Positions 1 through 58,634 of a stretch of DNA of 58,634 nucleotides are shown piece after piece; the stretch's first letter is position 1; every line of letters begins with the position of its first letter. The DNA is from Chloroflexia bacterium. GTDB taxonomy: Bacteria; Chloroflexota; Chloroflexia; Thermomicrobiales; CFX8. The translations under genes were made by a program, and so were the position numbers. The stretch lies in assembly GCA_030431755.1 (NCBI GenBank), contig JAUIIK010000012.1, forward strand, positions 1-58,634. Direction: 5' to 3'. A model generated the notes under the pieces. The model was given only the letters and a program-made list of their open reading frames with translations, made no database searches and was not told the DNA's origin.

Positions 1-706
1 CGGACTCTAGCAGGGCTTCGCGAATGCTACGCAATCTCTGATCAATGTCGACTGAATCACCGGCTAGAGCCTGGAAGGCCTCGGAAATCCGATTTTTGTG
101 GCTACGACTGGCTATGCGCTCGTAGTAATCGGGATGCAAGAGGTGGAGCAGCACATGTCTAGCAGCACTACCGCTTGGGACGATCTTAAGCGTTTCTTCC
201 GCTGCCTGGTGGCACTCGACAGGATCACTGGGATCTATTCCTTTGGTCTTGACGAGCTTCGCGAACTCAAGATAATACGCTATCTGGTCAGGCATGGCAC
301 GGTGATAATATGGGCCAGTGTTGCCAATCCCGAGTGAGTACGATGCTGCAATTTCATCAAACTCGGGCGGCGGATCTCCGAGCTTCCAATTCATCACCAT
401 CCTCAAGTTGCCGATCTTTGTGCTCTGCTTTCGATCATTAGGAAACAGATAGTAAAAAGCTAGCGTATCTGCCGCTAGTCGATGGACATCTTCCGGTTCG
501 TTTGCTAGTTGAGCTCCCCACTTTTGAAAGAATGATCGTTCGCTGTAGTCCGCCCGGACCATGTAGGCGTCCCAAAGGCACTCAATGTTTTCGATCGTCC
601 AAGTGGATCGGTCGGGCCACATCAGTGACCGGTTAGACACTAGGCATCGTGCGCGAAAAAGATCCGCGACTGCATACGTCTTTTCCGCCGGTGGGAAACG
701 CGCCAT
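1..706 (-). CDS. Probable McrB-like restriction ATPase, N-terminal part (partial)
   Basis: An uninterrupted reading frame of 235 codons starts at the ATG at 706-704 and leaves the window at base 1, so the C-terminus is missing. An AGGAG Shine-Dalgarno lies about 7 bases before the ATG. The visible part begins MARFPPAEKTYAVADLF, has a W-T-I-E-N-I-E-C-L-W-D segment, a phenylalanine- and tryptophan-rich middle, and then HVLLHLLHPDYYERIASRSH. From memory, the pattern LLHLLxPxxYERIASxxHK is typical of the N-terminal substrate-recognition region of McrB/MrcB-type AAA+ restriction proteins. No Walker motif falls inside the window, so the ATPase part is inferred. The gene is divergent from the toxin-antitoxin pair at 849-1920. 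The frame is well supported; the family assignment is moderate. Confidence 0.6.
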   Translation of the reverse strand, partial: MARFPPAEKTYAVADLFRARCLVSNRSLMWPDRSTWTIENIECLWDAYMVRADYSERSFFQKWGAQLANEPEDVHRLAADTLAFYYLFPNDRKQSTKIGNLRMVMNWKLGDPPPEFDEIAASYSLGIGNTGPYYHRAMPDQIAYYLEFAKLVKTKGIDPSDPVECHQAAEETLKIVPSGSAARHVLLHLLHPDYYERIASRSHKNRISEAFQALAGDSVDIDQRLRSIREALLES

Positions 707-772
707 TTCTGAATCTCCTAATTCTTCTCAGATCGCGTCATTAGAGCAACATTCTTATGTACAAACAACAGA

Positions 773-803
773 TTGCGATTTTTGCGAATTGCGACGCTAT
801 GAT
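773..803 (+). promoter_or_regulatory. Possible promoter of the first toxin-antitoxin operon
   Basis: TTGCGA at 773-778 and TATGAT at 798-803 are separated by 19 bases, slightly longer than optimal. They lie in the AT-richer gap between the divergent genes, 46 bases before the chosen GTG at 849. This is weak evidence. Confidence 0.25.
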
Positions 804-848
804 TGGCACAGACCAAATGGCTCATGCATTTTCAAGAGAGGCAACCCG

Positions 849-1361
849 GTGGCACTCAGCAACGCTCCGGTCCATGCGATGAGCGATGAAGCCGAACAGA
901 TCGAGGAGCTGAGAAAACAGCTCGAGCGAATCGGGGCGTGCGCATGGGATGCTAGCGAAAACGAGCAATGTGAACCCATGCTGGTCGATCCCGAGTCGGG
1001 AATCCAGGTCCAGGTTCCGCGCCCTCTTCTCCAGATCCTCGTCCGGGCGACGGAAGTGCTGGCGGCGGGCGGCGCTGTCGCAGTAATGCCCTATCACGCA
1101 AAGATGACGACGCAGGAAGCGGCGGATTATCTAGGCGTATCCCGGCCTTACTTCATATCGTTGCTCGACGAGGGTGTGATCCCGTACGAGCGCCTGCGGT
1201 CGCATCGCCGGATCTTACTCAGCGATGTTCAGGCCTATCGGAAGCATCGCGACGCCGAGCGGCGGGAACTGCTAGCGGAGATGGCACGAGAGAGTTTTCG
1301 GCGCGGATTCTACGACTTGCCCGAAGAGGTCGATCTCAGCGATCTCGGCATTGAGGAGTAG
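849..1361 (+). CDS. Antitoxin with excisionase-type helix-turn-helix
   Basis: The protein is 170 residues long. GTG 849 was chosen because AGAGAGG sits 6-7 bases upstream; the in-frame ATG at 879 has no Shine-Dalgarno. The N-terminal third is acidic with a short helical stretch. A helix-turn-helix of the excisionase/MerR type spans about residues 87-128 (MTTQEAADYLGVSRPYF, then a basic SHRRILLSD wing). The tail is acidic and could occupy the toxin. The stop overlaps the downstream PIN gene by 11 bases, so the two are translationally coupled. Proteins with this layout next to PIN proteins are DNA-binding antitoxins that repress their own operon; that role is inferred from family and context. 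Confidence 0.75.
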   Translation: MALSNAPVHAMSDEAEQIEELRKQLERIGACAWDASENEQCEPMLVDPESGIQVQVPRPLLQILVRATEVLAAGGAVAVMPYHAKMTTQEAADYLGVSRPYFISLLDEGVIPYERLRSHRRILLSDVQAYRKHRDAERRELLAEMARESFRRGFYDLPEEVDLSDLGIEE

Positions 1362-1920
1362 TCTTAGCGTCGTTCTCGACGCCTGCGTACTCGCCCCCAT
1401 GCCATTGGCAGATACCCTGCTCAGACTGGCTGAGATCAACGCTTACAACCCTATTTGGAGTGAGCAGATCTTTGGTGAAACGCGCGCCGCACTGCTCAAC
1501 ATGAATTATCCGCGCCGTGCCGCGGAATGGCGGCTTGATGCGATGCGCCGCGCATTTCCTGAAGCGATGGTCGTAAGCACAGAAGCGCAACCTTCATATG
1601 GACTACCTGATCCGGATGATGACCATGTGCTCCACGTCGCTGTTGTCTCTCCTGCAGAGCTGATCCTCACCCACAATCTCAAGGATTTTCCGCCGGAAGT
1701 CTGCGACCGGCAAGGAGTACAAGCCATCAGTCCCGATGATTTCTTGAGCAACCAGTTCTACCGTTTTCCGGTGTTGGTATCAGACGCGATCACTCAGCAA
1801 GCGCGCGATCTTCGTCATCCAGCGATGTCCGCCGCACAGTTGCTGGTGGCTCTGCACCGCGATGCTCCAAATTTCTCCCGCCTCGTCGCTCAATCACTTG
1901 CCGAGCGTGGTGAACTGTAG
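1351..1920 (+). CDS. PIN-domain toxin (VapC-like RNase)
   Basis: The 189-residue protein is the probable toxin of a type II pair with the HTH antitoxin it overlaps. The PIN fold is recognisable from VVLDACVLAP (Asp10), Glu43 in the FGETR segment, the acidic DPDDDH cluster at 88-92, and THNLKDF at 107-113. Together these give the usual metal-binding acidic residues of a Mg2+-dependent ribonuclease. The C-terminal 60 residues extend beyond the minimal PIN fold, as in the longer PIN_3-type toxins. All expected active-site residues are present, so it looks functional. The RNA target cannot be told from sequence. Confidence 0.8.
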   Translation: MRSSLSVVLDACVLAPMPLADTLLRLAEINAYNPIWSEQIFGETRAALLNMNYPRRAAEWRLDAMRRAFPEAMVVSTEAQPSYGLPDPDDDHVLHVAVVSPAELILTHNLKDFPPEVCDRQGVQAISPDDFLSNQFYRFPVLVSDAITQQARDLRHPAMSAAQLLVALHRDAPNFSRLVAQSLAERGEL

Positions 1921-1981
1921 AAAGCAGGATTGATAGCAACTTCGGCTCACGTCGAGCTGTACATACAGATATAGTTAGTTC

Positions 1982-4507
1982 ATGACATCCATCGCTCAAC
2001 CAGAACAGAACATCGAACAGGCGCTGTCAGCCACCTTCGGGTTGCCCGGGTTTCGGGTGGGGCAGGAGGAGGCGGTCGGGGCGTTGCTTGGGGGGCGGGA
2101 TCTGCTGGCGGTGATGCCGACGGGGGCGGGGAAGAGTCTCTGCTTCCAGCTGCCGGCGGTGGTCCACGAGGGGCTGACGCTGGTCGTCTCGCCGCTGATT
2201 GCGCTGATGAAGGACCAGGTCGACAGCCTGCAACGCATCGGCGTCAAGGCGCAGTATCTGGCGAGCAGCCAGACGGCCGCCGAACGGCGCGATGTGTTGC
2301 GGCTGGTGCGGGCCGGGATGGTCGATCTGCTCTATGTCTCGCCTGAACGGCTGCGGGAGTCGAGCTTTATCGGGATGCTGTCGCAGCTCGATGTCTGGCT
2401 GGTGGCGGTCGATGAGGCGCACTGCATCTCGGCCTGGGGCACCGATTTCCGCCCCGACTACCTGCGGATTCCCGACGCCATCGAGCGGCTGCCGCAGCGC
2501 CCGGTCATCGCCGCGTTCACCGCCACAGCGACGCCTGGTGTGCGCGATGATCTGATCGAGCAGCTGCGGATGGATGAACCCGAGCGGGTGCTGGCCGGCT
2601 TCGACCGGCCCAACCTGCGCTTTCTGGCGAAGTACTGCCGGACGCCATCGACGCGGCTGCGCGATCTTTCGGCCGAGGTGGCCAACCGCGAGGGCAGCGG
2701 GATCATCTACGCCGGGACACGCAAGGCGACCGAGGAGCAGGCGGCCTGGCTGGTAGCCGATGGCCGCTCAGCCGTCGCCTATCACGCTGGTCTGCCGGCG
2801 AACGAGCGCACTGCTGCGCAGGACGCTTTTCTCAGTGGCGCGGTCGATATCATCGTCGCCACGAATGCCTTCGGGATGGGCATCGACAAGCCGGATGTGC
2901 GTTTCGTCATCCATACGACACTGCCGCCGTCGCCCGACGCCTACTACCAGGAGGCGGGCCGGGCCGGGCGCGATGGTCTACCCGCTGACGCGCTGCTGCT
3001 CTACACACCCTCGGACCGCGGCTTGCAGGAGTGGTTGATCGATCAGGATCTGCCGAGCGCCAACGCCTTGCGTGGACTCTTCGGGGCCGTGATGCAAGGT
3101 GGCGGGCAGATGAACCTGGAAGAGGTCGCCCGGAACTTCGGCGGCGAGACCTCGCTGCGCGTCGGACTCCAGGCGCTGGCCCAGGCCGGGCTGATCGAGG
3201 TCGGCGAACGGGCCGGGACCGAGCAAGCGGTCACGACGACGGTCGAGCGATTCGAGCGCGCGCACATCACGGCGCTGGAGCGGGCGCTGGCCGGGCAGCG
3301 CTCGCGCCGGGTGGCCCAGCTCGAAGAGATGATTGCCTACGCCGAAGGCTCCGAGTGTCGCCGGGCCGCGTTGTTGCACTATTTCGGCGATCCGGCGGCC
3401 AAGCCGGGCGGCTTCCCCGAGTGCTGCGATATCTGCGCGCGACCCGACGCCCGCGCGGCCGGCGACATTGCGCGCTTGCAGCGGGCGAAGAAGCTGCTCA
3501 AAACCGGCAACCTCTCGAAAGGCCGCCAGCAGATCCTTGATGCGCTGATTGAGTACGGCACGGTCCCGGACGCGGCCCGCAACCTCGGGATGGAGTACAA
3601 GAAGGTCGGCGAACAGGCCCGCAAGCTCGTCGCCGAAGGCCACCTCGATATCGATGACGTTATCCCCGCCGAGGTGCTGGAAGCGCTCGAAGAGGCGTGT
3701 GAGGCGATGGACCGGGCCAACTTCGACTATCGCAGTCCGCGGCCCGGCTACCTCCAGTCGGCGATGCGCTTTTGCCCTGATGGCATGAACTGGGATCACC
3801 TGGCGATGTTTCTCGCCTACCGCCGTCGACAGGCTGCAATCGACGAGCTCGGTGATGTCGATATGGCCGAGGTCGAGCGTTTTGCCCGGAGTCAGCGCCG
3901 GCGCAGCCGCAGCTCGTCGAGCGGCCCGGCATCGTCGTCGGACACGGTCACTGAATCGCTCGAGCTGTTCCGCTCCGGCAAGAGCGTCGAGGAGATCGCG
4001 GAAGCGCGCGAGCTGAAGCCGATCACTGTCGAGGGCCACCTCGTCTCCGCCATCGGCGCTGGGAAGCTCGATCTGGAGTCGCTGGTCGACCCCGACACTA
4101 TCGCCATCGTCCGCGACGCCATCGCCCGGACGCCGCCCTCCGACACCCCGCTCCGCGACATTCGGGCCACGGCCACTCAGATCGCCGGCCGCGACATCTC
4201 CTACATCGCGATCAACGCCGTCCGCTCTGTCGAAGGGGAGAGGGGACAGCGGGATCCCCGCGAAGCGGGTAGCGGGGATAGCAGAGATTCGGGTGCAGAG
4301 TCTCAGGGGGCTGGCCAGCCTGCTAGTGCCTCGGCGCCGCAGCCGAACGGCTTCGATCCGGAAGAACTTCCGGACCTGCTCGACCGCAAGGCCAAGGCCG
4401 ACCGCCTCAAGGCCCGTCACGCCGAGCAGGGGCAGCCCTGGCCCGACCACTGGGAGGACGAGTACCAGCGGATCGTCGGGCGGATCGCGGAGCTGCGCGG
4501 GGAGTAG
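1982..4507 (+). CDS. recQ: ATP-dependent DNA helicase, RecQ family, with C-terminal HTH
   Basis: The protein is 841 residues and unwinds DNA 3'-5' during recombination and repair. The superfamily 2 motifs are intact: Walker A MPTGAGKS at 45-52, DEAH at 144-147, and the QEAGRAGRDG motif VI near residue 330. A RecQ zinc-binding region follows (YAEGSECRR, later ECCDICARP), then a winged-helix RQC region. The tail near 660-715 (SVEEIAEARELKPITVEGH) matches the HTH_40 type domain found at the end of some RecQ proteins rather than a classical HRDC. A glycine-, arginine- and serine-rich linker at about 752-790 separates this from a charged C-terminal helix. The gene stands alone between two toxin-antitoxin loci. 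Confidence 0.92.
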   Translation: MTSIAQPEQNIEQALSATFGLPGFRVGQEEAVGALLGGRDLLAVMPTGAGKSLCFQLPAVVHEGLTLVVSPLIALMKDQVDSLQRIGVKAQYLASSQTAAERRDVLRLVRAGMVDLLYVSPERLRESSFIGMLSQLDVWLVAVDEAHCISAWGTDFRPDYLRIPDAIERLPQRPVIAAFTATATPGVRDDLIEQLRMDEPERVLAGFDRPNLRFLAKYCRTPSTRLRDLSAEVANREGSGIIYAGTRKATEEQAAWLVADGRSAVAYHAGLPANERTAAQDAFLSGAVDIIVATNAFGMGIDKPDVRFVIHTTLPPSPDAYYQEAGRAGRDGLPADALLLYTPSDRGLQEWLIDQDLPSANALRGLFGAVMQGGGQMNLEEVARNFGGETSLRVGLQALAQAGLIEVGERAGTEQAVTTTVERFERAHITALERALAGQRSRRVAQLEEMIAYAEGSECRRAALLHYFGDPAAKPGGFPECCDICARPDARAAGDIARLQRAKKLLKTGNLSKGRQQILDALIEYGTVPDAARNLGMEYKKVGEQARKLVAEGHLDIDDVIPAEVLEALEEACEAMDRANFDYRSPRPGYLQSAMRFCPDGMNWDHLAMFLAYRRRQAAIDELGDVDMAEVERFARSQRRRSRSSSSGPASSSDTVTESLELFRSGKSVEEIAEARELKPITVEGHLVSAIGAGKLDLESLVDPDTIAIVRDAIARTPPSDTPLRDIRATATQIAGRDISYIAINAVRSVEGERGQRDPREAGSGDSRDSGAESQGAGQPASASAPQPNGFDPEELPDLLDRKAKADRLKARHAEQGQPWPDHWEDEYQRIVGRIAELRGE

Positions 4508-4594
4508 GTTGTAGTACGTAGTTCGTAGGCAATCCGGAAGCTCTCCCCACTCCGGTCGTACAATTCCTCTTCAACTGAAGGTTGGATAGCAAAG

Positions 4595-4870
4595 ATGCTG
4601 ACATATGAGGGTGACTCCAAACTTGCCGAGCTCTTAGACGCGGCTGCGGAAGCCGGCGAGCCGTTGCGCGTTGTCGTCAGCGGCACAGCCTACGAGATCG
4701 TCGTCAACATGCGCGAAAAGAGGCCAGATCTCTGGGCGGATTACGATCCTGAAGCGGCGCTGGAGGCACTTGAGCACAGTACAGGTGTCTTTGGGGGAAT
4801 TGATGCCGATGCGCTGATCGCAGAATTGAAAGCGGAGCGCGAACAGGGTGACCTCGGTTCGGCGGACTAG
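4595..4870 (+). CDS. Probable antitoxin (VapB/Phd-like)
   Basis: This 91-residue acidic protein ends 6 bases before a PIN toxin gene, the normal toxin-antitoxin order. The N-terminal half (KLAELLDAAAEAGEPLRVVV, then SGTAYEIVVN) resembles the beta-strand DNA-binding part of Phd/YefM-type antitoxins. The C-terminal half is helical and acidic, with a YDPEAALEALE segment. A GAAGGTTGGA stretch upstream is a weak Shine-Dalgarno. The antitoxin role rests mainly on size, charge and the neighbour. Confidence 0.65.
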   Translation: MLTYEGDSKLAELLDAAAEAGEPLRVVVSGTAYEIVVNMREKRPDLWADYDPEAALEALEHSTGVFGGIDADALIAELKAEREQGDLGSAD

Positions 4871-4876
4871 TCACCG

Positions 4877-5290
4877 ATGTCACATCTGATCGACACCGAT
4901 GTCCTTATCTACCATCTCAACGATGTTGCCGCCGCGACGCAGTTGCTCAGGCAGATCTTCAGGAGCAGCCAACCGGCGATTAGTACGATCACCTACATGG
5001 AAGTGCTCGAAGGGCTTCCACTCAGTCCAGATCCAGCCAGCGCGGGAGCGCGTTTCAGGGCTCTCTCCATACATGTTCCGCTTATTGACGTCGATCGAAC
5101 CATAGCCGAGCAATGCGCACGCATCCGGCAACAGCTGCGCGGACAGGGCCGCAGCCTCCGTCCCCGGGCACTCGATCTACTGATTGCAGCGACCGCCATA
5201 GAACATGGCCTGACGCTGGTGACTAACAATCCTCGTGACTACCGAGACATACCGGGTATCCGCGTTCAGCCTGCTTCGATCATTCTCTGA
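4877..5290 (+). CDS. vapC: VapC-family PIN ribonuclease toxin
   Basis: The protein is 137 residues, the usual VapC length. The PIN acidic residues are visible: Asp6 and Asp8 in LIDTDVLIY, Glu42 in YMEVLEG, Asp100 in RALDLLIA, and the TNNPRDY segment at 116-122. It would cleave RNA with Mg2+ or Mn2+ when released from its antitoxin. The upstream antitoxin gene is 6 bases away, so the two form one operon. This toxin is much shorter than the one at 1351-1920 and belongs to a different PIN subgroup. Confidence 0.85.
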   Translation: MSHLIDTDVLIYHLNDVAAATQLLRQIFRSSQPAISTITYMEVLEGLPLSPDPASAGARFRALSIHVPLIDVDRTIAEQCARIRQQLRGQGRSLRPRALDLLIAATAIEHGLTLVTNNPRDYRDIPGIRVQPASIIL

Positions 5291-5377
5291 AGCGGCCCCC
5301 ACACGTCACAAATCGCTCCCCCCGACGTAAACAGTAGTAACGGGGAAGTGCTGTCGTAGGGGGAATTGCCTGGCCGG

Positions 5378-8300
5378 ATGAGTTTCGCGAGCTGGGGCAT
5401 GGTGCTGAAACGGATGCGGTCGGACGCGTTGATCGTGGCCGCGGCCGTCGTGACGATCGTGCTGGCGGTCGTCTTGCTGGCGATGGGGCCGATCTACGCC
5501 GATGCCGTGACCGTTGCCGGCGCCCAGCGCACACTCAACGACGCGCCCGTAACCGACGCCAACATCGTGATCGAGCACCGGGTCGAGGGGGTGGATTACG
5601 CCGCCTCGGATGGCCTGGTGACCGTTGAGGCGAACCGCCTGATCGGACCCATCGGCGGGGAGATCGTCCGCGTCGGGCAATCGGAGCCGTACCGTCTGCC
5701 CGACGATGTCCTGGAGCAGATCGGGCAAGCCACCGCGCCAGACGACGACCGCACACGACAGACGGTATTCGAGTTCCGCGAGGGCATCGAAGCGCGGACG
5801 ACGCTCGTCGATGGCCGCTGGCCGGAGCCGGGCGGCGACGTTGTCGAGATCGTCGTGCCGGCGCCGGCGGCGGAGCTGATGGCGCTCGACGTTGGCGCGG
5901 AGATGGCGCTGACCAACCGGCTGGACGCTAACCTGACGCTGCAGGTCGTGGTCGTCGGGATCTATCGCGCGAACCAGCCCGAGGAATCCTACTGGTATGG
6001 CGAGACCTTCCCGGTCGAGGGCGTCGACGCCGGTCAATCGGTCGTCGTCCTCGGGCCGCTGGTCACCGACCGGGAGAGCTTTACAACGCAGGTGATGGCG
6101 CGGCTTTCGACGGTCGCATGGCGGTTGTTCCCGGCCTACGACGAGCTGCAGCTGGCCGACATACCGCCAACACGCGGCGCGCTCGGCGCGTTGCCGGAGC
6201 GGCTGGAGAACCGCGCCGAGGTCGGAACGCCCTACCAGATCACGAGCGGACTCGCGCCCTTGCTGGCTGAGATTGACCGGGGATTGCTGGCGGCCCGGTC
6301 GGGCGTCTTCATCCTGACCTTGCAGCTGGCGATTCTGGCGGGCTACGCGCTGGTGTTGACGGCGAATCTGCTGACCGAGGTGCGGTCGGTCGAGATGGCG
6401 CTGCTGCGCTCGCGCGGCGCTGGTGTGCGCCAGATCGCCGGGTTCTCATTCCTCGAGGGGTTGATCCTGATCGGCCCAGCCGTCGCTGCCGGTCCCTGGC
6501 TGGCGGCGCTGACGTTGCGGCTGCTCAACGTCGCCGGGCCGCTGGCGTCGATCGAGCTCGCGCTGGAGCCACAGGTCAACCGCACCAGCTACATCTTCGC
6601 CGGGCTGGCGGGGTTGGGCTGCCTGCTTGTGCTGGTGATCCCGTCGCTACTGGCGGCACGCTCGATTCTCGGCGCGCGGGCGGCGCGTGGCCGCGAGACG
6701 GAGAGCCCGCTGCTGCAACGGGCCGGGATCGACGTCGCGCTCGTCGCCATCGCCGGCCTGGGCTTCTTCCAGCTCCGGCGCTTCGGCTCGCCGTTGACCG
6801 AGACGGTGCGCGGGCGTCTGGAGCTTGACCCGCTGCTCGTGGCCGCGCCCGCGCTTGGGCTCGTGGCCGGGGCGGTGCTGGCGCTACGCTTGATCCCGCT
6901 GCTGGGCCGGGTGGCGGAGCGCGTTTCGGCGCGCGGCAACCGGTTGGTTGCGGCGCTCGGATCCTGGCAGGTCAGCCGGCGGCCGGGGCGCTACTCGCGC
7001 TCGGCGTTGTTGCTGATGCTGGCGCTCGGGATCGGGCTCTTCGCCGTCTCATTCAGCCGCACCTGGAACGACTCGCAGGCTGACCAGGCCGACTACCAGA
7101 TCGGCGCGGACGTCGTCGTCCAGCCGGACCGGACCGACCGCTCGGTGCCGCAGGAGTACCTCGGCGCGGCCTACGAAGCGCTCGACGGCGTCGACGCCGC
7201 GATGCCTGTCTCGACCGGCTTCGTCAACATCCCGACCTCCACCGGCAGCGCCGCCACCGTCTACCTCGATAGCGCCCGCGCGGCTGAGATCGTCGCCGTG
7301 CGCGAGGATTTCGCCAGCGCCGGGCTGGCCGAGCTGATGCAACCGCTGATCGACGGACGCCCGGAGATCGCTGGCTTTCCGATACCAGGCGAACCGCAAC
7401 GCATCGCGGTGGATGTACGCTCGACGATCTCGCGCATATGCACGCCGCCGGAGCTGGCGCGTGACGAGGTGGGCGCGCCCGGCATCCATACCTATGTAAC
7501 CTATACCTGCGAGGAACATGAAGATCTGCCGCCCTGGGTATTGCAGCGCTTCGACGTGCCCATCACCCCAGCCCTTGTTATCCAAGATAGCCGGGGCCGT
7601 TTCTACCGTATTCAAGGCGCTGACCTCGTCTCCCAGGAGGCGACCGAGCGGGTGGCCTTTGACCTCGCCGAAGTATTGCGGGATGGCTCGCGGGTATTGC
7701 CTCAATTCCCGGTGCAGGTCGTTGAATTCGAGCTCCGGACGGCGCGCGGGCCAGATCCGCTCGAACGTGTCGCCGAGGTCGTGCTGCTTGGCCTGTTGAC
7801 CAGCGACCAGCCGGATGGCGATGATTGGACGCCGGTTGACGTTGACACCACCGGGGCCGATTGGGAAATCGCGCCGTCGCCCCTGACAGGGAATTTCGCA
7901 TCGGCAACAGCTCCGTCGCTGAGTCTTGGCTCCGTTGAACCTGGCACGATCGTCAATGTGAGTCTCGGGACTGGCGGGGTTGGCGCGACGCTTGGCTTCT
8001 TCGGCATCCAAACGGTCAGCCCAATTCCAATTGAGGCCAGCATTCGGCTCCGGCAGCTGGTTTCGACCGCTGGTATCCCGGTCGTCGCTAGCGAGCGCTT
8101 GCTCGTCGACATCGCCTTCAGCGGCGACCCGCGCTTCCGGTTGTTGTTGGGCAGCGCGGAGCGGCCGGTCGCGATCACCGGCGTGCTGCGCTCGTTCCCG
8201 ACGGTCGAGCCGGACGATATCGTGCTCGTTGTCGACAGCGTGACGCTCGATCTCAAACAGTACATCGAGACCGGCAGGATCGACAGCAGCTTCGACATGT

Positions 8301-8857
8301 GGTGGCTTGGAGTCGCCGATGGATCCTCGGCGTCCGTCACCAGCACGCTTGACGAGCCGCCCTTCATTTCAAACCGCATCGAGAGCCGCGCCGAACGGGC
8401 GCGGACGCTGCGGACGGACCCGGTCACGCTCGGGACGCTCGGGGCGCTCTCGCTCGGTTTCGTGGCCGCGATCGTCTTCGCTATCGTCGGCTTCGTCTCC
8501 AGCGCCGTCGTCGGGGCGCGGGAACGTATGACCGAGTTCGCGTTGTTGCGGGCGATCGGTCTCTCGTCGCGCCAGCTGGCCGGCTGGCTGCTGGTCGAGA
8601 ACGGTTTCCTGGTCATTCTGAGCTTGCTCGGCGGGACGCTGTTGGGCTTCCTGCTCTCCTGGCTGATCCTGCCGCTGATCACGGTCAACCGCGAGGCTGA
8701 GCAGGTCTACCCCAGCCTCATCGTCGTCATCCCCTGGCGGACGATCTTCATCCTCGAAGGGGTCATTCTGCTCCTGTTGCTCGTCGTTAGCGCGGTGATG
8801 GCCCTCGTCCTCCGCCGGGTCGGTCTCGGCACGGCGCTACGGATCGGCGAGGAGTAG
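5378..8857 (+). CDS. FtsX-like ABC transporter permease, giant
   Basis: The protein has about 1159 residues. ATG 5378 was preferred over TTG 5366 because the GGGGGA ribosome site ends at 5364, too close to the TTG. It has the MacB/FtsX permease layout twice: an N-terminal membrane helix (IVAAAVVTIVLAVVLLAMGP), a large extracytoplasmic domain, a cluster of helices around residues 300-440 with the conserved cytoplasmic LLRSRGA turn, a second large extracytoplasmic domain, and a C-terminal set with FALLRAIGLSSRQL. Such proteins move lipids or lipoproteins, or act as mechanotransmission permeases with an ATPase partner. No ATPase gene is adjacent. The stop is 4 bases from the next permease, with which it probably forms a heterodimer. 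Confidence 0.85.
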   Translation: MSFASWGMVLKRMRSDALIVAAAVVTIVLAVVLLAMGPIYADAVTVAGAQRTLNDAPVTDANIVIEHRVEGVDYAASDGLVTVEANRLIGPIGGEIVRVGQSEPYRLPDDVLEQIGQATAPDDDRTRQTVFEFREGIEARTTLVDGRWPEPGGDVVEIVVPAPAAELMALDVGAEMALTNRLDANLTLQVVVVGIYRANQPEESYWYGETFPVEGVDAGQSVVVLGPLVTDRESFTTQVMARLSTVAWRLFPAYDELQLADIPPTRGALGALPERLENRAEVGTPYQITSGLAPLLAEIDRGLLAARSGVFILTLQLAILAGYALVLTANLLTEVRSVEMALLRSRGAGVRQIAGFSFLEGLILIGPAVAAGPWLAALTLRLLNVAGPLASIELALEPQVNRTSYIFAGLAGLGCLLVLVIPSLLAARSILGARAARGRETESPLLQRAGIDVALVAIAGLGFFQLRRFGSPLTETVRGRLELDPLLVAAPALGLVAGAVLALRLIPLLGRVAERVSARGNRLVAALGSWQVSRRPGRYSRSALLLMLALGIGLFAVSFSRTWNDSQADQADYQIGADVVVQPDRTDRSVPQEYLGAAYEALDGVDAAMPVSTGFVNIPTSTGSAATVYLDSARAAEIVAVREDFASAGLAELMQPLIDGRPEIAGFPIPGEPQRIAVDVRSTISRICTPPELARDEVGAPGIHTYVTYTCEEHEDLPPWVLQRFDVPITPALVIQDSRGRFYRIQGADLVSQEATERVAFDLAEVLRDGSRVLPQFPVQVVEFELRTARGPDPLERVAEVVLLGLLTSDQPDGDDWTPVDVDTTGADWEIAPSPLTGNFASATAPSLSLGSVEPGTIVNVSLGTGGVGATLGFFGIQTVSPIPIEASIRLRQLVSTAGIPVVASERLLVDIAFSGDPRFRLLLGSAERPVAITGVLRSFPTVEPDDIVLVVDSVTLDLKQYIETGRIDSSFDMWWLGVADGSSASVTSTLDEPPFISNRIESRAERARTLRTDPVTLGTLGALSLGFVAAIVFAIVGFVSSAVVGARERMTEFALLRAIGLSSRQLAGWLLVENGFLVILSLLGGTLLGFLLSWLILPLITVNREAEQVYPSLIVVIPWRTIFILEGVILLLLLVVSAVMALVLRRVGLGTALRIGEE

Positions 8858-8861
8858 GGCG

Positions 8862-11837
8862 GTGGCTATCTTCGCGAGCACGCTGGCCCTGCTACGGCAT
8901 CTGCGGGTGGAGCGCGGGATGGCGGTGCTGTTGCTGCTGGTCGTCGCCGTCACCGCGTTCATCATGGCGGCGGTGCCGCGGATCTACAACCAGACGCTTG
9001 ACGACGAGTTGCAATACCGTGTCGCGGAAGCACCGCCGGCATGGCGCAACATCACGGTCACCAAGCAGCAGCGCACCGTGCCGGACTTCGGCGACTCGAT
9101 CCTGGTGCGCCTCGAAGCGGGCGCGCTGACCTATTTTCTGGAGCTGTCGCCGGTCATTCAGGAGATCGTCTCGGGCGTCGGGTACCTTGCCGAGTCGCCG
9201 AAGTCCGGCGTGCTGCAGACCCGTGGACAGCCGCCGCTTGAGTTCAACCGTAGCCTGCAATTCCGCTTCCAGGGCGAGGTGCGCGACCACATCACCCTGA
9301 CCGCCGGCCGTTGGCCTGACGAACAGCGGCTGATTCTCTTCTCGGAATGGAACGCGACGCCGGGAGCGCGCGGCGAAACACCACGCCCGCTCTACGATGT
9401 CGTGCTGAGCGAGACGTCGCTGGCTGACCTCGAATATGGGCTGAACGAATTCGCCACGGTGCGTATGGGCGGGTTTGGGGAACGCGTCTATGTCCGCGTC
9501 GTCGGCTCGTTCACGGTCAATGATCCAGAGGACAACTACTGGAATGGCGACACGCGCCTGGATGAGCCGGTCGTGGCCGGGTTTGCGACCGACTTCGGTG
9601 AGGTGATCGAAGCGGTCGCCCTGCCGTCGGTCGACTCCTACTTCAGTATGCTGAACCGGGCCGGCGGGGATAACCCCTGGCACAACGAGTGGCGCTTCTA
9701 CGTCGTCGCGGAACGGCTGACACTCGACAACTACCCCGAAGTTGCCGCGGCCATCCGCGAGCTGAAGATCACACTCGGGCCGATTGACCAGCTGCGGCGT
9801 CCGGGGGAGAGCGATGTCGCGTCGACCGCTGTCCTCGCCCAGATCACCTTCCCGGAGTTCGACGCGGCTGAGCCACAGGTGCAGAACGAGCTGCCGCGCA
9901 TTGTCGAGAGTTTTGCGGATCAGGCGCGGCTGACATCATCAGTCATTGCGCTGGCGACCCTCGGCATCCTCGGGGTGGCGCTGGCGGCGCTCGGATTGCT
10001 GGCAGCGTTGATCGCCGACCGCCGCCGGGGCATGGTGACGCTGCTGCGAAGCCGCGGCGCGAGCAAGGGGCAGCTCGTCGTTGCGCGGCTGGTCGAGGCG
10101 TTGATCATCTGCGTACCGGCAGTCCTGCTCGGGTTTGCCTGCGCGAACATCGCCGTCGATGCGCGCGCGAATCCCTGGTCCTGGCGGGTGGCCCTGGCGA
10201 CGGGTGTGTTGACGGTGGCGCTGCTGTTGGGGACGGCTGCCGGGAACATCCTGCCGGGGTTGGGGGCGCTGCTCCGCCGGCCGGGCTGGGCGCCGGGCAG
10301 CCGCTCGCTGCGCCGCATCATCATCGAGATCGTCATCGTCATCATCGCGCTCGCCGGCGTCTTCCTGTTGCGCCAGCGCGGACTCGATACCGACCCGGAA
10401 GGCGAGGGACTCGGCGGCTTCGATCCCTTTCTGACGGCGGTGCCCGTCTTGCTCGCGCTGGCGGCCGGGATTGCGCTGCTGCGGCTCTATCCCTATCCGG
10501 TCCGCTTCATCGCCTGGCTGACGCGCTGGTTGCGTGGGACGGTGCTCTTCATGGGCTTGCGGCGCATGGCCTATCAATCGACGGCAGCGAACCTGCCGCT
10601 GCTTGTGTTGCTGCTGGCGGTCGGCGTCTCCGTCTTTACTTCGATCGTGGCCTACTCGGTCGACCAGGCGCGGGTCGACCTCTCCTGGACCGAGGTGCGC
10701 GCTGATTACCGGCTCGAGATCAGCGAAGGTTTCGGCACGACGATCCCCGACGTCGATCTGACCGGCGTCGAGGGCGTCCGCGATCAAGCGCGTGAGTTCC
10801 GGACCAGCAATGCGTTGCTCTCGCAAGAGGGGCTCCAGGGCGCGGAGTGGCGGACAAGCGGCGATGTGCCGCCCTTCACACTGCTGGCCATTGAACCCAA
10901 CGCCTACACCCGCATCACCAGCGGCACTGCGGTTGCCTACGACTACCCGCCGGAGCTGCTCGAGCAGCAGGGTGGCGCGGAGATTGGCACGGTCGAGAAC
11001 CCGCTACCGGCCGTCATCACGTCGGCCTGGCCGGCTGATATCGTCACGCCGCCCGAGGTGGGCACGGTGCTGCACTTCAAGGTGTCGGCCGACCAGCTCT
11101 CCGGCGCGCCGTCGGTCTTTGTCCGGGTTATCGGAACTCGCCCAGCGCCCGCAGGCGTGCGCGCTGACGCCCCCTTCGTGCTCGTGCGCTGGGATGCGTT
11201 GAGCGCGGCCATCAACGCCCAGCACGCCCGGCCACTTCTGCCGACGACGATGTACCTGCGCGGCGAGCAGGTCGAACCTGACGCGGTTCAGAGCGCGATC
11301 GCCGACCAGGCTCTGAGCGAGGCGCTGGCCGGGTTTGGACGTGAGAACATCCTGGGTATCCAGATCACCGCGCGGCAGTCATTCCTCGACGACTTGCGCG
11401 ACGCGCCATTGGCCCGAGGCCTGACCAACAGTTTCCGCTTGAGCGTGCTGTTGGCGGCGCTCTATGCCGCCGTGGTGGTCATCGTTGCGCTGGCGTTGAG
11501 CGCTCGCGAACGCGCCCGCGACCTCGGCTATCTCCGGACGCTTGGCCTGGATTCACGTCAGGCGGTCTGGTTGACCATGATGGAGACGGTGCCGGGCGTC
11601 CTCGTGGCCTGCGGGTTGGGCGTGCCGCTCGGCATCGCCATCGCGCTACTGGCCGAGCCGGGGTTGGATTTGCGGGCGTTCGTTGGCCCGGATGTGCCCA
11701 TTGCCGTGCTGGTCGACCGCCCAACGGCCATTGCCGTCGCCGCTGGACTCGCCCTCGTCGCGCTGCTGGCCGTCGCCATCTTTAGCGTCCTCGCCCGCCG
11801 CGTCCAGCTCGGCGAGGTGCTGCGGGTTGGGGAGTGA
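8862..11837 (+). CDS. FtsX-like ABC transporter permease, second subunit
   Basis: This 991-residue protein starts at a GTG 4 bases after the previous permease, with GGAG from the end of that gene as ribosome site. Its architecture matches the upstream protein: one N-terminal helix (MAVLLLLVVAVTAFIMAAV), a large outside domain, a central helix bundle with LLRSRGASKGQL, another outside domain, and a terminal bundle with LGYLRTLGLDSRQAV. The two probably form a heterodimeric permease, inferred from tandem order and shared layout. The next gene lies on the opposite strand and belongs to a toxin-antitoxin remnant, so the missing ATPase is not immediately downstream either. Confidence 0.85.
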   Translation: MAIFASTLALLRHLRVERGMAVLLLLVVAVTAFIMAAVPRIYNQTLDDELQYRVAEAPPAWRNITVTKQQRTVPDFGDSILVRLEAGALTYFLELSPVIQEIVSGVGYLAESPKSGVLQTRGQPPLEFNRSLQFRFQGEVRDHITLTAGRWPDEQRLILFSEWNATPGARGETPRPLYDVVLSETSLADLEYGLNEFATVRMGGFGERVYVRVVGSFTVNDPEDNYWNGDTRLDEPVVAGFATDFGEVIEAVALPSVDSYFSMLNRAGGDNPWHNEWRFYVVAERLTLDNYPEVAAAIRELKITLGPIDQLRRPGESDVASTAVLAQITFPEFDAAEPQVQNELPRIVESFADQARLTSSVIALATLGILGVALAALGLLAALIADRRRGMVTLLRSRGASKGQLVVARLVEALIICVPAVLLGFACANIAVDARANPWSWRVALATGVLTVALLLGTAAGNILPGLGALLRRPGWAPGSRSLRRIIIEIVIVIIALAGVFLLRQRGLDTDPEGEGLGGFDPFLTAVPVLLALAAGIALLRLYPYPVRFIAWLTRWLRGTVLFMGLRRMAYQSTAANLPLLVLLLAVGVSVFTSIVAYSVDQARVDLSWTEVRADYRLEISEGFGTTIPDVDLTGVEGVRDQAREFRTSNALLSQEGLQGAEWRTSGDVPPFTLLAIEPNAYTRITSGTAVAYDYPPELLEQQGGAEIGTVENPLPAVITSAWPADIVTPPEVGTVLHFKVSADQLSGAPSVFVRVIGTRPAPAGVRADAPFVLVRWDALSAAINAQHARPLLPTTMYLRGEQVEPDAVQSAIADQALSEALAGFGRENILGIQITARQSFLDDLRDAPLARGLTNSFRLSVLLAALYAAVVVIVALALSARERARDLGYLRTLGLDSRQAVWLTMMETVPGVLVACGLGVPLGIAIALLAEPGLDLRAFVGPDVPIAVLVDRPTAIAVAAGLALVALLAVAIFSVLARRVQLGEVLRVGE

Positions 11838-11846
11838 AGGCAGCGG

Positions 11847-12449
11847 TTACCGGGTTGTATTGAGGATTTCCAGGAAACGCCGTGGACTAACAATTTCTGT
11901 GTTGCCGAATGTGCCGACGATCTGTAGTGGCCGGTCTCCAGTCACGAGACATTCGGCCTCAACGCTTGCAGCAGCAGCGAGCACATGATCGTCGTCCGGA
12001 TCCGGCGCGATACCTGCAACCTCCACACTGAGATCCGTCAACGTTGCATGTGTGTCCAGGAGGGCTAGCGCTGCTGCCCGCTGATCCGGCGAGCGCCGTT
12101 GCGCGAAGTATGGCTCGCGAAGGGTCATGTCGAGTTCGCCCCGTAATATTGAATCAGATAATCGATGGCAGGAAACCAGCGACAGTAGTAGGGGCGTGGA
12201 CCCAGAGGGTGCCCCTCACGCCCGCGCCTGGAACCCTCGTACGTTCGCTGGCTGTGGATACCGGGCGTGATGAATCACGCCCCTACCGCGACCGGACTTC
12301 CTCACTGTGAAACGGTATAACTCCAAGGAGTACGCTAGGGTGAATTCGCCATTGCGCTAGCGTCGAAGGATCTCTCCCGGTGTGCTCTCGGCTCGATTGA
12401 ATCCGACAAATCCCGAAGCGAGGACGTTCGCGTCACAAACGACGATCAT
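11847..12449 (-). pseudogene. Disrupted PIN-family toxin gene
   Basis: The gene starts at the ATG at 12449-12447, overlapping the antitoxin stop in an ATGA arrangement. The first 30 codons read as a normal PIN N-terminus (MIVVCDANVLASGFVGF, ending GEILRR), then hit TAG at 12359-12357. The frame continues after the stop as RNGEFTLAYS, so the TAG probably replaced a tryptophan codon. A 99-bp inverted-repeat element then interrupts the gene at 12188-12286. The C-terminal part is intact from about 12170 downward: SDSIL, TLREPYF, DPDDDHVLAAA and CLVTGDRPL, ending at 11847. Even if the 93-residue C-terminal frame from 12128 is translated, it lacks the first catalytic aspartate. The locus is therefore toxin-dead. 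Confidence 0.8.
12188..12286. mobile_element. 99-bp MITE-like inverted-repeat element inside the PIN toxin
   Basis: GTAGGGGCGTG at 12188-12198 is the exact reverse complement of CACGCCCCTAC at 12276-12286, giving perfect 11-bp terminal inverted repeats. Inside the right end GGGCGTGAT/GAATCACGCCC forms a further small hairpin. The interior contains CCCAGAGGGTGCCCC, which recurs with one change in the element at 53561-53648. There is no coding capacity, so mobilisation would need a transposase elsewhere. No clean target duplication was identified. Confidence 0.7.
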
Positions 12450-12763
12450 CCGCTCGCGGGACTTCCCTCGCGTTTCACGCGCCGTTCACTGCGGGTAGCA
12501 CGCACCGCGTCGGAGACTTGCTGTTCGAGCTCGGCAAGCGGCACATCGTCAAAACCACGGCTAAACGTCTCAAGTGCCTGAAATGAGCGGTGGCGCTGGA
12601 TCTGCCGCAGGTCGGCGATAGATACAATGGCGGCAAGTTGCTTGCCATCTTCTTCAATGACTGCCTGCGCCGTGCCGTCCGCAACTTGCCCGAGAACTGT
12701 GCGGAGTTGCTCATCGAATTTTGCTAATTCAATCTTGGTCAACTTCGGGTCTGAGGTGCTCAT
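12446..12763 (-). CDS. Phd/YefM-like antitoxin, orphaned by loss of its toxin
   Basis: The 105-residue protein has the Phd/YefM outline: an N-terminal helix (KIELAKFDEQLRTVLGQV), a strand-turn-strand segment (QAVIEEDGKQLAAIVSIADL) typical of these DNA-binding antitoxins, then an acidic helix and a basic tail. It ends in TGA overlapping the ATG of the disrupted PIN gene, the standard coupled arrangement. It appears intact although the toxin is broken, which fits relaxed selection on the toxin or use of the antitoxin as a stand-alone repressor. Confidence 0.72.
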   Translation of the reverse strand: MSTSDPKLTKIELAKFDEQLRTVLGQVADGTAQAVIEEDGKQLAAIVSIADLRQIQRHRSFQALETFSRGFDDVPLAELEQQVSDAVRATRSERRVKREGSPASG

Positions 12764-12900
12764 GTTTCCTCCGGGTTGCTATCGAAGTATGCGGCGGTTA
12801 GAGATAGAAGTAGGATGCGCGACGAGCATACCACCGGCGGTTGCGAGCCACTCCGATTGGATTCCCCCGCTGCGGCTTGTTGTTGAACGTTGGAGGTACC

Positions 12901-13602
12901 GTGCCAACCAAGCTTCAATTGCTCCAGATGCACGCGGAGGCGTTGTATGTCCATGACGCCAGCGGGCGGATGCTACGGTCCAACGAGCCGGGCGATGTGC
13001 CGGCGCCACGGGTCTATCTCGGGCGCACGACCGAGGGCATCATCTGGCGCTACCGGCACGATCTGCCGGAAGAGCTGGTGGCGGTGTGCGAGGCGATTCT
13101 CGCCGATGAACCGGTCCCGGTGGACATCGAGCGTCAGGCCGTCTCCATTCGGTCGCTCTTCATCGAGCTGCTGCGGCATGCGCCCGTCGGCTACATGTGG
13201 GAAGGACCGGCCTGGTATTTCCCGGAGCGGATCGACGCGCCCACCGGCGTCGAGGTCGTCATGGTTGAGCCGAGCATGCGCTTTTCCGGGGATCGTTTCA
13301 CCTGGCTCGTCGATGAGCTGGAACTCTGCCACCCGGCGTTCGTCGTGCTCGATGGTGATCGGATCGTCTCGCTCTGTCACAGCTCCCGCAACACGCCGGT
13401 GGCCGCCGAGGCCGGGGTCGAAACGCTCGAGGGCTATCGGGGCCGGGGCTACGCCGTGGCTGTGGTCGCGGCCTGGGCGCGCGAGGTCCGGGCGCAGGGC
13501 CGGATACCGCTCTACAGCACCCATTGGGAGAATCTCGCGTCCCAGGGCGTCGCCCGGCGGTTGGGCCTGATTCCCTACGCCGCTGACATGCACCTGCCGT
13601 AA
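12901..13602 (+). CDS. GNAT-family N-acetyltransferase
   Basis: The protein is 233 residues from GTG 12901, which has an ideal GGAGG ribosome site 5 bases upstream. The open frame continues to 12841 but lacks a better start. The acetyl-CoA binding motif lies in the C-terminal third (VETLEGYRGRGYAVAVVAAWA), followed by SQGVARRLGL, which matches the terminal part of the GNAT fold. The N-terminal 150 residues are specific to this subgroup. The substrate is unknown. It is convergent with the sugar dehydrogenase gene, 14 bases away. Confidence 0.8.
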   Translation: MPTKLQLLQMHAEALYVHDASGRMLRSNEPGDVPAPRVYLGRTTEGIIWRYRHDLPEELVAVCEAILADEPVPVDIERQAVSIRSLFIELLRHAPVGYMWEGPAWYFPERIDAPTGVEVVMVEPSMRFSGDRFTWLVDELELCHPAFVVLDGDRIVSLCHSSRNTPVAAEAGVETLEGYRGRGYAVAVVAAWAREVRAQGRIPLYSTHWENLASQGVARRLGLIPYAADMHLP

Positions 13603-13616
13603 ACGCCGCGCCCGTT

Positions 13617-15584
13617 CTAGCTCGCTGGCGCGATGCGGTAGACCCGCCCGGTTGCGCCCGACGGTCCGAAGTTGTCGGTCACCGTGACATAGACGTTGCC
13701 GGCGAGGTCCTGACCGAAGCCGAGGACGAACGCTCCGATGCTGCCGTCCGGCATGTTCGTGAGCGTCAGTTCATCAAAGTTCCAGAGTCCCTCCGGTTGC
13801 TCGTCGGCGATGAAGATGCGGCCCGGCAGACTGCCGGAATCTGTTGCACCGGCGCTCCATGCGCCGAAGATGTAGCGGCCGTCGAAGCCGGGTATCTCGC
13901 CGCTTCGGTAGACATGGCCGCCGACGATGGAGAGCCCGAGGCCGCCCGGTTGCTGGGCATTGGCGAATTCGAGCACTGGCATCAGCAGCGGCGCGCCGGC
14001 GTCCGGGTAGCCCTCGGCCACGGCTGTCGGACAGCTGTCCGGCGAGATTTCCGGGTTGTCAGCGTCGAAGCAGTGCGTGCCTTCGTAGACATTCCAACCG
14101 TAGTTGCCGCCCAGCTCGACGACGCTGACCTCTTCCCAGAGATTCTGGCCGGCGTCGCCCGCGAAGAGGCGGTGGTCGCCGCCGGGGTCGAAGGCGAAAC
14201 GGTAGGGGTTGCGGAAGCCGTAGGCGTAGATCTCATCGAGGCCGGGGGCGTCGACGAAGGGGTTGTCCGGCGGGATGCGGTAGGGCGCGTCCGCGACATC
14301 GATGTCCAGCCGCAGGATCGAGCCCATGAGGTTCGCCTCGATATCCTGACCGTTGCCGCCGGCGTTGAAGCCGTACCAGTCGTCGACGTGGCCCGCGGCG
14401 CTGTCGTGGAAGCCGCCGCCGTCGCCGAGCGAGAGGTAGAGATAGCCATCGTCCGGGCCGAAGGCAACCGTGCCGCCATCGTGGTTGCCGGCCGGCCAGT
14501 CGATCGCCAGAATCTCGCGCTCCGACTCAGGATCGGCTACGAGCGGGTCATCCGACACCTGGAACTCGGCCAGGACATTCGTGTGTGCCCAGCCGGCCGG
14601 CGCGCCGGGCTGGAGGGGAGCGCTGTAGTAGACGAAGAAGCGGCCATTCGTGGCGTACTCGGGATGGAAAGCCATGCCGAGCAAACCGCGCTCATCGTAG
14701 GGCGGTGTTAGCGTGACCATGCGCTCGCCGATATCCAGGAACGGTTCAGGCGTGAGCGTGCCGTCGGGCATGACGATGCGGATCCGGCCGATCTGGTCGA
14801 CGATGAAGAGCCGCCCGGAGCCGTCTGGCGCCTCGGTCAGCATGAGCGGCGAGGTGAGCCCCTCAGCGACCAGCTCGGCCGCGACCTCGGTCGTTGCGCC
14901 GTCGCCCGGGTCACCATCGAATCCGATGAACTCAGCGCCGAGGCGGCCGAGCAGGACCTGGAACTCGGCGGCATTGTCCGGGTGATACTCGAAGCGGGCG
15001 CGCTCGAACCACTGGGTCAGGACGGTGTCGCCGTCCGGGTTCGTCTCCATCTGTGGCGCTGAGATCGGGTAGCCAAAGAGGAGTAGCGACTCGCGTTGGC
15101 TGAAGCCCGGATCGCCAAATTCGAGTCCGTGATTACTCCAGTAGCTCCAGAACTCGGGGGCGACCGCGAAGCCCGTTTCCGCGAAGTAGTTCGGTTCGCT
15201 CGGGTCCATCTTCGGGAAGCTCTCCCAGTCGCGGCCATCCTGCTCCAGCATCTGGACGCCGAGCCGGCCGAGCAGCACATCATACGGGGCGTCGTTCTCC
15301 GGGTGGGATTCGAGCCGTTCGCGCTCGAGATACTGGACGGTGTGTTCGGCGCCGGTCTCCGGGCTCGCTTCGGTAGTTGCCGCCGTGATCGGGTAGCCGA
15401 AGACCGGCAGCCCGCCGTTGCCGTTCCAGAAAAGGAGCAAATCGGCGCAGACTTCGAAGCCGGTTATCTCAAAGGTCTGACAGCTCTCCTGGCCCTGGCT
15501 GGACGCCCGCGGCGACGCGAGCGCCGGCAGCACGAAGACGAAGATCGCGCCAATAGCCAGCGTTCGTAATGTCGTCGCGCGCAT
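13617..15584 (-). CDS. Secreted PQQ-type sugar dehydrogenase with N-terminal repeat module
   Basis: The protein is 655 residues with a signal peptide (LAIGAIFVFVLPALASPRAS). Residues about 40-220 hold two copies of a roughly 90-residue module marked by GLPVFGYPIT or LLLFGYPISA, an ExxRxEYHP motif and VLLGRLG. The rest, from about 230, is a six-bladed GSDH/sorbosone-dehydrogenase propeller: LTSPLMLTEAPDGSGRLFIV, ERGLLGMAFHP, NHDGGTVAFGPDDGYLYLSL, GDGG, YAYGFRNPYRFAFDP and GNYGW. Family members oxidise aldoses with PQQ, but no PQQ synthesis gene is in the window and many relatives have unknown substrates. The start has GAAGGAG upstream. The same repeat module occurs at the C-terminus of the protein at 55429-57081. 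Confidence 0.88.
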   Translation of the reverse strand: MRATTLRTLAIGAIFVFVLPALASPRASSQGQESCQTFEITGFEVCADLLLFWNGNGGLPVFGYPITAATTEASPETGAEHTVQYLERERLESHPENDAPYDVLLGRLGVQMLEQDGRDWESFPKMDPSEPNYFAETGFAVAPEFWSYWSNHGLEFGDPGFSQRESLLLFGYPISAPQMETNPDGDTVLTQWFERARFEYHPDNAAEFQVLLGRLGAEFIGFDGDPGDGATTEVAAELVAEGLTSPLMLTEAPDGSGRLFIVDQIGRIRIVMPDGTLTPEPFLDIGERMVTLTPPYDERGLLGMAFHPEYATNGRFFVYYSAPLQPGAPAGWAHTNVLAEFQVSDDPLVADPESEREILAIDWPAGNHDGGTVAFGPDDGYLYLSLGDGGGFHDSAAGHVDDWYGFNAGGNGQDIEANLMGSILRLDIDVADAPYRIPPDNPFVDAPGLDEIYAYGFRNPYRFAFDPGGDHRLFAGDAGQNLWEEVSVVELGGNYGWNVYEGTHCFDADNPEISPDSCPTAVAEGYPDAGAPLLMPVLEFANAQQPGGLGLSIVGGHVYRSGEIPGFDGRYIFGAWSAGATDSGSLPGRIFIADEQPEGLWNFDELTLTNMPDGSIGAFVLGFGQDLAGNVYVTVTDNFGPSGATGRVYRIAPAS

Positions 15585-15623
15585 TGCGGAGACTCCTTCT
15601 CTGTTGCGGCTTCGCTTCCATTA

Positions 15624-15652
15624 TCTATACAGCTTCTCGACGCGTCGCTCAA
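15624..15652 (-). promoter_or_regulatory. Probable promoter of the sugar dehydrogenase gene
   Basis: On the minus strand TTGAGC (15652-15647) and TATAGA (15629-15624) are separated by exactly 17 bases, predicting a transcript start near 15617 and a leader of about 33 bases with GAAGGAG before the ATG at 15584. The rest of the 308-bp divergent gap (15585-15892) shows no gene. It contains an AGGAGG at 15799-15804 that has no standard start codon at proper spacing. Confidence 0.5.
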
Positions 15653-15892
15653 TGGCCGCTCTGCTTTGTGGAGGTACAGCGAGAGTCACTGTTGCAGCCG
15701 TGGCGCGTAGAGCCCGCGTCTCCACTCCCAATCCAGATGCGACAAATCGGCTACTGTCACATGCGGGCGGGTTGCGGCGATTAACTGACGGAGACAGCGA
15801 GGAGGTCCGCAGTCAACAGAGCGCAGCTGGCGGACATTCGACGGGCAGAGACGCGGGCGCGGTCGGAGTGGAGCGACGAGCAGATCGTCGCG

Positions 15893-16414
15893 ATGACGCT
15901 CGACGACCCGGCCTACTTCCGGCTGCTCTACCAACGCTACGCCGATCGCATCTACTGGTACGCGACGGCCCGGACCGGGTCGGAGACGGTCGCCGACGAC
16001 GTTGTGAGCGAGTCGATGCTGGCGGCGCTGGAGCACCTGGAGCGGTGGGACCCCGAGCGTGGGACCTTCGCCGCCTGGCTCTTCGTCATCGCCCAGCGCA
16101 AGCTGATCGACCAGCAGCGCGCGCACCAGCGTATCCGTCGGCTGGTTGGCCGGATTCAGCAGCTGCGGCAACCGCAACCGGAGTCCGACGCGCTCGAACA
16201 GATGCTGGCCGAGGAGCAGGCGTTGGAGGTGCGTGACGCGGTCGCGCTACTGCCGCGCAAAGACCGCGAAGTTATCGCGCTCCGCTTCGCCGCCGGGTTG
16301 AGCGGCGAGGAAATCGCCGCCGTCCTCGGCATCAGTCATGTCGCTGCCCGCAAGCGTCTGAGCCGCGCTCAGCACCGCTTGGCCCGGCAGCTAGAGGCGT
16401 CACGCGATGCCTGA
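15893..16414 (+). CDS. RNA polymerase ECF sigma factor
   Basis: The protein is 173 residues. Region 2 is seen in AYFRLLYQRYADRIYWYATARTG and the WLFVIAQRKLID stretch. Region 4 is seen in LLPRKDREVIALRFAAGLSGEEIAAVLGI with the helix-turn-helix and the KRLSRAQHRLA recognition helix. ATG 15893 lacks a clear ribosome site; the frame is open upstream to 15788 and the residues just before the ATG (SEWSDEQIVA) look sigma-like, so the true start may be upstream with a non-standard codon. It overlaps the next gene, a membrane protein, by 8 bases, suggesting a sigma and regulator pair. Confidence 0.85.
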   Translation: MTLDDPAYFRLLYQRYADRIYWYATARTGSETVADDVVSESMLAALEHLERWDPERGTFAAWLFVIAQRKLIDQQRAHQRIRRLVGRIQQLRQPQPESDALEQMLAEEQALEVRDAVALLPRKDREVIALRFAAGLSGEEIAAVLGISHVAARKRLSRAQHRLARQLEASRDA

Positions 16415-17606
16415 GCACATGCCAGACAACGAACGTATTAGCCGCGAGCTCCAGCGCAAACGTCTCACCTTCATCCAGCGGCGCAGGCACCTCGACCGGA
16501 TCGAGCGCCTGATCGCCGAGGGGCGCGATGAGCTGGATCGCCCGGAGCGCCCGGGCCGGGCCGAGTTCGGCGTCCTCATAGCGACGCTCCTCGTCCTCTT
16601 TGCCGGCCTCGCACTGTGGTCCTTGCTGCCCACTAGCGCCCCGTCGGACTCGCTAGGCGATTCTGGCATGGCTGGTAACGCCAGTGCCGCGCTGCCGACG
16701 GCCCGGCGTGCCACGATCGTTGCCGATGTCCCGCCGATTGTCACTCCTGGCTACGACGCCGAGAGCGGGATCTGCCATGTCACGCCGCTGGCGGTGAATG
16801 TCGATCCGGTCGTGCCGCGTGACGATGTGCGCTATCTGCGCTGGTACGGCAGTCATGAGGCCGGTTTGTGGGCCGCGCCCCAGGACTTCGGCGCGTTCTT
16901 GCCGACCGCCTGGCCCCAGCCGGCAAGCCTCTGGTTTGCTGGCGCGGAGACGCCTGTCCGTTGGTACGGCGGCCGCTCGACGATCATGGTCGAACGGGCC
17001 CGGCTTGACGGTTACACGCGGTTCAGGCCCGATCTCGCCGCCTGGGCTTATGGGGGCGGGCAGGCGAGCTCGATCACCATCCCGGAGCCGGGCTGCTGGC
17101 AGCTGACCGCGACGGCTGGTGCTCAGGAGCTCACTATTGTCATCGAAGTTCTGCCGCTCGACCGGCGGCCGGACATCGCCATCGCCGAAAGCTACGTCGC
17201 CGCCCGGCCCTACGCGATTCCCTCGACCTGCCCGGTGACGGCACGCTCGCGGCCGGAGCAACGCGGCGCCGGCCACCACTGGCTACAGTCCGGCGACATC
17301 CGGGCGGAGTTCGCGGACCTGCTCTTCGCTGACGAGGAGCAGAGTGTCGGTGTCGTCGGCGCGGATGTCGTCGATGGTCTGACGCTGACCGCGCGCAAGC
17401 TGAACACTGACACTGACGAAGCAGAATTGGCGCTCACTCCGCTCTGGAATTCGGACGCCCGGCTCGCCCTCTTCAGCATCCCCAGCGACGGCTGCTGGGA
17501 GCTGGAGCTGGAGACGCCGACAACGACGGTGACGTTCGTCGTCTACGTCTACCCGGGCGATTGCAAGCCAGAGCTACGCGACGGGGCGTTCGTTTCTGAA
17601 TGCTGA
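16407..17606 (+). CDS. Single-pass membrane protein, possible anti-sigma regulator
   Basis: The 399-residue protein has a basic, coiled cytoplasmic N-terminus (RISRELQRKRLTFIQRRRHL), one membrane helix at about 54-75 (FGVLIATLLVLFAGLALWSLL) and a large outside part. The outside part holds two similar units with LRWYGSHEAGLWAAPQDFG, SLWFAG and an IxEPGCWxL core; the second unit has IPSDGCWELELE. The 8-base overlap with the ECF sigma gene argues that it controls the sigma factor, but no classical zinc anti-sigma motif is present. The next gene encodes a lipoprotein with the same outside units. Function is inferred only from position. Confidence 0.7.
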   Translation: MPEHMPDNERISRELQRKRLTFIQRRRHLDRIERLIAEGRDELDRPERPGRAEFGVLIATLLVLFAGLALWSLLPTSAPSDSLGDSGMAGNASAALPTARRATIVADVPPIVTPGYDAESGICHVTPLAVNVDPVVPRDDVRYLRWYGSHEAGLWAAPQDFGAFLPTAWPQPASLWFAGAETPVRWYGGRSTIMVERARLDGYTRFRPDLAAWAYGGGQASSITIPEPGCWQLTATAGAQELTIVIEVLPLDRRPDIAIAESYVAARPYAIPSTCPVTARSRPEQRGAGHHWLQSGDIRAEFADLLFADEEQSVGVVGADVVDGLTLTARKLNTDTDEAELALTPLWNSDARLALFSIPSDGCWELELETPTTTVTFVVYVYPGDCKPELRDGAFVSEC

Positions 17607-17645
17607 GCAGCGCGTGACTAACCCCGGCGGACAGGAGTCGCAGCC

Positions 17646-18743
17646 ATGAGCCGAGCGCATCCCAGAATTCACAGCCGCGCGCTGCTCGTCGTCGTCATTG
17701 GAGCGCTGATGCTCTCAGCCTGCGGGACAATCCTGGACGCTGGCGACGCCCCGCCCGACGAGCCGGATCTGGTCAGCGCCGCCCGGGCGACACTGACCTA
17801 CCGCGAGACGCAGCGCGAGCCGACGCCGACCTACACACCACGCCCCGCCCCGGCCACCTTCACGCCAACGACGGTCGAGGTTGCCAGCACCTGTGAGGTG
17901 GATCAGCCGATCGCCGGTCTGCCACCGGGCCTGCCGCCCGGCGGGCCAAGCACCCACCTCTGGTACGGGAGTGAGGACGCCGGGCTCTGGGCCTCGCCGA
18001 TGGACTACGGCGTCTTCCTGGCTGACGAACTGGATCTCCCGTCGAGTCTCTGGTTTGCCGGCGAGGTGACCCCGGTGCTCTGGTTTGGCGTGTCGCAGCC
18101 GCTTGAGGTGACCGGCGAGCAGCTCGACGGCGACGCTATGCTGGAACCCGTGACAGGGCGCAATGCTCTGCTGGAGAATCAGTGGACCGATGTCTTGATC
18201 CCTGAGCCTGGTTGTTGGCGATTGACGGGCGCGACGGCGTCGGGCTCACTAACGCTGACGGTCGAGGCGCTGCCAGTCAACCGGCGGGCGGACTTCCAGC
18301 TTTCGCAAATGCTGTCCGATGCCCGGCCCTACCCGCCGCCGCCAACCTGCCCGGCGACGCCCTTCGTTGGACCTGATGCCCGAGGAGAAGGAGAGTTTGC
18401 CCACTACTGGCTCGAAGCGGATGGTATCTCGGCTGATGTCTTCGGCTGGTTCGTGGCCGGCGAGCAGCAAGGCATGGGCATCTACGGGGAAGGTGTCATC
18501 GACGAGCTGACCGCCACGCTACGGCGAGTGGATCAGGGCGTTGGGAGCGAAACGACGGTGTCGACGGTTATCCTGAACTCCGAAGGACGCCTGGCCCGCT
18601 TTGTGCTGCCCGAGCCAGGCTGTTGGGAGCTGGAGTTCGAGACGGCCGCGTCGAGCGCTACTTTCACGCTCTATGTCTATCCGGCAGCCTGTAGCCCGGA
18701 GCTGATCGAGGGCGCCTATCGCGTATCCTGTGAGGAGCCGTAG
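17646..18743 (+). CDS. Lipoprotein paralogous to the sigma-linked membrane protein
   Basis: The protein is 365 residues. The N-terminus has a lipoprotein signal with the lipobox LSAC, so it should be acylated at Cys26 or so and anchored outside. A proline- and threonine-rich spacer follows, then two units matching those of the previous gene: LWYGSEDAGLWASPMDYGVFL, SLWFAGEVTPVLWFG, PEPGCWRLTG and later PEPGCWELEFE. The conserved EPGCW tetrads and spaced cysteines suggest disulfide-stabilised beta domains. It probably belongs to the same operon as the sigma factor, and could be its signal input or a regulon member. No enzyme motif was seen. Confidence 0.72.
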   Translation: MSRAHPRIHSRALLVVVIGALMLSACGTILDAGDAPPDEPDLVSAARATLTYRETQREPTPTYTPRPAPATFTPTTVEVASTCEVDQPIAGLPPGLPPGGPSTHLWYGSEDAGLWASPMDYGVFLADELDLPSSLWFAGEVTPVLWFGVSQPLEVTGEQLDGDAMLEPVTGRNALLENQWTDVLIPEPGCWRLTGATASGSLTLTVEALPVNRRADFQLSQMLSDARPYPPPPTCPATPFVGPDARGEGEFAHYWLEADGISADVFGWFVAGEQQGMGIYGEGVIDELTATLRRVDQGVGSETTVSTVILNSEGRLARFVLPEPGCWELEFETAASSATFTLYVYPAACSPELIEGAYRVSCEEP

Positions 18744-18775
18744 ACCTCGCGCCAATACGCTAGTGGAGCCCTCCG

Positions 18776-19084
18776 ATGGATATGCGCCGCATCAATGCCC
18801 GGAACTACGCCGTCTATCTCCAGAGACGAGTCGAGGATCTCGGCGACCCTGCCCGGCCGACGCCGAAGTGGACCGACATCGACCGTGACGCCGTGCGCGA
18901 GCTCATCCGCGAGTTCCGGCGGCTGGAGCGGGTTCACGATCTCGCGGTAGAGCAGCTGACTGCCCACGGCATCGAGGTCCCGCAGGTGTTCGACGAGGAA
19001 GGCGACCCCGCGGAATCCGCCTGGATGACCGTCCCGATGCCGCCCCGCGACACCGGCTCCAGCTGGTGGCAGTTTTGGCGCTGA
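18776..19084 (+). CDS. Small hypothetical protein
   Basis: The protein is 102 residues with GGAG about 8 bases before the ATG. It is charged and mostly helical in the first 60 residues (AVRELIREFRRLERVHDLAVEQL), has an acidic middle and ends in WWQFWR. No family was recognised. It follows the lipoprotein gene by 32 bases and may be the last gene of the sigma-factor operon. No membrane segment or signal peptide is present. Confidence 0.6.
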   Translation: MDMRRINARNYAVYLQRRVEDLGDPARPTPKWTDIDRDAVRELIREFRRLERVHDLAVEQLTAHGIEVPQVFDEEGDPAESAWMTVPMPPRDTGSSWWQFWR

Positions 19085-19192
19085 ACGCTCCGCCAGCGTT
19101 GCGGCATCGTCTTCGTGCGGATGAATGCCGGCCATTGGTATGAGACGCGCCAGCGGCGACGCCTCTACGAGGGTTCGGGCTACGATTTCCGG

Positions 19193-20104
19193 ATGAATGT
19201 GGACGACCAACAGAAGTTTATCGAGTTGGTAACGCGTCTCTCTCCCGGTGGCCGGTTGTTGGCGGCGCGTGACCTGGAGGGCGGGGTCTCGGCCCGGACC
19301 GTGGCGGTCGAGTTCGAGCGTCTTGGCGGCGAATGCCAGAAAGTCGTCGTTCGCTTGCACGGGGAGGTTGACCGGGCCGGCAATCCGAATATCGCGGCGG
19401 ACGAGTTCCGCTTGCTTGAGATTGTCCACGCAGCCGGGACCACCGCGCCGCGCCCGCTCTATCTCGATACGTCGTGCGGGCTGTTCGATATCCCCTATCT
19501 AGTCGTTTCTTTCGTCGAGGGCGTGCCGGGGGTTGAGCTAGGCGATGTGCACGCCTGCGCCCGTCGGATGGCTGAGCAACTCGCCGCGCTCCACCGGATC
19601 GACTGGTCAACGTATGACCTGTCGTTCTTGCCGGTCCAGGAGCTAGCGGTCGTGAAGCGGCTCCAGCGGCGTCCGGAGCAGCTCGACGAAGCGTTGAGCG
19701 AGGGACCAATCCGCGCTGTCCTTGAGGCCGCATGGCCGCCGCAGTCAAGCAACCCGCCGGGCCTGCTGCATGGCGACTACTGGCCCGGCAATCTCCTCTG
19801 GCGGGATGGAGAGATCGTTGCCCTGATCGACTGGGAGGACGCCGCGACGGGCGACCCGCTGGCCGACGTCGGCAATTGCCGCCTGGAGCTGCTCTGGGCG
19901 TTCGGCGAGGGGGCGATGACCGCCTTCACCGAACGCTACCGGGCGCTGCGGCCATCGCTGGACTACACGCTGCTGCCGCTCTGGGACCTCTACGCTGCCC
20001 TGCGCCCGGCCGGGAAGCTGTCCGGCTGGGGCCTCGACCCCGCCACCGAGCGCCGGATGCAGGAGCAGCATCGTGCGTTTGTGGAGCAGGCGGTTGGTGA
20101 TTAA
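19193..20104 (+). CDS. Aminoglycoside-phosphotransferase-fold kinase
   Basis: The protein is about 303 residues from ATG 19193; the frame is open to GTG 19115, but the family homology seems to begin at MNVDDQQKFIELVTRL. The kinase fold is shown by LEGGVSARTVAVEF, the catalytic loop LLHGDYWPGNLLW (HGDxxxxN) and the metal site ALIDWEDAATGDPLADVG. Such proteins phosphorylate small alcohols such as antibiotics, choline or sugars; the substrate is unknown. It is one of three APH-fold genes in the window and is not closely similar to the others. Confidence 0.8.
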   Translation: MNVDDQQKFIELVTRLSPGGRLLAARDLEGGVSARTVAVEFERLGGECQKVVVRLHGEVDRAGNPNIAADEFRLLEIVHAAGTTAPRPLYLDTSCGLFDIPYLVVSFVEGVPGVELGDVHACARRMAEQLAALHRIDWSTYDLSFLPVQELAVVKRLQRRPEQLDEALSEGPIRAVLEAAWPPQSSNPPGLLHGDYWPGNLLWRDGEIVALIDWEDAATGDPLADVGNCRLELLWAFGEGAMTAFTERYRALRPSLDYTLLPLWDLYAALRPAGKLSGWGLDPATERRMQEQHRAFVEQAVGD

Positions 20105-20251
20105 GAGTTCCCTCACCCCCAAGCCGCGACCCGCGACGCGGGCACCCCGCCCACTGCAGCGCGGGGAGAGGGGGAGCAAGGCAAGGGGACGACGATCTCT
20201 GGGGTTCTGCTGTTCCCTGTTACCTGTTCCCTATTCCCTGCTCACCATTCC

Positions 20252-20986
20252 ATGAGACTCGTCGCCTGGAACTGCAACATGGCGCTGCATCGCAAGCTGG
20301 ACGCGCTGCTGGCGCTAGCGCCGGACATTGCGGTGATCAGCGAGTGCGCTGATCCTGAGCAGTTGCTGGCGCGCGGGGTTGATTTGGATGGCGTTTCCGG
20401 CCTGGTCTGGAACGGTGAGAACAAGCACAAGGGGTTGGCAGTCTTCGGCTTCAATGGCTACCGGGTCGAAGCCGCCGAGCAGATCGGCTGGCGATTGCGG
20501 CACATCCTGCCGGTGCATGTCTCGGGTCCGGTAGATTTCAATCTGTTGGCTGTCTGGGCCTTCAACATGCAGGGCGGGATCACCCGCAAGCACCAGATCG
20601 GGCCACTGCGACGGGCATTGAGCCGCTATCGTTCATTCCTGACCGACCGGCCCGCGATCGTCGCCGGCGATCTCAACAACAACGTCTTCTGGGACAAGCC
20701 GGGCTACCGCAACAACCACCAGGGTGCGGTCGAGCGGCTGGAACGGCTCGGGTTGACCAGCGCCTACCACGCGCTGGCGGGCGAGACACAGGGCGCTGAG
20801 AGCGTCCCGACGCTCTACTGGCGCGATCGCACGAAGGACGGCCCGACCTATCATATCGACTACATCTTTCTGCCGCGCCGCTGGCTGCCGCAGGTCCGCG
20901 AGTTCACGATTGGGACGTTCGAGGACTGGTGCGGTTCCGGCCTGAGCGACCATGTGCCGCTGGTGCTCGATGTGGACATAACCTAA
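20252..20986 (+). CDS. Endonuclease/exonuclease/phosphatase family protein
   Basis: The 244-residue protein begins MRLVAWNCNMALHRKLDALL, the standard N-terminus of the EEP fold with the metal-binding Asn. Further signatures are VISECADP (catalytic Glu), VAGDLNNN, HIDYIFLP and GLSDHVPLVL (the C-terminal Asp-His pair). No signal peptide is present, so it is cytoplasmic. It could act on DNA, RNA or a phospholipid head group. The 147-bp upstream gap has a GC-rich repeat and a CCCT-rich stretch but no evident promoter. Confidence 0.85.
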   Translation: MRLVAWNCNMALHRKLDALLALAPDIAVISECADPEQLLARGVDLDGVSGLVWNGENKHKGLAVFGFNGYRVEAAEQIGWRLRHILPVHVSGPVDFNLLAVWAFNMQGGITRKHQIGPLRRALSRYRSFLTDRPAIVAGDLNNNVFWDKPGYRNNHQGAVERLERLGLTSAYHALAGETQGAESVPTLYWRDRTKDGPTYHIDYIFLPRRWLPQVREFTIGTFEDWCGSGLSDHVPLVLDVDIT

Positions 20987-21028
20987 CAGGCGTGCCGCCG
21001 CTCGATGCAACTCAACAACCAACCCCAC

Positions 21029-21248
21029 GTCACCCTGAGCGCATTCGACTGCGCTCAGGGCAGGCTCCGGCTTTGCGGAGTCGAATGGGTCCGAGAGCCA
21101 AACAGGCGCGGAGCCGTAACGTCAAGATGCTCTGTTCAATGTAGCCCGATGGACGGCGTTCGATTGTAAAGAGCTTCGCAACGCTAGAGTTCCAGGGACG
21201 GCATGAGTTGGACCCATTCGACTCCGCAAAGCCTCCGCTCAGGGTGAC
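21029..21248. repeat. 220-bp foldback element, CCCTGAGCG family
   Basis: The ends GTCACCCTGAGCG (21029-21041) and CGCTCAGGGTGAC (21236-21248) are perfect 13-bp inverted repeats. A longer inner pair, 21069-21092 and 21210-21233, is a perfect 24-bp inverted repeat that includes GCGGAGTCGAATGGG. The left arm carries an additional short hairpin (CTGAGCG...CGCTCAG) absent from the right arm. The element fills most of the 384-bp gap between two same-strand genes and encodes nothing. Confidence 0.75.
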
Positions 21249-21370
21249 ATATTGGAGGGGGTGCTATTGACCAGGAGTGGTGGTCGAGCGCCGCAGCCGG
21301 TTGGCGTCCGCCTTCATGCCCTATAGTGTCTGCCAACAACGAGCAGCCGATGGAGTAGCGAGGAACGGGC

Positions 21371-22174
21371 ATGGCCTACGTCGAGACGGAAACGCACGGA
21401 CAGATCATGGTCGTCCGGATGAACCGGCCGGAGCGGCTGAACGCGCTCGGCCGTGATGTACGGGCAGGACTATCGGCGGCGTTCCAGGAGTTCCGCGACA
21501 GCGACGAACTCGAGGTCGCGGTCCTGACCGGGACCGGCCGGGGCTTCTGCGCTGGTGAGGATATGAAGGAGTCGGTCGAGGCGGGCGCGGTCAATAGCGC
21601 CGGTGATATCTCCCGCGACGATCCCTTCATGCGGGGCACGCTGGAGAAGCCGGTCATCGCTGCGATCAATGGCTTCGCGATGGGTGGCGGCTTCCTGCTG
21701 GTCGAACGGACCGACCTGCGGGTGGCTGTCAAGGGCGCGGTCTTCGAGATTTCCGAGGCGAAGCGCTGGCTGCTGGGCGGCTACGACCACGGTTTCCTGG
21801 CCAATCTGCCACATCCGATCGCGACCGAGATGGCCTTCGGCTTCCGCTTCACCGCCGAGCGGCTCTACGAGGTCGGCTTCCTCAACCGCCTGACCGAGCC
21901 GGACGAGCTGTTGCCGACCGCCTTCGAGATGGCCGAGCATCTGCTGACCCTGCCGCCGGCCTCGCGGGTCAACACGCTCCACATGATGCGCCAGATGCGC
22001 CCGCAGGTCGCCCCGCCCTACAAGAACCTGGCCGAGCAGCTGCACCAGCACGGCGCGCTCGACGACCGCATGGAGTCCCGCCGGGCCTTCGCCGAGAAGC
22101 GCCAGCCGGTCTACCAGGGCTGGGACGACCCCGCCGACCGCTACAACCTGCCGCAGCTGGAGGAGGACCGGTAG
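21371..22174 (+). CDS. Enoyl-CoA hydratase/isomerase family protein
   Basis: The 267-residue protein has the crotonase fold: VRMNRPERLNALG near the start, the oxyanion-hole segment TGRGFCAGEDMKE at about 58-70, and KPVIAAINGFAMGGGFLLVE at about 95-115. Acting on acyl-CoA thioesters in fatty acid or amino acid breakdown is the family role. The usual second catalytic Glu region reads FEISEAKRWLLGGYD, so the exact chemistry (hydration, isomerisation or hydrolysis) is uncertain. It stands alone, convergent with the DUF2000 gene with no gap. Confidence 0.85.
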   Translation: MAYVETETHGQIMVVRMNRPERLNALGRDVRAGLSAAFQEFRDSDELEVAVLTGTGRGFCAGEDMKESVEAGAVNSAGDISRDDPFMRGTLEKPVIAAINGFAMGGGFLLVERTDLRVAVKGAVFEISEAKRWLLGGYDHGFLANLPHPIATEMAFGFRFTAERLYEVGFLNRLTEPDELLPTAFEMAEHLLTLPPASRVNTLHMMRQMRPQVAPPYKNLAEQLHQHGALDDRMESRRAFAEKRQPVYQGWDDPADRYNLPQLEEDR

Positions 22175-22606
22175 CTAGCGGTGGAGTGAGATGCCTTTGA
22201 GGATCTTGTCGGCGTCTTTGCGGTCGGTGCGGAAGGCCAGGCCGACGAATGCGAGCTCGTCGGTCGGCACCGCTTTGACAGCCGCCCGGTTTTCTTCATC
22301 GTTGTAGGTGGTGAAGAGCTCTTCGGTGTAGATGGCCAGCTCAACGTCGCGCCGTGTCGCGCGGTTGAAGATCGTGCCAAGCTTGTCACGACTGGCGCTG
22401 TAGACCATGATCGGTTGCCGCAGCATCGGGAGATAACGCTTGCCCGAGCCATCTTCGTAGGGTTCCCCGACGAGCTGGTCGGCGCTGGCGGTGATGCCGC
22501 TGACGACGAACGAGGTGACGTTCAGCTTTTGCCACACTTCGAGGTCATCTTGCACAACGACGGCGATGCGGGTGTCGAATTGAGGTCGCGCCGAGCCCTG
22601 ATCCAT
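22175..22606 (-). CDS. DUF2000-family protein
   Basis: The 143-residue protein contains IAVVVQDDLEVWQKLNVTSF, GEPYEDGSGKRYLPMLRQP and ELAFVGLAFR, which I recognise as the DUF2000 pattern. The fold resembles peptidyl-tRNA hydrolase-like proteins and the function is unknown. It is divergent from a MarR regulator with a 105-bp shared control region that holds a perfect palindrome, so MarR probably controls it. Confidence 0.78.
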   Translation of the reverse strand: MDQGSARPQFDTRIAVVVQDDLEVWQKLNVTSFVVSGITASADQLVGEPYEDGSGKRYLPMLRQPIMVYSASRDKLGTIFNRATRRDVELAIYTEELFTTYNDEENRAAVKAVPTDELAFVGLAFRTDRKDADKILKGISLHR

Positions 22607-22644
22607 GGATATTCCTTTCGTTCACCGGCGATGAACTACAATGC

Positions 22645-22674
22645 CTTGTATACAAGATACTTGTATATCATATT
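22645..22674 (+). promoter_or_regulatory. MarR-type operator and probable promoter
   Basis: CTTGTATACAAG at 22645-22656 is a perfect 12-bp palindrome, followed by a partial copy ACTTGTATATCA at 22659-22670. TTGTAT (22646-22651) with CATATT (22669-22674) at 17-bp spacing gives a plausible promoter toward the MarR gene, so the palindrome would cover the -35 box. It sits midway between the two divergent genes, and size and symmetry fit a MarR dimer. Confidence 0.6.
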
Positions 22675-22711
22675 TACGTTATCCGACGCTGCTGCATGGG
22701 AGGATTGAGCC

Positions 22712-23158
22712 GTGGAACGAATCGAAGATTGCCTGGCGTTCCGGCTCGGCAAGGCCTACCAGCATGTCAACCGGCTCTCCCGGCAGCGCCTCGCGCCCTA
22801 TGATGTCACCCCGGTGCAATTCGCCGCGTTGATGGCCCTGTGGGAGCGGAATGGGCAGTCCGGGGCAGAGCTTGGCGAGCGCTTGCGGCTCGATAGCGCG
22901 ACGGTCACCGGGATCGTCGACCGCCTGCAACGGGCGGCGATGATCACCCGCGAGCCGCACCCGGAGGACCGGCGCATCAATCGCCTGATGCTCACGGCAC
23001 GCGGGCGGGAGTTGGAAGCCGAGCTTACCCGCGTCATGGAGGAGCTCAACCGGGAGATCCTCGCTGCGCTCAGCCCGGCCGACGCGCCGGGCTTTCTCAG
23101 CGCGGTCGATTGCCTCGCCGATCTCGACCCGGCAGCTGACGGCAAAGAGACGCCATGA
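22712..23158 (+). CDS. MarR-family transcriptional regulator
   Basis: The 148-residue protein has the winged-helix MarR layout: a first helix YQHVNRLSRQRLAPYDVTPVQF, the recognition segment LGERLRLDSATVTGIVDRLQRA, and the wing REPHPEDRRINRLMLTARGREL. GGGAGGA lies 8 bases before the GTG start. Its stop overlaps the following kinase-like gene by 4 bases (ATGA), so they are co-expressed. It likely represses itself and the divergent DUF2000 gene through the CTTGTATACAAG site, lifting when a small molecule binds. Confidence 0.88.
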   Translation: MERIEDCLAFRLGKAYQHVNRLSRQRLAPYDVTPVQFAALMALWERNGQSGAELGERLRLDSATVTGIVDRLQRAAMITREPHPEDRRINRLMLTARGRELEAELTRVMEELNREILAALSPADAPGFLSAVDCLADLDPAADGKETP

Positions 23159-24093
23159 GCGACGACCGCAACCCTCAGCTGGCCACGGCCACCGCCGCCA
23201 TTGAACGCTTCGCCAACGAGCCGGCCGGCGTGGTCAGGCCGCTGGTGGGCGGGCTCTTCTCGGATGCCCTGGCATTCGAAGCGTCAGGGCGGGAGTACGT
23301 GTTGCGGATGAGTTCCGCGCCGCACGCGGCCGGGAGCTTCGCCAAGGACGAGTATGCCGGCGAGCACTTTGCGTCGGAGGCTCTGCCAGTGCCGCGCGTC
23401 GTGGCGCGGGGTGAAGTTGACGGCCGGCAGTACGCCATTAGCGAGCGCATCGCCGGGCGGACGCTGATGGAGTGCTCTCCGGGCGAGCGACGGGCCCTGC
23501 TGCCAGCGCTGCTCGATACGTTGGAGGCGTTGGGGGCAACCGATACGGGCGTGTCGGCCGGCTATGGCGACTGGGACGGCGATGGGGCTGGGCGCTATGC
23601 GAGCTGGCAGGCGTTCCTGGCCGACATCGACAAGAACCACGATGAGGGCTTCTTCGCCGATTGGCATCGCTACTTCGACGAGTCGTTCCTGGAGCGTGAT
23701 ATCTTCGACCGTGTCTACGAGCGGATGGTGGAGCTGTCCGCGGATGTTCCGAATATGCGGCAGGTGATCCACAACGACTACCAGTTCGAGAACGTCCTGA
23801 CCGACGGCGCGCGCATCACCGGCGTGATCGACTGGGCCAACGCGCTCTATGGCGATCCGCTCTACGACGTCGCCTGGCTGAACTTCATCTCGATCCATCC
23901 AGGTTGGTGGTTCGACGATGGCGTCGAGGTGTTGCGCGAGCGCTTCGGTGGCGCGCCCGACTTCGACCGCCGTATTCTCTGCTACGAGCTCCACATCGGT
24001 CTCGACCATCTGCGTTTCTACGCCAACCAGGACCGCCATGACGATTACCTGATCTGCCGGGAGTGGTTGTTGGAGCGGATCAACGTGCGCTAG
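23155..24093 (+). CDS. Aminoglycoside-phosphotransferase-fold kinase coupled to MarR
   Basis: The protein is 312 residues. The APH kinase motifs are clear: VLRMSSAPHAAGSFAKDEYAG (nucleotide lysine/glutamate region), MRQVIHNDYQFENVLTD (catalytic HNDxxxxN, with Asn replacing the usual Gly) and GVIDWANALYGDPLYDVAWL. Members related to hygromycin phosphotransferase share this style. Start ATG overlaps the MarR stop. Coupling to a MarR regulator suggests inducible modification of a toxic alcohol or antibiotic; that is inference. Confidence 0.82.
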   Translation: MSDDRNPQLATATAAIERFANEPAGVVRPLVGGLFSDALAFEASGREYVLRMSSAPHAAGSFAKDEYAGEHFASEALPVPRVVARGEVDGRQYAISERIAGRTLMECSPGERRALLPALLDTLEALGATDTGVSAGYGDWDGDGAGRYASWQAFLADIDKNHDEGFFADWHRYFDESFLERDIFDRVYERMVELSADVPNMRQVIHNDYQFENVLTDGARITGVIDWANALYGDPLYDVAWLNFISIHPGWWFDDGVEVLRERFGGAPDFDRRILCYELHIGLDHLRFYANQDRHDDYLICREWLLERINVR

Positions 24094-24268
24094 CGAAGGG
24101 CGGCCTGGCGCTCCCGAATATCCGATGCTCCCTAACAATCTGGACAGCGAACGTTTCCGGCCAGTTGGCATCCCGAGGAAGGCTTTGCGCCCGAAGGCTC
24201 TCGCTGCCAGCGCATACCGCGTGAAATGCTTGCAAGAGGATGAGCCGCATCCAGGACCATCGGGAAAC

Positions 24269-24315
24269 TTGTCGATCTGTCAACGGCGTGGCATAGTTTG
24301 TGAGTCACTGACTCA
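24269..24315 (+). promoter_or_regulatory. Promoter with operator-like palindrome upstream of the RRM gene
   Basis: TTGTCG (24269-24274) and CATAGT (24292-24297) are 17 bases apart. Directly downstream, over the expected transcript start, TGAGTCACTGACTCA at 24301-24315 is a perfect 15-bp palindrome around a single central base. A leader of about 65 bases would follow before the GTG at 24373. Confidence 0.45.
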
Positions 24316-24372
24316 GCAACTGGAATGCAGGATGTCCCTGTCCGTCCGTTTGGCTGATAGGGAGGAACCCCT

Positions 24373-24648
24373 GTGAACCTGTACGTTGGCAACCTCAATT
24401 TCGATACGACCGAAGACGCGCTACGCCAGGCCTTCGCGGCTCACGGCACCGTGACGTCGGCCCGTATCATCACCGACCGCGACACCGGCAATTCGCGTGG
24501 CTTTGGCTTCGTCGAGATGGACGACAGCCAGGCGGCGCAGAGCGCCATGGCCGCGTTGAACGGTCAGGAGCTCGACGGTCGCACACTGACCGTCAACGAA
24601 GCTCGCCCCCGCGAGCCGCGGCAGAACAACAACCGCCGCAGCTGGTAA
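24373..24648 (+). CDS. RRM-type RNA-binding protein
   Basis: The 91-residue protein is a single RNA recognition motif: RNP2 is LYVGNLNF at residues 3-10 and RNP1 is RGFGFVEM at about 42-49, with a short arginine- and asparagine-rich tail. GGGAGG lies 7-8 bases before the GTG start. Bacterial proteins of this type are cold- or stress-linked RNA chaperones in cyanobacteria, Chloroflexota and others. The gene has its own promoter and a hairpin terminator, so it is a single-gene unit. Confidence 0.93.
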   Translation: MNLYVGNLNFDTTEDALRQAFAAHGTVTSARIITDRDTGNSRGFGFVEMDDSQAAQSAMAALNGQELDGRTLTVNEARPREPRQNNNRRSW

Positions 24649-24703
24649 ACGGTCGCCGGCTCGCACCCGAGCCGACTCTGTAGAACCGAGCACTCAGTAC
24701 CAT

Positions 24704-24730
24704 GCGCTCCGGGAGAACTTCCCGGAGTGC
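24704..24730 (+). terminator. Hairpin terminator after the RRM gene
   Basis: GCGCTCCGGGA (24704-24714) pairs with TCCCGGAGTGC (24720-24730) over 11 bp with one G-T pair and a 5-base loop. It sits 56 bases after the stop. The following T-tract is weak (TGGTTTAC), so it may be Rho-assisted or only stabilise the 3' end. Confidence 0.6.
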
Positions 24731-24797
24731 TGGTTTACATAGCGTGGACTCGTCCTGGGCCCATCTGCCGAGCAGCGTAGCTCGGCGGCTCTAACGG

Positions 24798-25277
24798 ATG
24801 AGCCTGATTCAACATACCAACGAAAGAAGCACGATTATCGTAGCCCCCACCATAGAGCTGGCCGTCGACCGACGGTCCGCGACTTATCGTCCCTCAACAC
24901 AGCCCAGGCGCGTCGAACGGCTGGAACGCCGGATTGCGGATGCCCGGATGCGCGCGGCCGTCGGGATGGATTGGGAGCAGCTCCACATTCGCTCACGCGC
25001 GCTCGGCGAGCAAATCGCGCGCGCATCAGACCCGGCAGGGCAGATCGCCGTAGCCCGTCGAATGCGCCGGAAGCTGCTGGATTCCAACGACGCGTTCGGC
25101 CTGCGGGCGCTGCGCCTGGCGACCGCCGCGCCAATGGCCGGCTGGCTGCAGGTGCGACCGCTACGCGCGCAGGCCCGGGCGCTCAGTCAGGAGCTGGAGA
25201 CGGACCGGCGCACGGCTGTCCCGGAGCTTGACTCGCTCGAACGTCAACTGCGGTCGGCGCGGGGGCGGCTGGGATAG
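24798..25277 (+). CDS. Charged helical protein of unknown function
   Basis: The 159-residue protein is very rich in Arg, Ala and Glu and reads as long amphipathic helices (RRVERLERRIADARMRAAVG, then ALSQELETDRRTAVPELDSL), so it is probably a coiled coil. There is no signal peptide or membrane segment. No good ribosome site precedes the ATG and no family was recognised. The frame could be a fortuitous high-GC ORF, but no better candidate exists on either strand here. Confidence 0.45.
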   Translation: MSLIQHTNERSTIIVAPTIELAVDRRSATYRPSTQPRRVERLERRIADARMRAAVGMDWEQLHIRSRALGEQIARASDPAGQIAVARRMRRKLLDSNDAFGLRALRLATAAPMAGWLQVRPLRAQARALSQELETDRRTAVPELDSLERQLRSARGRLG

Positions 25278-25303
25278 CGAGCGGCATTGGGCTGTCTGCC
25301 GGA

Positions 25304-26178
25304 TTGAAACGTGCTCGCGTGGAGAAGCCAGGATTAGCCCGCAAGGCTGTGCTGTTGCTCTTTGTCGTCGCTCCCATCATCGGGACGATCTATGCCATCG
25401 CGCGGCTTTGGCAGGACTTGATCGGCTGGCAGGAGCTCTCGCTCTTCGTCGGCCTCTACTCGCTAACGGGTCTCGGGATTACCGTCGGGTACCACCAGCT
25501 GCTGACCCACCGCAGCTTCGAGACCTTTCCAGCGGTCAAGGCACTTGCGCTGATTCTCGGCTCGATGGCCGTCCAGGGCAGCGCCATCGACTGGGCTTCC
25601 GACCACCTGAAGCACCACGCCCACGCGGATGAGGCCGGCGATCCACATTCGCCGGTCGAAGGGCTCTTTCACGCCCATGTGGGCTGGCTCTTCTCCGCGC
25701 CGCCAGCCGACCGCGAGCGCTACGGCAAGCGCTTGATGACCGATCCGTTGATTGTCTAGATCGACCGCACGTTCCTGCTCTGGGTAGCGCTCGACCTGGC
25801 GATTCCCTGTGCAATCGCTGGTTGGGAGGGCTTGCTCTGGGGCGGTTTCGCCAGGATCGTGCTCGTCAACCATGTCTCCTGGTCGGTCACTCCATCTGCC
25901 ACACCTTCGGCGCTCAACCCTTCGATATCAAAGACCAGAGCCGCAATCTCGGGATCCTCGGTCTGCTGGCCTTTGGCGAAGGCTGGCGCCACAACCACCA
26001 GGCCTTCCCGGCCATGGCGTTCCACGGCATGGAACGGCGGCAGATCGACCTCACGGCCTATCTCATTCGCTTCCTCCGCAAGATCGGGTTGGTCTGGAAC
26101 GTCAAGCTACCGTCACCGGAGCTCATCGCGCGCCGCCATCGGAAACCGGCTGTCCAGGGACAGAGTTTCGGCGACTGA
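25304..26178 (+). pseudogene. Decayed acyl-CoA desaturase
   Basis: The sequence reads as a membrane-bound fatty-acid delta-9 desaturase of normal length but with three kinds of lesion. The first frame covers two helices and His boxes one and two (HQLLTHRSF, then SDHLKHHAHAD), ending in TAG at 25757-25759. After the stop the same frame continues with IDRTFLLWVALDLAIP and LVNHVSWSV. Near 25890 one base is missing, and the rest continues in another frame as HSICHTFGAQPFDIKDQS through to 26178. The third His box reads RHNHQAFP instead of HNNHHAFP-like, losing two metal ligands. It is almost certainly non-functional. Confidence 0.8.
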
Positions 26179-26264
26179 CTCCGCGTTTAGGCGGACCGTG
26201 ACTGTTCACTGGCGATCGGGCTAGGATAGCCGGGCTGTCCGTCGCGAGGTGAACGAGTCTCCCC

Positions 26265-27344
26265 ATGCTGCTCGATGCGCTAACCGTTCCAGCCGATCTC
26301 TTTGAGCGCCGCACCGGTTGGGCCGTTAGGCCGGAAGGGCTCTGCAAGGGCGCCCTCTGCGTGCCGCTACCTGACCATGTCGCTGGTGAATTGCTCGATG
26401 TCCAGGTGGTCGCCGAGCGGCTCAGCATGCCGCTGTTGCACGATGCGCCGAGCGGTCTCTGGTGCCTCGGGCCGGAGGTGCTGGGACGGGCGCTCACGAC
26501 GGCGGAGCTTCCAAACATAGAGCTGCCCGATTTGCGTGGAAGACCGTTCTCCTTGCGGTCGCTACGCGGTCGCAAGGTGCTGCTGGTCGCCTGGGCTTCG
26601 TGGTGAGGCTGCCGGCTTGACCTGCCAGTCTGGCGGGAGCTGCGCGCGGAGCTCTATCCACAGGGGCTCGAAATCGTCACCGTTGCGCTCGACACCGATC
26701 CGGATGCTGCCCGTCCGGCGATCGAAGCGGCTGGCGCGACGCACCCGTCCCTGATCGACCAAACGCACCTGCTCGGCGAGATGCTCGGCATCGTCAATGT
26801 CCCGAGCGGCGTCTGGATTGACGAGCGGGGCGTCATCATCCGGCCGCCGGAGACGGCCTCCCCACGCCGGCCCGCGTTCCTCGACCGGGAGATTCCGCTG
26901 GACGCCACGCCGCGTCAACGGGCTTTGGTCGAAGCGGTCCGCAACCTCCGCATCGACGCCGAGACCTACCTCGCCGCGCTTCGGGACTGGGTCGCGCACG
27001 GCTCAACCAGCGTCTACGCGCTGCCGCCCGACGTCGTCATTGAGCGCAGCCGGCCCCGTTCCCGCGACGAGGCGCTGGCCGCGGCTCACTTCGAATTGGG
27101 GCAGCACCTGCACCGCTCCGGTGATTCGGTCGCTGCGATCCCGCATTTCCGTGCAGCGCATCGGCTTGATCCAGCCAATTGGACCTATAAGCGACAGGCC
27201 TGGTCTTTCGTCGACCCGGGTCAGGGGGCGAACGATGTCTACGATGGCGACTGGCTGAGTGATGTGTTGGCCATCGGCCCGGAGAACTACTATCCGGCGC
27301 TCGACATGGAGCCGCCGAGCGCGCATGAGAAGCGAGGAGGCTGA
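26265..27344 (+). CDS. ResA-like redoxin with in-frame TGA at the redox residue (candidate selenoprotein)
   Basis: A single frame of 360 codons is interrupted only by TGA at 26604-26606, codon 114. The segment reads LLVAWASW-[TGA]-GCRLDLPVWRELR, then a thioredoxin-fold body (GLEIVTVALDTDPDAARPAI, LGIVNVPSGVWIDERG) and a helical TPR-like tail (AAAHFELGQHLHRSGDSVAA). In relatives the TGA position is cysteine or another residue of the WAxxCxC or WAxxUxC motif, so this would be selenocysteine. A hairpin with a G-starting loop lies 21 bases after the TGA, as bacterial SECIS elements require. The 3 prime end adjoins an SDR gene. The alternative is a simple nonsense mutation of TGC or TGT, and a decayed gene does lie next door. 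The tRNA-Sec machinery is not in this window. Confidence 0.7.
26613..26642 (+). promoter_or_regulatory. Candidate bacterial SECIS hairpin
   Basis: Upper stem CCTGCCA (26621-26627) pairs with TGGCGGG (26631-26637), 7 bp with one G-T pair and the triloop GTC. A lower stem of 5 bp joins 26613-26617 with 26638-26642, leaving a 3-base 5' bulge that begins with T. The loop is 21 bases from the TGA and its first base is G. These features match the published bacterial SECIS consensus as I remember it (loop 16-37 bases after UGA, G among the first two loop bases, and a bulged U as in E. coli fdhF). It lies within coding sequence, as is normal in bacteria. Confidence 0.55.
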
Positions 27345-27346
27345 GC

Positions 27347-28180
27347 ATGGCGGAGAATGGACGTGTCGCGCTCGTGACCGGCGGCGGCCGCGGTCTTGGC
27401 TGGGGTATCGCCCGGGCGTTTGGACTAGCCGGCTGGAAAGTGTGCGTGACCGATATCAACCGGGACGAGCTTAAAGCGTGCGCGACGGATCTCACCCGGG
27501 ACGGTTCTGACTTCGGGGCTGTGCCCTCCGACGTTGCCGACCGCGTGGCCTGCGCTGAGCTGATCGGCAGGATCTGCGAGGAATGGGGGCGCTTGGATGC
27601 CGTCGTTCACAACGCCATCTACATGCCGCTTATCACCTTCGACGATACGACTCCGGAGGAGTGGGACCGGCAGCTGGAGGTCGGGCTCGGTGGGATGTTC
27701 AATCTCACCCACGCCGTCTGGGGCGCGATGAAGGCGCAAGGCGGCGGACACATCATCGGCGTCGCCAGCGGCTCCAGCTTCCGCGGCTTCAAAGAAGAGA
27801 TCGCCTACTGCACGATCAAGCACGGCGTCGAAGGCTTCGTGAAGGCGCTGTCGCTCGAAGCGGCGGGCTACAACATCGCCCTCAACACCATCGGCCCTGG
27901 CGCGCCGATCAAGCCGACCCGGATGACCCGCGCCGAACTCGAAGCGCTGACTGAGGAGGAGACGGCGGAGTGGGCCGACCCATTGGAGCTGGGCCGCGCC
28001 TTCGTCTGGCTCGCCTCGCAGCCCCCAGCCCGCATCAATGGCTACCGCCTCGACGCCGGCCCGATCATCGCGACGCTCGACCGTGAAGGTGAACACTTCG
28101 ACTTCGCTCCCGAGAAGGTCACGACGTACCCGGACGACTTTTTCGCTCGGCAGGAGTGGTACGCGAGCTATCCAGATTAG
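27347..28180 (+). CDS. Short-chain dehydrogenase/reductase
   Basis: The 277-residue protein has the Rossmann NAD(P) motif VTGGGRGLGWGIARAF at about 10-25, an Asp-Ile pair after the second strand (CVTDIN, favouring NAD), VHNAIYM in place of the common NNAG, a catalytic serine in VASGSSFRG and YCTIK (Tyr-x-x-x-Lys). GAGGAGG precedes the ATG, and the gene starts 2 bases after the redoxin stop, so the two are co-transcribed. The substrate is unknown. Confidence 0.87.
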   Translation: MAENGRVALVTGGGRGLGWGIARAFGLAGWKVCVTDINRDELKACATDLTRDGSDFGAVPSDVADRVACAELIGRICEEWGRLDAVVHNAIYMPLITFDDTTPEEWDRQLEVGLGGMFNLTHAVWGAMKAQGGGHIIGVASGSSFRGFKEEIAYCTIKHGVEGFVKALSLEAAGYNIALNTIGPGAPIKPTRMTRAELEALTEEETAEWADPLELGRAFVWLASQPPARINGYRLDAGPIIATLDREGEHFDFAPEKVTTYPDDFFARQEWYASYPD

Positions 28181-28243
28181 ACGATCAGGCGACGACACTC
28201 GCGCGTCGTCCGCGTGTCGCGCCCCATTGAGAATGCTTCCGCC

Positions 28244-28280
28244 CGTAGGGATGGGGCTTGCCCCCGTTCGCGTGCGTACG
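28244..28280. repeat. Partial copy of the GTAGGGG-type element
   Basis: CGTAGGGATGGGGCTTGCCC followed by GTTCGCGTGCGTACG resembles the left half of the element at 53561-53648 (CGTAGGGGTGGGACTTGTCC, later ATTCGTACGCG). No matching right end was found. It lies in a 314-bp gap (28181-28494) that otherwise holds only the ArsR promoter. Confidence 0.45.
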
Positions 28281-28427
28281 TAACGCAATCCCGAATGGGC
28301 ATGACGCCGATCCTTACAGTGTCAATAGAACTCGCTTACGGCTCCAATGTCAGCATCTCTACGCCCTGGTCCAGCTGGGGAATCCGCTCCAATCCGAGTC
28401 GATAGCCTCGAACAGCCAACGTCTGCC

Positions 28428-28478
28428 TTGACGCGTCCGGCGACGAGATATAGTATTCAACTACTTGGTTATCTAACC
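28428..28478 (+). promoter_or_regulatory. ArsR promoter with downstream operator
   Basis: TTGACG (28428-28433) and TAGTAT (28451-28456) are 17 bases apart, predicting a start near 28463. GGTTATCTAACC at 28467-28478 is a perfect 5+2+5 inverted repeat just past that start and 17 bases before the ArsR ATG. The position suits autorepression. There is no clear Shine-Dalgarno for the ArsR gene. Confidence 0.6.
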
Positions 28479-28494
28479 GAATGGTGAAATACAG

Positions 28495-28854
28495 ATGATA
28501 GCGACCGATCAACTCAGCATGACCTTTGGGGCGCTCTCCGATCCAACGCGGCGAGCGATCCTCGCGCGGCTGGCGGATGGCGGCGAGGCGACCGTCACCG
28601 AACTGGCGGAACCGTTCGAGATGAGCCTGCCGGCGGTCTCGAAACACCTCAAGGTGCTCGAACGCGCCGGGTTGATCACGCGCAGCCGGGAGGCGCAATG
28701 GCGCCCCGCCCGGCTCGACCCCGCGCCGCTCAAGGAGGCGGCCGGGTGGCTGGACGATTACCGGCAGTTCTGGGACGAGAGTTTTGGACGTTTGGACGCC
28801 TATCTAGTGGAGCTGCAAAAGAAGGGGCATGCACATGACGGCGATGAGTCATAG
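28495..28854 (+). CDS. ArsR-family winged-helix regulator
   Basis: The 119-residue protein has the ArsR/SmtB fold: FGALSDPTRRAILARLADGG, the recognition helix MSLPAVSKHLKVLERAGLI, and a wing with SREAQWRPARLD. No Cys-rich metal site is visible; the C-terminal half ends in the WLDDYRQFWDESFGRLDAYL helix typical of ArsR proteins that precede SRPBCC genes. It overlaps the following SRPBCC gene by 20 bases. It likely represses this operon through the GGTTATCTAACC site. Confidence 0.9.
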   Translation: MIATDQLSMTFGALSDPTRRAILARLADGGEATVTELAEPFEMSLPAVSKHLKVLERAGLITRSREAQWRPARLDPAPLKEAAGWLDDYRQFWDESFGRLDAYLVELQKKGHAHDGDES

Positions 28855-29326
28855 TCATCGCACGGAGTTCACGACGCCATCGGACCGCGAGATCTGTATG
28901 ACGCGGACCTTCGACGCGCCACGCGAGCTCGTCTTTGATGCCTGGACTAGCTGCGCGCATCTGCCGCACTGGATGGGTCCGGAGGTGATGCAGATGATCG
29001 CCTGCGAGATTGATCTGCGCGTGGGCGGCGCATGGCGCTTCGTCTGGCGCGGGCCTGATGGCTTCGAACTGGGATTGGGCGGCGTCTACCAGGAGATCGT
29101 GCCGCCGGAGCGGCTTGTCTCGACCGAGGTGATGGACGGCTCCCCAGGCGAGTCTCTGAGTACTTTGGTTCTCACTGAGAACAACGGTAAGACGACGATC
29201 ACAAACACCGCTCTGTATCCGTCGAAAGAGGCCCGTGACGCCATGCTCGCATCCGGCATGGAAGGTGGCGTGACGGAAGGGTTCGAGCGGCTTGACGCGC
29301 ACCTGCGACAGCAGCGTGAGGGCTAG
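28835..29326 (+). CDS. SRPBCC (AHSA1-type) protein
   Basis: The protein is about 163 residues from ATG 28835, chosen because GAAGGGG lies 7 bases upstream; ATG 28829 is too close to it. The START-like fold is shown by ITRTFDAPRELVFDAWT-type residues (RTFDAPRELVFDAWTSCAHL), WMGPEVM and the VGGAWRFVWRGPDG hairpin. The helix near the end (EGGVTEGFERLDAHL) closes a hydrophobic cavity. Family members bind small lipophilic molecules or act as Hsp90-activator-like proteins; most have no known substrate. It is coupled to the ArsR gene. Confidence 0.88.
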   Translation: MTAMSHSHRTEFTTPSDREICMTRTFDAPRELVFDAWTSCAHLPHWMGPEVMQMIACEIDLRVGGAWRFVWRGPDGFELGLGGVYQEIVPPERLVSTEVMDGSPGESLSTLVLTENNGKTTITNTALYPSKEARDAMLASGMEGGVTEGFERLDAHLRQQREG

Positions 29327-29410
29327 CGCTGTGTGTGGCGCGGTCAACCGAAAGGGCGCGCGCGATGCTACCGCGAGTCCATGTGCATGTCAGATGAGAG
29401 GAGTTCAAGT

Positions 29411-30022
29411 ATGGGAACGGTAGGCGTTGGGTTGACGATGTCGCTTGACGGCTTCATTGCGGGTCCGAACGACAGCGTCGAGCATATCTTCGACTGGTAC
29501 GCCAGCGGCGACACTGAAGTCACCGTGCCGAGCGGAACGATGACCGTGAAGGTCTCCTCCGCTAGCGCCACATACCTGCAAGAGGTCTACACCACAATCG
29601 GCGCGTTGGTGATGGGTCGCAGAACATTCGACCTCACCAATGGCTGGGACGGCCGTCATCCGGTCGACGCGCCGGTATTCGTCGTCACGCACAATGTACC
29701 GGAGGATTGGGTCCGCGAGCATCCCGACGCGCCGTTCACGTTTGTGACGGAGGGCGTCGAGAGCGCGGTCGCGCAGGCGCAATCCGTGGCTGGAGAGAAG
29801 AATGTCGGCGTTGGCGCGGCCAGTCTCGCCCAACAGTGCATCAATGCTGGCTTGCTCGATGAGATTCACGTAGATCTCGCCCCATGTCTCCTGGGCGACG
29901 GGATACGCCTGTTCGAGCACCTGGGCGTGACGCCACTCAATCTTGAGATCGCCAAGGTCGTTGCCGCGCCCGCGGTGACGCACATTACCTATCACGTCGT
30001 TGAGCGGGGTGGACAAGCATGA
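29411..30022 (+). CDS. RibD C-terminal/dihydrofolate-reductase-like protein
   Basis: The protein is 203 residues from ATG 29411, which has GAGAGGAG 7 bases upstream; the frame is open to 29333 without a better start. The fold is seen in VGLTMSLDGFIAGPNDS, ALVMGRRTFDLTNGW, VFVVTHNVPEDW, and the NADPH-loop GVGAASLAQQCINAGLLDEI. It would reduce a pteridine- or pyrimidine-like substrate with NAD(P)H; the real substrate is unknown. It overlaps the following SRPBCC gene by 4 bases (ATGA). Confidence 0.87.
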   Translation: MGTVGVGLTMSLDGFIAGPNDSVEHIFDWYASGDTEVTVPSGTMTVKVSSASATYLQEVYTTIGALVMGRRTFDLTNGWDGRHPVDAPVFVVTHNVPEDWVREHPDAPFTFVTEGVESAVAQAQSVAGEKNVGVGAASLAQQCINAGLLDEIHVDLAPCLLGDGIRLFEHLGVTPLNLEIAKVVAAPAVTHITYHVVERGGQA

Positions 30023-30543
30023 GTGTGGGATCAGGCGCATTTGACACGCTGCAACCGGAATTCTCGATCTCGCGCGGCTTCAGTGCTCCGCGTGAGCTGA
30101 TCTTTCGAACGCTGACAGAGGCCGAGCACTTGCCCCACTGGTGGGGGCCGGCTGGTATGGAGATGCACGTCGAGCAGCTCGACGTCAGGCCCGGCGGGCT
30201 CTTCCTCTACCGCTTGACGGGCTCGGATGGCGGCGAGATGTGGGGCAAGTTCGTCTATCACGAGATCGACCCGCCCCGGCGTATCGACTATGTCAGTTCG
30301 TTCGCGAACGCCGCCGGCGACACCGTCCGCGCCGAGTTCTCCGCGGATTTTCCGCTGGAGCTTGCCAACCGCATTACCTTGACTGAGCAGGATGGCGTGA
30401 CAACGCTGACATTGCAGGCTGGTCCGATCGAACCGACGCGGGCCGAACGCGACTTCTTCGCGTCGATGTTCGATTCGATGCGCCAGGGGTACGGCGGCAC
30501 GCTCGATCAGCTCGAGGCATATCTTGAGCGTCTCGGGCACTGA
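30019..30543 (+). CDS. SRPBCC (AHSA1-type) protein, second copy in operon
   Basis: The 174-residue protein has the same fold as the one at 28835: SRGFSAPRELIFRTLTEAEHL, WWGPAGMEMHV, VRPGGLFLYRL, and the C-terminal helix SMRQGYGGTLDQLEAYL. It is translationally coupled to the reductase-like gene. The two SRPBCC proteins share only the fold, so they are old paralogues rather than a recent duplication. The substrate is unknown. Confidence 0.88.
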   Translation: MSVGSGAFDTLQPEFSISRGFSAPRELIFRTLTEAEHLPHWWGPAGMEMHVEQLDVRPGGLFLYRLTGSDGGEMWGKFVYHEIDPPRRIDYVSSFANAAGDTVRAEFSADFPLELANRITLTEQDGVTTLTLQAGPIEPTRAERDFFASMFDSMRQGYGGTLDQLEAYLERLGH

Positions 30544-30579
30544 TGCGCGTGCGTAGATCTCGACGAGAGTGACGAGACG

Positions 30580-31035
30580 ATGCCTGAAGATAGCGCAGTC
30601 AACCAGGTCGCGAACAGTGCGGTCGAGCACCTGCGGCCCTTTATCGGGACATGGGCCGTCAGCATAGCGGAGAAAGGCATTGCCGCTGGTACGATCACGT
30701 TTGAATGGCTGGAGGGGCAGGCGTTCGTGCTGCAGCGTTCGGCTCCTCCAGATCCGATGCCCGGCAACGTCGCCGTCATCGGCTGCGATGACTCCACCGG
30801 GCAATGCTCGATGCAGTACTTCGACGAACGCGGCGTCGCGCGTATCTATCAATGGAGCCTGAACGACGGCGTCTGGATGCAGTGGCGCGAAGCTTCCGGC
30901 TTCTCCCAACGCTTCACCGGCACATTCAGTGCCGATGGCGACACAATTCACGGGACCTGGGAGCTTTGCCGCGACGGCACCACCTGGGAGAAGGATTTCG
31001 ACCTCATCTATCGGCGCGTCGCCGCCAACTCATGA
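30580..31035 (+). CDS. Small beta-barrel protein (DUF1579-like)
   Basis: The 151-residue protein reads LRPFIGTWAVSI, then alternating strands (TFEWLEGQAFVLQR, VAVIGCDDSTGQCSMQYFDE, FTGTFSADGDTIHGTWEL), the outline of DUF1579/lipocalin-like barrels. GACGAGACG is a weak ribosome site. It closes the ArsR-SRPBCC-reductase-SRPBCC run and is probably in the same operon. The function is unknown. Confidence 0.72.
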   Translation: MPEDSAVNQVANSAVEHLRPFIGTWAVSIAEKGIAAGTITFEWLEGQAFVLQRSAPPDPMPGNVAVIGCDDSTGQCSMQYFDERGVARIYQWSLNDGVWMQWREASGFSQRFTGTFSADGDTIHGTWELCRDGTTWEKDFDLIYRRVAANS

Positions 31036-31225
31036 GCGGCCGCCAGTGGCCGGCACACCGGCGTCGACCGCTTTGCCAAGATGGTCGCCGCCGTCACACT
31101 CCGCAATCAGGCTCGGGCACCTCCAGACGGTCGGCTCCGACGGCGTCGTTATCCTGACCTACCAGCCAGCGTAAGATATCGGCCGAAGGAGACCACGCTG
31201 GATTGCATTGGTAGGGGAGGCTGGG

Positions 31226-32098
31226 GTGCGGTCGCAAAAGCTTGACAACGGCAGGATCGTGCGGGCTAACGGCGTCGACCTGTGCGCCGAGGCGCTCGGC
31301 GATCCCGGTGATCCAGCGCTTCTGCTGATCCATGGCGCGACCGGCTCGATGCTGGCCTGGGACGACGAGTTCGTTCAGCAGCTTGCGGCTGGTGGGCGCT
31401 ATGTCATCCGCTACGATCACCGCGACACCGGGCGCTCGGTCAGCTATCAGCCTGGCGCACCCGGCTATGGCTTCGCTGACTTGACTGCCGACGCGCTCGG
31501 ACTGCTCGATGCTTTCGGGCTTGAGCAGGCGCAAGTGGTCGGGACGTCGATGGGCGGCGGCATCGCCGTGAGCCTGGCACTCGAACAGCCCGAGCGGGTC
31601 GCTTCACTCACCCTGATCGGCTCAAGCCCCGGTGGCGATGACCTGCCGTCGGTCTCGGCGGAATTCCTCGATATGATCACGCGTCCAGAACAACCGGACT
31701 GGTCCGACCGCGAGGCGGTGATTGACTACAGCCTCGCATTCATGCGCATCTGCATCGGTAGTAACGAGCTGCTCGATGAAGCGGCCGTGCGCGAGCAGCT
31801 GGGGCGCGATTACGACCGCACCACGAATGTCGCGTCGAGCCAGATTAACCACTTTGCCCTGGAGATCGAAGCGCCGCTCCGGGCTCGATTGGGCGAGGTG
31901 CGCGCTCCAACGCTGGTGATCCATGGCGCGGAGGATCCCGTCTTCCCGCCTGGCCACGGCGCGGCGTTCGCCGATGGGATTGCCGTGGCGCGGCTACTGG
32001 TTCTCGATAACGCCGGGCACGTCATGACACGCGGTTTCTGGGAACGTGCCCTCCCGGCCATCCTCGACCATACGGCCGCTCCGACACTCGGGCGCTAG
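31226..32098 (+). CDS. Alpha/beta hydrolase
   Basis: The protein is 290 residues from GTG 31226, with AGGGGAGG 5 bases upstream. The fold is clear: LLLIHGATGSMLAWDDEF (oxyanion region HGATG), the nucleophile elbow VVGTSMGGGIAVSLAL (Ser in GTSMGG), APTLVIHGAEDPVFPPGHG (catalytic Asp) and LDNAGHVM (catalytic His). It resembles haloperoxidase- and epoxide-hydrolase-like esterases. It is convergent with the MocR gene, overlapping by 4 bases. Confidence 0.88.
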   Translation: MRSQKLDNGRIVRANGVDLCAEALGDPGDPALLLIHGATGSMLAWDDEFVQQLAAGGRYVIRYDHRDTGRSVSYQPGAPGYGFADLTADALGLLDAFGLEQAQVVGTSMGGGIAVSLALEQPERVASLTLIGSSPGGDDLPSVSAEFLDMITRPEQPDWSDREAVIDYSLAFMRICIGSNELLDEAAVREQLGRDYDRTTNVASSQINHFALEIEAPLRARLGEVRAPTLVIHGAEDPVFPPGHGAAFADGIAVARLLVLDNAGHVMTRGFWERALPAILDHTAAPTLGR

Positions 32099-33591
32099 AG
32101 CCGTTCCAGCACGCCGGTGAGTGTCTTGACGCCGCGCCGGATGTCTGCTTCGGGGATGCCGGCGAAGCCGAAGAGGAGGCCTCCGCGAGGGAGCGGTTCG
32201 AGGCTGAAGAAGGAAATCGGCGGAACCATGATCCCGGCGGCGTTCGCAGCCTTGCTGACCTGGCGGTCATCCATCTCCGGCGGCAACCAGCCGGCCAGCT
32301 GCATGCCTGCCTCCGGCGCGTAGACATCGAGCAACCCGGCGAGCTGCTTGTTCAGCTCGTGCAGCAGGCAATCTCGACGCCGCTGGTAGTGCCGGCGCAT
32401 GCGGCGCAGGTGCCGGACGAAATGTCCCTCCTGGATGAAATCGGCCAGCGCCAGCTGTTCAAGAATCGGCGGGTGGACGTCGATGTTGCGACGTGTTGCC
32501 AGCATCGGTTCGACAAGCTGCGGCGGCACGACGATGTAGCCCAGGCGCAGCGATGGGAGCAACATCTTGCTGAACGAGCCGATGTAGAGCACCCGCCCGG
32601 CCCGGTCAAGTGCTTGCAGCGCCGCCTGCGGCCGGCCATCGAAGCGGTATTCGCTGTCGTAGTCATCCTCGACAATCCAGGCTTCGTGGCGCTCCGCCCA
32701 GCCGAGCAGCGCCAGCCTGCGACGCAGGCTCATCGTGACGCCGGTCGGAAAGTGGTGGGAGGGCGTCACGGCGACGAAACGCGCGTTGGGGCTGCGTTGC
32801 AATCCAGCTTCCACGTCGAGGCCCTCGGCGTCGACCGGCACCGGCGCCAGCTGCGCCCCGGCCAGGGTGAGCGCTCCAAGCGCGCCGAAGTAGCCGGGGT
32901 TCTCGAACCAGGCAGCGTCGCCAGGGTCGATCAGGACTCTGGCTGCCAGATCGAGCGCGCCCTGGGTGCCGGACGTGATGATGACCTGATCGGGGGTGCA
33001 GCGCACGCCGCGCGAGATGGCGATGTGCGCCGCGATCGCTTCTCGGAGTGGCCGATACCCGGCATGTGACTGGTAGTAGCCATGCAGCGCCAGCGAATGC
33101 CGCGCCCGCCGGGCGATGAGCCGGGCCCAAAGCCTGTAGGGGAAGAGATCGAGCGCCGGCTGCCCGGCCAGAAACGGTCTGCCTCCGGGGGCTCCTTCCA
33201 GTGGCGCAGCTGCTGGAATAGCGCCGAGCTGGCGGATGCGGCCGGCGAGACGAAGATCGGTTGCATGGGCAGGCGTCTTGGTCTGCGCCTGTTGTGACGG
33301 CGCGGTGAGCAACGACAGCGGGATCTCCCGCGAAACCTCAGTGCCGCGGCCGACCTGGCTGGTGAGATAGCCCTCGTGGAGCAGGTGGTCGTAGGCGAGC
33401 ACGGTGGTGCTGCGCGATATGCCCAGCTCGGTGGCCAGGGCACGTGTTGACGGCAAGCGCGCGCCGGGCGGCAGCTGACCCGCCAGAATCGCTCCGCGGA
33501 TGCGTTCGTAGAGCTGCCGGTAGAGCGGCTCCGGGAGCGCGGCATCTAGCTGGAAGTCGAAGCTCTGTTTGTCGTTCGTCGGGTTTGCCAT
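32095..33591 (-). CDS. MocR-type GntR regulator with aminotransferase domain
   Basis: The protein is 498 residues from ATG 33591; the open frame runs further to 33771 but MANPTNDKQ is the natural start and length fits MocR proteins. Residues about 18-85 form a GntR winged helix (PLYRQLYERIRGAILAGQLP, LPSTRALATELGISRSTTVL). The rest is a fold-type I PLP domain: IITSGTQGALDLAARVLI, VEDDYDSEYRFDGRP and the PLP lysine in GSFSKMLLPSLRLGYIV. Such regulators sense PLP or amino acids (PdxR, GabR). The target is unknown; it is not next to a PLP synthesis gene. Confidence 0.9.
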   Translation of the reverse strand: MANPTNDKQSFDFQLDAALPEPLYRQLYERIRGAILAGQLPPGARLPSTRALATELGISRSTTVLAYDHLLHEGYLTSQVGRGTEVSREIPLSLLTAPSQQAQTKTPAHATDLRLAGRIRQLGAIPAAAPLEGAPGGRPFLAGQPALDLFPYRLWARLIARRARHSLALHGYYQSHAGYRPLREAIAAHIAISRGVRCTPDQVIITSGTQGALDLAARVLIDPGDAAWFENPGYFGALGALTLAGAQLAPVPVDAEGLDVEAGLQRSPNARFVAVTPSHHFPTGVTMSLRRRLALLGWAERHEAWIVEDDYDSEYRFDGRPQAALQALDRAGRVLYIGSFSKMLLPSLRLGYIVVPPQLVEPMLATRRNIDVHPPILEQLALADFIQEGHFVRHLRRMRRHYQRRRDCLLHELNKQLAGLLDVYAPEAGMQLAGWLPPEMDDRQVSKAANAAGIMVPPISFFSLEPLPRGGLLFGFAGIPEADIRRGVKTLTGVLERL

Positions 33592-33620
33592 CAGCTTTCC
33601 GCCGCTACATCGGCAATTCA

Positions 33621-33692
33621 GGAATGGTATGGAAAGCCTAGCAGGAATTGGATATTTCACCATTCCGCTCCGATCAATAGTCTGGTGCCAGA
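33621..33692. promoter_or_regulatory. Operator-like repeats upstream of MocR
   Basis: GGAATGGT (33621-33628) and ACCATTCC (33659-33666) are a perfect 8-bp inverted repeat with 30 bases between, and TCTGGTGCCAGA (33681-33692) is a perfect 5+2+5 palindrome. They lie 30-101 bases upstream of the MocR start. MocR regulators often bind widely spaced repeats in their own promoter. Confidence 0.4.
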
Positions 33693-33832
33693 CGGTGGTC
33701 GGAGCGGAAGGATTGGCGAGCGGTCTTCGACGGTAAACCGACGGGGCAACGGAGGGCCCAGATCGAGGCATTGCAACGGACGAGCACGAGAGACGCAGCC
33801 TGCGCGTGGGACGGCGGTCAGTGCGCGGCGCG

Positions 33833-34285
33833 CTACCCGGCGGCGGTCTGGCTGTCCTCGCTGGCCGGCTGGCCGAGATGATCGCGGCGCAAGTCGGCCA
33901 TGATCTCGTCCCAGTAGGCGGGCCCGCCGTCTTCGAGCATCCGGGCCAGCCGCTCCGGTCCGGGGCTGACCGGCAGGTTATGGAGCCCCCAGATCGCGAT
34001 CTGCGCCAGGACCGGCACGAGCGCGATCGACTTCTCCGTGAGGCTGTAGATGATGCGCTGCTTGTGGCCCGGATCGGGCGCGCGCGTCAACATCCCGGCT
34101 TCGACGAGCATCTTGAGCCGGTCGGAGAGGATGTTGGACGAGATGCCTTCGTTCGAGTCCAGCAGTTCGCGGAAGTGCCGTTTGCCGAGCAGGGCGATGT
34201 CGCGCATGAGCACCAGGCTCCAGCGGTCTCCGAGCATTTCGACGGTGAGGTTGATCGGGCAGCCCGACCGGTGTTCGGTATCCAT
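33833..34285 (-). CDS. HxlR-family transcriptional regulator
   Basis: The protein is 150 residues from ATG 34285 with AAGGG upstream; in-frame extension to 34435 covers the promoter and was rejected. Signatures are a cysteine near the N-terminus (MDTEHRSGCPINLTVEMLGD), WSLVLMRDIALLGKRHFREL, the recognition helix GISSNILSDRLKMLVEAGML, and HKQRIIYSLTEKSIAL. The N-terminal cysteine is typical of redox- or aldehyde-sensing HxlR proteins. It is divergent from the DoxX-like gene, which is the likely target. Confidence 0.9.
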   Translation of the reverse strand: MDTEHRSGCPINLTVEMLGDRWSLVLMRDIALLGKRHFRELLDSNEGISSNILSDRLKMLVEAGMLTRAPDPGHKQRIIYSLTEKSIALVPVLAQIAIWGLHNLPVSPGPERLARMLEDGGPAYWDEIMADLRRDHLGQPASEDSQTAAG

Positions 34286-34337
34286 TTTGACCCTTATGTT
34301 TTGTCCCCCTTGCAATATCCTACCACTACCTGTACAC

Positions 34338-34351
34338 TGCAACCAGTTGCA
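34338..34351. promoter_or_regulatory. HxlR operator candidate
   Basis: TGCAACCAGTTGCA is a 6+2+6 perfect inverted repeat near the middle of the 133-bp divergent region between HxlR and the DoxX-like gene. A related half site TTGCAA lies at 34309-34314. Confidence 0.5.
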
Positions 34352-34418
34352 ATTCAGTATCGGTTTTATGTTCGACCTGTACGGACAAGACCGGCTGTGA
34401 ATCCGAAAGGAACTGGCA

Positions 34419-34847
34419 ATGAACCCGGTAAACACGATGGCCCGGAACGAACGGCAAGTAGCGCGAGGCGCGACGAACGCGCGACGCTGGCCGGCCTATA
34501 TCGTGCAGGGCGGCGTGCTGCTCTTCCTGTTGTTCGATGCGTTGCCGAAGATCGCGCAGATGGACTTCGTCGTCGAAGCGAGCGCGGACCTCGGCTACTC
34601 GGCGACCAAAATCTCGATCATCGGCGGAGTCTTACTCGCCTGCACCATCCTCTATGCCATTCCCCGCACGGCGGTGCTCGGCGCGGTGTTGCTGACCGGA
34701 TACCTCGGCGGAGCGGTCGCCACGAATGTCATTGCGGAAGAGGGCATGTTCTACTTCCCGGTCATCTTCGGCGCGCTCGTCTGGCTCGGGCTCTACCTCC
34801 GCGACGCCGAGCGCCTGCAGCCGATCATTCCCTGGCAGCGCGCCTGA
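34419..34847 (+). CDS. DoxX-like membrane protein
   Basis: The 142-residue protein has four predicted helices (YIVQGGVLLFLLFDALPKI, KISIIGGVLLACTILYAI, LGAVLLTGYLGGAVATNV, YFPVIFGALVWLGLYL), the DoxX-like layout. These proteins are small quinone-linked or stress-linked inner-membrane proteins of uncertain role. Divergence from HxlR, with a shared palindrome, suggests induction by an oxidant or electrophile; that is an inference. Confidence 0.82.
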   Translation: MNPVNTMARNERQVARGATNARRWPAYIVQGGVLLFLLFDALPKIAQMDFVVEASADLGYSATKISIIGGVLLACTILYAIPRTAVLGAVLLTGYLGGAVATNVIAEEGMFYFPVIFGALVWLGLYLRDAERLQPIIPWQRA

Positions 34848-34879
34848 TCCGACTATCACTGACCTGGAAGGGGTAAGGC

Positions 34880-35170
34880 GTGATCATTATTGCCGGGAAA
34901 GTCTATGTGGCCTCTGAGGAGCGGGACGGTTACGTTTCGGCCTTTGCCGAGATGGTGGGACGCGCTCGTAAATACCCAGGTTGCCTGGATGTCGTAATCG
35001 CTTCCGATCCGCTGGAGGCTGACCGGATCAACATATTCGAGTGCTTCGAGTCGGAAGAACGTCTCGAATCATGGCGAGCGATAGCGCATGCGCCTGATAC
35101 CGGCATCGAGATCTTGCGGCAAGACGTTCAGAAGCACGTCATTAGTGAGTCAGGGCCACCTTTTTCATAG
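34880..35170 (+). CDS. Antibiotic-biosynthesis-monooxygenase-fold protein
   Basis: The 96-residue protein is a single ABM ferredoxin-like domain: IIIAGKVYVASEERDGYVSA, ARKYPGCLDVVIASDPLEAD and INIFECFESEERLESWRA. Start is GTG 34880. Family members include quinol monooxygenases and heme-degrading enzymes, and many are uncharacterised. It lies 32 bases after the DoxX-like gene and is probably co-expressed. Confidence 0.83.
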   Translation: MIIIAGKVYVASEERDGYVSAFAEMVGRARKYPGCLDVVIASDPLEADRINIFECFESEERLESWRAIAHAPDTGIEILRQDVQKHVISESGPPFS

Positions 35171-35242
35171 TCCAAGTACACAGTATGGATGCTGGTGGGC
35201 CGGCAATCATTGAAATTGAGTCAACGAGAAGGAGAGGCAGCG

Positions 35243-35926
35243 ATGTCAGTCGTCGAGACCAAGCTCCCACCCGTCGTCTCCGCTGAAGAATGGCGAGCCG
35301 CCAACGACGCGATGCTGACCAGAGAGAAGGCCGCAACCCGCGCCCGCGACGCACTCAACGCGGAGCGGCGCCGGATGCCGATGGTGAAGATCGAGAAGGA
35401 CTACACCCTGCAGGGGCCAAACGGCCCGGTGGGGCTGGCCGAGCTCTTCGAGGTACGCCGGCAGCTCATTCTGTACCACTTCATGTTCGGTCCTGATTGG
35501 GACGAAGGCTGTAGTGGCTGCTCGATGTTCGTCGACAATCTTGGCCATCCAGCGCACCTGCGCGCCCGTGATACGTCGTTCGCGCTCGTTTCTCGCGCGC
35601 CGCTGGCGAAGCTGGAGGCGTTCAAGCGACGCATGGGCTGGCAATTGCCCTGGTACTCGTCCGCCGAGAGCGAGTTCAACTTCGACTTCGGCGTCTCAAA
35701 CGAGGCCGGCGAAACGTTCGGCCTGAGCGTCTTCCTACGCGATGGCGAGGATGTCTACCAGACGTTCTTCACTGCCGGTCGTGGAGTTGAATATCTCGGC
35801 ACAGTCTGGGCACTCCTCGACCAAACGCCGTTGGGCCGCCAGGAGACGTGGGAAGACTCGCCCGAGGGCTGGCCGCAGTCCGAACCCTATGTCTGGTGGC
35901 AGCTCCACGATGACTACGTTGATTGA
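35243..35926 (+). CDS. DUF899-family thioredoxin-like protein
   Basis: The protein is 227 residues from ATG 35243 with AAGGAGAGG upstream. The DUF899 motif FGPDWDEGCSGCSMFVDNLG lies at about 92-111 and includes the CxxC pair. Other conserved parts are EEWRAANDAMLTREKAATR and PWYSSAESEFNFDFGV, with a C-terminal WWQLHDDY. The fold is thioredoxin-like and the function unknown. It is one of two unusual redoxin-type proteins in the window and has no in-frame stop. Confidence 0.87.
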   Translation: MSVVETKLPPVVSAEEWRAANDAMLTREKAATRARDALNAERRRMPMVKIEKDYTLQGPNGPVGLAELFEVRRQLILYHFMFGPDWDEGCSGCSMFVDNLGHPAHLRARDTSFALVSRAPLAKLEAFKRRMGWQLPWYSSAESEFNFDFGVSNEAGETFGLSVFLRDGEDVYQTFFTAGRGVEYLGTVWALLDQTPLGRQETWEDSPEGWPQSEPYVWWQLHDDYVD

Positions 35927-36005
35927 CCGGTTGCCGTGACGATCCGCCCGCTACTGTGGCGGGCGGTTGAAGCGCAGACGTATAGAGCCAATTGGAGGCT
36001 GAAGG

Positions 36006-36560
36006 ATGAGAAAGATCACCGCGGGACTGTTCATCTCGCTCGATGGCGTTATCGAAGCGCCGCAGGACTGGCACTTCCCCTACTTCGACGACCAGATGGG
36101 CGAAGCTATTGGCGGCGTGATGATGTCTGCCGACTGCATGCTCCTCGGCCGCGTTACCTGGGAGGGATTCGCCGGGTACTGGCCGGATAAAACCGAGCCG
36201 GAGGTCGAGATGGCCGACTACATGAACAACACGCCGAAGTATGTCGTCTCGACGACCCTCGATTCGGTCGACGCCTGGCAGAATTCGACCTTACTCAATG
36301 GAGACTTCGTCGAAGACATCACGAACCTCAAGCAGCAAGAGGGGGCGAACATCAGCATCTCCGGCAGCGGCATGCTGATTCGCTCGCTGCTGGCGCATGA
36401 TCTGCTCGATGAGCTGCACCTGCTGGTGCACCCGATCGTCGTCGGCAAGGGCCAGCGGCTCTTCCCGGATGGGACCGATGAGGTCCGGCTGAAGCTGCTC
36501 GACTCCACCACGTTCGAGTCCGGCGTCACCCACGTCGTCTACACAACCACCGGCGAGTGA
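36006..36560 (+). CDS. RibD C-terminal/dihydrofolate-reductase-like protein
   Basis: The 184-residue protein has TAGLFISLDGVIEAPQDWHF, CMLLGRVTWEGFAGYW, KYVVSTTLD, the loop NISISGSGMLIRSLLAHDLL and LLVHPIVVGKGQRLF. This matches the DHFR-like fold of RibD C-termini. TTGGAGG lies before the ATG. It is a distant paralogue of the protein at 29411 and again of unknown substrate. Confidence 0.88.
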   Translation: MRKITAGLFISLDGVIEAPQDWHFPYFDDQMGEAIGGVMMSADCMLLGRVTWEGFAGYWPDKTEPEVEMADYMNNTPKYVVSTTLDSVDAWQNSTLLNGDFVEDITNLKQQEGANISISGSGMLIRSLLAHDLLDELHLLVHPIVVGKGQRLFPDGTDEVRLKLLDSTTFESGVTHVVYTTTGE

Positions 36561-36595
36561 TACGCTCGGCATCTTTCTGAACAGCGAGAGGGACG

Positions 36596-37111
36596 ATGAT
36601 GGTTGGAGCCCGTCACGACGAAGAAACCAGCGTGCTGGTGCGCTATCTGGAGGCGCAACGGCGGCACGCACTCGGGATACTCGAGGGCCTGTCGGAGGAG
36701 GATCTGCGCCGGCCGGTGCTGCCGTCGGGCTGGACCTGCCTCGGGCTGCTCCAGCACCTGGCGCTCGATGTCGAGCGCTTCTGGTTTGGGGCGGTCGTTG
36801 CCGGCGATGCCGGCGTGATCGAGAGTCTCAGCGAGACCGGCGACGCCTGGCAGCCGGAAGCCGAGTTCTCGGCCGAAGCCATCTTCGATCTCTATCGCCG
36901 TGAGGCGCGCCGTTCGGACGAAATCATTGGCGCAGTGTCGCCGGTGGACGCCCCGGCATGGTGGCCCGGCGATCTCTTTGGCGACTTCCGGCTCGCGACG
37001 GTGCGAGAAGTGGTGTTGCACGTCATCACCGAAACGGCGACCCACGCCGGCCACCTCGACGCCGCCCGCGAGCTGATCGACGGCAAGCTCTGGTTCGTCC
37101 TCGACGTCTAA
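36596..37111 (+). CDS. DinB/DUF664-family protein
   Basis: The 171-residue protein is a four-helix bundle of the DinB/YfiT type. The His ligands of the metal site are seen in LLQHLALDVERFW and THAGHLDAARE, with the third probably in EVVLHVITE. Many actinobacterial and Chloroflexota members are thiol-dependent transferases, but this is not shown here. The start has GAGGGACG upstream. Confidence 0.84.
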   Translation: MMVGARHDEETSVLVRYLEAQRRHALGILEGLSEEDLRRPVLPSGWTCLGLLQHLALDVERFWFGAVVAGDAGVIESLSETGDAWQPEAEFSAEAIFDLYRREARRSDEIIGAVSPVDAPAWWPGDLFGDFRLATVREVVLHVITETATHAGHLDAARELIDGKLWFVLDV

Positions 37112-37253
37112 CCGGCCGAGCCGGGTAGCGGTCGAAAATCTCGCGCGCAGGGTAGTCACGTCGCAGCGGGGCGGCGAAGTGGATGGGTCAACGGAGATCC
37201 AGCGTTTAGCAAGCGCCGCCAATGTTGGCGGCAGCGGAGCGCGTTGAATCGCG

Positions 37254-37290
37254 CCCGGCGCAGGGCTCGACGAAGAGACGCTGCGCCGGG
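37254..37290 (+). promoter_or_regulatory. Leader hairpin before the second DinB gene
   Basis: CCCGGCGCAG (37254-37263) and CTGCGCCGGG (37281-37290) are perfect 10-bp complementary arms with a 17-base loop, ending 26 bases before the ATG at 37317. A second stem GCCGCCA/TGGCGGC lies at 37215-37232. They may form a transcript-end or leader structure; no T-run follows either. Confidence 0.35.
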
Positions 37291-37316
37291 TTCATCACAT
37301 CGAATAGGAAAGAACC

Positions 37317-37802
37317 ATGACTGTAACAGCAACTCCCGCCGAACTGGCGGAGGAATTCGAGCGCGGCAACAGTGCCCTCGTCGACGGTATCGAAGGCTGC
37401 TCACCCGACCAGTGGCAGCGCACGACTGAAGCGGAAGGCTGGACCGTCGCTGCGACGGCGCACCATTTGGCTGTCGTGCAGCAGGCCTTCGCCGGCATCG
37501 TGGAGCTGTTTGCCGACGGAAAGACCTACACGACGGACATCGAGATGGAACAGGTTCACAAGAGCAACGCCGAGCATGCCGTCGAATTCGCAGACGCAGA
37601 TCGGCAGGAGACTCTCGGCATCCTGCGCGCCAGTGGCGCCAATCTGGGAGCGCTGATCGGCGGTTTCGACGCGGCTGATCTGACAAGACCTGCCGGCGCC
37701 TTCGGCGGCAACGAGATGACCGTTGGCGAGTTCATCCAGCTCGTGGTCATCGGTCACGCGCGCGAGCACGCGGACAGCATCCACGCGACCTTGGGTAGCT
37801 GA
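37317..37802 (+). CDS. DinB-fold protein
   Basis: The 161-residue protein shares the DinB helical bundle: LAEEFERGNSALVDGIEG, VAATAHHLAVVQQAFAGIVE (His ligand in AHHL) and VVIGHAREHADSIHATL (HxxxH ligands). It resembles the YfiT/maleylpyruvate-isomerase-like group. AAAGAA before the ATG is a weak ribosome site. It lies one gene-gap after another DinB protein, but the two are not close paralogues. Confidence 0.83.
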   Translation: MTVTATPAELAEEFERGNSALVDGIEGCSPDQWQRTTEAEGWTVAATAHHLAVVQQAFAGIVELFADGKTYTTDIEMEQVHKSNAEHAVEFADADRQETLGILRASGANLGALIGGFDAADLTRPAGAFGGNEMTVGEFIQLVVIGHAREHADSIHATLGS

Positions 37803-37873
37803 ATCAATCCTCGTGTGCTTCGACTCGGCAATGTGGCGAACCGGACCGAGTCTTGAATGGGGAGGAGCCCCAG

Positions 37874-39088
37874 TTGGTTAGTGGAGAATACTCGGCAGAC
37901 CGCCTCGAACGCATGGATGCCGTGCTGGCCGGCTACGTCGAGCGGCAGGCTGTTCCGGGGCTGGTGGCGCTGATCCACCGGCGCGGTGAGACGCGCGTCA
38001 CAACGCTCGGCACGTTGGCGCTCGATGGCGATGCGCCGATGCAGCGCGACACGCTCTTCCGGATTGCGTCGATGACGAAGCCGATCACAGCGGTCGCGAC
38101 GATGATGCTTGTCGAGGAGTGCAAGCTGCGACTCGATGATCCGGTGGACGAGTTCTTACCCGAGCTGGCCGGCCGGCAGGTGCTCAAGCGCATCGACGGA
38201 CCGGTCGACGACACAGTTCCGGCCAAACGCCCGATCACCACGCGCGATCTGCTGAGCTTCACCGCTGGCTATGGTTTGGTCATCGCGCCTCCTGACACCT
38301 ATCCGATACAGGCTGCGGTGAGCGCTCTGGGGATCGTTGGATATGGTCCGCCGGATCCCGCGAAGCTGCACACGCCCGATGAGTGGCTGGCGGCGCTCGG
38401 TACCCTGCCGCTGTTTCACCAACCCGGTGAGGGCTGGATGTACAACATCGGCTCCTACGTCCTGGGGATCCTTGTTGCACGTGCCGCCGGTCAGCCCTTT
38501 GACGCGTTTCTCGAAGAACGAATCTTCGATCCGCTTGGAATGACTGACACCGGCTTTCACGTCCAGGCGGACAAACGCGACCGGCTGGCGACGAGCTATG
38601 CGGCAAATCCCGAGACGGGCGCGCTCGAACCGACCGACAAACCGGACAGCAGCCGCTGGAACAGCCCGCCGGTCTTCCCGGACGGCGGTGGCGGGTTGCT
38701 TTCAACGGTCGATGACATGCTGGTCTTTGGCCGCATGCTGCTCGACCGCGGCAGGTATGAGGGCCGGAGAGTCTTGAGCCGGCCAGCCGTCGAGCTGATG
38801 ATGAGCGACCGTTTGACGCCAGAGCAGAAGCAGGCGGTGGACGGGACCGACCTCCTGCTTGGCGGCCACGGCTGGGGCTTCGGCGCGCAGGTCATCACCC
38901 ATGCGGACAACATCGGCCTCTCTCCTGGAACCTATGCCTGGTCCGGCGGGCATGGGACGACCTGGTGGGTCGATCCGCGAGAGGAAATGATCGGGGTTCT
39001 GATGACACAGACCGCGATGACGTCAGCCACGGGACCGACGATCTTTAACGACTTCTGGACGACAGCCTACGCCGCCATCGATGATTAG
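37874..39088 (+). CDS. Serine hydrolase, class C beta-lactamase/esterase family
   Basis: The protein is 404 residues from TTG 37874, which has GGAGGAG 6 bases upstream. The Ser-x-x-Lys motif is SMTK at 66-69 in FRIASMTKPITAV, the second motif is YNIGSYVLG in place of the Tyr-x-Asn of lactamases, and GGHGTTWW near the end replaces the KTG motif. No signal peptide is visible, so it is probably a cytoplasmic esterase of the EstB type rather than a secreted lactamase. Confidence 0.88.
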   Translation: MVSGEYSADRLERMDAVLAGYVERQAVPGLVALIHRRGETRVTTLGTLALDGDAPMQRDTLFRIASMTKPITAVATMMLVEECKLRLDDPVDEFLPELAGRQVLKRIDGPVDDTVPAKRPITTRDLLSFTAGYGLVIAPPDTYPIQAAVSALGIVGYGPPDPAKLHTPDEWLAALGTLPLFHQPGEGWMYNIGSYVLGILVARAAGQPFDAFLEERIFDPLGMTDTGFHVQADKRDRLATSYAANPETGALEPTDKPDSSRWNSPPVFPDGGGGLLSTVDDMLVFGRMLLDRGRYEGRRVLSRPAVELMMSDRLTPEQKQAVDGTDLLLGGHGWGFGAQVITHADNIGLSPGTYAWSGGHGTTWWVDPREEMIGVLMTQTAMTSATGPTIFNDFWTTAYAAIDD

Positions 39089-39150
39089 TGCTCCGTTACT
39101 CGTGAATTGATGGCAACCGCCGACCTCGCCAGGCAACTCAACCGTAACGC

Positions 39151-39263
39151 CCTTGTCATTTCGAGCGGAGCGAGAAATCTCAGTCGAACACCAGTGATGC
39201 GCTGCGCTGAGATTTCTCCCAGGGCCTGCCCTGAGCATAGTCGAAGGGGTCGAAATGACAAGG
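39151..39263. repeat. 113-bp double foldback element, TCATTTCGAGCGGAGCGA type
   Basis: CCTTGTCATTTCGA (39151-39164) and TCGAAATGACAAGG (39250-39263) are perfect 14-bp terminal inverted repeats. Inside, GAGAAATCTCAG (39172-39183) and CTGAGATTTCTC (39207-39218) are a perfect 12-bp pair. The element is non-coding and sits in the 484-bp gap between the hydrolase and the propeller gene. Confidence 0.75.
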
Positions 39264-39365
39264 CTGATGCGTGTTGAGTCCTCCAGAGAACCTCAGATTA
39301 TCGATCAAGTCATGTGTCACAGACGACTAGGCGGATGCAAATCCTGAAGCGACACCGGGCATGTA

Positions 39366-39394
39366 TTGACATGACTCGATGTCACCGATAGTCT
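39366..39394 (+). promoter_or_regulatory. Promoter and operator of the propeller-MoaD operon
   Basis: TTGACA at 39366-39371 and TAGTCT at 39389-39394 are separated by 17 bases. Overlapping the -35 box and spacer, TGACAT at 39367-39372 and ATGTCA at 39379-39384 form a perfect inverted repeat with a 6-base spacer. The leader would be about 170 bases to the ATG at 39573. A repressor bound here would block polymerase. Confidence 0.6.
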
Positions 39395-39572
39395 GAGATA
39401 GAAAATCTGTTCTGCCTGTACGGACAGGCAGTCGGCTGGAGTCAACGATGCTCCGGCCTGTCGCAATGAGACGCCGGGTTTGCCCCGAGCAATGACGCGG
39501 GAGCGGCGTCTCATGGATTCGATGCCTCCGGGATGGCGCAAGCAGCCCGGAGCAGCGGAAGAGGAGTAATGC

Positions 39573-40688
39573 ATGAGCGGTGTGCGAGTGCTGGTCGGGA
39601 CGCGCAAAGGAGCGTTTATCCTGACCTCGGACGAACGACGCGAACAATGGGATGTGAGCGGGCCACACTTCGCTGGTTGGGAGATCTACCATCTCAAGGG
39701 CTCGCCGGTGAACCCGGATCGGATCTACGCCTCGCAATCGAGCGGCTGGTTCGGACAGATCATCCAGCGCTCCGATGACGGCGGAGAGACCTGGGAGACG
39801 GCTGGCAACGAGTTTCACTACGAAGGCGATCCGGGCACGCACCAGTGGTACGACGGCACCCAGCATCCCTGGGAGTTCACCCGCGTCTGGCATCTTGAGC
39901 CGTCGCTATCCGACCCGGACACGGTCTATGCCGGCGTTGAGGACGCCGCGCTCTTTCGCTCGACTGACGGTGGCCAGAATTGGCATGAGTTCCCCGGGCT
40001 GCGGGCGGCGAAGGGCCATCTCTGGCAGCCGGGCGCAGGCGGGATGTGCCTTCACACGATCCTCCTGGACCCGGACAACAAGGACCGCATCTTCGTTGCC
40101 ATCTCGGCGGCCGGGACCTTCCGGACCGACGACGGCGGTCAGAGCTGGCTGCCGGTCAACCGTGGCCTGAGTATCGAGAACGAACTGCCGGATAGCGACG
40201 CGGACGTGGGCCACTGCGTCCACAACATCGCGATGCACCCCTCGCGGCCGAACACGCTCTTCATGCAGAAGCATTGGGATGTCATGCGGAGCGATGACGC
40301 CGGCGATCTCTGGACCGAGGTCAGCGGCAATCTGCCGAGCGACTTCGGCTTCCCCATCGCCGTCCATGCCCACGAGCCGGAGACGATCTACGTTGTGCCG
40401 ATCAAGAGCGACTCCGAGCACTACCCGCCGGAAGGCAAGCTGCGCGTCTATCGCAGCCGCTCGGGCGGCAACGAGTGGGAGGCGCTCACAAACGGCCTGC
40501 CGCAGGAGAATTGCTACGTCAACGTCCTGCGCGATGCGATGTCGATTGACCGCCTGGAGTCATGCGGCATCTACTTCGGCACGACCGGGGGCCAGGTCTA
40601 TGCCTCGGCTGATTCGGGCGACACCTGGGCGCCGATCGTGCGTGATCTCCCGGCCGTCACCTCGGTGGAAGTGCAGACGCTGGCATGA
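39573..40688 (+). CDS. Asp-box (BNR) beta-propeller protein
   Basis: The 371-residue protein has six spaced Asp-box motifs of the S/TxDxGxxW type: [50 protein letters not shown] and [10 protein letters not shown]. These mark the blades of a sialidase- or VPS10-like propeller. There is no signal peptide, so it acts in the cytoplasm, and sialidase catalytic residues are not evident. It overlaps a MoaD/ThiS-like gene by 4 bases. I recall this pairing in other Chloroflexota and Actinomycetota, always without a known function. Confidence 0.85.
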
Positions 40689-40981
40689 TCCGCGTCGAGC
40701 TGCCACACCACTTGCGGACGCTGGCGAAATCCGGCCGTGAGGTGACGGTCCAGGTCGAGGGGCCGGTGACGCAACGGGCCCTGCTCGACGCGCTGGAGGC
40801 CAGCTACCCGGTGCTGCGCGGGACCGTGCGCGATACGGTCACGCACGAGCGGCGGGCGCTGGTGCGCTTCTTCGGCTGCGGCCAGGATCTCTCCCACGAG
40901 TTGCCGGACGCGCCGCTGCCTGAAGCAATCGCCGCCGGAAACGAGCCATTCTTCATCGTTGGGGCGCTGGCGGGCGGCTAG
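40685..40981 (+). CDS. Ubiquitin-fold MoaD/ThiS-like protein ending in Gly-Gly
   Basis: The 98-residue protein reads [20 protein letters not shown], then [19 protein letters not shown] and ends [10 protein letters not shown], the beta-grasp sulfur-carrier layout with a free C-terminal diglycine. MoaD and ThiS are adenylated there by an E1-like enzyme and carry sulfur. No E1-like, molybdopterin or thiamine gene is nearby; instead it is translationally coupled to the propeller gene. It may serve a dedicated, undescribed carrier or conjugation role. Confidence 0.82.
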
Positions 40982-41014
40982 GCCACGGGTCGCCGGTGAA
41001 CCGCAGGGCTGGAA

Positions 41015-41064
41015 TTCATCTTCACCCGGCTCGGAGTTCGATGCAAGAACCGGGTGGAGATGAA
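41015..41064. terminator. Stem-loop after the propeller-MoaD operon
   Basis: The arms TTCATCTTCACCCGG (41015-41029) and CCGGGTGGAGATGAA (41050-41064) pair over 15 bp with one G-T pair and a 20-base loop. It begins 34 bases after the MoaD-like stop. No T-run follows, so it may act as a 3'-end stabiliser or be another foldback element. Confidence 0.45.
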
Positions 41065-41175
41065 CGAACTTGACTCATCGTAAGCGCATGGTGTCAGTGT
41101 GCTCTCGGTCGTTCTCCCGTGGATCGGTACTCAACTATTGCCTTTGCGTCATCCTGGGCGAAGGTTCTACGAAGC

Positions 41176-41270
41176 CGAAGGATCTAGTGGCTACTCCAAC
41201 ACCGCTTCGGGGTAACTAGATCCTTCGACTGCACTTCGTTGCGCTTCGGACGACATCCTCCCGGATGTCG
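41176..41270. repeat. Foldback element pair, GAAGGATCTAG type
   Basis: CGAAGGATCTAGT (41176-41188) and ACTAGATCCTTCG (41215-41227) are perfect 13-bp inverted repeats. A separate perfect 8-bp hairpin CGACATCC-TCCC-GGATGTCG follows at 41251-41270. GTCATCCTGGGCGAAGG just upstream (41148-41164) resembles the ends of the element at 43666-43838. Together with the stem-loop at 41015-41064 this accounts for most of the 440-bp gene-free gap. Confidence 0.65.
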
Positions 41271-41421
41271 GATCGGAGTGAAACACCTTCGCGCCAGGAA
41301 CGCGGTGGAACATGTGAGATAAACTCCACCCCTTCGGTTTCGCACGTAACCATCTGGCGATCGATGGACCATCGTGCTGCAGAGCCTGAAGCGGGGCAGT
41401 CGGCACAGGCTGGCCGTCCCG

Positions 41422-41901
41422 CTATTGCCCGAGGGCCATGGCTAGCATGACTGTCGCGATGAGCGACGCCAGGGTACGGAGATGGTTCAGGTTCGTCCAC
41501 CGCGCAACATAGTGCTCCCAGTAGCCCGCCGATTCCGGCTCCTCGGCATCGAGCCCTGCGAGGCGGTTGTTCATCGGCACGTTGCCGACGATGGTGATGA
41601 GGATCGACCCCACGAGATAGATTGCTGACCCTCCGACCAAGAGCGCTTGCGGTTGATCGCCCGACGCGATCAGCGCCCAGCTGGCGGTACCGAGGCAGAG
41701 CACGCCAGTTCCAAAGAGGGCGAGCATGAAGAGCGGGTTGACCGCTTTGACATTGATCGACTGCATCGCCGTGACGCCCTGGCTGGCTGGTAGCTGCTTC
41801 AACGCCACCATGATGAATGTCGAGAAGGTGAAGTAGACGCCGGCCATGAGCCCGCAGCCAAGCGCTGCTGCGACTGTCACGACGTAAGGAATGCCACTCA
41901 T
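41422..41901 (-). CDS. DUF1772 (anthrone-oxygenase-like) membrane protein
   Basis: The protein is 159 residues from ATG 41901, which has GGGAG 8 bases upstream. The much longer open frame to 43059 runs antisense through two good genes and was rejected. Four helices are seen (TVAAALGCGLMAGVYFTFST, PLFMLALFGTGVLCLGTASW, LVGGSAIYLVGSILITIVGN, LASLIATVMLAMAL), with VPMNNRLAG and WTNLNHLRT between them, the DUF1772 pattern. Its exact role is unknown. Confidence 0.85.
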   Translation of the reverse strand: MSGIPYVVTVAAALGCGLMAGVYFTFSTFIMVALKQLPASQGVTAMQSINVKAVNPLFMLALFGTGVLCLGTASWALIASGDQPQALLVGGSAIYLVGSILITIVGNVPMNNRLAGLDAEEPESAGYWEHYVARWTNLNHLRTLASLIATVMLAMALGQ

Positions 41902-42063
41902 CGTTGAATCTCCCACTTGCTCGTCCGTGTCATCTGGTCCTCCCCCAGAGGCCTCGGATCGCTGGATGCTCCTGCGTCCAGTTTCGCCGCGTTCACCTGG
42001 ACTCGCAATGACCAGGCGCCGCCCCGGCGCAGCGGGCATTGACAGGCAGGCAGCAGTTGCTAG

Positions 42064-42073
42064 TATACGTATA
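42064..42073. promoter_or_regulatory. Palindrome in a divergent promoter region
   Basis: TATACGTATA is a perfect 10-bp palindrome between the divergent DUF1772 and DUF2277 genes. The surrounding 246-bp gap shows no other strong signal. Confidence 0.3.
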
Positions 42074-42147
42074 GGACATCTGTTCTGATTCATGGGCTGC
42101 TCGATGTGCACGGAGCGAGCCATGAATCTTGCGAAGGGGTAGCTTGC

Positions 42148-42417
42148 ATGTGTCGCAATATCAGAACGCTCTATAACTTCGAGCCACCGGCGACGGAGGC
42201 GGAGATCCAGGCGGCGGCGTTGCAGTACGTCCGCAAAGTCAGCGGCTACACCAAGCCCTCGCAGGTCAACGACGCCGCATTCCACCGCGCCGTCGATGAG
42301 ATCGCCACAGTCACTGCCCGCTTGCTCGACTCGCTCGAAACGGGCGCTGCCCCGAAGAACCGCGAGGAGGAAGCGGCGAAAGCGAAGGCCCGCTCGGCCC
42401 GGCGCTTTGCGAGCTAG
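42148..42417 (+). CDS. DUF2277-family protein
   Basis: The protein is 89 residues from ATG 42148; a longer in-frame start at 42106 adds residues without similarity. It begins MCRNIRTLYNFEPPATEAEI and continues AALQYVRKVSGYTKPSQVND, the recognisable DUF2277 sequence, with an acidic then basic tail. The CR-N-I-R-x-L-Y/F-N-F start is the most conserved part. The function is unknown. Confidence 0.88.
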   Translation: MCRNIRTLYNFEPPATEAEIQAAALQYVRKVSGYTKPSQVNDAAFHRAVDEIATVTARLLDSLETGAAPKNREEEAAKAKARSARRFAS

Positions 42418-42468
42418 CGGGCTGGCGCGAATCACACGAACTCGTCGCTCATAGAAATGGAGACAACG

Positions 42469-42981
42469 ATGTCTACCGACCTGCCCACGACAGAACTCCA
42501 CCCGTCGTTCAGCACGCCGGACGCGGAGCCCACGCCGTGGGAGGAAGGCCGCGTGGCGCTCGAGGCTGCCGAGATCTTCTGGATCACGACCGTGCGACCA
42601 GATGGCCGGCCGCATGTCACGCCGCTCGTGGCAGTCTGGCACGAACATGCCCTCTACTTCTGCACCGGCCCCGAGGAGCGCAAGGGCAGGAATCTCGCCC
42701 AGAATCCGCAGGTTGTGCTCACCACCGGCTCGAACTCCTACAGCGATGGCCTCGATCTGATCGTCGAGGGCGAGGCCGTCCGGGTAACCGATGACGCTCT
42801 GCTGCACCTCCTGAGAGACCTCTGGCGCACGAAGTACGACTGGCCATTCGAGGTGCGCGATAACGCCTTCCACCAGGAGGGCGTTGGCTCGGCCTATGTC
42901 TACGAGGTCGCGCCGGCAAAGATCCTCGGCTTTGGCCGGCAAGCAGGATTCAACTTCAGCCAGACCCGCTGGCGCTTTTGA
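42469..42981 (+). CDS. Pyridoxamine-5-phosphate-oxidase-fold flavin/F420 protein
   Basis: The protein is 170 residues from ATG 42469 with GGAG 7 bases upstream. The split-barrel fold is shown by IFWITTVRPDGRPHVTPLVA, LYFCTGPEERKGRNLAQNPQVVL and a terminal ILGFGRQAGFNFSQTRWRF. Such proteins bind FMN or F420 and reduce varied substrates. The gene starts 52 bases after the DUF2277 stop. Confidence 0.87.
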   Translation: MSTDLPTTELHPSFSTPDAEPTPWEEGRVALEAAEIFWITTVRPDGRPHVTPLVAVWHEHALYFCTGPEERKGRNLAQNPQVVLTTGSNSYSDGLDLIVEGEAVRVTDDALLHLLRDLWRTKYDWPFEVRDNAFHQEGVGSAYVYEVAPAKILGFGRQAGFNFSQTRWRF

Positions 42982-43122
42982 GGCTGGCTTGTGTGGGCCT
43001 GCTGGCTCTGTTCCCGTCCGGCATTTGCGCTGTGACGATAACGCAGATGGCCCTGGCACCCGTTTGATCGGCTATGGTGACGCGGTCAAACTCTGCTTGC
43101 TACGGGAAGGGTGCGTGGACCA

Positions 43123-43515
43123 ATGGTCAAGAGAATCGACCACATCGAGATCGTCGTGCGGGATGCCGATGAGTACATTGCATTCATGGAGAAGCTTGGG
43201 TTCGAGGTCATCACCCGGACCGTCCACCACGGCGGCTCCGCCGAGCTGAAGCTGCCGGGCGAGGGCCAGCCGATCTTCGAGATTCACCAGGTCGAAGGCG
43301 AAGAGAATCCCGGCGTCAACCACATCGCCTTCGCCGTCGATGATGCCCAGAGCGCCTACGAGCAGCTCGATAGCGCTGGCGTCGCCCCGCTCAACCCGCC
43401 CAACTACGTCCAGTCGACCGGCAGGCTAACAGTCAACCTCCGCGATCCCGACGGTTTCCGGATGCAGCTCGTCGACGCCGAGCGTAAGGCTCCGGACCCG
43501 AACGCGACGCACTAG
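43123..43515 (+). CDS. VOC-family (glyoxalase-fold) protein
   Basis: The protein is 130 residues from ATG 43123; GGAAGG at 43104-43110 is 12 bases upstream, and GTG 43111 is too close to it. Two beta-alpha-beta units of the VOC fold are seen: KRIDHIEIVVRDADEYIAFM and NHIAFAVDDAQSAYEQLDSA, with metal ligands His near residues 6 and 63 and Glu in FEIHQVEGEE or near LRDPDGFRMQL. The substrate is unknown. Confidence 0.86.
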   Translation: MVKRIDHIEIVVRDADEYIAFMEKLGFEVITRTVHHGGSAELKLPGEGQPIFEIHQVEGEENPGVNHIAFAVDDAQSAYEQLDSAGVAPLNPPNYVQSTGRLTVNLRDPDGFRMQLVDAERKAPDPNATH

Positions 43516-43665
43516 AGTTGCGGTGGGCGCTGGACCGATTGTCGTGTCTGCGGCGTCGGATACCGGGTGTATCACGTGGTCATGGCGCGACGTACGCTAT
43601 CGATCACGATGCTCCGATGTCAATCGCGATGGTGAATCAGGCCATGATGACGGGCTCTAACGCTG

Positions 43666-43838
43666 GTCATCCTGAACGGAGGCTCGGCGGAGCTGAAGGA
43701 TCTGCAGCAACGGTCGAGATCGGGCGGGGCAGAGTCGAGTATGAAAATCGGGTTTCCACCTCGTATAACCCGAATGGCCGACGTAGATCCTTCAGCTACC
43801 ACCCGCTGCACAGGTACCCGGCCTTCGTTCAGGATGAC
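43666..43838. repeat. 173-bp double foldback element, CATCCTGAACG type
   Basis: GTCATCCTGAACG (43666-43678) and CGTTCAGGATGAC (43826-43838) are perfect 13-bp terminal inverted repeats. AGCTGAAGGATCT (43691-43703) and AGATCCTTCAGCT (43785-43797) are a second perfect 13-bp pair inside. It fills half of the 351-bp gap 43516-43866; the rest shows no gene. Confidence 0.75.
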
Positions 43839-43866
43839 TTGAGGGGGACTCTCGACGAATCTACGA

Positions 43867-44493
43867 TCACGAACTGCCTTGTTGCGCCGCCGCCTTGCGT
43901 TTGCGGTAGTGGCGACGTAGCTTCTCCTCGCTGCCGCAGCCTTCCATGCTGCACCAGCGGCGGCTGCGGTTCTTGCTCTGGTCGTAGAAGAGCCAGCCGC
44001 AGCCGTGGGAGGCGCACAGCTTCACCCGTCGCAGGTCGTCCCGCATCAGGAGGTCGAGCGCGGAGAGGGTAATCGGCCAGAGGATTTGATCCAGCCGCGG
44101 GTACGTCGAATGCGCGTCCCACTGGTATCGGTTGCCGTTCGGCGTCAAGGTGATCGCGTCAAGCGCGCGCCGGTACTCAGCTTGCACTGCCTGGAGAGCG
44201 TCCGGCGGCGCGGGACGTTGCTCGGCGACGGCATGAAGAACACCGCGCAGGGCAGCCCGTAGCTCGATGGCTCGCTCATAGACGCGGCTTGCGGCGTCCG
44301 GGTCAGCGCGTGCTAGCTCGTCGAGCGCCAGGGCGTCGTGCTCGTCAGTCAGGCCGACGTGGCGGCACCAACGCAGGAGCCAGGCATAGCTGGTGATGAA
44401 GTCGAGCCGTTCGCCCGGCGCGACATTGTCAAAGGAGTTGGCGTAGTCGATACAGAGCTTGCCGCCGAGTAGCCGCAGATCCTTGAGTTCCAT
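43867..44493 (-). CDS. CGNR zinc-finger (ABATE) regulator
   Basis: The 208-residue protein has the ABATE N-terminal domain (LLGGKLCIDYANSFDNV, WLLRWCRHVGLTDEHDALAL) and a C-terminal zinc finger with CASHGCGWLFYDQSKNRSRRW, then CSMEGCGSEEKLRRHYRKRK. The usual CGNR tetrad reads CGSE here. Such proteins are stress-linked transcription regulators. It diverges from an MFS exporter with two matching palindromes in between, so it probably controls that exporter and itself. Confidence 0.88.
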   Translation of the reverse strand: MELKDLRLLGGKLCIDYANSFDNVAPGERLDFITSYAWLLRWCRHVGLTDEHDALALDELARADPDAASRVYERAIELRAALRGVLHAVAEQRPAPPDALQAVQAEYRRALDAITLTPNGNRYQWDAHSTYPRLDQILWPITLSALDLLMRDDLRRVKLCASHGCGWLFYDQSKNRSRRWCSMEGCGSEEKLRRHYRKRKAAAQQGSS

Positions 44494-44544
44494 ACTTCTG
44501 CCAACCTGCCCGAAATGTCGTTGCGATGCGTGACACCATCAGTC

Positions 44545-44618
44545 TACCAGTAACCGCCGCTTTACTGGTTGCGGGTTGTGATGTATCGTCGTTACCAGCA
44601 AACGTAGTTTCACTGGTA
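44545..44618. promoter_or_regulatory. Twin operators between CGNR regulator and MFS gene
   Basis: ACCAGTAA (44546-44553) and TTACTGGT (44562-44569) form one inverted repeat. TACCAG (44593-44598) and CTGGTA (44613-44618), with AAAC/GTTT inside, form a second. Both follow the half-site TACCAGTAAAC or a one-base variant and their centres are 48 bases apart. They occupy the whole 132-bp divergent region. Confidence 0.65.
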
Positions 44619-44625
44619 GGGCGAG

Positions 44626-45921
44626 TTGGGCAGGCAGATATTGGAACGTTCCAGCGGCAATGTGTCGAGCAGGTTCCGGCGCCTGCTGCCGGATGGCGGG
44701 CTCTGGGACAACGCCGACTTCCTCCGGCTCTGGGGCGCGGAATCCGCGTCGCTCTTCGGCACCGAAATCACTGCGCTGGCCTTCCCGCTGCTCGCGATCG
44801 CGGCGCTGGACGCGTCGGCGAGAGAGATGGGCTATCTGGCTGCGGCGGGAACGGCGCCGTTCTTTCTCTGGAGTCTCTTCGCCGGCGTCTGGGTCGACCG
44901 CCGTAAACGCCGGCCGATACTCGTCACCGCCGACCTGCTGCGGGTTGGCCTGATTCTCTCGGTGCCGATTGCCGCCTGGGCGGGCGCGCTACGCATCGAG
45001 CAGATGTACGTGATCGCCTTTCTCGCCGGCACGCTAGGCGTCTTCTTCGAGGTCGCGCACTTCGCCTACGTGCCCGCGTTGGTCGGCCGGCAGCAGGTTG
45101 TCGACGCCAACAGCAAGCTCCAGATCAGCCATTCTGCCGCCAACTCCGGCGGACCCGGCGTCGCCGGGCTCATCGTGCAGGCCCTCTCTGCGCCGGTTGC
45201 GCTCGTCGTCGACGCAATCTCGTTCCTCGTCTCAGCGCTCCTGCTGCGCGGCATCCAGGCGCAGGAGCCGCCGGTCGCGCGCTCTGAGGAGACCAGTATC
45301 CGCGAAGATATCGTCGCTGGCCTGCGCATGCTGCTGGGCCATCCACTGCTGCGGCCAATCGTCCTGGGCGCGGTTGTGTACAGCATCTTCCAGAAGGCGA
45401 TTGTCGCGCTCTACGTCCTCTATGCCACCGAGGAGCTCGGCCTGGCTCCTGTGACGTTGGGTTTGATCCTCGCGGTCGGCGGGGTCGGCGCGATCCCGGG
45501 CGCGCTGCTTTCGGCGCGTGTGGCGGGTCGGCTGGGCGTTGGGCCGACAATCATTGTCTTCTGGTTCCTGCAGGGGGCGACCTGGTTGCTGGTGCCGTTG
45601 ACGACGGGGGCGTTCGTCGTGCTTGTCCTGGCGGCGCAGTCGCTGCTCTATGGCGTTGTCGGCACGATCGTCAATATCCAGCAGTGGAGCCTGCGGCAGA
45701 TCGTGACGCCCGACGAGCTCCAGGGCCGTGTGACGGCGGGCCACCGCTTCCTGGTCTTCGGGGCGTTTCCGGTTGGCGCGCTGCTGGGCGGCACGCTCGG
45801 CAGTTTGATTGGCCTGCGGGAGACGCTCGCGATCTGCGCCGTGGCCCTCGTCTGCTCCACCGCCGTCGTCCTCTTCTCGCCCTTGCGCGGCCTGCGGGAA
45901 GCGCCCGAGCCAGTGTCGTGA
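44626..45921 (+). CDS. MFS transporter
   Basis: The 431-residue protein has twelve predicted helices and the MFS_3 (enterobactin-exporter-like) style: GLWDNADFLRLWGAESASLF, the loop 2-3 motif VWVDRRKRRPILVTADLLR, and AYVPALVGRQQVVDANSKLQ, then VTPDELQGRVTAGHRFLVFG. TTG 44626 has AGGG 5 bases upstream; a GTG 12 codons later is possible. It likely exports a drug or siderophore and is controlled by the divergent CGNR protein. Confidence 0.88.
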   Translation: MGRQILERSSGNVSSRFRRLLPDGGLWDNADFLRLWGAESASLFGTEITALAFPLLAIAALDASAREMGYLAAAGTAPFFLWSLFAGVWVDRRKRRPILVTADLLRVGLILSVPIAAWAGALRIEQMYVIAFLAGTLGVFFEVAHFAYVPALVGRQQVVDANSKLQISHSAANSGGPGVAGLIVQALSAPVALVVDAISFLVSALLLRGIQAQEPPVARSEETSIREDIVAGLRMLLGHPLLRPIVLGAVVYSIFQKAIVALYVLYATEELGLAPVTLGLILAVGGVGAIPGALLSARVAGRLGVGPTIIVFWFLQGATWLLVPLTTGAFVVLVLAAQSLLYGVVGTIVNIQQWSLRQIVTPDELQGRVTAGHRFLVFGAFPVGALLGGTLGSLIGLRETLAICAVALVCSTAVVLFSPLRGLREAPEPVS

Positions 45922-45953
45922 AGCGCGGTCTAACGACCGTCGGGTGGTCTGCG

Positions 45954-46559
45954 CTATCGGTCTCCACGCTCCTCGGTGAGCTTGCGCCAGTCCCAGCGGT
46001 CGAGCCGGTATTCGAGGTCGAACCCATCCCAGACAACGTCCGGGTCGACCCCCTCGGCGGCAAGCTCCTCGGGCGTGAAGCGGAACTTGCGGAAGAGCCG
46101 CAGCCCGGACTTCTCGAGGACCCGACGCGAGCCGATGTTGTCCTCGTAGGCGATTGCCGTCACTTTGCCGACACCTAGCTCGTTGAAGCCCTTGGCGATC
46201 AGCGCTCGGGAGCCTTCGGTCGCAAAACCCTTGCCCCAGGCCGCCCGGCGGAGACGGTACCCGAGCTCGGCGGTGTCGGAGCTGAGCGGCCCACCCCAGG
46301 GCGGCCGGTAGTGGAACCAGCCAAGGAAGTCGCCGGTAGCTCTCTCCAGCGCCGCCCAGAAGCCGTAACGGTCGCTCTCGGGGTAGTAGCTGAGGAATGC
46401 CGGCAGGATCTCGTTCTCGATCTCATCGCGCGGGGTTGCCTTGCCGCCACTCAAGTAGCGCATGACTTCAGGATCGCTATCGAGCTCGACGAGCAGGTCG
46501 GCGTCGTCGGGAGTGAAGCGACGCAGGATGAGCCGTTCAGTCTCCAGGAAGATATGCAC
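45954..46559 (-). CDS. GNAT acetyltransferase, RimJ/RimL-like
   Basis: The protein is 201 residues from GTG 46559 with AAGGG 8 bases upstream. It begins HIFLETERLILRRFTPDDAD, the standard start of RimJ/RimL-type enzymes, and has the acetyl-CoA loop in RRAAWGKGFATEGSRALIA and VTAIAYEDNIGSRRVLEKSG. The target could be a ribosomal protein N-terminus or a small amine. It is convergent with the MFS gene. Confidence 0.88.
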   Translation of the reverse strand: MHIFLETERLILRRFTPDDADLLVELDSDPEVMRYLSGGKATPRDEIENEILPAFLSYYPESDRYGFWAALERATGDFLGWFHYRPPWGGPLSSDTAELGYRLRRAAWGKGFATEGSRALIAKGFNELGVGKVTAIAYEDNIGSRRVLEKSGLRLFRKFRFTPEELAAEGVDPDVVWDGFDLEYRLDRWDWRKLTEERGDR

Positions 46560-46699
46560 CGCATGTACCCTTCGTCGCGTTGCGGGACCGCCGTCGAAGT
46601 GTAGTCCTCGCCGACCGCTAGCGGTGGGTCCGCCAAAGAGCCGCGTCCTATTAGACTGGCGTGTTCCTGTCCTGTCGATACGCTGCTCCAGTTGCACGG

Positions 46700-47497
46700 T
46701 TAGTCAGTCATCGAGGCCGCAATTTCCAGGGCCGCTTCGAGGCTCAGGGCGGATTCGAGGCGCAGCGTCAGGTCGCCTGCCTGCCAGACGAGGGTGTTGC
46801 CGGCGAAACGTAGCGACTCGGCGACCGGTTCGCCATCCGCGCCGAGCATCCAAAGCGTGTGGCTCTCGCCCGAGATCCAGTACGCGTCGTTGCCGTTGAC
46901 GTCGAGGACGGTGACGGCAACGCCTTCCGGTGCGCCTTTCGCATACGCTTCGGGATTCAGCGTGCCCAGGAACTGGGTGAGTAACGCGCCGACGCCGGTT
47001 TCCTCGGCCTCCGGGAGTCCGTCCCGGGCGCGATAGACGAAGGTGACCGCTCCACCAGTCATGCCGCTGTCGAGGTAGATCTCGTCGGGCTCATCCAATC
47101 CCGAGGTTGCGGGGCTCACGATGCTGAAGGTGACGTCTCCCGCCGCTTCGTCCAGTGAGACCGGCGTGCCGAGTTTAAACGGCTCCCCGAGCCTGGGTTG
47201 TTCGTCGGGGGCGCTGGCGACAAGCGTGAGGCCGGGGAGGTTGAACCACTCGGCGATTGTTGTGCGGGATGTGCTGTAGATTAGCGCCGTGCCGGCAACG
47301 AGCAGCGCGATGACGGCTGCCGCGACGACCCAGCGACGTGGTAGCTCAAGGACGCGGCTCCGGCTGGCGACGCGCGCGTCGAGCTGCCGGCGCACGGCGC
47401 TTGCAATGTCCGGTGTCTCCGGATACTGCACGCGCGCGCCGAGCGACTCTAGCGCCGCGCCGAGCTCCCGATCCGTCTGGCCGAAGCTGTCGCTCAC
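46700..47497 (-). CDS. Probable anti-sigma factor (membrane protein)
   Basis: The 265-residue protein has a cytoplasmic N-terminus of about 55 residues, one helix (RRWVVAAAVIALLVAGTALIY) and a beta-rich outside domain of the DUF4367 style (DAYWISGESHTLWMLGADGE). Its ATG overlaps the stop of the ECF sigma gene by 4 bases, the usual sigma/anti-sigma arrangement. No zinc-finger HxxxCxxC motif is present. Confidence 0.75.
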   Translation of the reverse strand: MSDSFGQTDRELGAALESLGARVQYPETPDIASAVRRQLDARVASRSRVLELPRRWVVAAAVIALLVAGTALIYSTSRTTIAEWFNLPGLTLVASAPDEQPRLGEPFKLGTPVSLDEAAGDVTFSIVSPATSGLDEPDEIYLDSGMTGGAVTFVYRARDGLPEAEETGVGALLTQFLGTLNPEAYAKGAPEGVAVTVLDVNGNDAYWISGESHTLWMLGADGEPVAESLRFAGNTLVWQAGDLTLRLESALSLEAALEIAASMTD

Positions 47498-48081
47498 AGC
47501 TGCTCTCCCTCCAATTTCCCAAGCTCAGTCATCTGAGCGCGGAGTTTGCCGAGCGCGCGGGACAGACGCGACTTGACCGTCCCGGCCGGGCAGGCCAGGG
47601 CTTCGGCCATCTCGGCCTCCGACATATCAAAGAAGTAGCGGTATGCGATGACGAGGCGGTCGCGCTCCGTCAGGGCCTCCAGCGCTGTGAGTAGCTCCTG
47701 TTGCCGTTCGCTACCCAAGGCAACAGTTTCGGGCGATGGGGCCGCGTCACCCGGGAGCTGTGCCCCGGCGGCGTGCAGCGCCAAGCGGGCACGACGGCCG
47801 GCCGAGCGCCGCCGGTTGCGAGCTTCGTTGGTGACGATGCGCAGCAGCCAGGGCCGGAAGGGCGCGCCGGGCCGGAAGCGGTCGAGCGCGTAGTAGGCGT
47901 TGATGAAGCCCACCTGGACTGCTTCCTCGGCCTCGCCGGCGTCCCCGGCGACCAGATAGGCGGCACGGAAAGCTACATCCTGGTGTTGTCGCACCAGTCT
48001 CTCGTAGGCGTCGGCGTCACCTCGCCGGGCAAGCTCGACGAGCTGGCTTTCCTCCAATGGCCGGCCCTCCATGGAGCGCAC
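47494..48081 (-). CDS. RNA polymerase ECF sigma factor
   Basis: The 195-residue protein has region 2 (LVRQHQDVAFRAAYLVAGDA, then FRPWLLRIVTNEARNRRR) and region 4 (LTERDRLVIAYRYFFDMSEA, EALACPAGTVKSRLSRALGK). It is of the SigW/SigE-like ECF type. Either ATG 48081 or 48072 may be the start. It is coupled to the downstream membrane protein, which probably holds it inactive until an envelope signal arrives. Confidence 0.9.
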   Translation of the reverse strand: MRSMEGRPLEESQLVELARRGDADAYERLVRQHQDVAFRAAYLVAGDAGEAEEAVQVGFINAYYALDRFRPGAPFRPWLLRIVTNEARNRRRSAGRRARLALHAAGAQLPGDAAPSPETVALGSERQQELLTALEALTERDRLVIAYRYFFDMSEAEMAEALACPAGTVKSRLSRALGKLRAQMTELGKLEGEQL

Positions 48082-48282
48082 ATCTTCTACCCTCTATACA
48101 CCGCGACTGTGGAAATGGTTCCGGTAGGACGCGAGGACCAGTCAGCTGCCAGGTCTTCGTAATGGATTAACCCGATTGTAACGAGCGTTGGGGATTTGTT
48201 GTGACGTCTGTTGCGCGGTAGTCCCTATGCTCTAACCAGGTGGCCGTTCGTCCAATGGTGGAACTCGCAAGGGAGGACCATA

Positions 48283-48717
48283 ATGTCCATCACAACGACT
48301 CGCCCAACGCCGCCGGCCGACACGTTCCGTGACCGGATCAACCGCTTGTTTGCAGACGTCGAGGGCTGGCCCTATGAGGTCTACGAGCGCTTCCCAATGC
48401 CGGTCGATGTCGAGGAGACCGACGACGAACTCGTCGTAACCGCGTCGATTCCCGGTTACAGCCGTGACGAGATCGAGATCAACGTCCGCAACGGATCGCT
48501 CGTCATCGAGGGCACAACCACTGATGAGCGCGAGGAGAAGGACGCGACCTGGCATCGCCGGGAACGCCGTGTCGGTACAGTGAAGCGCTCGATCCTGCTC
48601 CCCTCCGCCGTTGACGATGAGCGTGCCGAAGCGACGCTACGAGACGGTGTTCTGACGGTGACGCTGGCGAAGCGCGAGTCGACACCGGGCCGCAAGATCG
48701 AGGTCCAGTCGAGCTAG
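48283..48717 (+). CDS. Small heat-shock protein, Hsp20/alpha-crystallin family
   Basis: The protein is 144 residues from ATG 48283 with GGGAGG 6 bases upstream. The alpha-crystallin domain spans about 40-135 (MPVDVEETDDELVVTASIPG, then the WHRRERRVGTVKRSILLP strand and ATLRDGVLTVTLAK with the conserved GVLT). It is an ATP-independent holdase. The CIRCE or HrcA site that often precedes such genes was not seen. Confidence 0.94.
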   Translation: MSITTTRPTPPADTFRDRINRLFADVEGWPYEVYERFPMPVDVEETDDELVVTASIPGYSRDEIEINVRNGSLVIEGTTTDEREEKDATWHRRERRVGTVKRSILLPSAVDDERAEATLRDGVLTVTLAKRESTPGRKIEVQSS

Positions 48718-48818
48718 CGGGCCCGGCCGCGCCCCACTATTTGGCCGGGGCGATGATTGGGTGGGAATCTCCCCGGCCCTGTATCTCCTCCCACCTCATC
48801 AGGAGAGAAGGGCTCCCC

Positions 48819-49772
48819 ATGCGACTCAAGACATTTCTCATACTCTCCATTCTGCTGGCCGCGCTGATGCCCTCATCGGTCCTGGCGCAGGACGCCGGGG
48901 ATACGGCGCATGAAGACGACGTTCTCGTGCGAATCAACGGACCGCTCGATCTGGCTGCCGGCGAAACGGCCGGCACCGTCGTCGTCATCTCCGACAGCGC
49001 CGAGATCGCTGGTCAGGTAACTGGGGCGTTGGTCGTCATCGACGGCAAGGCCACACTGAGCGGTACGGTTGATGATGACGTCATGGTCATCAGCGGCGAG
49101 ATCGACTTGTTGGAGAACGCCCGCATCGAGGGCGATCTCAACCTCTACGACAGCGCGTTCAGCCGGGCGACGGGTAGCGTCATCGAGGGCTCGACCCACG
49201 AGCGCTCGGCGGTTGCCTGGTCCGCCTGGGATTCACTGGCGGTTTCGGCCTTCTTCTGGGCCGCGATGATGATCTTCGCGATCGTCGTGGCGCTGCTCTT
49301 CGCCGCCGCCGGTGGCCGGCAACTTGTGACGTCGGCCAGTTTCATCACAGAGCGGTCGGGCGCGACGTTGCTGGCGACGACCGTCGGTGGAATCGCGATT
49401 CCATTCTTCGCCGTCCTGGCCTTCCTGTCGATCTTCGGCATCCCGGTCGGGCTGGCGTTGCTCCTGCTCCTGATGCCGCTGATGGCGATGCTGGGTTACG
49501 TCGTGACCGGTACCCGTATCGGGCTGTGGCTCGTCGCGCGGGACCGTGATCCGACGACGATCGAGCATCCCTATCTCGCGGCGGTGCTCGGTGTGGTCGT
49601 GCTCCATGTCGTCGGCCTGGTTCCGTTCCTCGGCGGTTTCATCCAGTTCGTCGCCGCCGTCGTTGGCGCGGGAGCGCTGACGCTGCTGGCCTGGAACGCC
49701 TGGCGCAGCCGGGGTACGGTTGAGACCCCGTCCACGATGACGCTGCATCAAGAACCGACGCCCGCGAGCTAG
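48819..49772 (+). CDS. Bactofilin-like domain membrane protein
   Basis: The protein is 317 residues from ATG 48819 with AGGAG and AGAAGGG upstream. A signal peptide (FLILSILLAALMPSSVLA) is followed by a right-handed beta-helix of polymer-adhesin/bactofilin style at about 40-130 (DSAEIAGQVTGALVVIDGKA, TLSGTVDDDVMVISGEIDLL). Four or more membrane helices end the protein. Such proteins probably scaffold the envelope. The gene follows hsp20 by about 100 bases and may be separate. Confidence 0.8.
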   Translation: MRLKTFLILSILLAALMPSSVLAQDAGDTAHEDDVLVRINGPLDLAAGETAGTVVVISDSAEIAGQVTGALVVIDGKATLSGTVDDDVMVISGEIDLLENARIEGDLNLYDSAFSRATGSVIEGSTHERSAVAWSAWDSLAVSAFFWAAMMIFAIVVALLFAAAGGRQLVTSASFITERSGATLLATTVGGIAIPFFAVLAFLSIFGIPVGLALLLLLMPLMAMLGYVVTGTRIGLWLVARDRDPTTIEHPYLAAVLGVVVLHVVGLVPFLGGFIQFVAAVVGAGALTLLAWNAWRSRGTVETPSTMTLHQEPTPAS

Positions 49773-49851
49773 CGGGATAGCGATTGGTCGAAACACTGGC
49801 CGTCCGCGGCACATCAGCGCCGTGGACGGCCATTGATTGAGAGGTCCCCTG

Positions 49852-50628
49852 ATGAATGTTCATGATATGTCCGGGAAAGTCGCGCTGGTAACCGGAGGCA
49901 GCACCGGCATCGGTCGCGCCACGGCTATCGCATTCGGGCGGGCCGGCGCGCGCGTCGTCGTGACTGGCCTCAACCCGGAGGACGGCAAGACGGCTGTTGC
50001 CGAGCTTGAGGAATCCGGCGGAGAGGGCTTCTTCATCGCAGCCGACGTCTCCGATGCGACTCAGGTCGAGGATATGGTCAGGCAGACGATTGATGCCTAC
50101 GGCCGGCTGGACTATGCCTTCAACAATGCCGGTATCTCGGGACCGATGGGCCCTTCGGCGGACTATGAGCCGGAGGATTGGCGGCGCGTCATCGATGTCA
50201 ACCTTACTGGTGTCTGGCTGTCGATGAAGTACGAGATCCCCGAGATGCTGCGGCAGGAGAGCGGCGTCATCGTCAATTGCTCGTCGGTACTCGGACATGT
50301 CGGATTCGCCGGTAGCTCCGCCTACGTCGCCGCGAAGCACGGAGTGCTTGGTTTGACCAAGTCGGCGGCGCTCGATTACGCGACCAGCGGCATCCGTATT
50401 ACTGCCGTCTGCCCCGGTTTCATTCGCACGCCGATGATCGAAGGGGCTATCGGCGATGATGATGAGGCGCTCGCGCCGCTGGTCGGCCTCGAACCAATCG
50501 GCAGGCTCGGCACGCCGGAGGAGATCGCCAACCTCGTGGTCTGGCTCTGCTCAGACGACGCCTCGTTTGTGATCGGGTCGTCGGTTGTCGCGGACGGCGG
50601 CTGGATCGCCGGCTATCGTCTTGGCTAG
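49852..50628 (+). CDS. Short-chain dehydrogenase/reductase
   Basis: The protein is 258 residues from ATG 49852. It is a classical SDR: VTGGSTGIGRATAIAFGRAG, NNAGISGPMG, the catalytic serine in NCSSVLGHVG, YVAAKHGVLGLTKSAALDYA (Tyr-x-x-x-Lys) and the PGFIRTPM segment. The residues after strand two (VTGLNPED) leave the cofactor preference open. It resembles glucose-1-dehydrogenase- and FabG-like enzymes. It is convergent with the kinase-like gene with a 4-base overlap. Confidence 0.9.
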   Translation: MNVHDMSGKVALVTGGSTGIGRATAIAFGRAGARVVVTGLNPEDGKTAVAELEESGGEGFFIAADVSDATQVEDMVRQTIDAYGRLDYAFNNAGISGPMGPSADYEPEDWRRVIDVNLTGVWLSMKYEIPEMLRQESGVIVNCSSVLGHVGFAGSSAYVAAKHGVLGLTKSAALDYATSGIRITAVCPGFIRTPMIEGAIGDDDEALAPLVGLEPIGRLGTPEEIANLVVWLCSDDASFVIGSSVVADGGWIAGYRLG

Positions 50629-51638
50629 CTATTGGCGTGTGCGACGGATGCCAGGGCGATGTCGATCGTGCTGCCGGGTCGGAAGTTACTGGCAACGTAG
50701 TGCACCGCCTGGGCCCGGTCCGCGCCGCCCTCAGGTGACAGGAGGAGTTGCTTGCCGTACTCGGTGATGTCCTGGATGATCCGCTCGCAGCGGTAGTAGG
50801 CGATGATGCGCAGGTCGACCTCGACCGACCCATAGCCGGCGTAGAAGGGGCGCTCGGTATGCGCGCCGCGCCAGCTATCGCCGATGCCGCCGCCGATGAA
50901 CATCAGATCCCGTTCCTTGGGCGCATGCATGAAGGTGTCCCAATCGACGATGTAGAGGCGCTCATCGTGGTCGATCAGGATGTTTCCGGCGTGAATGTCG
51001 GCGTGACAGGGAACGAATTCAAGGTCTTCAGCACGTAGCTCGTCACCCAGCCGCTGGGCGTGGGTGAGCAGTTCGGAAACGACTGCCTGGTGAGCGCGCA
51101 TGATCTGGGCCATTTCCTCCGCCGCGTCGTCGACGAAATCCGGGCGGTTGGACTGGAGCAGAAAGGCGCGCACTAGCTCGCGCCAATCATCGGCGAACTC
51201 CTCGCGGGGCAGGCTTGCGTAGATTGCCTCCGGCAGCGCGGCATCATGGATGCCTCTGAGCGCCTGGCCGAGCGCAAACCACTGACCGTCCGCAAGATCT
51301 CGACCGAATCCATCGTCGCTACTAATAAATGGCGCGAGCGTTACCAGATAGCCGTCAAGCTGCGCCCAGAGCCCGTCGCTCGTGGTCAGGATCGGCGCGA
51401 TGATGTGTTCGACGTCGTTCTCGACCAGCGCCTGCGGTATGCGGACGCCGATATCGGCACGCGCGCCGCGCCGCAGCTTGATGAAGTATTCCGCGCCGTC
51501 GTTCGCCACGCCTTTGTAGACGGCGGTGTCGACATCTGCGCCGATCGGCAGGAACTCGACAGACGCGAGTTCGATCCCGAAGTCTGCGCGGATGATGGAC
51601 ACGAGCTGGTCGTCGGCAAGCGCAGGTTTCTCAAGCAA
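50625..51638 (-). CDS. Spectinomycin-phosphotransferase-like APH kinase
   Basis: The protein is 337 residues from TTG 51638, with GGGG 8 bases upstream; the in-frame extension to 51731 lies in the PadR promoter. It begins MLEKPALADDQLVSIIRADF and contains GADVDTAVYKGVANDGAEYF, the catalytic loop VPCHADIHAGNILID (HADxxxxN) and LYIVDWDTFMHAPKERDLMF. This matches spectinomycin phosphotransferase-type proteins, many of which have other or unknown substrates. Confidence 0.85.
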   Translation of the reverse strand: MLEKPALADDQLVSIIRADFGIELASVEFLPIGADVDTAVYKGVANDGAEYFIKLRRGARADIGVRIPQALVENDVEHIIAPILTTSDGLWAQLDGYLVTLAPFISSDDGFGRDLADGQWFALGQALRGIHDAALPEAIYASLPREEFADDWRELVRAFLLQSNRPDFVDDAAEEMAQIMRAHQAVVSELLTHAQRLGDELRAEDLEFVPCHADIHAGNILIDHDERLYIVDWDTFMHAPKERDLMFIGGGIGDSWRGAHTERPFYAGYGSVEVDLRIIAYYRCERIIQDITEYGKQLLLSPEGGADRAQAVHYVASNFRPGSTIDIALASVAHANS

Positions 51639-51724
51639 TGCAATCCCCGCTTCAGTATCAAGCGATGATTCGATTTCGGAGCCAGTGTGATGATAGCTGC
51701 ACGGGTGATTCGCAACCGGGCTAC

Positions 51725-51753
51725 TTGACAAACAGAAGATATCTTCCTATTTT
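51725..51753 (+). promoter_or_regulatory. PadR promoter with perfect palindrome; transcript probably leaderless
   Basis: TTGACA (51725-51730) and TATTTT (51748-51753) are 17 bases apart. The spacer holds GAAGATATCTTC at 51735-51746, a perfect 12-bp palindrome. The ATG at 51760 lies 6 bases after the -10 box, where transcription would start, and no Shine-Dalgarno is present, so translation is probably leaderless. Confidence 0.65.
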
Positions 51754-51759
51754 TTCAAC

Positions 51760-52122
51760 ATGAGAAGAAAAAAAGGCACGCTGATTCCAATTGAAGTGTC
51801 GATTCTCCAGGCTGCGGTCGATCTGGCAATGGCCGGTCAGGCGCAGTTCCACGGCTTCATGCTGGCGAAGGAGATCAAGGACCGTGACGGCGCGAAGCTG
51901 CTGACGGCCCACGGGACGCTCTACAAGGCGCTTGATCGGCTGCAACGGTGGGGCTTTCTGGAAAACGAGTGGGAAGATCCGGTCGTCGCAGCGCAAGAAA
52001 GCCGCCCGCGCCGGCGCTTCTACTGGATCACCCCGGCTGGCCAGGCGGCGCTGGCAAAGGCGCTCGCAGCCGACGTCTCGACCGCGAACCTCCAGCAGCA
52101 ACCAGGTCCGGCGACATCATGA
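51760..52122 (+). CDS. PadR-family transcriptional regulator
   Basis: The 120-residue protein has the PadR winged helix: FHGFMLAKEIKDRDGAKLLT, AHGTLYKALDRLQRWGFLEN and RRRFYWITPAGQAALAKALA. Its ATG begins right after its own promoter. It overlaps the next gene, a membrane protein, by 4 bases. PadR proteins repress transporters or membrane proteins next door, so it probably represses this operon by binding the palindrome between the -35 and -10 boxes. Confidence 0.9.
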   Translation: MRRKKGTLIPIEVSILQAAVDLAMAGQAQFHGFMLAKEIKDRDGAKLLTAHGTLYKALDRLQRWGFLENEWEDPVVAAQESRPRRRFYWITPAGQAALAKALAADVSTANLQQQPGPATS

Positions 52123-52766
52123 GCGCGCGGACCGGCCGCGGAGCGCTCGATCTGGCGACCTCAGCTGCCAGGGCTTGGACTGCGTTCTATACGTGGCGGC
52201 TACCGGCAGAGTTCCGCGATGACCGGCGCTCCGAGATCGAGTGCGATCTCTGGGAACACCGGGAGTTCGCCCGCTTGGTTGATGAGCCGGCCTGGCGGAC
52301 GGCCGCCGGGCTAGTGCTACGGGTCGTGCTGGGGATGTCCGCAGACCTTAGTTGGAGGATGGAAGTGGCGGCGATAGGTCATTCCGCAGATAGGAGCGAG
52401 TCAATGAATCCCGAGTCCAATGTCGTTCGAGCGCTTGCCTGGTGTTCCCATATTCTGGTCGGCCTGCTGGCGCTGGCGAGTCTCGGCGCGATCATCACCG
52501 GGACCGCCGCCGGCGACGCATCGTGGGCAATCATGGGCGGCGTGCCGCTCGTCGCAAGTGTCCCGATCATCTATGGCCTGAGCCGCTCGGCCTCGCGCCA
52601 ACCACTGGCGATCATTCTGGTTGTTTCGGGTTGTCTGGCCATCACTTCATTCTGGTACTGGCTCTTCATGTTCACGATCCCGGCCAGCGCCGGGCTCATC
52701 GCGCTGAGCTACTACCGGGGCAAACGCGGCGGCTGGCGCACCGGGACGCCGAAATTGTCCGGGTGA
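52119..52766 (+). CDS. Membrane protein of the PadR operon
   Basis: The 215-residue protein begins at ATG 52119 within the PadR stop (ATGA). The N-terminal 80 residues are soluble (FYTWRLPAEFRDDRRSEIEC, DLWEHREFARLVDEPAWRTA), a pattern common in PadR-partnered membrane proteins. Three or four helices follow (CSHILVGLLALASLGAIITG, GGVPLVASVPIIYGL, AIILVVSGCLAITSFWYWL). The function is unknown. Confidence 0.82.
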   Translation: MSARTGRGALDLATSAARAWTAFYTWRLPAEFRDDRRSEIECDLWEHREFARLVDEPAWRTAAGLVLRVVLGMSADLSWRMEVAAIGHSADRSESMNPESNVVRALAWCSHILVGLLALASLGAIITGTAAGDASWAIMGGVPLVASVPIIYGLSRSASRQPLAIILVVSGCLAITSFWYWLFMFTIPASAGLIALSYYRGKRGGWRTGTPKLSG

Positions 52767-52815
52767 CGTGCGTGTTACTCAGCACACGCAACGAAAGAAA
52801 GGCGCGAAGGATCTC

Positions 52816-53481
52816 ATGATTTTCGATACAGAGCGGACGATGAACGCTGACGTGGGGCGCGGGCCAGGTGTGCTGATGCTCGCCGGTATCGTGACCTTTC
52901 TCGTCGTCGTCTTTTCGCCGACGGTTCTAATAGACTTCTTCAACGCCGACGATGCCGCGGCACAGGCTGCCGTCATCGAAGGCGCGAGGCTCGAGTGGAC
53001 AGTCGTCTGGCTTGTTCTCGCAGCGGCGACGCTGCTCCTGGGCTTCGGCTTGTGGAAGCTGGCGAGCGCATTGCGCGTTCAGGCAGGCGATGACCAAACC
53101 CGCTCCATCGCACGCGGCGCGGGCATTCTGGCGCTCGTGGGACAAGCCGGCTACGCAGCCGTCGGGATCTACGGCATCGTCGTCAGCCCGGCGCGCGCAG
53201 TTGAAGGTCCGGCCGGCGGCAGCCCGCTCCTGTTGTGGTCGTATGTCTTTGTCTTGTTGCTGGCACTCTCGGGATTTGCCTATGTGCTGCTGCGGCTCAG
53301 GCTACGGCGCTGGATGTCGATTCTCCTGGCGGTCATCGTTGTGCTGCATCTCCTGCAGCTTGTCTTGACCGGAGATATCGTGCCGTTGTCGATCTACTTG
53401 CTCTTGATGCCGATCGCCATCGCGCTCATCGTCCGGCCGCTCGGTCAGCAACGCCTGGCGGTGGCAGCCGCGCCGGCCTGA
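52816..53481 (+). CDS. Multi-pass membrane protein
   Basis: The protein is 222 residues from ATG 52816 with AAGGA 6 bases upstream. Six helices are visible, including VLMLAGIVTFLVVVFSPTVL, TVVWLVLAAATLLLGFGLWK and LLLWSYVFVLLLALSGFAYV. It lies 49 bases after the previous membrane gene and is probably in the PadR operon. No family was recognised. Confidence 0.78.
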   Translation: MIFDTERTMNADVGRGPGVLMLAGIVTFLVVVFSPTVLIDFFNADDAAAQAAVIEGARLEWTVVWLVLAAATLLLGFGLWKLASALRVQAGDDQTRSIARGAGILALVGQAGYAAVGIYGIVVSPARAVEGPAGGSPLLLWSYVFVLLLALSGFAYVLLRLRLRRWMSILLAVIVVLHLLQLVLTGDIVPLSIYLLLMPIAIALIVRPLGQQRLAVAAAPA

Positions 53482-53560
53482 GCATTCTCGGGAGCGGCTC
53501 GCGTCCAGAGCCAATCTCGGAAACATCCACAGTACGATGGCGCCTCATCCTCGCCATATT

Positions 53561-53648
53561 CGTAGGGGTGGGACTTGTCCGAACCCGGCCACGGGGCTGC
53601 ATTCGTACGCGGGCCCAGAGGGCGCCCCGAACGAGCCCCACCCCTACG
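53561..53648. mobile_element. 88-bp MITE-like inverted-repeat element
   Basis: CGTAGGGGTGGG (53561-53572) and CCCACCCCTACG (53637-53648) are perfect 12-bp terminal inverted repeats. The interior has GGGCCCAGAGGGCGCCCC, close to the same block in the element at 12188-12286. No coding capacity. The rest of the 308-bp gap 53482-53789 shows no gene. Confidence 0.7.
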
Positions 53649-53789
53649 ATTTTCCGACGCTTCGATGTCCAATGCGCCCAAGGTAGATGTAATTGTGTCT
53701 AGGGCGCGCCGATCCTGCCCGCTGCACCGCAGGTTGACAGAATCGAATGCTTCAGAGACGCAGCATCGACGTGAACAGTGCCAGGCGGG

Positions 53790-55199
53790 CTACACAGGTG
53801 GCCGCAGCTTGTGCCACTCGGTAGCCTGCTCGTAGGCGTGGCCGATGCGGCAGAGCAGCGCTTCCCCGAGGTGGTGTCCAACGAATTGGACACTGAGCGG
53901 CAAGCCGTCGTTGCTCTGTCCGGACGGCACGGAGAGCGTTGGCGCGCCGTTGAAGTTGAACGGACCGGTGTAGCGCAGCATCGCGGCCATTCCCGCAACG
54001 TCATAATCGGTTGGGCCATACAGTTCATCCCGTGTGACCGGGTGGGCCGGGCCGCTTGACGACGGGCAGATCAATGCGTCGATGCCGGCAAAGGCTCGGC
54101 GAACAAGGCCGTTGCAGGCGGCGCGGATAGTGTTAGCGCGGGCGTAGTCAGCGCCAGTGATCTGGCTGCCCAGATCGAGCCAACCCTGGAACCAGGGGCC
54201 GTATTCGTCGCGCCGGTCGGGGTAGGTAGCGCCGTGGGCGGCGACCGCCTCGGCGCTACAGATCGTCTGCCAGGCTGGCAGGAACTCGGCGACGTCGGGC
54301 ATCTGGACCTCGACGATCTCCGCGCCCAGGTCCGCCAGCACCTCGACCGCGTCGCCAACCGCGTTGGCCTGCTCACGCTGGCAGCCCTCGTGCGTGTAGT
54401 GCGGATCGTAGCCGAGCTTCAGCCCTGCGATGCCCTTGTCGATGCCTCCGAGATAATCGTCGACCGGGTCGAGGAGCGAGGTCGGGTCTTTCGGGTCCGG
54501 TCCAGCGAGCGCGCCGAGTATCGCGGCGGCATCGGCTGTCGAGCGGGTCATCGGCCCGACGTGGTCGAGCGATTCGGCGAGCGCCAGCACGCCATGCCGG
54601 CTGACCCGGCCCCAGGTTGGCTTCAGCCCGACGATTCCACAGGCCGCCGCCGGGAAGCGGATCGAGCCTCCGGTATCGCTGCCGAGCGAGCCGAAGCAGA
54701 GCCCGGCCGCCGTCGCGACCCCAGAGCCGCTCGATGATGCGCCGGTCCAGCGGTCGTGGTTCCAGGGGTTGACCGGGGCGTCGAAGGCCGGGTTGTAGCC
54801 GCCCATCGCCCCCTCGGTGAGGTTCAGCTTGCCAATGACGATTGCGCCGGCGGCCCGCAACCGGGCGACGACCTCGCTGTCGTAGTCGGTGACGTTGTTA
54901 GCCAGCACCGCCGCGCCGCCCTGGGTTGCGGTACCCGCCATCGCACAGAGGTCCTTGACCGCGACCGGCATGCCGTGCAGCGGACCGCGATAGCCGCCCG
55001 ATTGGATCTCGCGCTCGGCCTCCACGGCGGCTGTTCGGGCGTCTTCCTCAAGCACCAGGATGTAGCTCTTCAGCGTTGGGTCGAGCCGCGCGATCCGGTC
55101 AAGCTGCGCGTCGACAATCTCCACTGGCGATAGCTCACCGCCTGCAATGAGCGCTGCGACCTCAGTCATGGTCGAGTTGCAGAGCTGGTCGCGATCCAT
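53790..55199 (-). CDS. Amidase (amidase signature family)
   Basis: The 469-residue protein carries the Ser-cisSer-Lys triad: Lys82 in MPVAVKDLCAMAGT, the cis-Ser in GASSSGSGVATAAG near 157, and the nucleophile Ser179 in LGSDTGGSIRFPAAACGIVG. Further AS-family blocks are GRVSRHGVLALAESLDHVGP and APTLSVPSGQSNDGLPLSVQ. GAGAGGGA precedes the ATG. It is longer than GatA-specific features would need and no GatB or GatC is nearby, so it hydrolyses a small amide or is of unknown substrate. Confidence 0.92.
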   Translation of the reverse strand: MDRDQLCNSTMTEVAALIAGGELSPVEIVDAQLDRIARLDPTLKSYILVLEEDARTAAVEAEREIQSGGYRGPLHGMPVAVKDLCAMAGTATQGGAAVLANNVTDYDSEVVARLRAAGAIVIGKLNLTEGAMGGYNPAFDAPVNPWNHDRWTGASSSGSGVATAAGLCFGSLGSDTGGSIRFPAAACGIVGLKPTWGRVSRHGVLALAESLDHVGPMTRSTADAAAILGALAGPDPKDPTSLLDPVDDYLGGIDKGIAGLKLGYDPHYTHEGCQREQANAVGDAVEVLADLGAEIVEVQMPDVAEFLPAWQTICSAEAVAAHGATYPDRRDEYGPWFQGWLDLGSQITGADYARANTIRAACNGLVRRAFAGIDALICPSSSGPAHPVTRDELYGPTDYDVAGMAAMLRYTGPFNFNGAPTLSVPSGQSNDGLPLSVQFVGHHLGEALLCRIGHAYEQATEWHKLRPPV

Positions 55200-55327
55200 G
55201 TGTTCCCTCTCAGCGTGTCGGAATAGATCAATGTTGATGTTGCCGAGTATAGAGCCGACGTCATGCCGCGTGCCGATCGAGCATGACGATGATGATCTTG
55301 TAACGCGGATCCTCTGTTTGGCTTGTG

Positions 55328-55357
55328 TTGACTGGCACTGCTAGTTTGCGATAGGTA
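55328..55357 (+). promoter_or_regulatory. Possible promoter of the secreted propeller gene
   Basis: TTGACT (55328-55333) and TAGGTA (55352-55357) are 18 bases apart, 72 bases before the GTG at 55429. Confidence 0.35.
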
Positions 55358-55428
55358 TTCCGTCAGTTCAAAGTGTGTCCTGCGCCAGCATGGAATCCAA
55401 TGCCAAGGCGTAACGATTGAGGACGGGC

Positions 55429-57081
55429 GTGAGCGATATGGGCAGTCGACTAGGACGAGCAGGCGTTGGCTGTCTTCTGCTGCTGGCATTTGGTTCGTTC
55501 GTCCTCACCCCAGCGAGTGCAGCGCAATCTTCTCAAGTCTGGATCGAAGGGCGTGACGCAGATACCGACGGGCGGACAATTGTCTGGATCGACGGTGGAG
55601 TCTGGGCGATGTCTGTCACCGGTGGCGACCCGCAGCTCATCGCGGCGGAGACCGAGGGCTTCGACGTTGGGAATGTCCTGGTTTCTGGTTACTACGTTGT
55701 CTGGCAGGCGAATCGCGGCATCGACTGTGCAATGCGCTGTGACGCCGATCTCCTGGGCTTTAACCTGGCTACCGGTGAGCCGATGGACGTTGATACGAGT
55801 GAACGCTCCACCCGGAATCCATCCATCTCAGGTTCATTGGTCATCTGGCATGGAATGGACCCTAGCGGTCGGGAAGGCATCATCGGCCTGGACCTCGAGA
55901 CAGGTGATCCGCCGTTCCTCGTCACCGCATTCACAGGCGCAAGCTACTTCACGAAGGTTTCCGGAGACCGTATCGCCTGGGGCGGGTTGGCGGCTGACGA
56001 CGACGGCGCAATGATGCACGTCTGGACGAAGCGGATTGGCGAGGCCCAGCCGACACTGATAGATTCGTTCTATCCAGTTGGGGCAGGCCTCTTTGGCCTG
56101 GATCTATCTGGCGATCTGCTGGTGTACTCCCGCAACTGGGAGCTCGTCATTCGCGACCTGGAAGCAGAGACAGAAAGAGCCTATTACTTCGTGAACCAGG
56201 TGTACTCCCCAACGACGGATGGACGCTACGTCTTCTGGGAAGCATGGGATTACCATAGCGAACGTGATCGACCAGAGAACAATATCCTGGGCTTCGACAC
56301 GCAGACCGGGAGTCTCTTCACCGTTATCGCCAACGACCACTACAACCACGATCCAGTCGTCTCCAACGGTTACCTGCTCTGGCACGGTGAGTTCAGCGAT
56401 CTGTACGGAACTCCGGTTGCGGACGTGCTCCCGAGCAGCTCCCGCACGTCGACCGGGACAGAAGGCTCGGATTGGCGCTTCTTCCCCGAGACTCAGCACT
56501 ATCTGCATCTGGGTTTCAATGCGTACTGGGACCACAATGGCGGGCTGCCGGTATTCGGATTCCCGCTGACGGAGGAGTTCGAGCAGACTGCCGTTTTCGA
56601 GCAAGACAGTCCAACGGTCAGCGTCAATCGGACTGTGCAGATCTTCGAACGCCAGGGGTTCGAATGGCATCCCGAGCACGCGGGCACGCCCTACGAGGTG
56701 CTTCTCGGACGGCTGGGATTCGAAGCTGCGGAACGCGCTGGGCTGCTCGATGGTGAACCATTTCAGCGCAGGTCCACGGGCGACATCACCCCCAGCCATT
56801 GCACGTCATTTGCCGAGACCGGCCACCTACTCTGCATGGAGTTTCTCGGCTTCTGGATGAGTCGCGGCCTCGAACTCGGCGACGAAGGCGTCAGCTTTCG
56901 TGAGAGTCTGGCGCTCTTCGGCTATCCGATTAGCGAGCCCTTTATCGATCCCGAGACGGGAGCGGTCGTGCAGTATTTCGAGCGCGCCGTCTTCGAGCTC
57001 CACCCTGATAACCCCGAACCATACCAGGTGCTCCTGCGCCATCTTGGTCGCGAGCAGCTGGAAGATTTCGGCTGGCAGTAA
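55429..57081 (+). CDS. Secreted protein: beta-propeller plus repeat module
   Basis: The protein is 550 residues from GTG 55429 with GAGGA 5 bases upstream. A signal peptide (GCLLLLAFGSFVLTPASAAQ) precedes about 290 residues of TolB-like propeller repeats (IVWIDGGVWAMSVTGGDPQL, then LVYSRNWELVIRDLEAETER, VFWEAWDYHSERDRP). The last 200 residues are two copies of the module also found at the N-terminus of the sugar dehydrogenase: GLPVFGFPLT with FEWHPEHAGTPYEVLLGRLG, and LALFGYPISEP with FELHPDNPEPYQVLLRHLG. The module may bind a cell-wall or extracellular ligand. Confidence 0.8.
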   Translation: MSDMGSRLGRAGVGCLLLLAFGSFVLTPASAAQSSQVWIEGRDADTDGRTIVWIDGGVWAMSVTGGDPQLIAAETEGFDVGNVLVSGYYVVWQANRGIDCAMRCDADLLGFNLATGEPMDVDTSERSTRNPSISGSLVIWHGMDPSGREGIIGLDLETGDPPFLVTAFTGASYFTKVSGDRIAWGGLAADDDGAMMHVWTKRIGEAQPTLIDSFYPVGAGLFGLDLSGDLLVYSRNWELVIRDLEAETERAYYFVNQVYSPTTDGRYVFWEAWDYHSERDRPENNILGFDTQTGSLFTVIANDHYNHDPVVSNGYLLWHGEFSDLYGTPVADVLPSSSRTSTGTEGSDWRFFPETQHYLHLGFNAYWDHNGGLPVFGFPLTEEFEQTAVFEQDSPTVSVNRTVQIFERQGFEWHPEHAGTPYEVLLGRLGFEAAERAGLLDGEPFQRRSTGDITPSHCTSFAETGHLLCMEFLGFWMSRGLELGDEGVSFRESLALFGYPISEPFIDPETGAVVQYFERAVFELHPDNPEPYQVLLRHLGREQLEDFGWQ

Positions 57082-57223
57082 GCCGAGATGCCTAACGAGT
57101 CGTCCTCTGCGGTTGACTGATAGCCGATTTCATCCGGCGATGCCCAAAGAAGTTGGCCAAGGCGGTGATAGCGACCGCAGTCGTCGCCGCAGACCATTGG
57201 CGCAGATAGTGCAGCTGGTCGGC

Positions 57224-57553
57224 TCACACCCGACCGATGCGTTCACGGTAGATATCCGGCGCGGTCTCTTGATATTGAACGCTGTACATCTCTTCCTCAC
57301 CGAGCAGATCCCAGAGCGATTGCTGCATCGCGCGTTCGGGATCTTCACCCAGAATGTAGTGTTCCGGGATGAGGACGTAGCCAAGCAAGCCGAAGTATGC
57401 GGCCACGATGGTGAACGCAAGCGCGATGCAGACGCCGCGCCAAATTGGAGGGAGGCCCTCCTGAATTGAAATAGACAGTGGCAAAGCCGCGACGAGCGCG
57501 AAGGGATAGGCCAGGCAGAACGTGATGACGAAGTAGCCGAAGACTTCGAGCAT
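57224..57553 (-). CDS. Small membrane protein
   Basis: The 109-residue protein has two helices (FGYFVITFCLAYPFALVAAL and GVCIALAFTIVAAYFGLLGY) and an acidic outside tail. It begins 3 bases after the TolB-like gene's stop and is probably in the same operon. No family was recognised. It may anchor or accompany the TolB-like protein. Confidence 0.65.
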   Translation of the reverse strand: MLEVFGYFVITFCLAYPFALVAALPLSISIQEGLPPIWRGVCIALAFTIVAAYFGLLGYVLIPEHYILGEDPERAMQQSLWDLLGEEEMYSVQYQETAPDIYRERIGRV

Positions 57554-57556
57554 CGC

Positions 57557-58634
57557 CTAGCGTCGGTCGATATTGCTCATGTCTGCTACCGGTCGCCAAC
57601 CTGGGCTGCTGCAATCAGCACATACAAGCCGCTGGGCTGACCCGTCTACCGCGACGATGGCAATTCCGGAGGCGGTCCAAGTACCCCAGTATGAGACGAC
57701 GAACATTCCGTCCGGAGACCAAGATGGTCCGCTACCGATGGCACTGCTGAGGAGCACAGTGTCGCCAGCGGTATTGATGATGCGGCCACTCATCGCAACG
57801 AGCGAGCCGTCCGGAGACCAGGTTGGACCGGAAGGATCGCTGTAGTCATTGCCGAACACCAACTCGGCACCATTTGTGAGATTCACAATCCAGACAGCGC
57901 TGCCGTCGAGATCGCCGCCTCCGAATTGTTGTTGGGTGAACGCGAGCATCTGGCTGTCGGGGGACCAACGTAATCCGAAGAAACCGTGCCCTGACATGAT
58001 GAGCTCCGGTTCCGATCCGTCGAGATTGACGACGACGACATCGGACGGAAATCCACCCAGATCGTGAGGCAGTTTAATGACGGCGATCTGCTGACTGTCG
58101 GGCGCCCAGGCGAATTCAAAGCAGCCCGGATCTCCACACCATCGCGGAACCGCCATGATCTGACGTTCGGTGCTGCCGTCAGGATCAACAAGCATGAGCT
58201 GCTCTTCGTCGTGTGTAATGCGCTTGTAGGCGACTGACGTTCCGTCTGGCGACCACTCCAAGCCAAAGACTCTAGCGCCATCGGTGAGTTGCGTCACCTC
58301 TCCGCCGTCAACACCGATGACAAACAGATCGCGGGCGCAATCCCAGCAAGATTCCGGCTCGATAAATGCGACCCGTGTACCATCCGGCGACCACATCGGA
58401 GCTGCGAACGCGTCTGTCAGGAGGGTTAAGCCGCTGCCATCGGCGTTGATGACATAGAGCCCGCCGGGGATGTCCTCTCCCGACGGAGAAAGCCCGCCCC
58501 ACGCCTGTATGAGGATCCTGGAGCCATCCGGCGACCAATCGGCAGCAATGACATCTCCCGGGATGGCCGCGGTGAGATTGCGCTCATTGCTGCCGTCCGC
58601 GTTGATAACGTACGCATCGTGTATCTCAAAGCCC
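57557..58634 (-). CDS. TolB-like beta-propeller protein (5' end beyond the window)
   Basis: The frame is open from base 58634 to the stop at 57559-57557, 359 codons, although the first internal ATG is at 58396. Repeated WSPDG units (ADWSPDGSRI, MWSPDGTRVAFI, EWSPDGTSVAYK, WAPDSQQIAVI, RWSPDSQMLAFT, TWSPDGSLVAMS, SWSPDGMFVVSY) mark PD40 blades. YVINADGSN and LYVINADGS precede two of them. The N-terminus, with any signal peptide, is off the window. It resembles periplasmic or secreted TolB/DPP4-like propellers with no known partner here. Confidence 0.85.
   Translation of the reverse strand, partial: GFEIHDAYVINADGSNERNLTAAIPGDVIAADWSPDGSRILIQAWGGLSPSGEDIPGGLYVINADGSGLTLLTDAFAAPMWSPDGTRVAFIEPESCWDCARDLFVIGVDGGEVTQLTDGARVFGLEWSPDGTSVAYKRITHDEEQLMLVDPDGSTERQIMAVPRWCGDPGCFEFAWAPDSQQIAVIKLPHDLGGFPSDVVVVNLDGSEPELIMSGHGFFGLRWSPDSQMLAFTQQQFGGGDLDGSAVWIVNLTNGAELVFGNDYSDPSGPTWSPDGSLVAMSGRIINTAGDTVLLSSAIGSGPSWSPDGMFVVSYWGTWTASGIAIVAVDGSAQRLVCADCSSPGWRPVADMSNIDRR

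Follow-up and report, generated by a model that had tools for sequence, protein, structure and literature searches.

A candidate ECF sigma/membrane anti-sigma operon of a Chloroflexia bacterium with a recurring PxxGCW outer unit and a lipoprotein paralogue

In a draft genome of 5.15 Mb, the window analyzed here (58,634 nucleotides) is the contig labeled C171, and its operon carries the same label in comparisons. It contains an ECF sigma gene followed by the genes of a single-pass membrane protein (P0002) and of a lipoprotein (P0003) that repeats the outer units of P0002. We consider it likely that these genes form an autoregulated operon of an ECF sigma factor and its membrane-bound anti-sigma factor, in which the outer sensor is exchangeable, the sigma factor would be released, probably by proteolysis, and P0003 may act as a partner of the receptor. 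The features of the locus are as follows.

15755..15781, + strand: promoter-like motif TGTCAC-N17-CGAT, common to relatives of this sigma gene
15800..15805, + strand: AGGAGG, read from the sequence as the likely ribosome-binding site for a sigma start near 15812
15812..16414, + strand: ECF sigma factor whose start is uncertain; the conventional ATG lies at 15893
16407..17606, + strand: P0002, single-pass membrane protein, likely cognate anti-sigma factor
16407..16571, + strand: P0002 inner N-terminal segment, likely sigma-binding part, about 55 residues, predicted helix 7-43
16572..16628, + strand: P0002 membrane-spanning segment, residues 56-74, hydropathy 2.56
16773..17165, + strand: P0002 sensor-type unit 1 (3.7e-40 with the profile of the genome's own units, of which it is itself a member)
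17229..17606, + strand: P0002 unit 2 with a two-cysteine tail (unit profile and structure model)
17646..18743, + strand: P0003, lipoprotein paralogue of the P0002 outer part, lipobox cysteine at 17721-17723
17892..18284, + strand: P0003 unit 1 (unit profile)
18348..18731, + strand: P0003 unit 2 (unit profile)
18776..19084, + strand: small open reading frame 32 nt behind P0003, of doubtful membership in the module

The open frame at 15788-16414 on the + strand matches Sigma70_r2 (3.6e-17) and Sigma70_r4_2 (2.6e-11) of Pfam, and the two sigma-70 regions, 2 and 4, by which an ECF sigma factor is recognized both exceed their cut-offs (PF04542, 62.4 bits against 24; PF08281, 43.4 bits against 25.7). 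In NCBIfam the protein matches TIGR02937 at 95.1 bits (cut-off 42.9). A preliminary description of the locus had bounded the module at 15893 and 19084, and both ends are open to revision. The sigma gene probably begins about 80 nt ahead of 15893, near 15812, because the residues encoded upstream (WSDEQIVAMTLDD) align with the starts of its relatives and because a perfect AGGAGG stands at 15800-15805 behind a shared promoter-like motif ending at 15781. No ATG, GTG or TTG occurs in frame near 15812, which itself reads GTC, and the exact start is therefore left uncertain. At the other end the span takes in the small open reading frame at 18776-19084, which matches no family in Pfam or NCBIfam. 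It has a relative in one other of the 158 genomes of the class, with no sigma gene beside it in the 2.1 kb covered there, and we set the frame aside as a part of the module.

The sigma and membrane-protein genes overlap as had been described, P0002 starting at 16407 and the sigma gene stopping at 16414, an overlap of 8 nt. P0002 has one hydrophobic stretch, at residues 56-74, where its structure model places a helix (51-71) with low confidence, and the unit profile recovers two units in the outer part; both results agree with the single-pass protein with two outer units first proposed. The statement that neither P0002 nor P0003 carries a known anti-sigma motif also held in searches of Pfam and NCBIfam, in which P0002 found no family at E up to 10 and P0003 returned only sub-threshold noise. 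The zinc-type motif Hx3Cx2C of class I (ASDI) is absent from the inner domain of P0002, whose first cysteine does not come before residue 123. At about 55 residues, the inner segment is short against the class I mean of 101 given in PMC7406223. Its length fits class II, and it is modeled as a single helix (7-43) at a pLDDT of about 70 within a poor model. A profile of the inner segment found only chance-level ribosomal and designed proteins among PDB chains. The full-length model of P0002, in which this helix lies, has a mean pLDDT of only 42.7, and therefore no claim on the outer part is built on it. According to the same paper, Hx3Cx2C marks the zinc-type class I anti-sigma factors, a class I domain is carried by about 36% of putative anti-sigma factors, and class II domains are short, with two helices (PMC7406223); the missing motif is thus no argument against an anti-sigma role. 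Adjacency to the sigma gene, an inner segment that tracks the sigma group, one membrane span and an outer sensor together make the architecture of a membrane anti-sigma factor, and the role of cognate anti-sigma factor in this operon most likely falls to P0002.

The outer units belong to a family of domains of about 110-130 residues, of which seven occur in four proteins of this genome. A first cysteine and the motif P..GCW are common to all seven. Of the four units in P0002 and P0003, three carry the tag EPGCW, by which the units had been named; the exception is the second unit of P0002, which reads PSDGCW. Profile searches found related units in at least 13 of the 158 class genomes and at least 31 of the 400 phylum genomes, this genome included. 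These counts are lower bounds because scoring was confined to a portion of the candidates, up to 28 per genome in the class unit search, 20 in the class sigma search and 11 in the phylum unit search. Many unit proteins are short and read as secreted or lipid-anchored. Among 30 proteins (26 with units and four partners without), no Pfam or NCBIfam family is common to more than one; unit profiles reached a best E of 0.099 against PDB sequences; a tblastn search of plasmids with one unit gave no match; and the unit motif strings were not found in the literature searched. No description of this sensor family seems to exist in the libraries searched. For the second unit of P0002 the model (pLDDT 69.6) is an all-beta sandwich, and its best match, to be read with that pLDDT in mind, is CrdA (9ll2; VIA-align Z 10.9, rmsd 2.2, 93 of 108 residues aligned), followed by FetP and filamin repeats at Z 8.5 and below. 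Foldseek returned mixed Ig-type folds as best matches. We read the modeled unit as an Ig-like sandwich and take no ligand from the fold. Copper sensing, which the fold match to CrdA brings to mind (compare the copper-binding CrdA, FetP and Tp34), was set aside.

Linkage of unit proteins to sigma genes is recurrent. Three of the four in this genome lie directly behind an ECF sigma gene, namely P0002 and the proteins on contigs C222 (two units, L020) and C45 (one unit, L021). Elsewhere a sigma gene is followed by a membrane protein with the unit at seven of 56 other unit loci (L064, L068, L073, L221, L227, L236 and L239), 19 of the 56 coming from the class search and 37 from the phylum search. 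About 0.4-0.8 such loci would be expected at a chance of 0.65-1.5% per gene, assumed from the 31 sigma matches in the 5.15 Mb genome. The corresponding binomial tail of 8.6e-8 to 2.1e-5 is rough because two of the seven (L073 and L236), in which the open frames called by the script ran through the sigma gene, were judged by reading the translation. The script itself placed nine of the 65 unit frames right after a sigma gene, and the count after edits, with L073 and L236 added, is three in this genome plus seven. L217 was dropped, its sigma frame being 316 aa long and its unit frame having no visible membrane span; also left uncounted were L074 (a possible eighth, with broken frames), L070 (unit gene before the sigma gene) and L226 (unit in the third gene). 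At L071, L076, L216 and L244 fewer than 700 nt precede the unit frame, so that a sigma gene could be missed. The sigma factors of the linked loci are scattered over separate parts of a 32-row tree, and the outer parts of their partners differ, one containing a beta-propeller, one LysM and one a sortase-like region (propeller and LysM from family searches, assigned to proteins by eye; sortase by eye alone). Because the order of sigma gene, membrane protein and unit recurs beside distantly related sigma factors, the unit looks like an exchangeable sensor. It is not specific to sensors, since 45 of the 56 other loci have no sigma gene close by.

The reverse comparison, from the sigma factor to its partners, points the same way. 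Among the matches scored in the class search, the three sigma proteins of this genome that precede unit proteins have five relatives at 180-205 bits, the next match standing at 122. The five lie in three other genomes. All eight proteins group together in the 32-row tree (93/84, the branching inside left open), with those of C171 and C222 as sisters (98/91). Immediately behind each of the five relatives lies a same-strand gene for a single-pass membrane protein (called by hydropathy for four and by eye for the fifth), and at L189 the two genes overlap by 8 nt, as at P0002. None of these five membrane partners carries the unit. A profile built from the L190-L193 inner segments nevertheless scores the partners from our genome at 16.6 bits (C45), 9.6 (P0002) and 9.1 (C222); of 1000 shuffles for each, 0, 0 and 1, respectively, did as well. 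The inner segments of ten partners from other sigma groups stay at or below 2.3 bits. The L189 segment scores 9.2 bits against a seven-member profile (3 of 1000 shuffles), and in leave-one-out trials 0-16 of 1000 shuffles reached the real score, P0002 being the weakest at 16. In these comparisons the conservation of the inner segment is weak. A scan of the genome collection with the sigma alignment gave 47 loci, mostly from other phyla to judge by their titles, which were left out. An inner part that tracks the sigma factor while the outer part is exchanged fits an anti-sigma factor with a replaceable sensor.

The group also shares a putative promoter. TGTNAC-N16/17-CGWW occurs upstream of seven of its eight sigma genes and of two of 21 other sigma genes, against rates of 0.0095 in random 300-nt stretches and 0.007 in shuffles; this count is post hoc, since the pattern was spotted by eye in the same regions in which it was then tested. 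In six sigma genes the motif begins 37-54 nt before the called start. The eighth gene, L191, for which only 178 nt upstream are covered, is without it, and an exact-word scan of the upstream regions found nothing common to three or more. The pattern resembles known ECF promoters, and its place upstream of the sigma group suggests autoregulation.

P0003 follows P0002 after a gap of 39 nt. Its signal peptide is followed by LSAC at Cys26, which we take to be a lipobox, and the unit profile finds both units, so that the next gene is indeed, as had been noted, a lipoprotein with the same two units. The first units of P0002 and P0003 are 40% identical and the second units 42%; used as a query in the genome-collection scan, P0003 found no relative. 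A 17-unit alignment comprised the seven units of this genome and ten of 23 further rows (13 without a clear first cysteine, or from stand-alone proteins, were left out). In a tree of units the first units of P0002 and P0003 group together (96/92), as do the second units (99/98), and because matching units pair, P0003 arose by a single duplication that copied the complete two-unit outer region. P0002 (ALPTARRATIV), P0003 (DLVSAARATLT) and the C222 protein (KLVAVAAATLT) also share a stretch that precedes the units. This fits the derivation of P0003 from a membrane protein by replacement of its front end; by sequence its nearest relative is P0002 and not a free-standing unit protein. The preliminary description offered conservation of the three-gene order as a check, and a lack of conserved linkage as part of what would refute it. 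The first two genes are linked at nine other loci (two in this genome, seven elsewhere), but the third is not, for at none of the nine does another unit protein come next. A partial echo occurs at L226, where a sigma gene and a membrane protein with an unrelated outer part are followed by a unit lipoprotein.

The role of P0003 can be read in several ways, all of which concern this protein alone and are compatible with the sigma/anti-sigma core. Most likely, although weakly inferred, it is a feedback or co-sensing partner of P0002 that binds the same ligand or P0002 itself; among more definite roles, shielding and effector functions are ranked slightly above a decoy. As a shield, P0003 would act as an RseB-like co-regulator that binds to P0002 on the outer side and keeps it from being cleaved, until P0003 is removed by a signal from lipids or the envelope; this is a tentative reading that we would not favor outright. 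L226 argues for it, since the order there means that a unit lipoprotein may serve a partner without units, but it is a single other locus. RseB and the outer part of RseA are not known to be paralogous, which counts against the comparison. Precedents are offered by RseB (PMC8103513) and CseA (PMC6767563), operon-encoded outer proteins that lower sigma output. The effector role, which is possible to a similar degree, makes P0003 an envelope protein produced as an output of the sigma regulon, its likeness to the sensor arising because sensor units were recruited from a large pool of secreted proteins with units. Most unit loci have no nearby sigma gene and many of the proteins read as secreted or lipid-anchored, in line with such a pool, and some of the RsgI sensor domains are likewise found in enzymes. 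In Clostridium thermocellum, cellulosome genes are under the control of RsgI anti-sigma factors (PMC12203970). Against an output role, P0003 is closest to P0002 itself and not to a stand-alone unit protein. As a decoy, which the preliminary description had suggested beside ligand swapping and which is limited here to negative feedback, P0003 would be made in step with sigma activity and would dampen the response by soaking up ligand or by replacing P0002 in a homotypic contact. The two units in the same order, obtained through one duplication, the 39-nt gap and the common promoter-like motif upstream of the operon are consistent with this, but the three-gene order is absent from the nine other counted loci and an identity of only about 40% does not assure a shared ligand, and we regard the reading as somewhat improbable. 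We hold it to be unlikelier still that P0003 is a decoy receptor by which each activation makes more of a competitor and so governs how strong and how long the response is; judged by titles and opening lines of abstracts, the literature searched held no case of such logic in ECF systems. That P0002 is a mere envelope protein encoded behind the sigma gene and not an anti-sigma factor is very improbable. In favor of this are the lack of a known anti-sigma motif in Pfam and NCBIfam and the inner segment of just about 55 residues. Against it, the outer part varies while the inner segment tracks the sigma group, the two genes overlap, and among putative anti-sigma factors no more than about 36% have a class I domain, class II domains being short (PMC7406223).

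Under the favored reading of an autoregulated sigma/anti-sigma operon, the short N-terminal helical segment of P0002 would hold the sigma factor at the membrane while its outer pair of Ig-like units senses a cue from the envelope or the outside. The cue would relieve the inhibition, probably by stepwise proteolysis, which is assumed from known systems. Site-2-protease-type genes are present in this genome (PF02163, 10 matches), but since PF02163 occurs in 14 of 14 control genomes, nothing specific follows from them. We infer that the freed sigma factor would then transcribe its own operon. P0003, a duplicate of the sensor region under the same promoter, may compete with the receptor, shield it or follow it.

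Parts of this arrangement have counterparts in known systems. CnrY is known for its gene linkage and membrane topology and for nickel and cobalt sensing. Like CnrY, P0002 is a single-pass protein whose gene accompanies that of the sigma factor and whose inner segment is short and lacks a zinc motif; a short two-helix domain is described in PMC7406223. Unlike CnrY, its outer part is unrelated in kind, and the profile of its inner segment has no match among PDB sequences. The operon resembles RpoE-RseA-RseB in combining a sigma factor, a membrane anti-sigma factor and an extra outer-side protein (PMC8103513), but here the third protein is a lipoprotein and a paralogue of the outer region of the anti-sigma factor itself. 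We know of no domain that CseA shares with the system of its operon, SigE-CseA of Streptomyces coelicolor. That operon, too, encodes a lipoprotein with the sigma factor, although it has no anti-sigma factor and acts through a two-component system, and loss of CseA raises sigE promoter activity (PMC6767563). The differing outer sensors of P0002-type anti-sigma candidates recall RsgI. The outer sensor domains of RsgI are interchangeable, and the system differs from the ECF system described here in its sigma-I factor, known inner domain and carbohydrate sensors. Nine such anti-sigma factors of Clostridium thermocellum sense different substrates (PMC12203970).

The locus and its relatives offer a clean case of sensor swapping, in which one sigma group keeps its inner segment while the outer part differs between sister genomes. 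They also tie an apparently undescribed, widely scattered and secreted PxxGCW unit to a likely function, which would be sensing on behalf of ECF anti-sigma factors.

Homology in the frame of the window's sigma gene (15788-16414) is already clear upstream of its first ATG, over positions 15788-15893, and this homologous stretch contains no usual start codon in that frame; an in-frame GTC at 15812 lies at a favourable position downstream of AGGAGG. The window carries a further ECF sigma gene with its membrane partner:

48081-47494 (-), second ECF sigma gene
47497-46700 (-), membrane partner of this gene, overlapping it and lacking units

This pair (46700-48081) is an ordinary ECF pair, with a sigma factor of a different group from that encoded at 15788-16414.

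Among the unit loci fetched, the sole partial echo of the order sigma gene, membrane protein, unit lipoprotein was found in another genome at L226 (3439-5282), where the membrane protein has an unrelated outer part and the lipoprotein has one unit. Sigma-linked unit proteins of other genomes took several forms. At L073 (5244-8385), the sigma gene is followed by an anti-sigma-like membrane protein with a sortase-like stretch (assigned by eye) and then two units; at L221 (4333-7332), by a 1000-residue frame that combines an inner segment and a membrane span with a single unit and a LysM-like stretch. L064 (7581-12998) holds three sigma-like frames on one strand over ~5.5 kb, the first overlapping a two-unit membrane protein. 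Within the same genome as the window, L021 (5014-7626) encodes a sigma factor, then a one-unit membrane protein and, directly 3' of it, an ABC-type solute-binding protein (recognized by eye).

The second units of the window's two unit proteins, P0002 and P0003 (17229-17606 and 18348-18743), bear two additional cysteines in their C-terminal tails (YP..C....C), a tail also recognized by eye in the two-unit protein of C222, in the same genome, and at L065 and L238. These further cysteines hint that one subgroup forms an extra disulfide.
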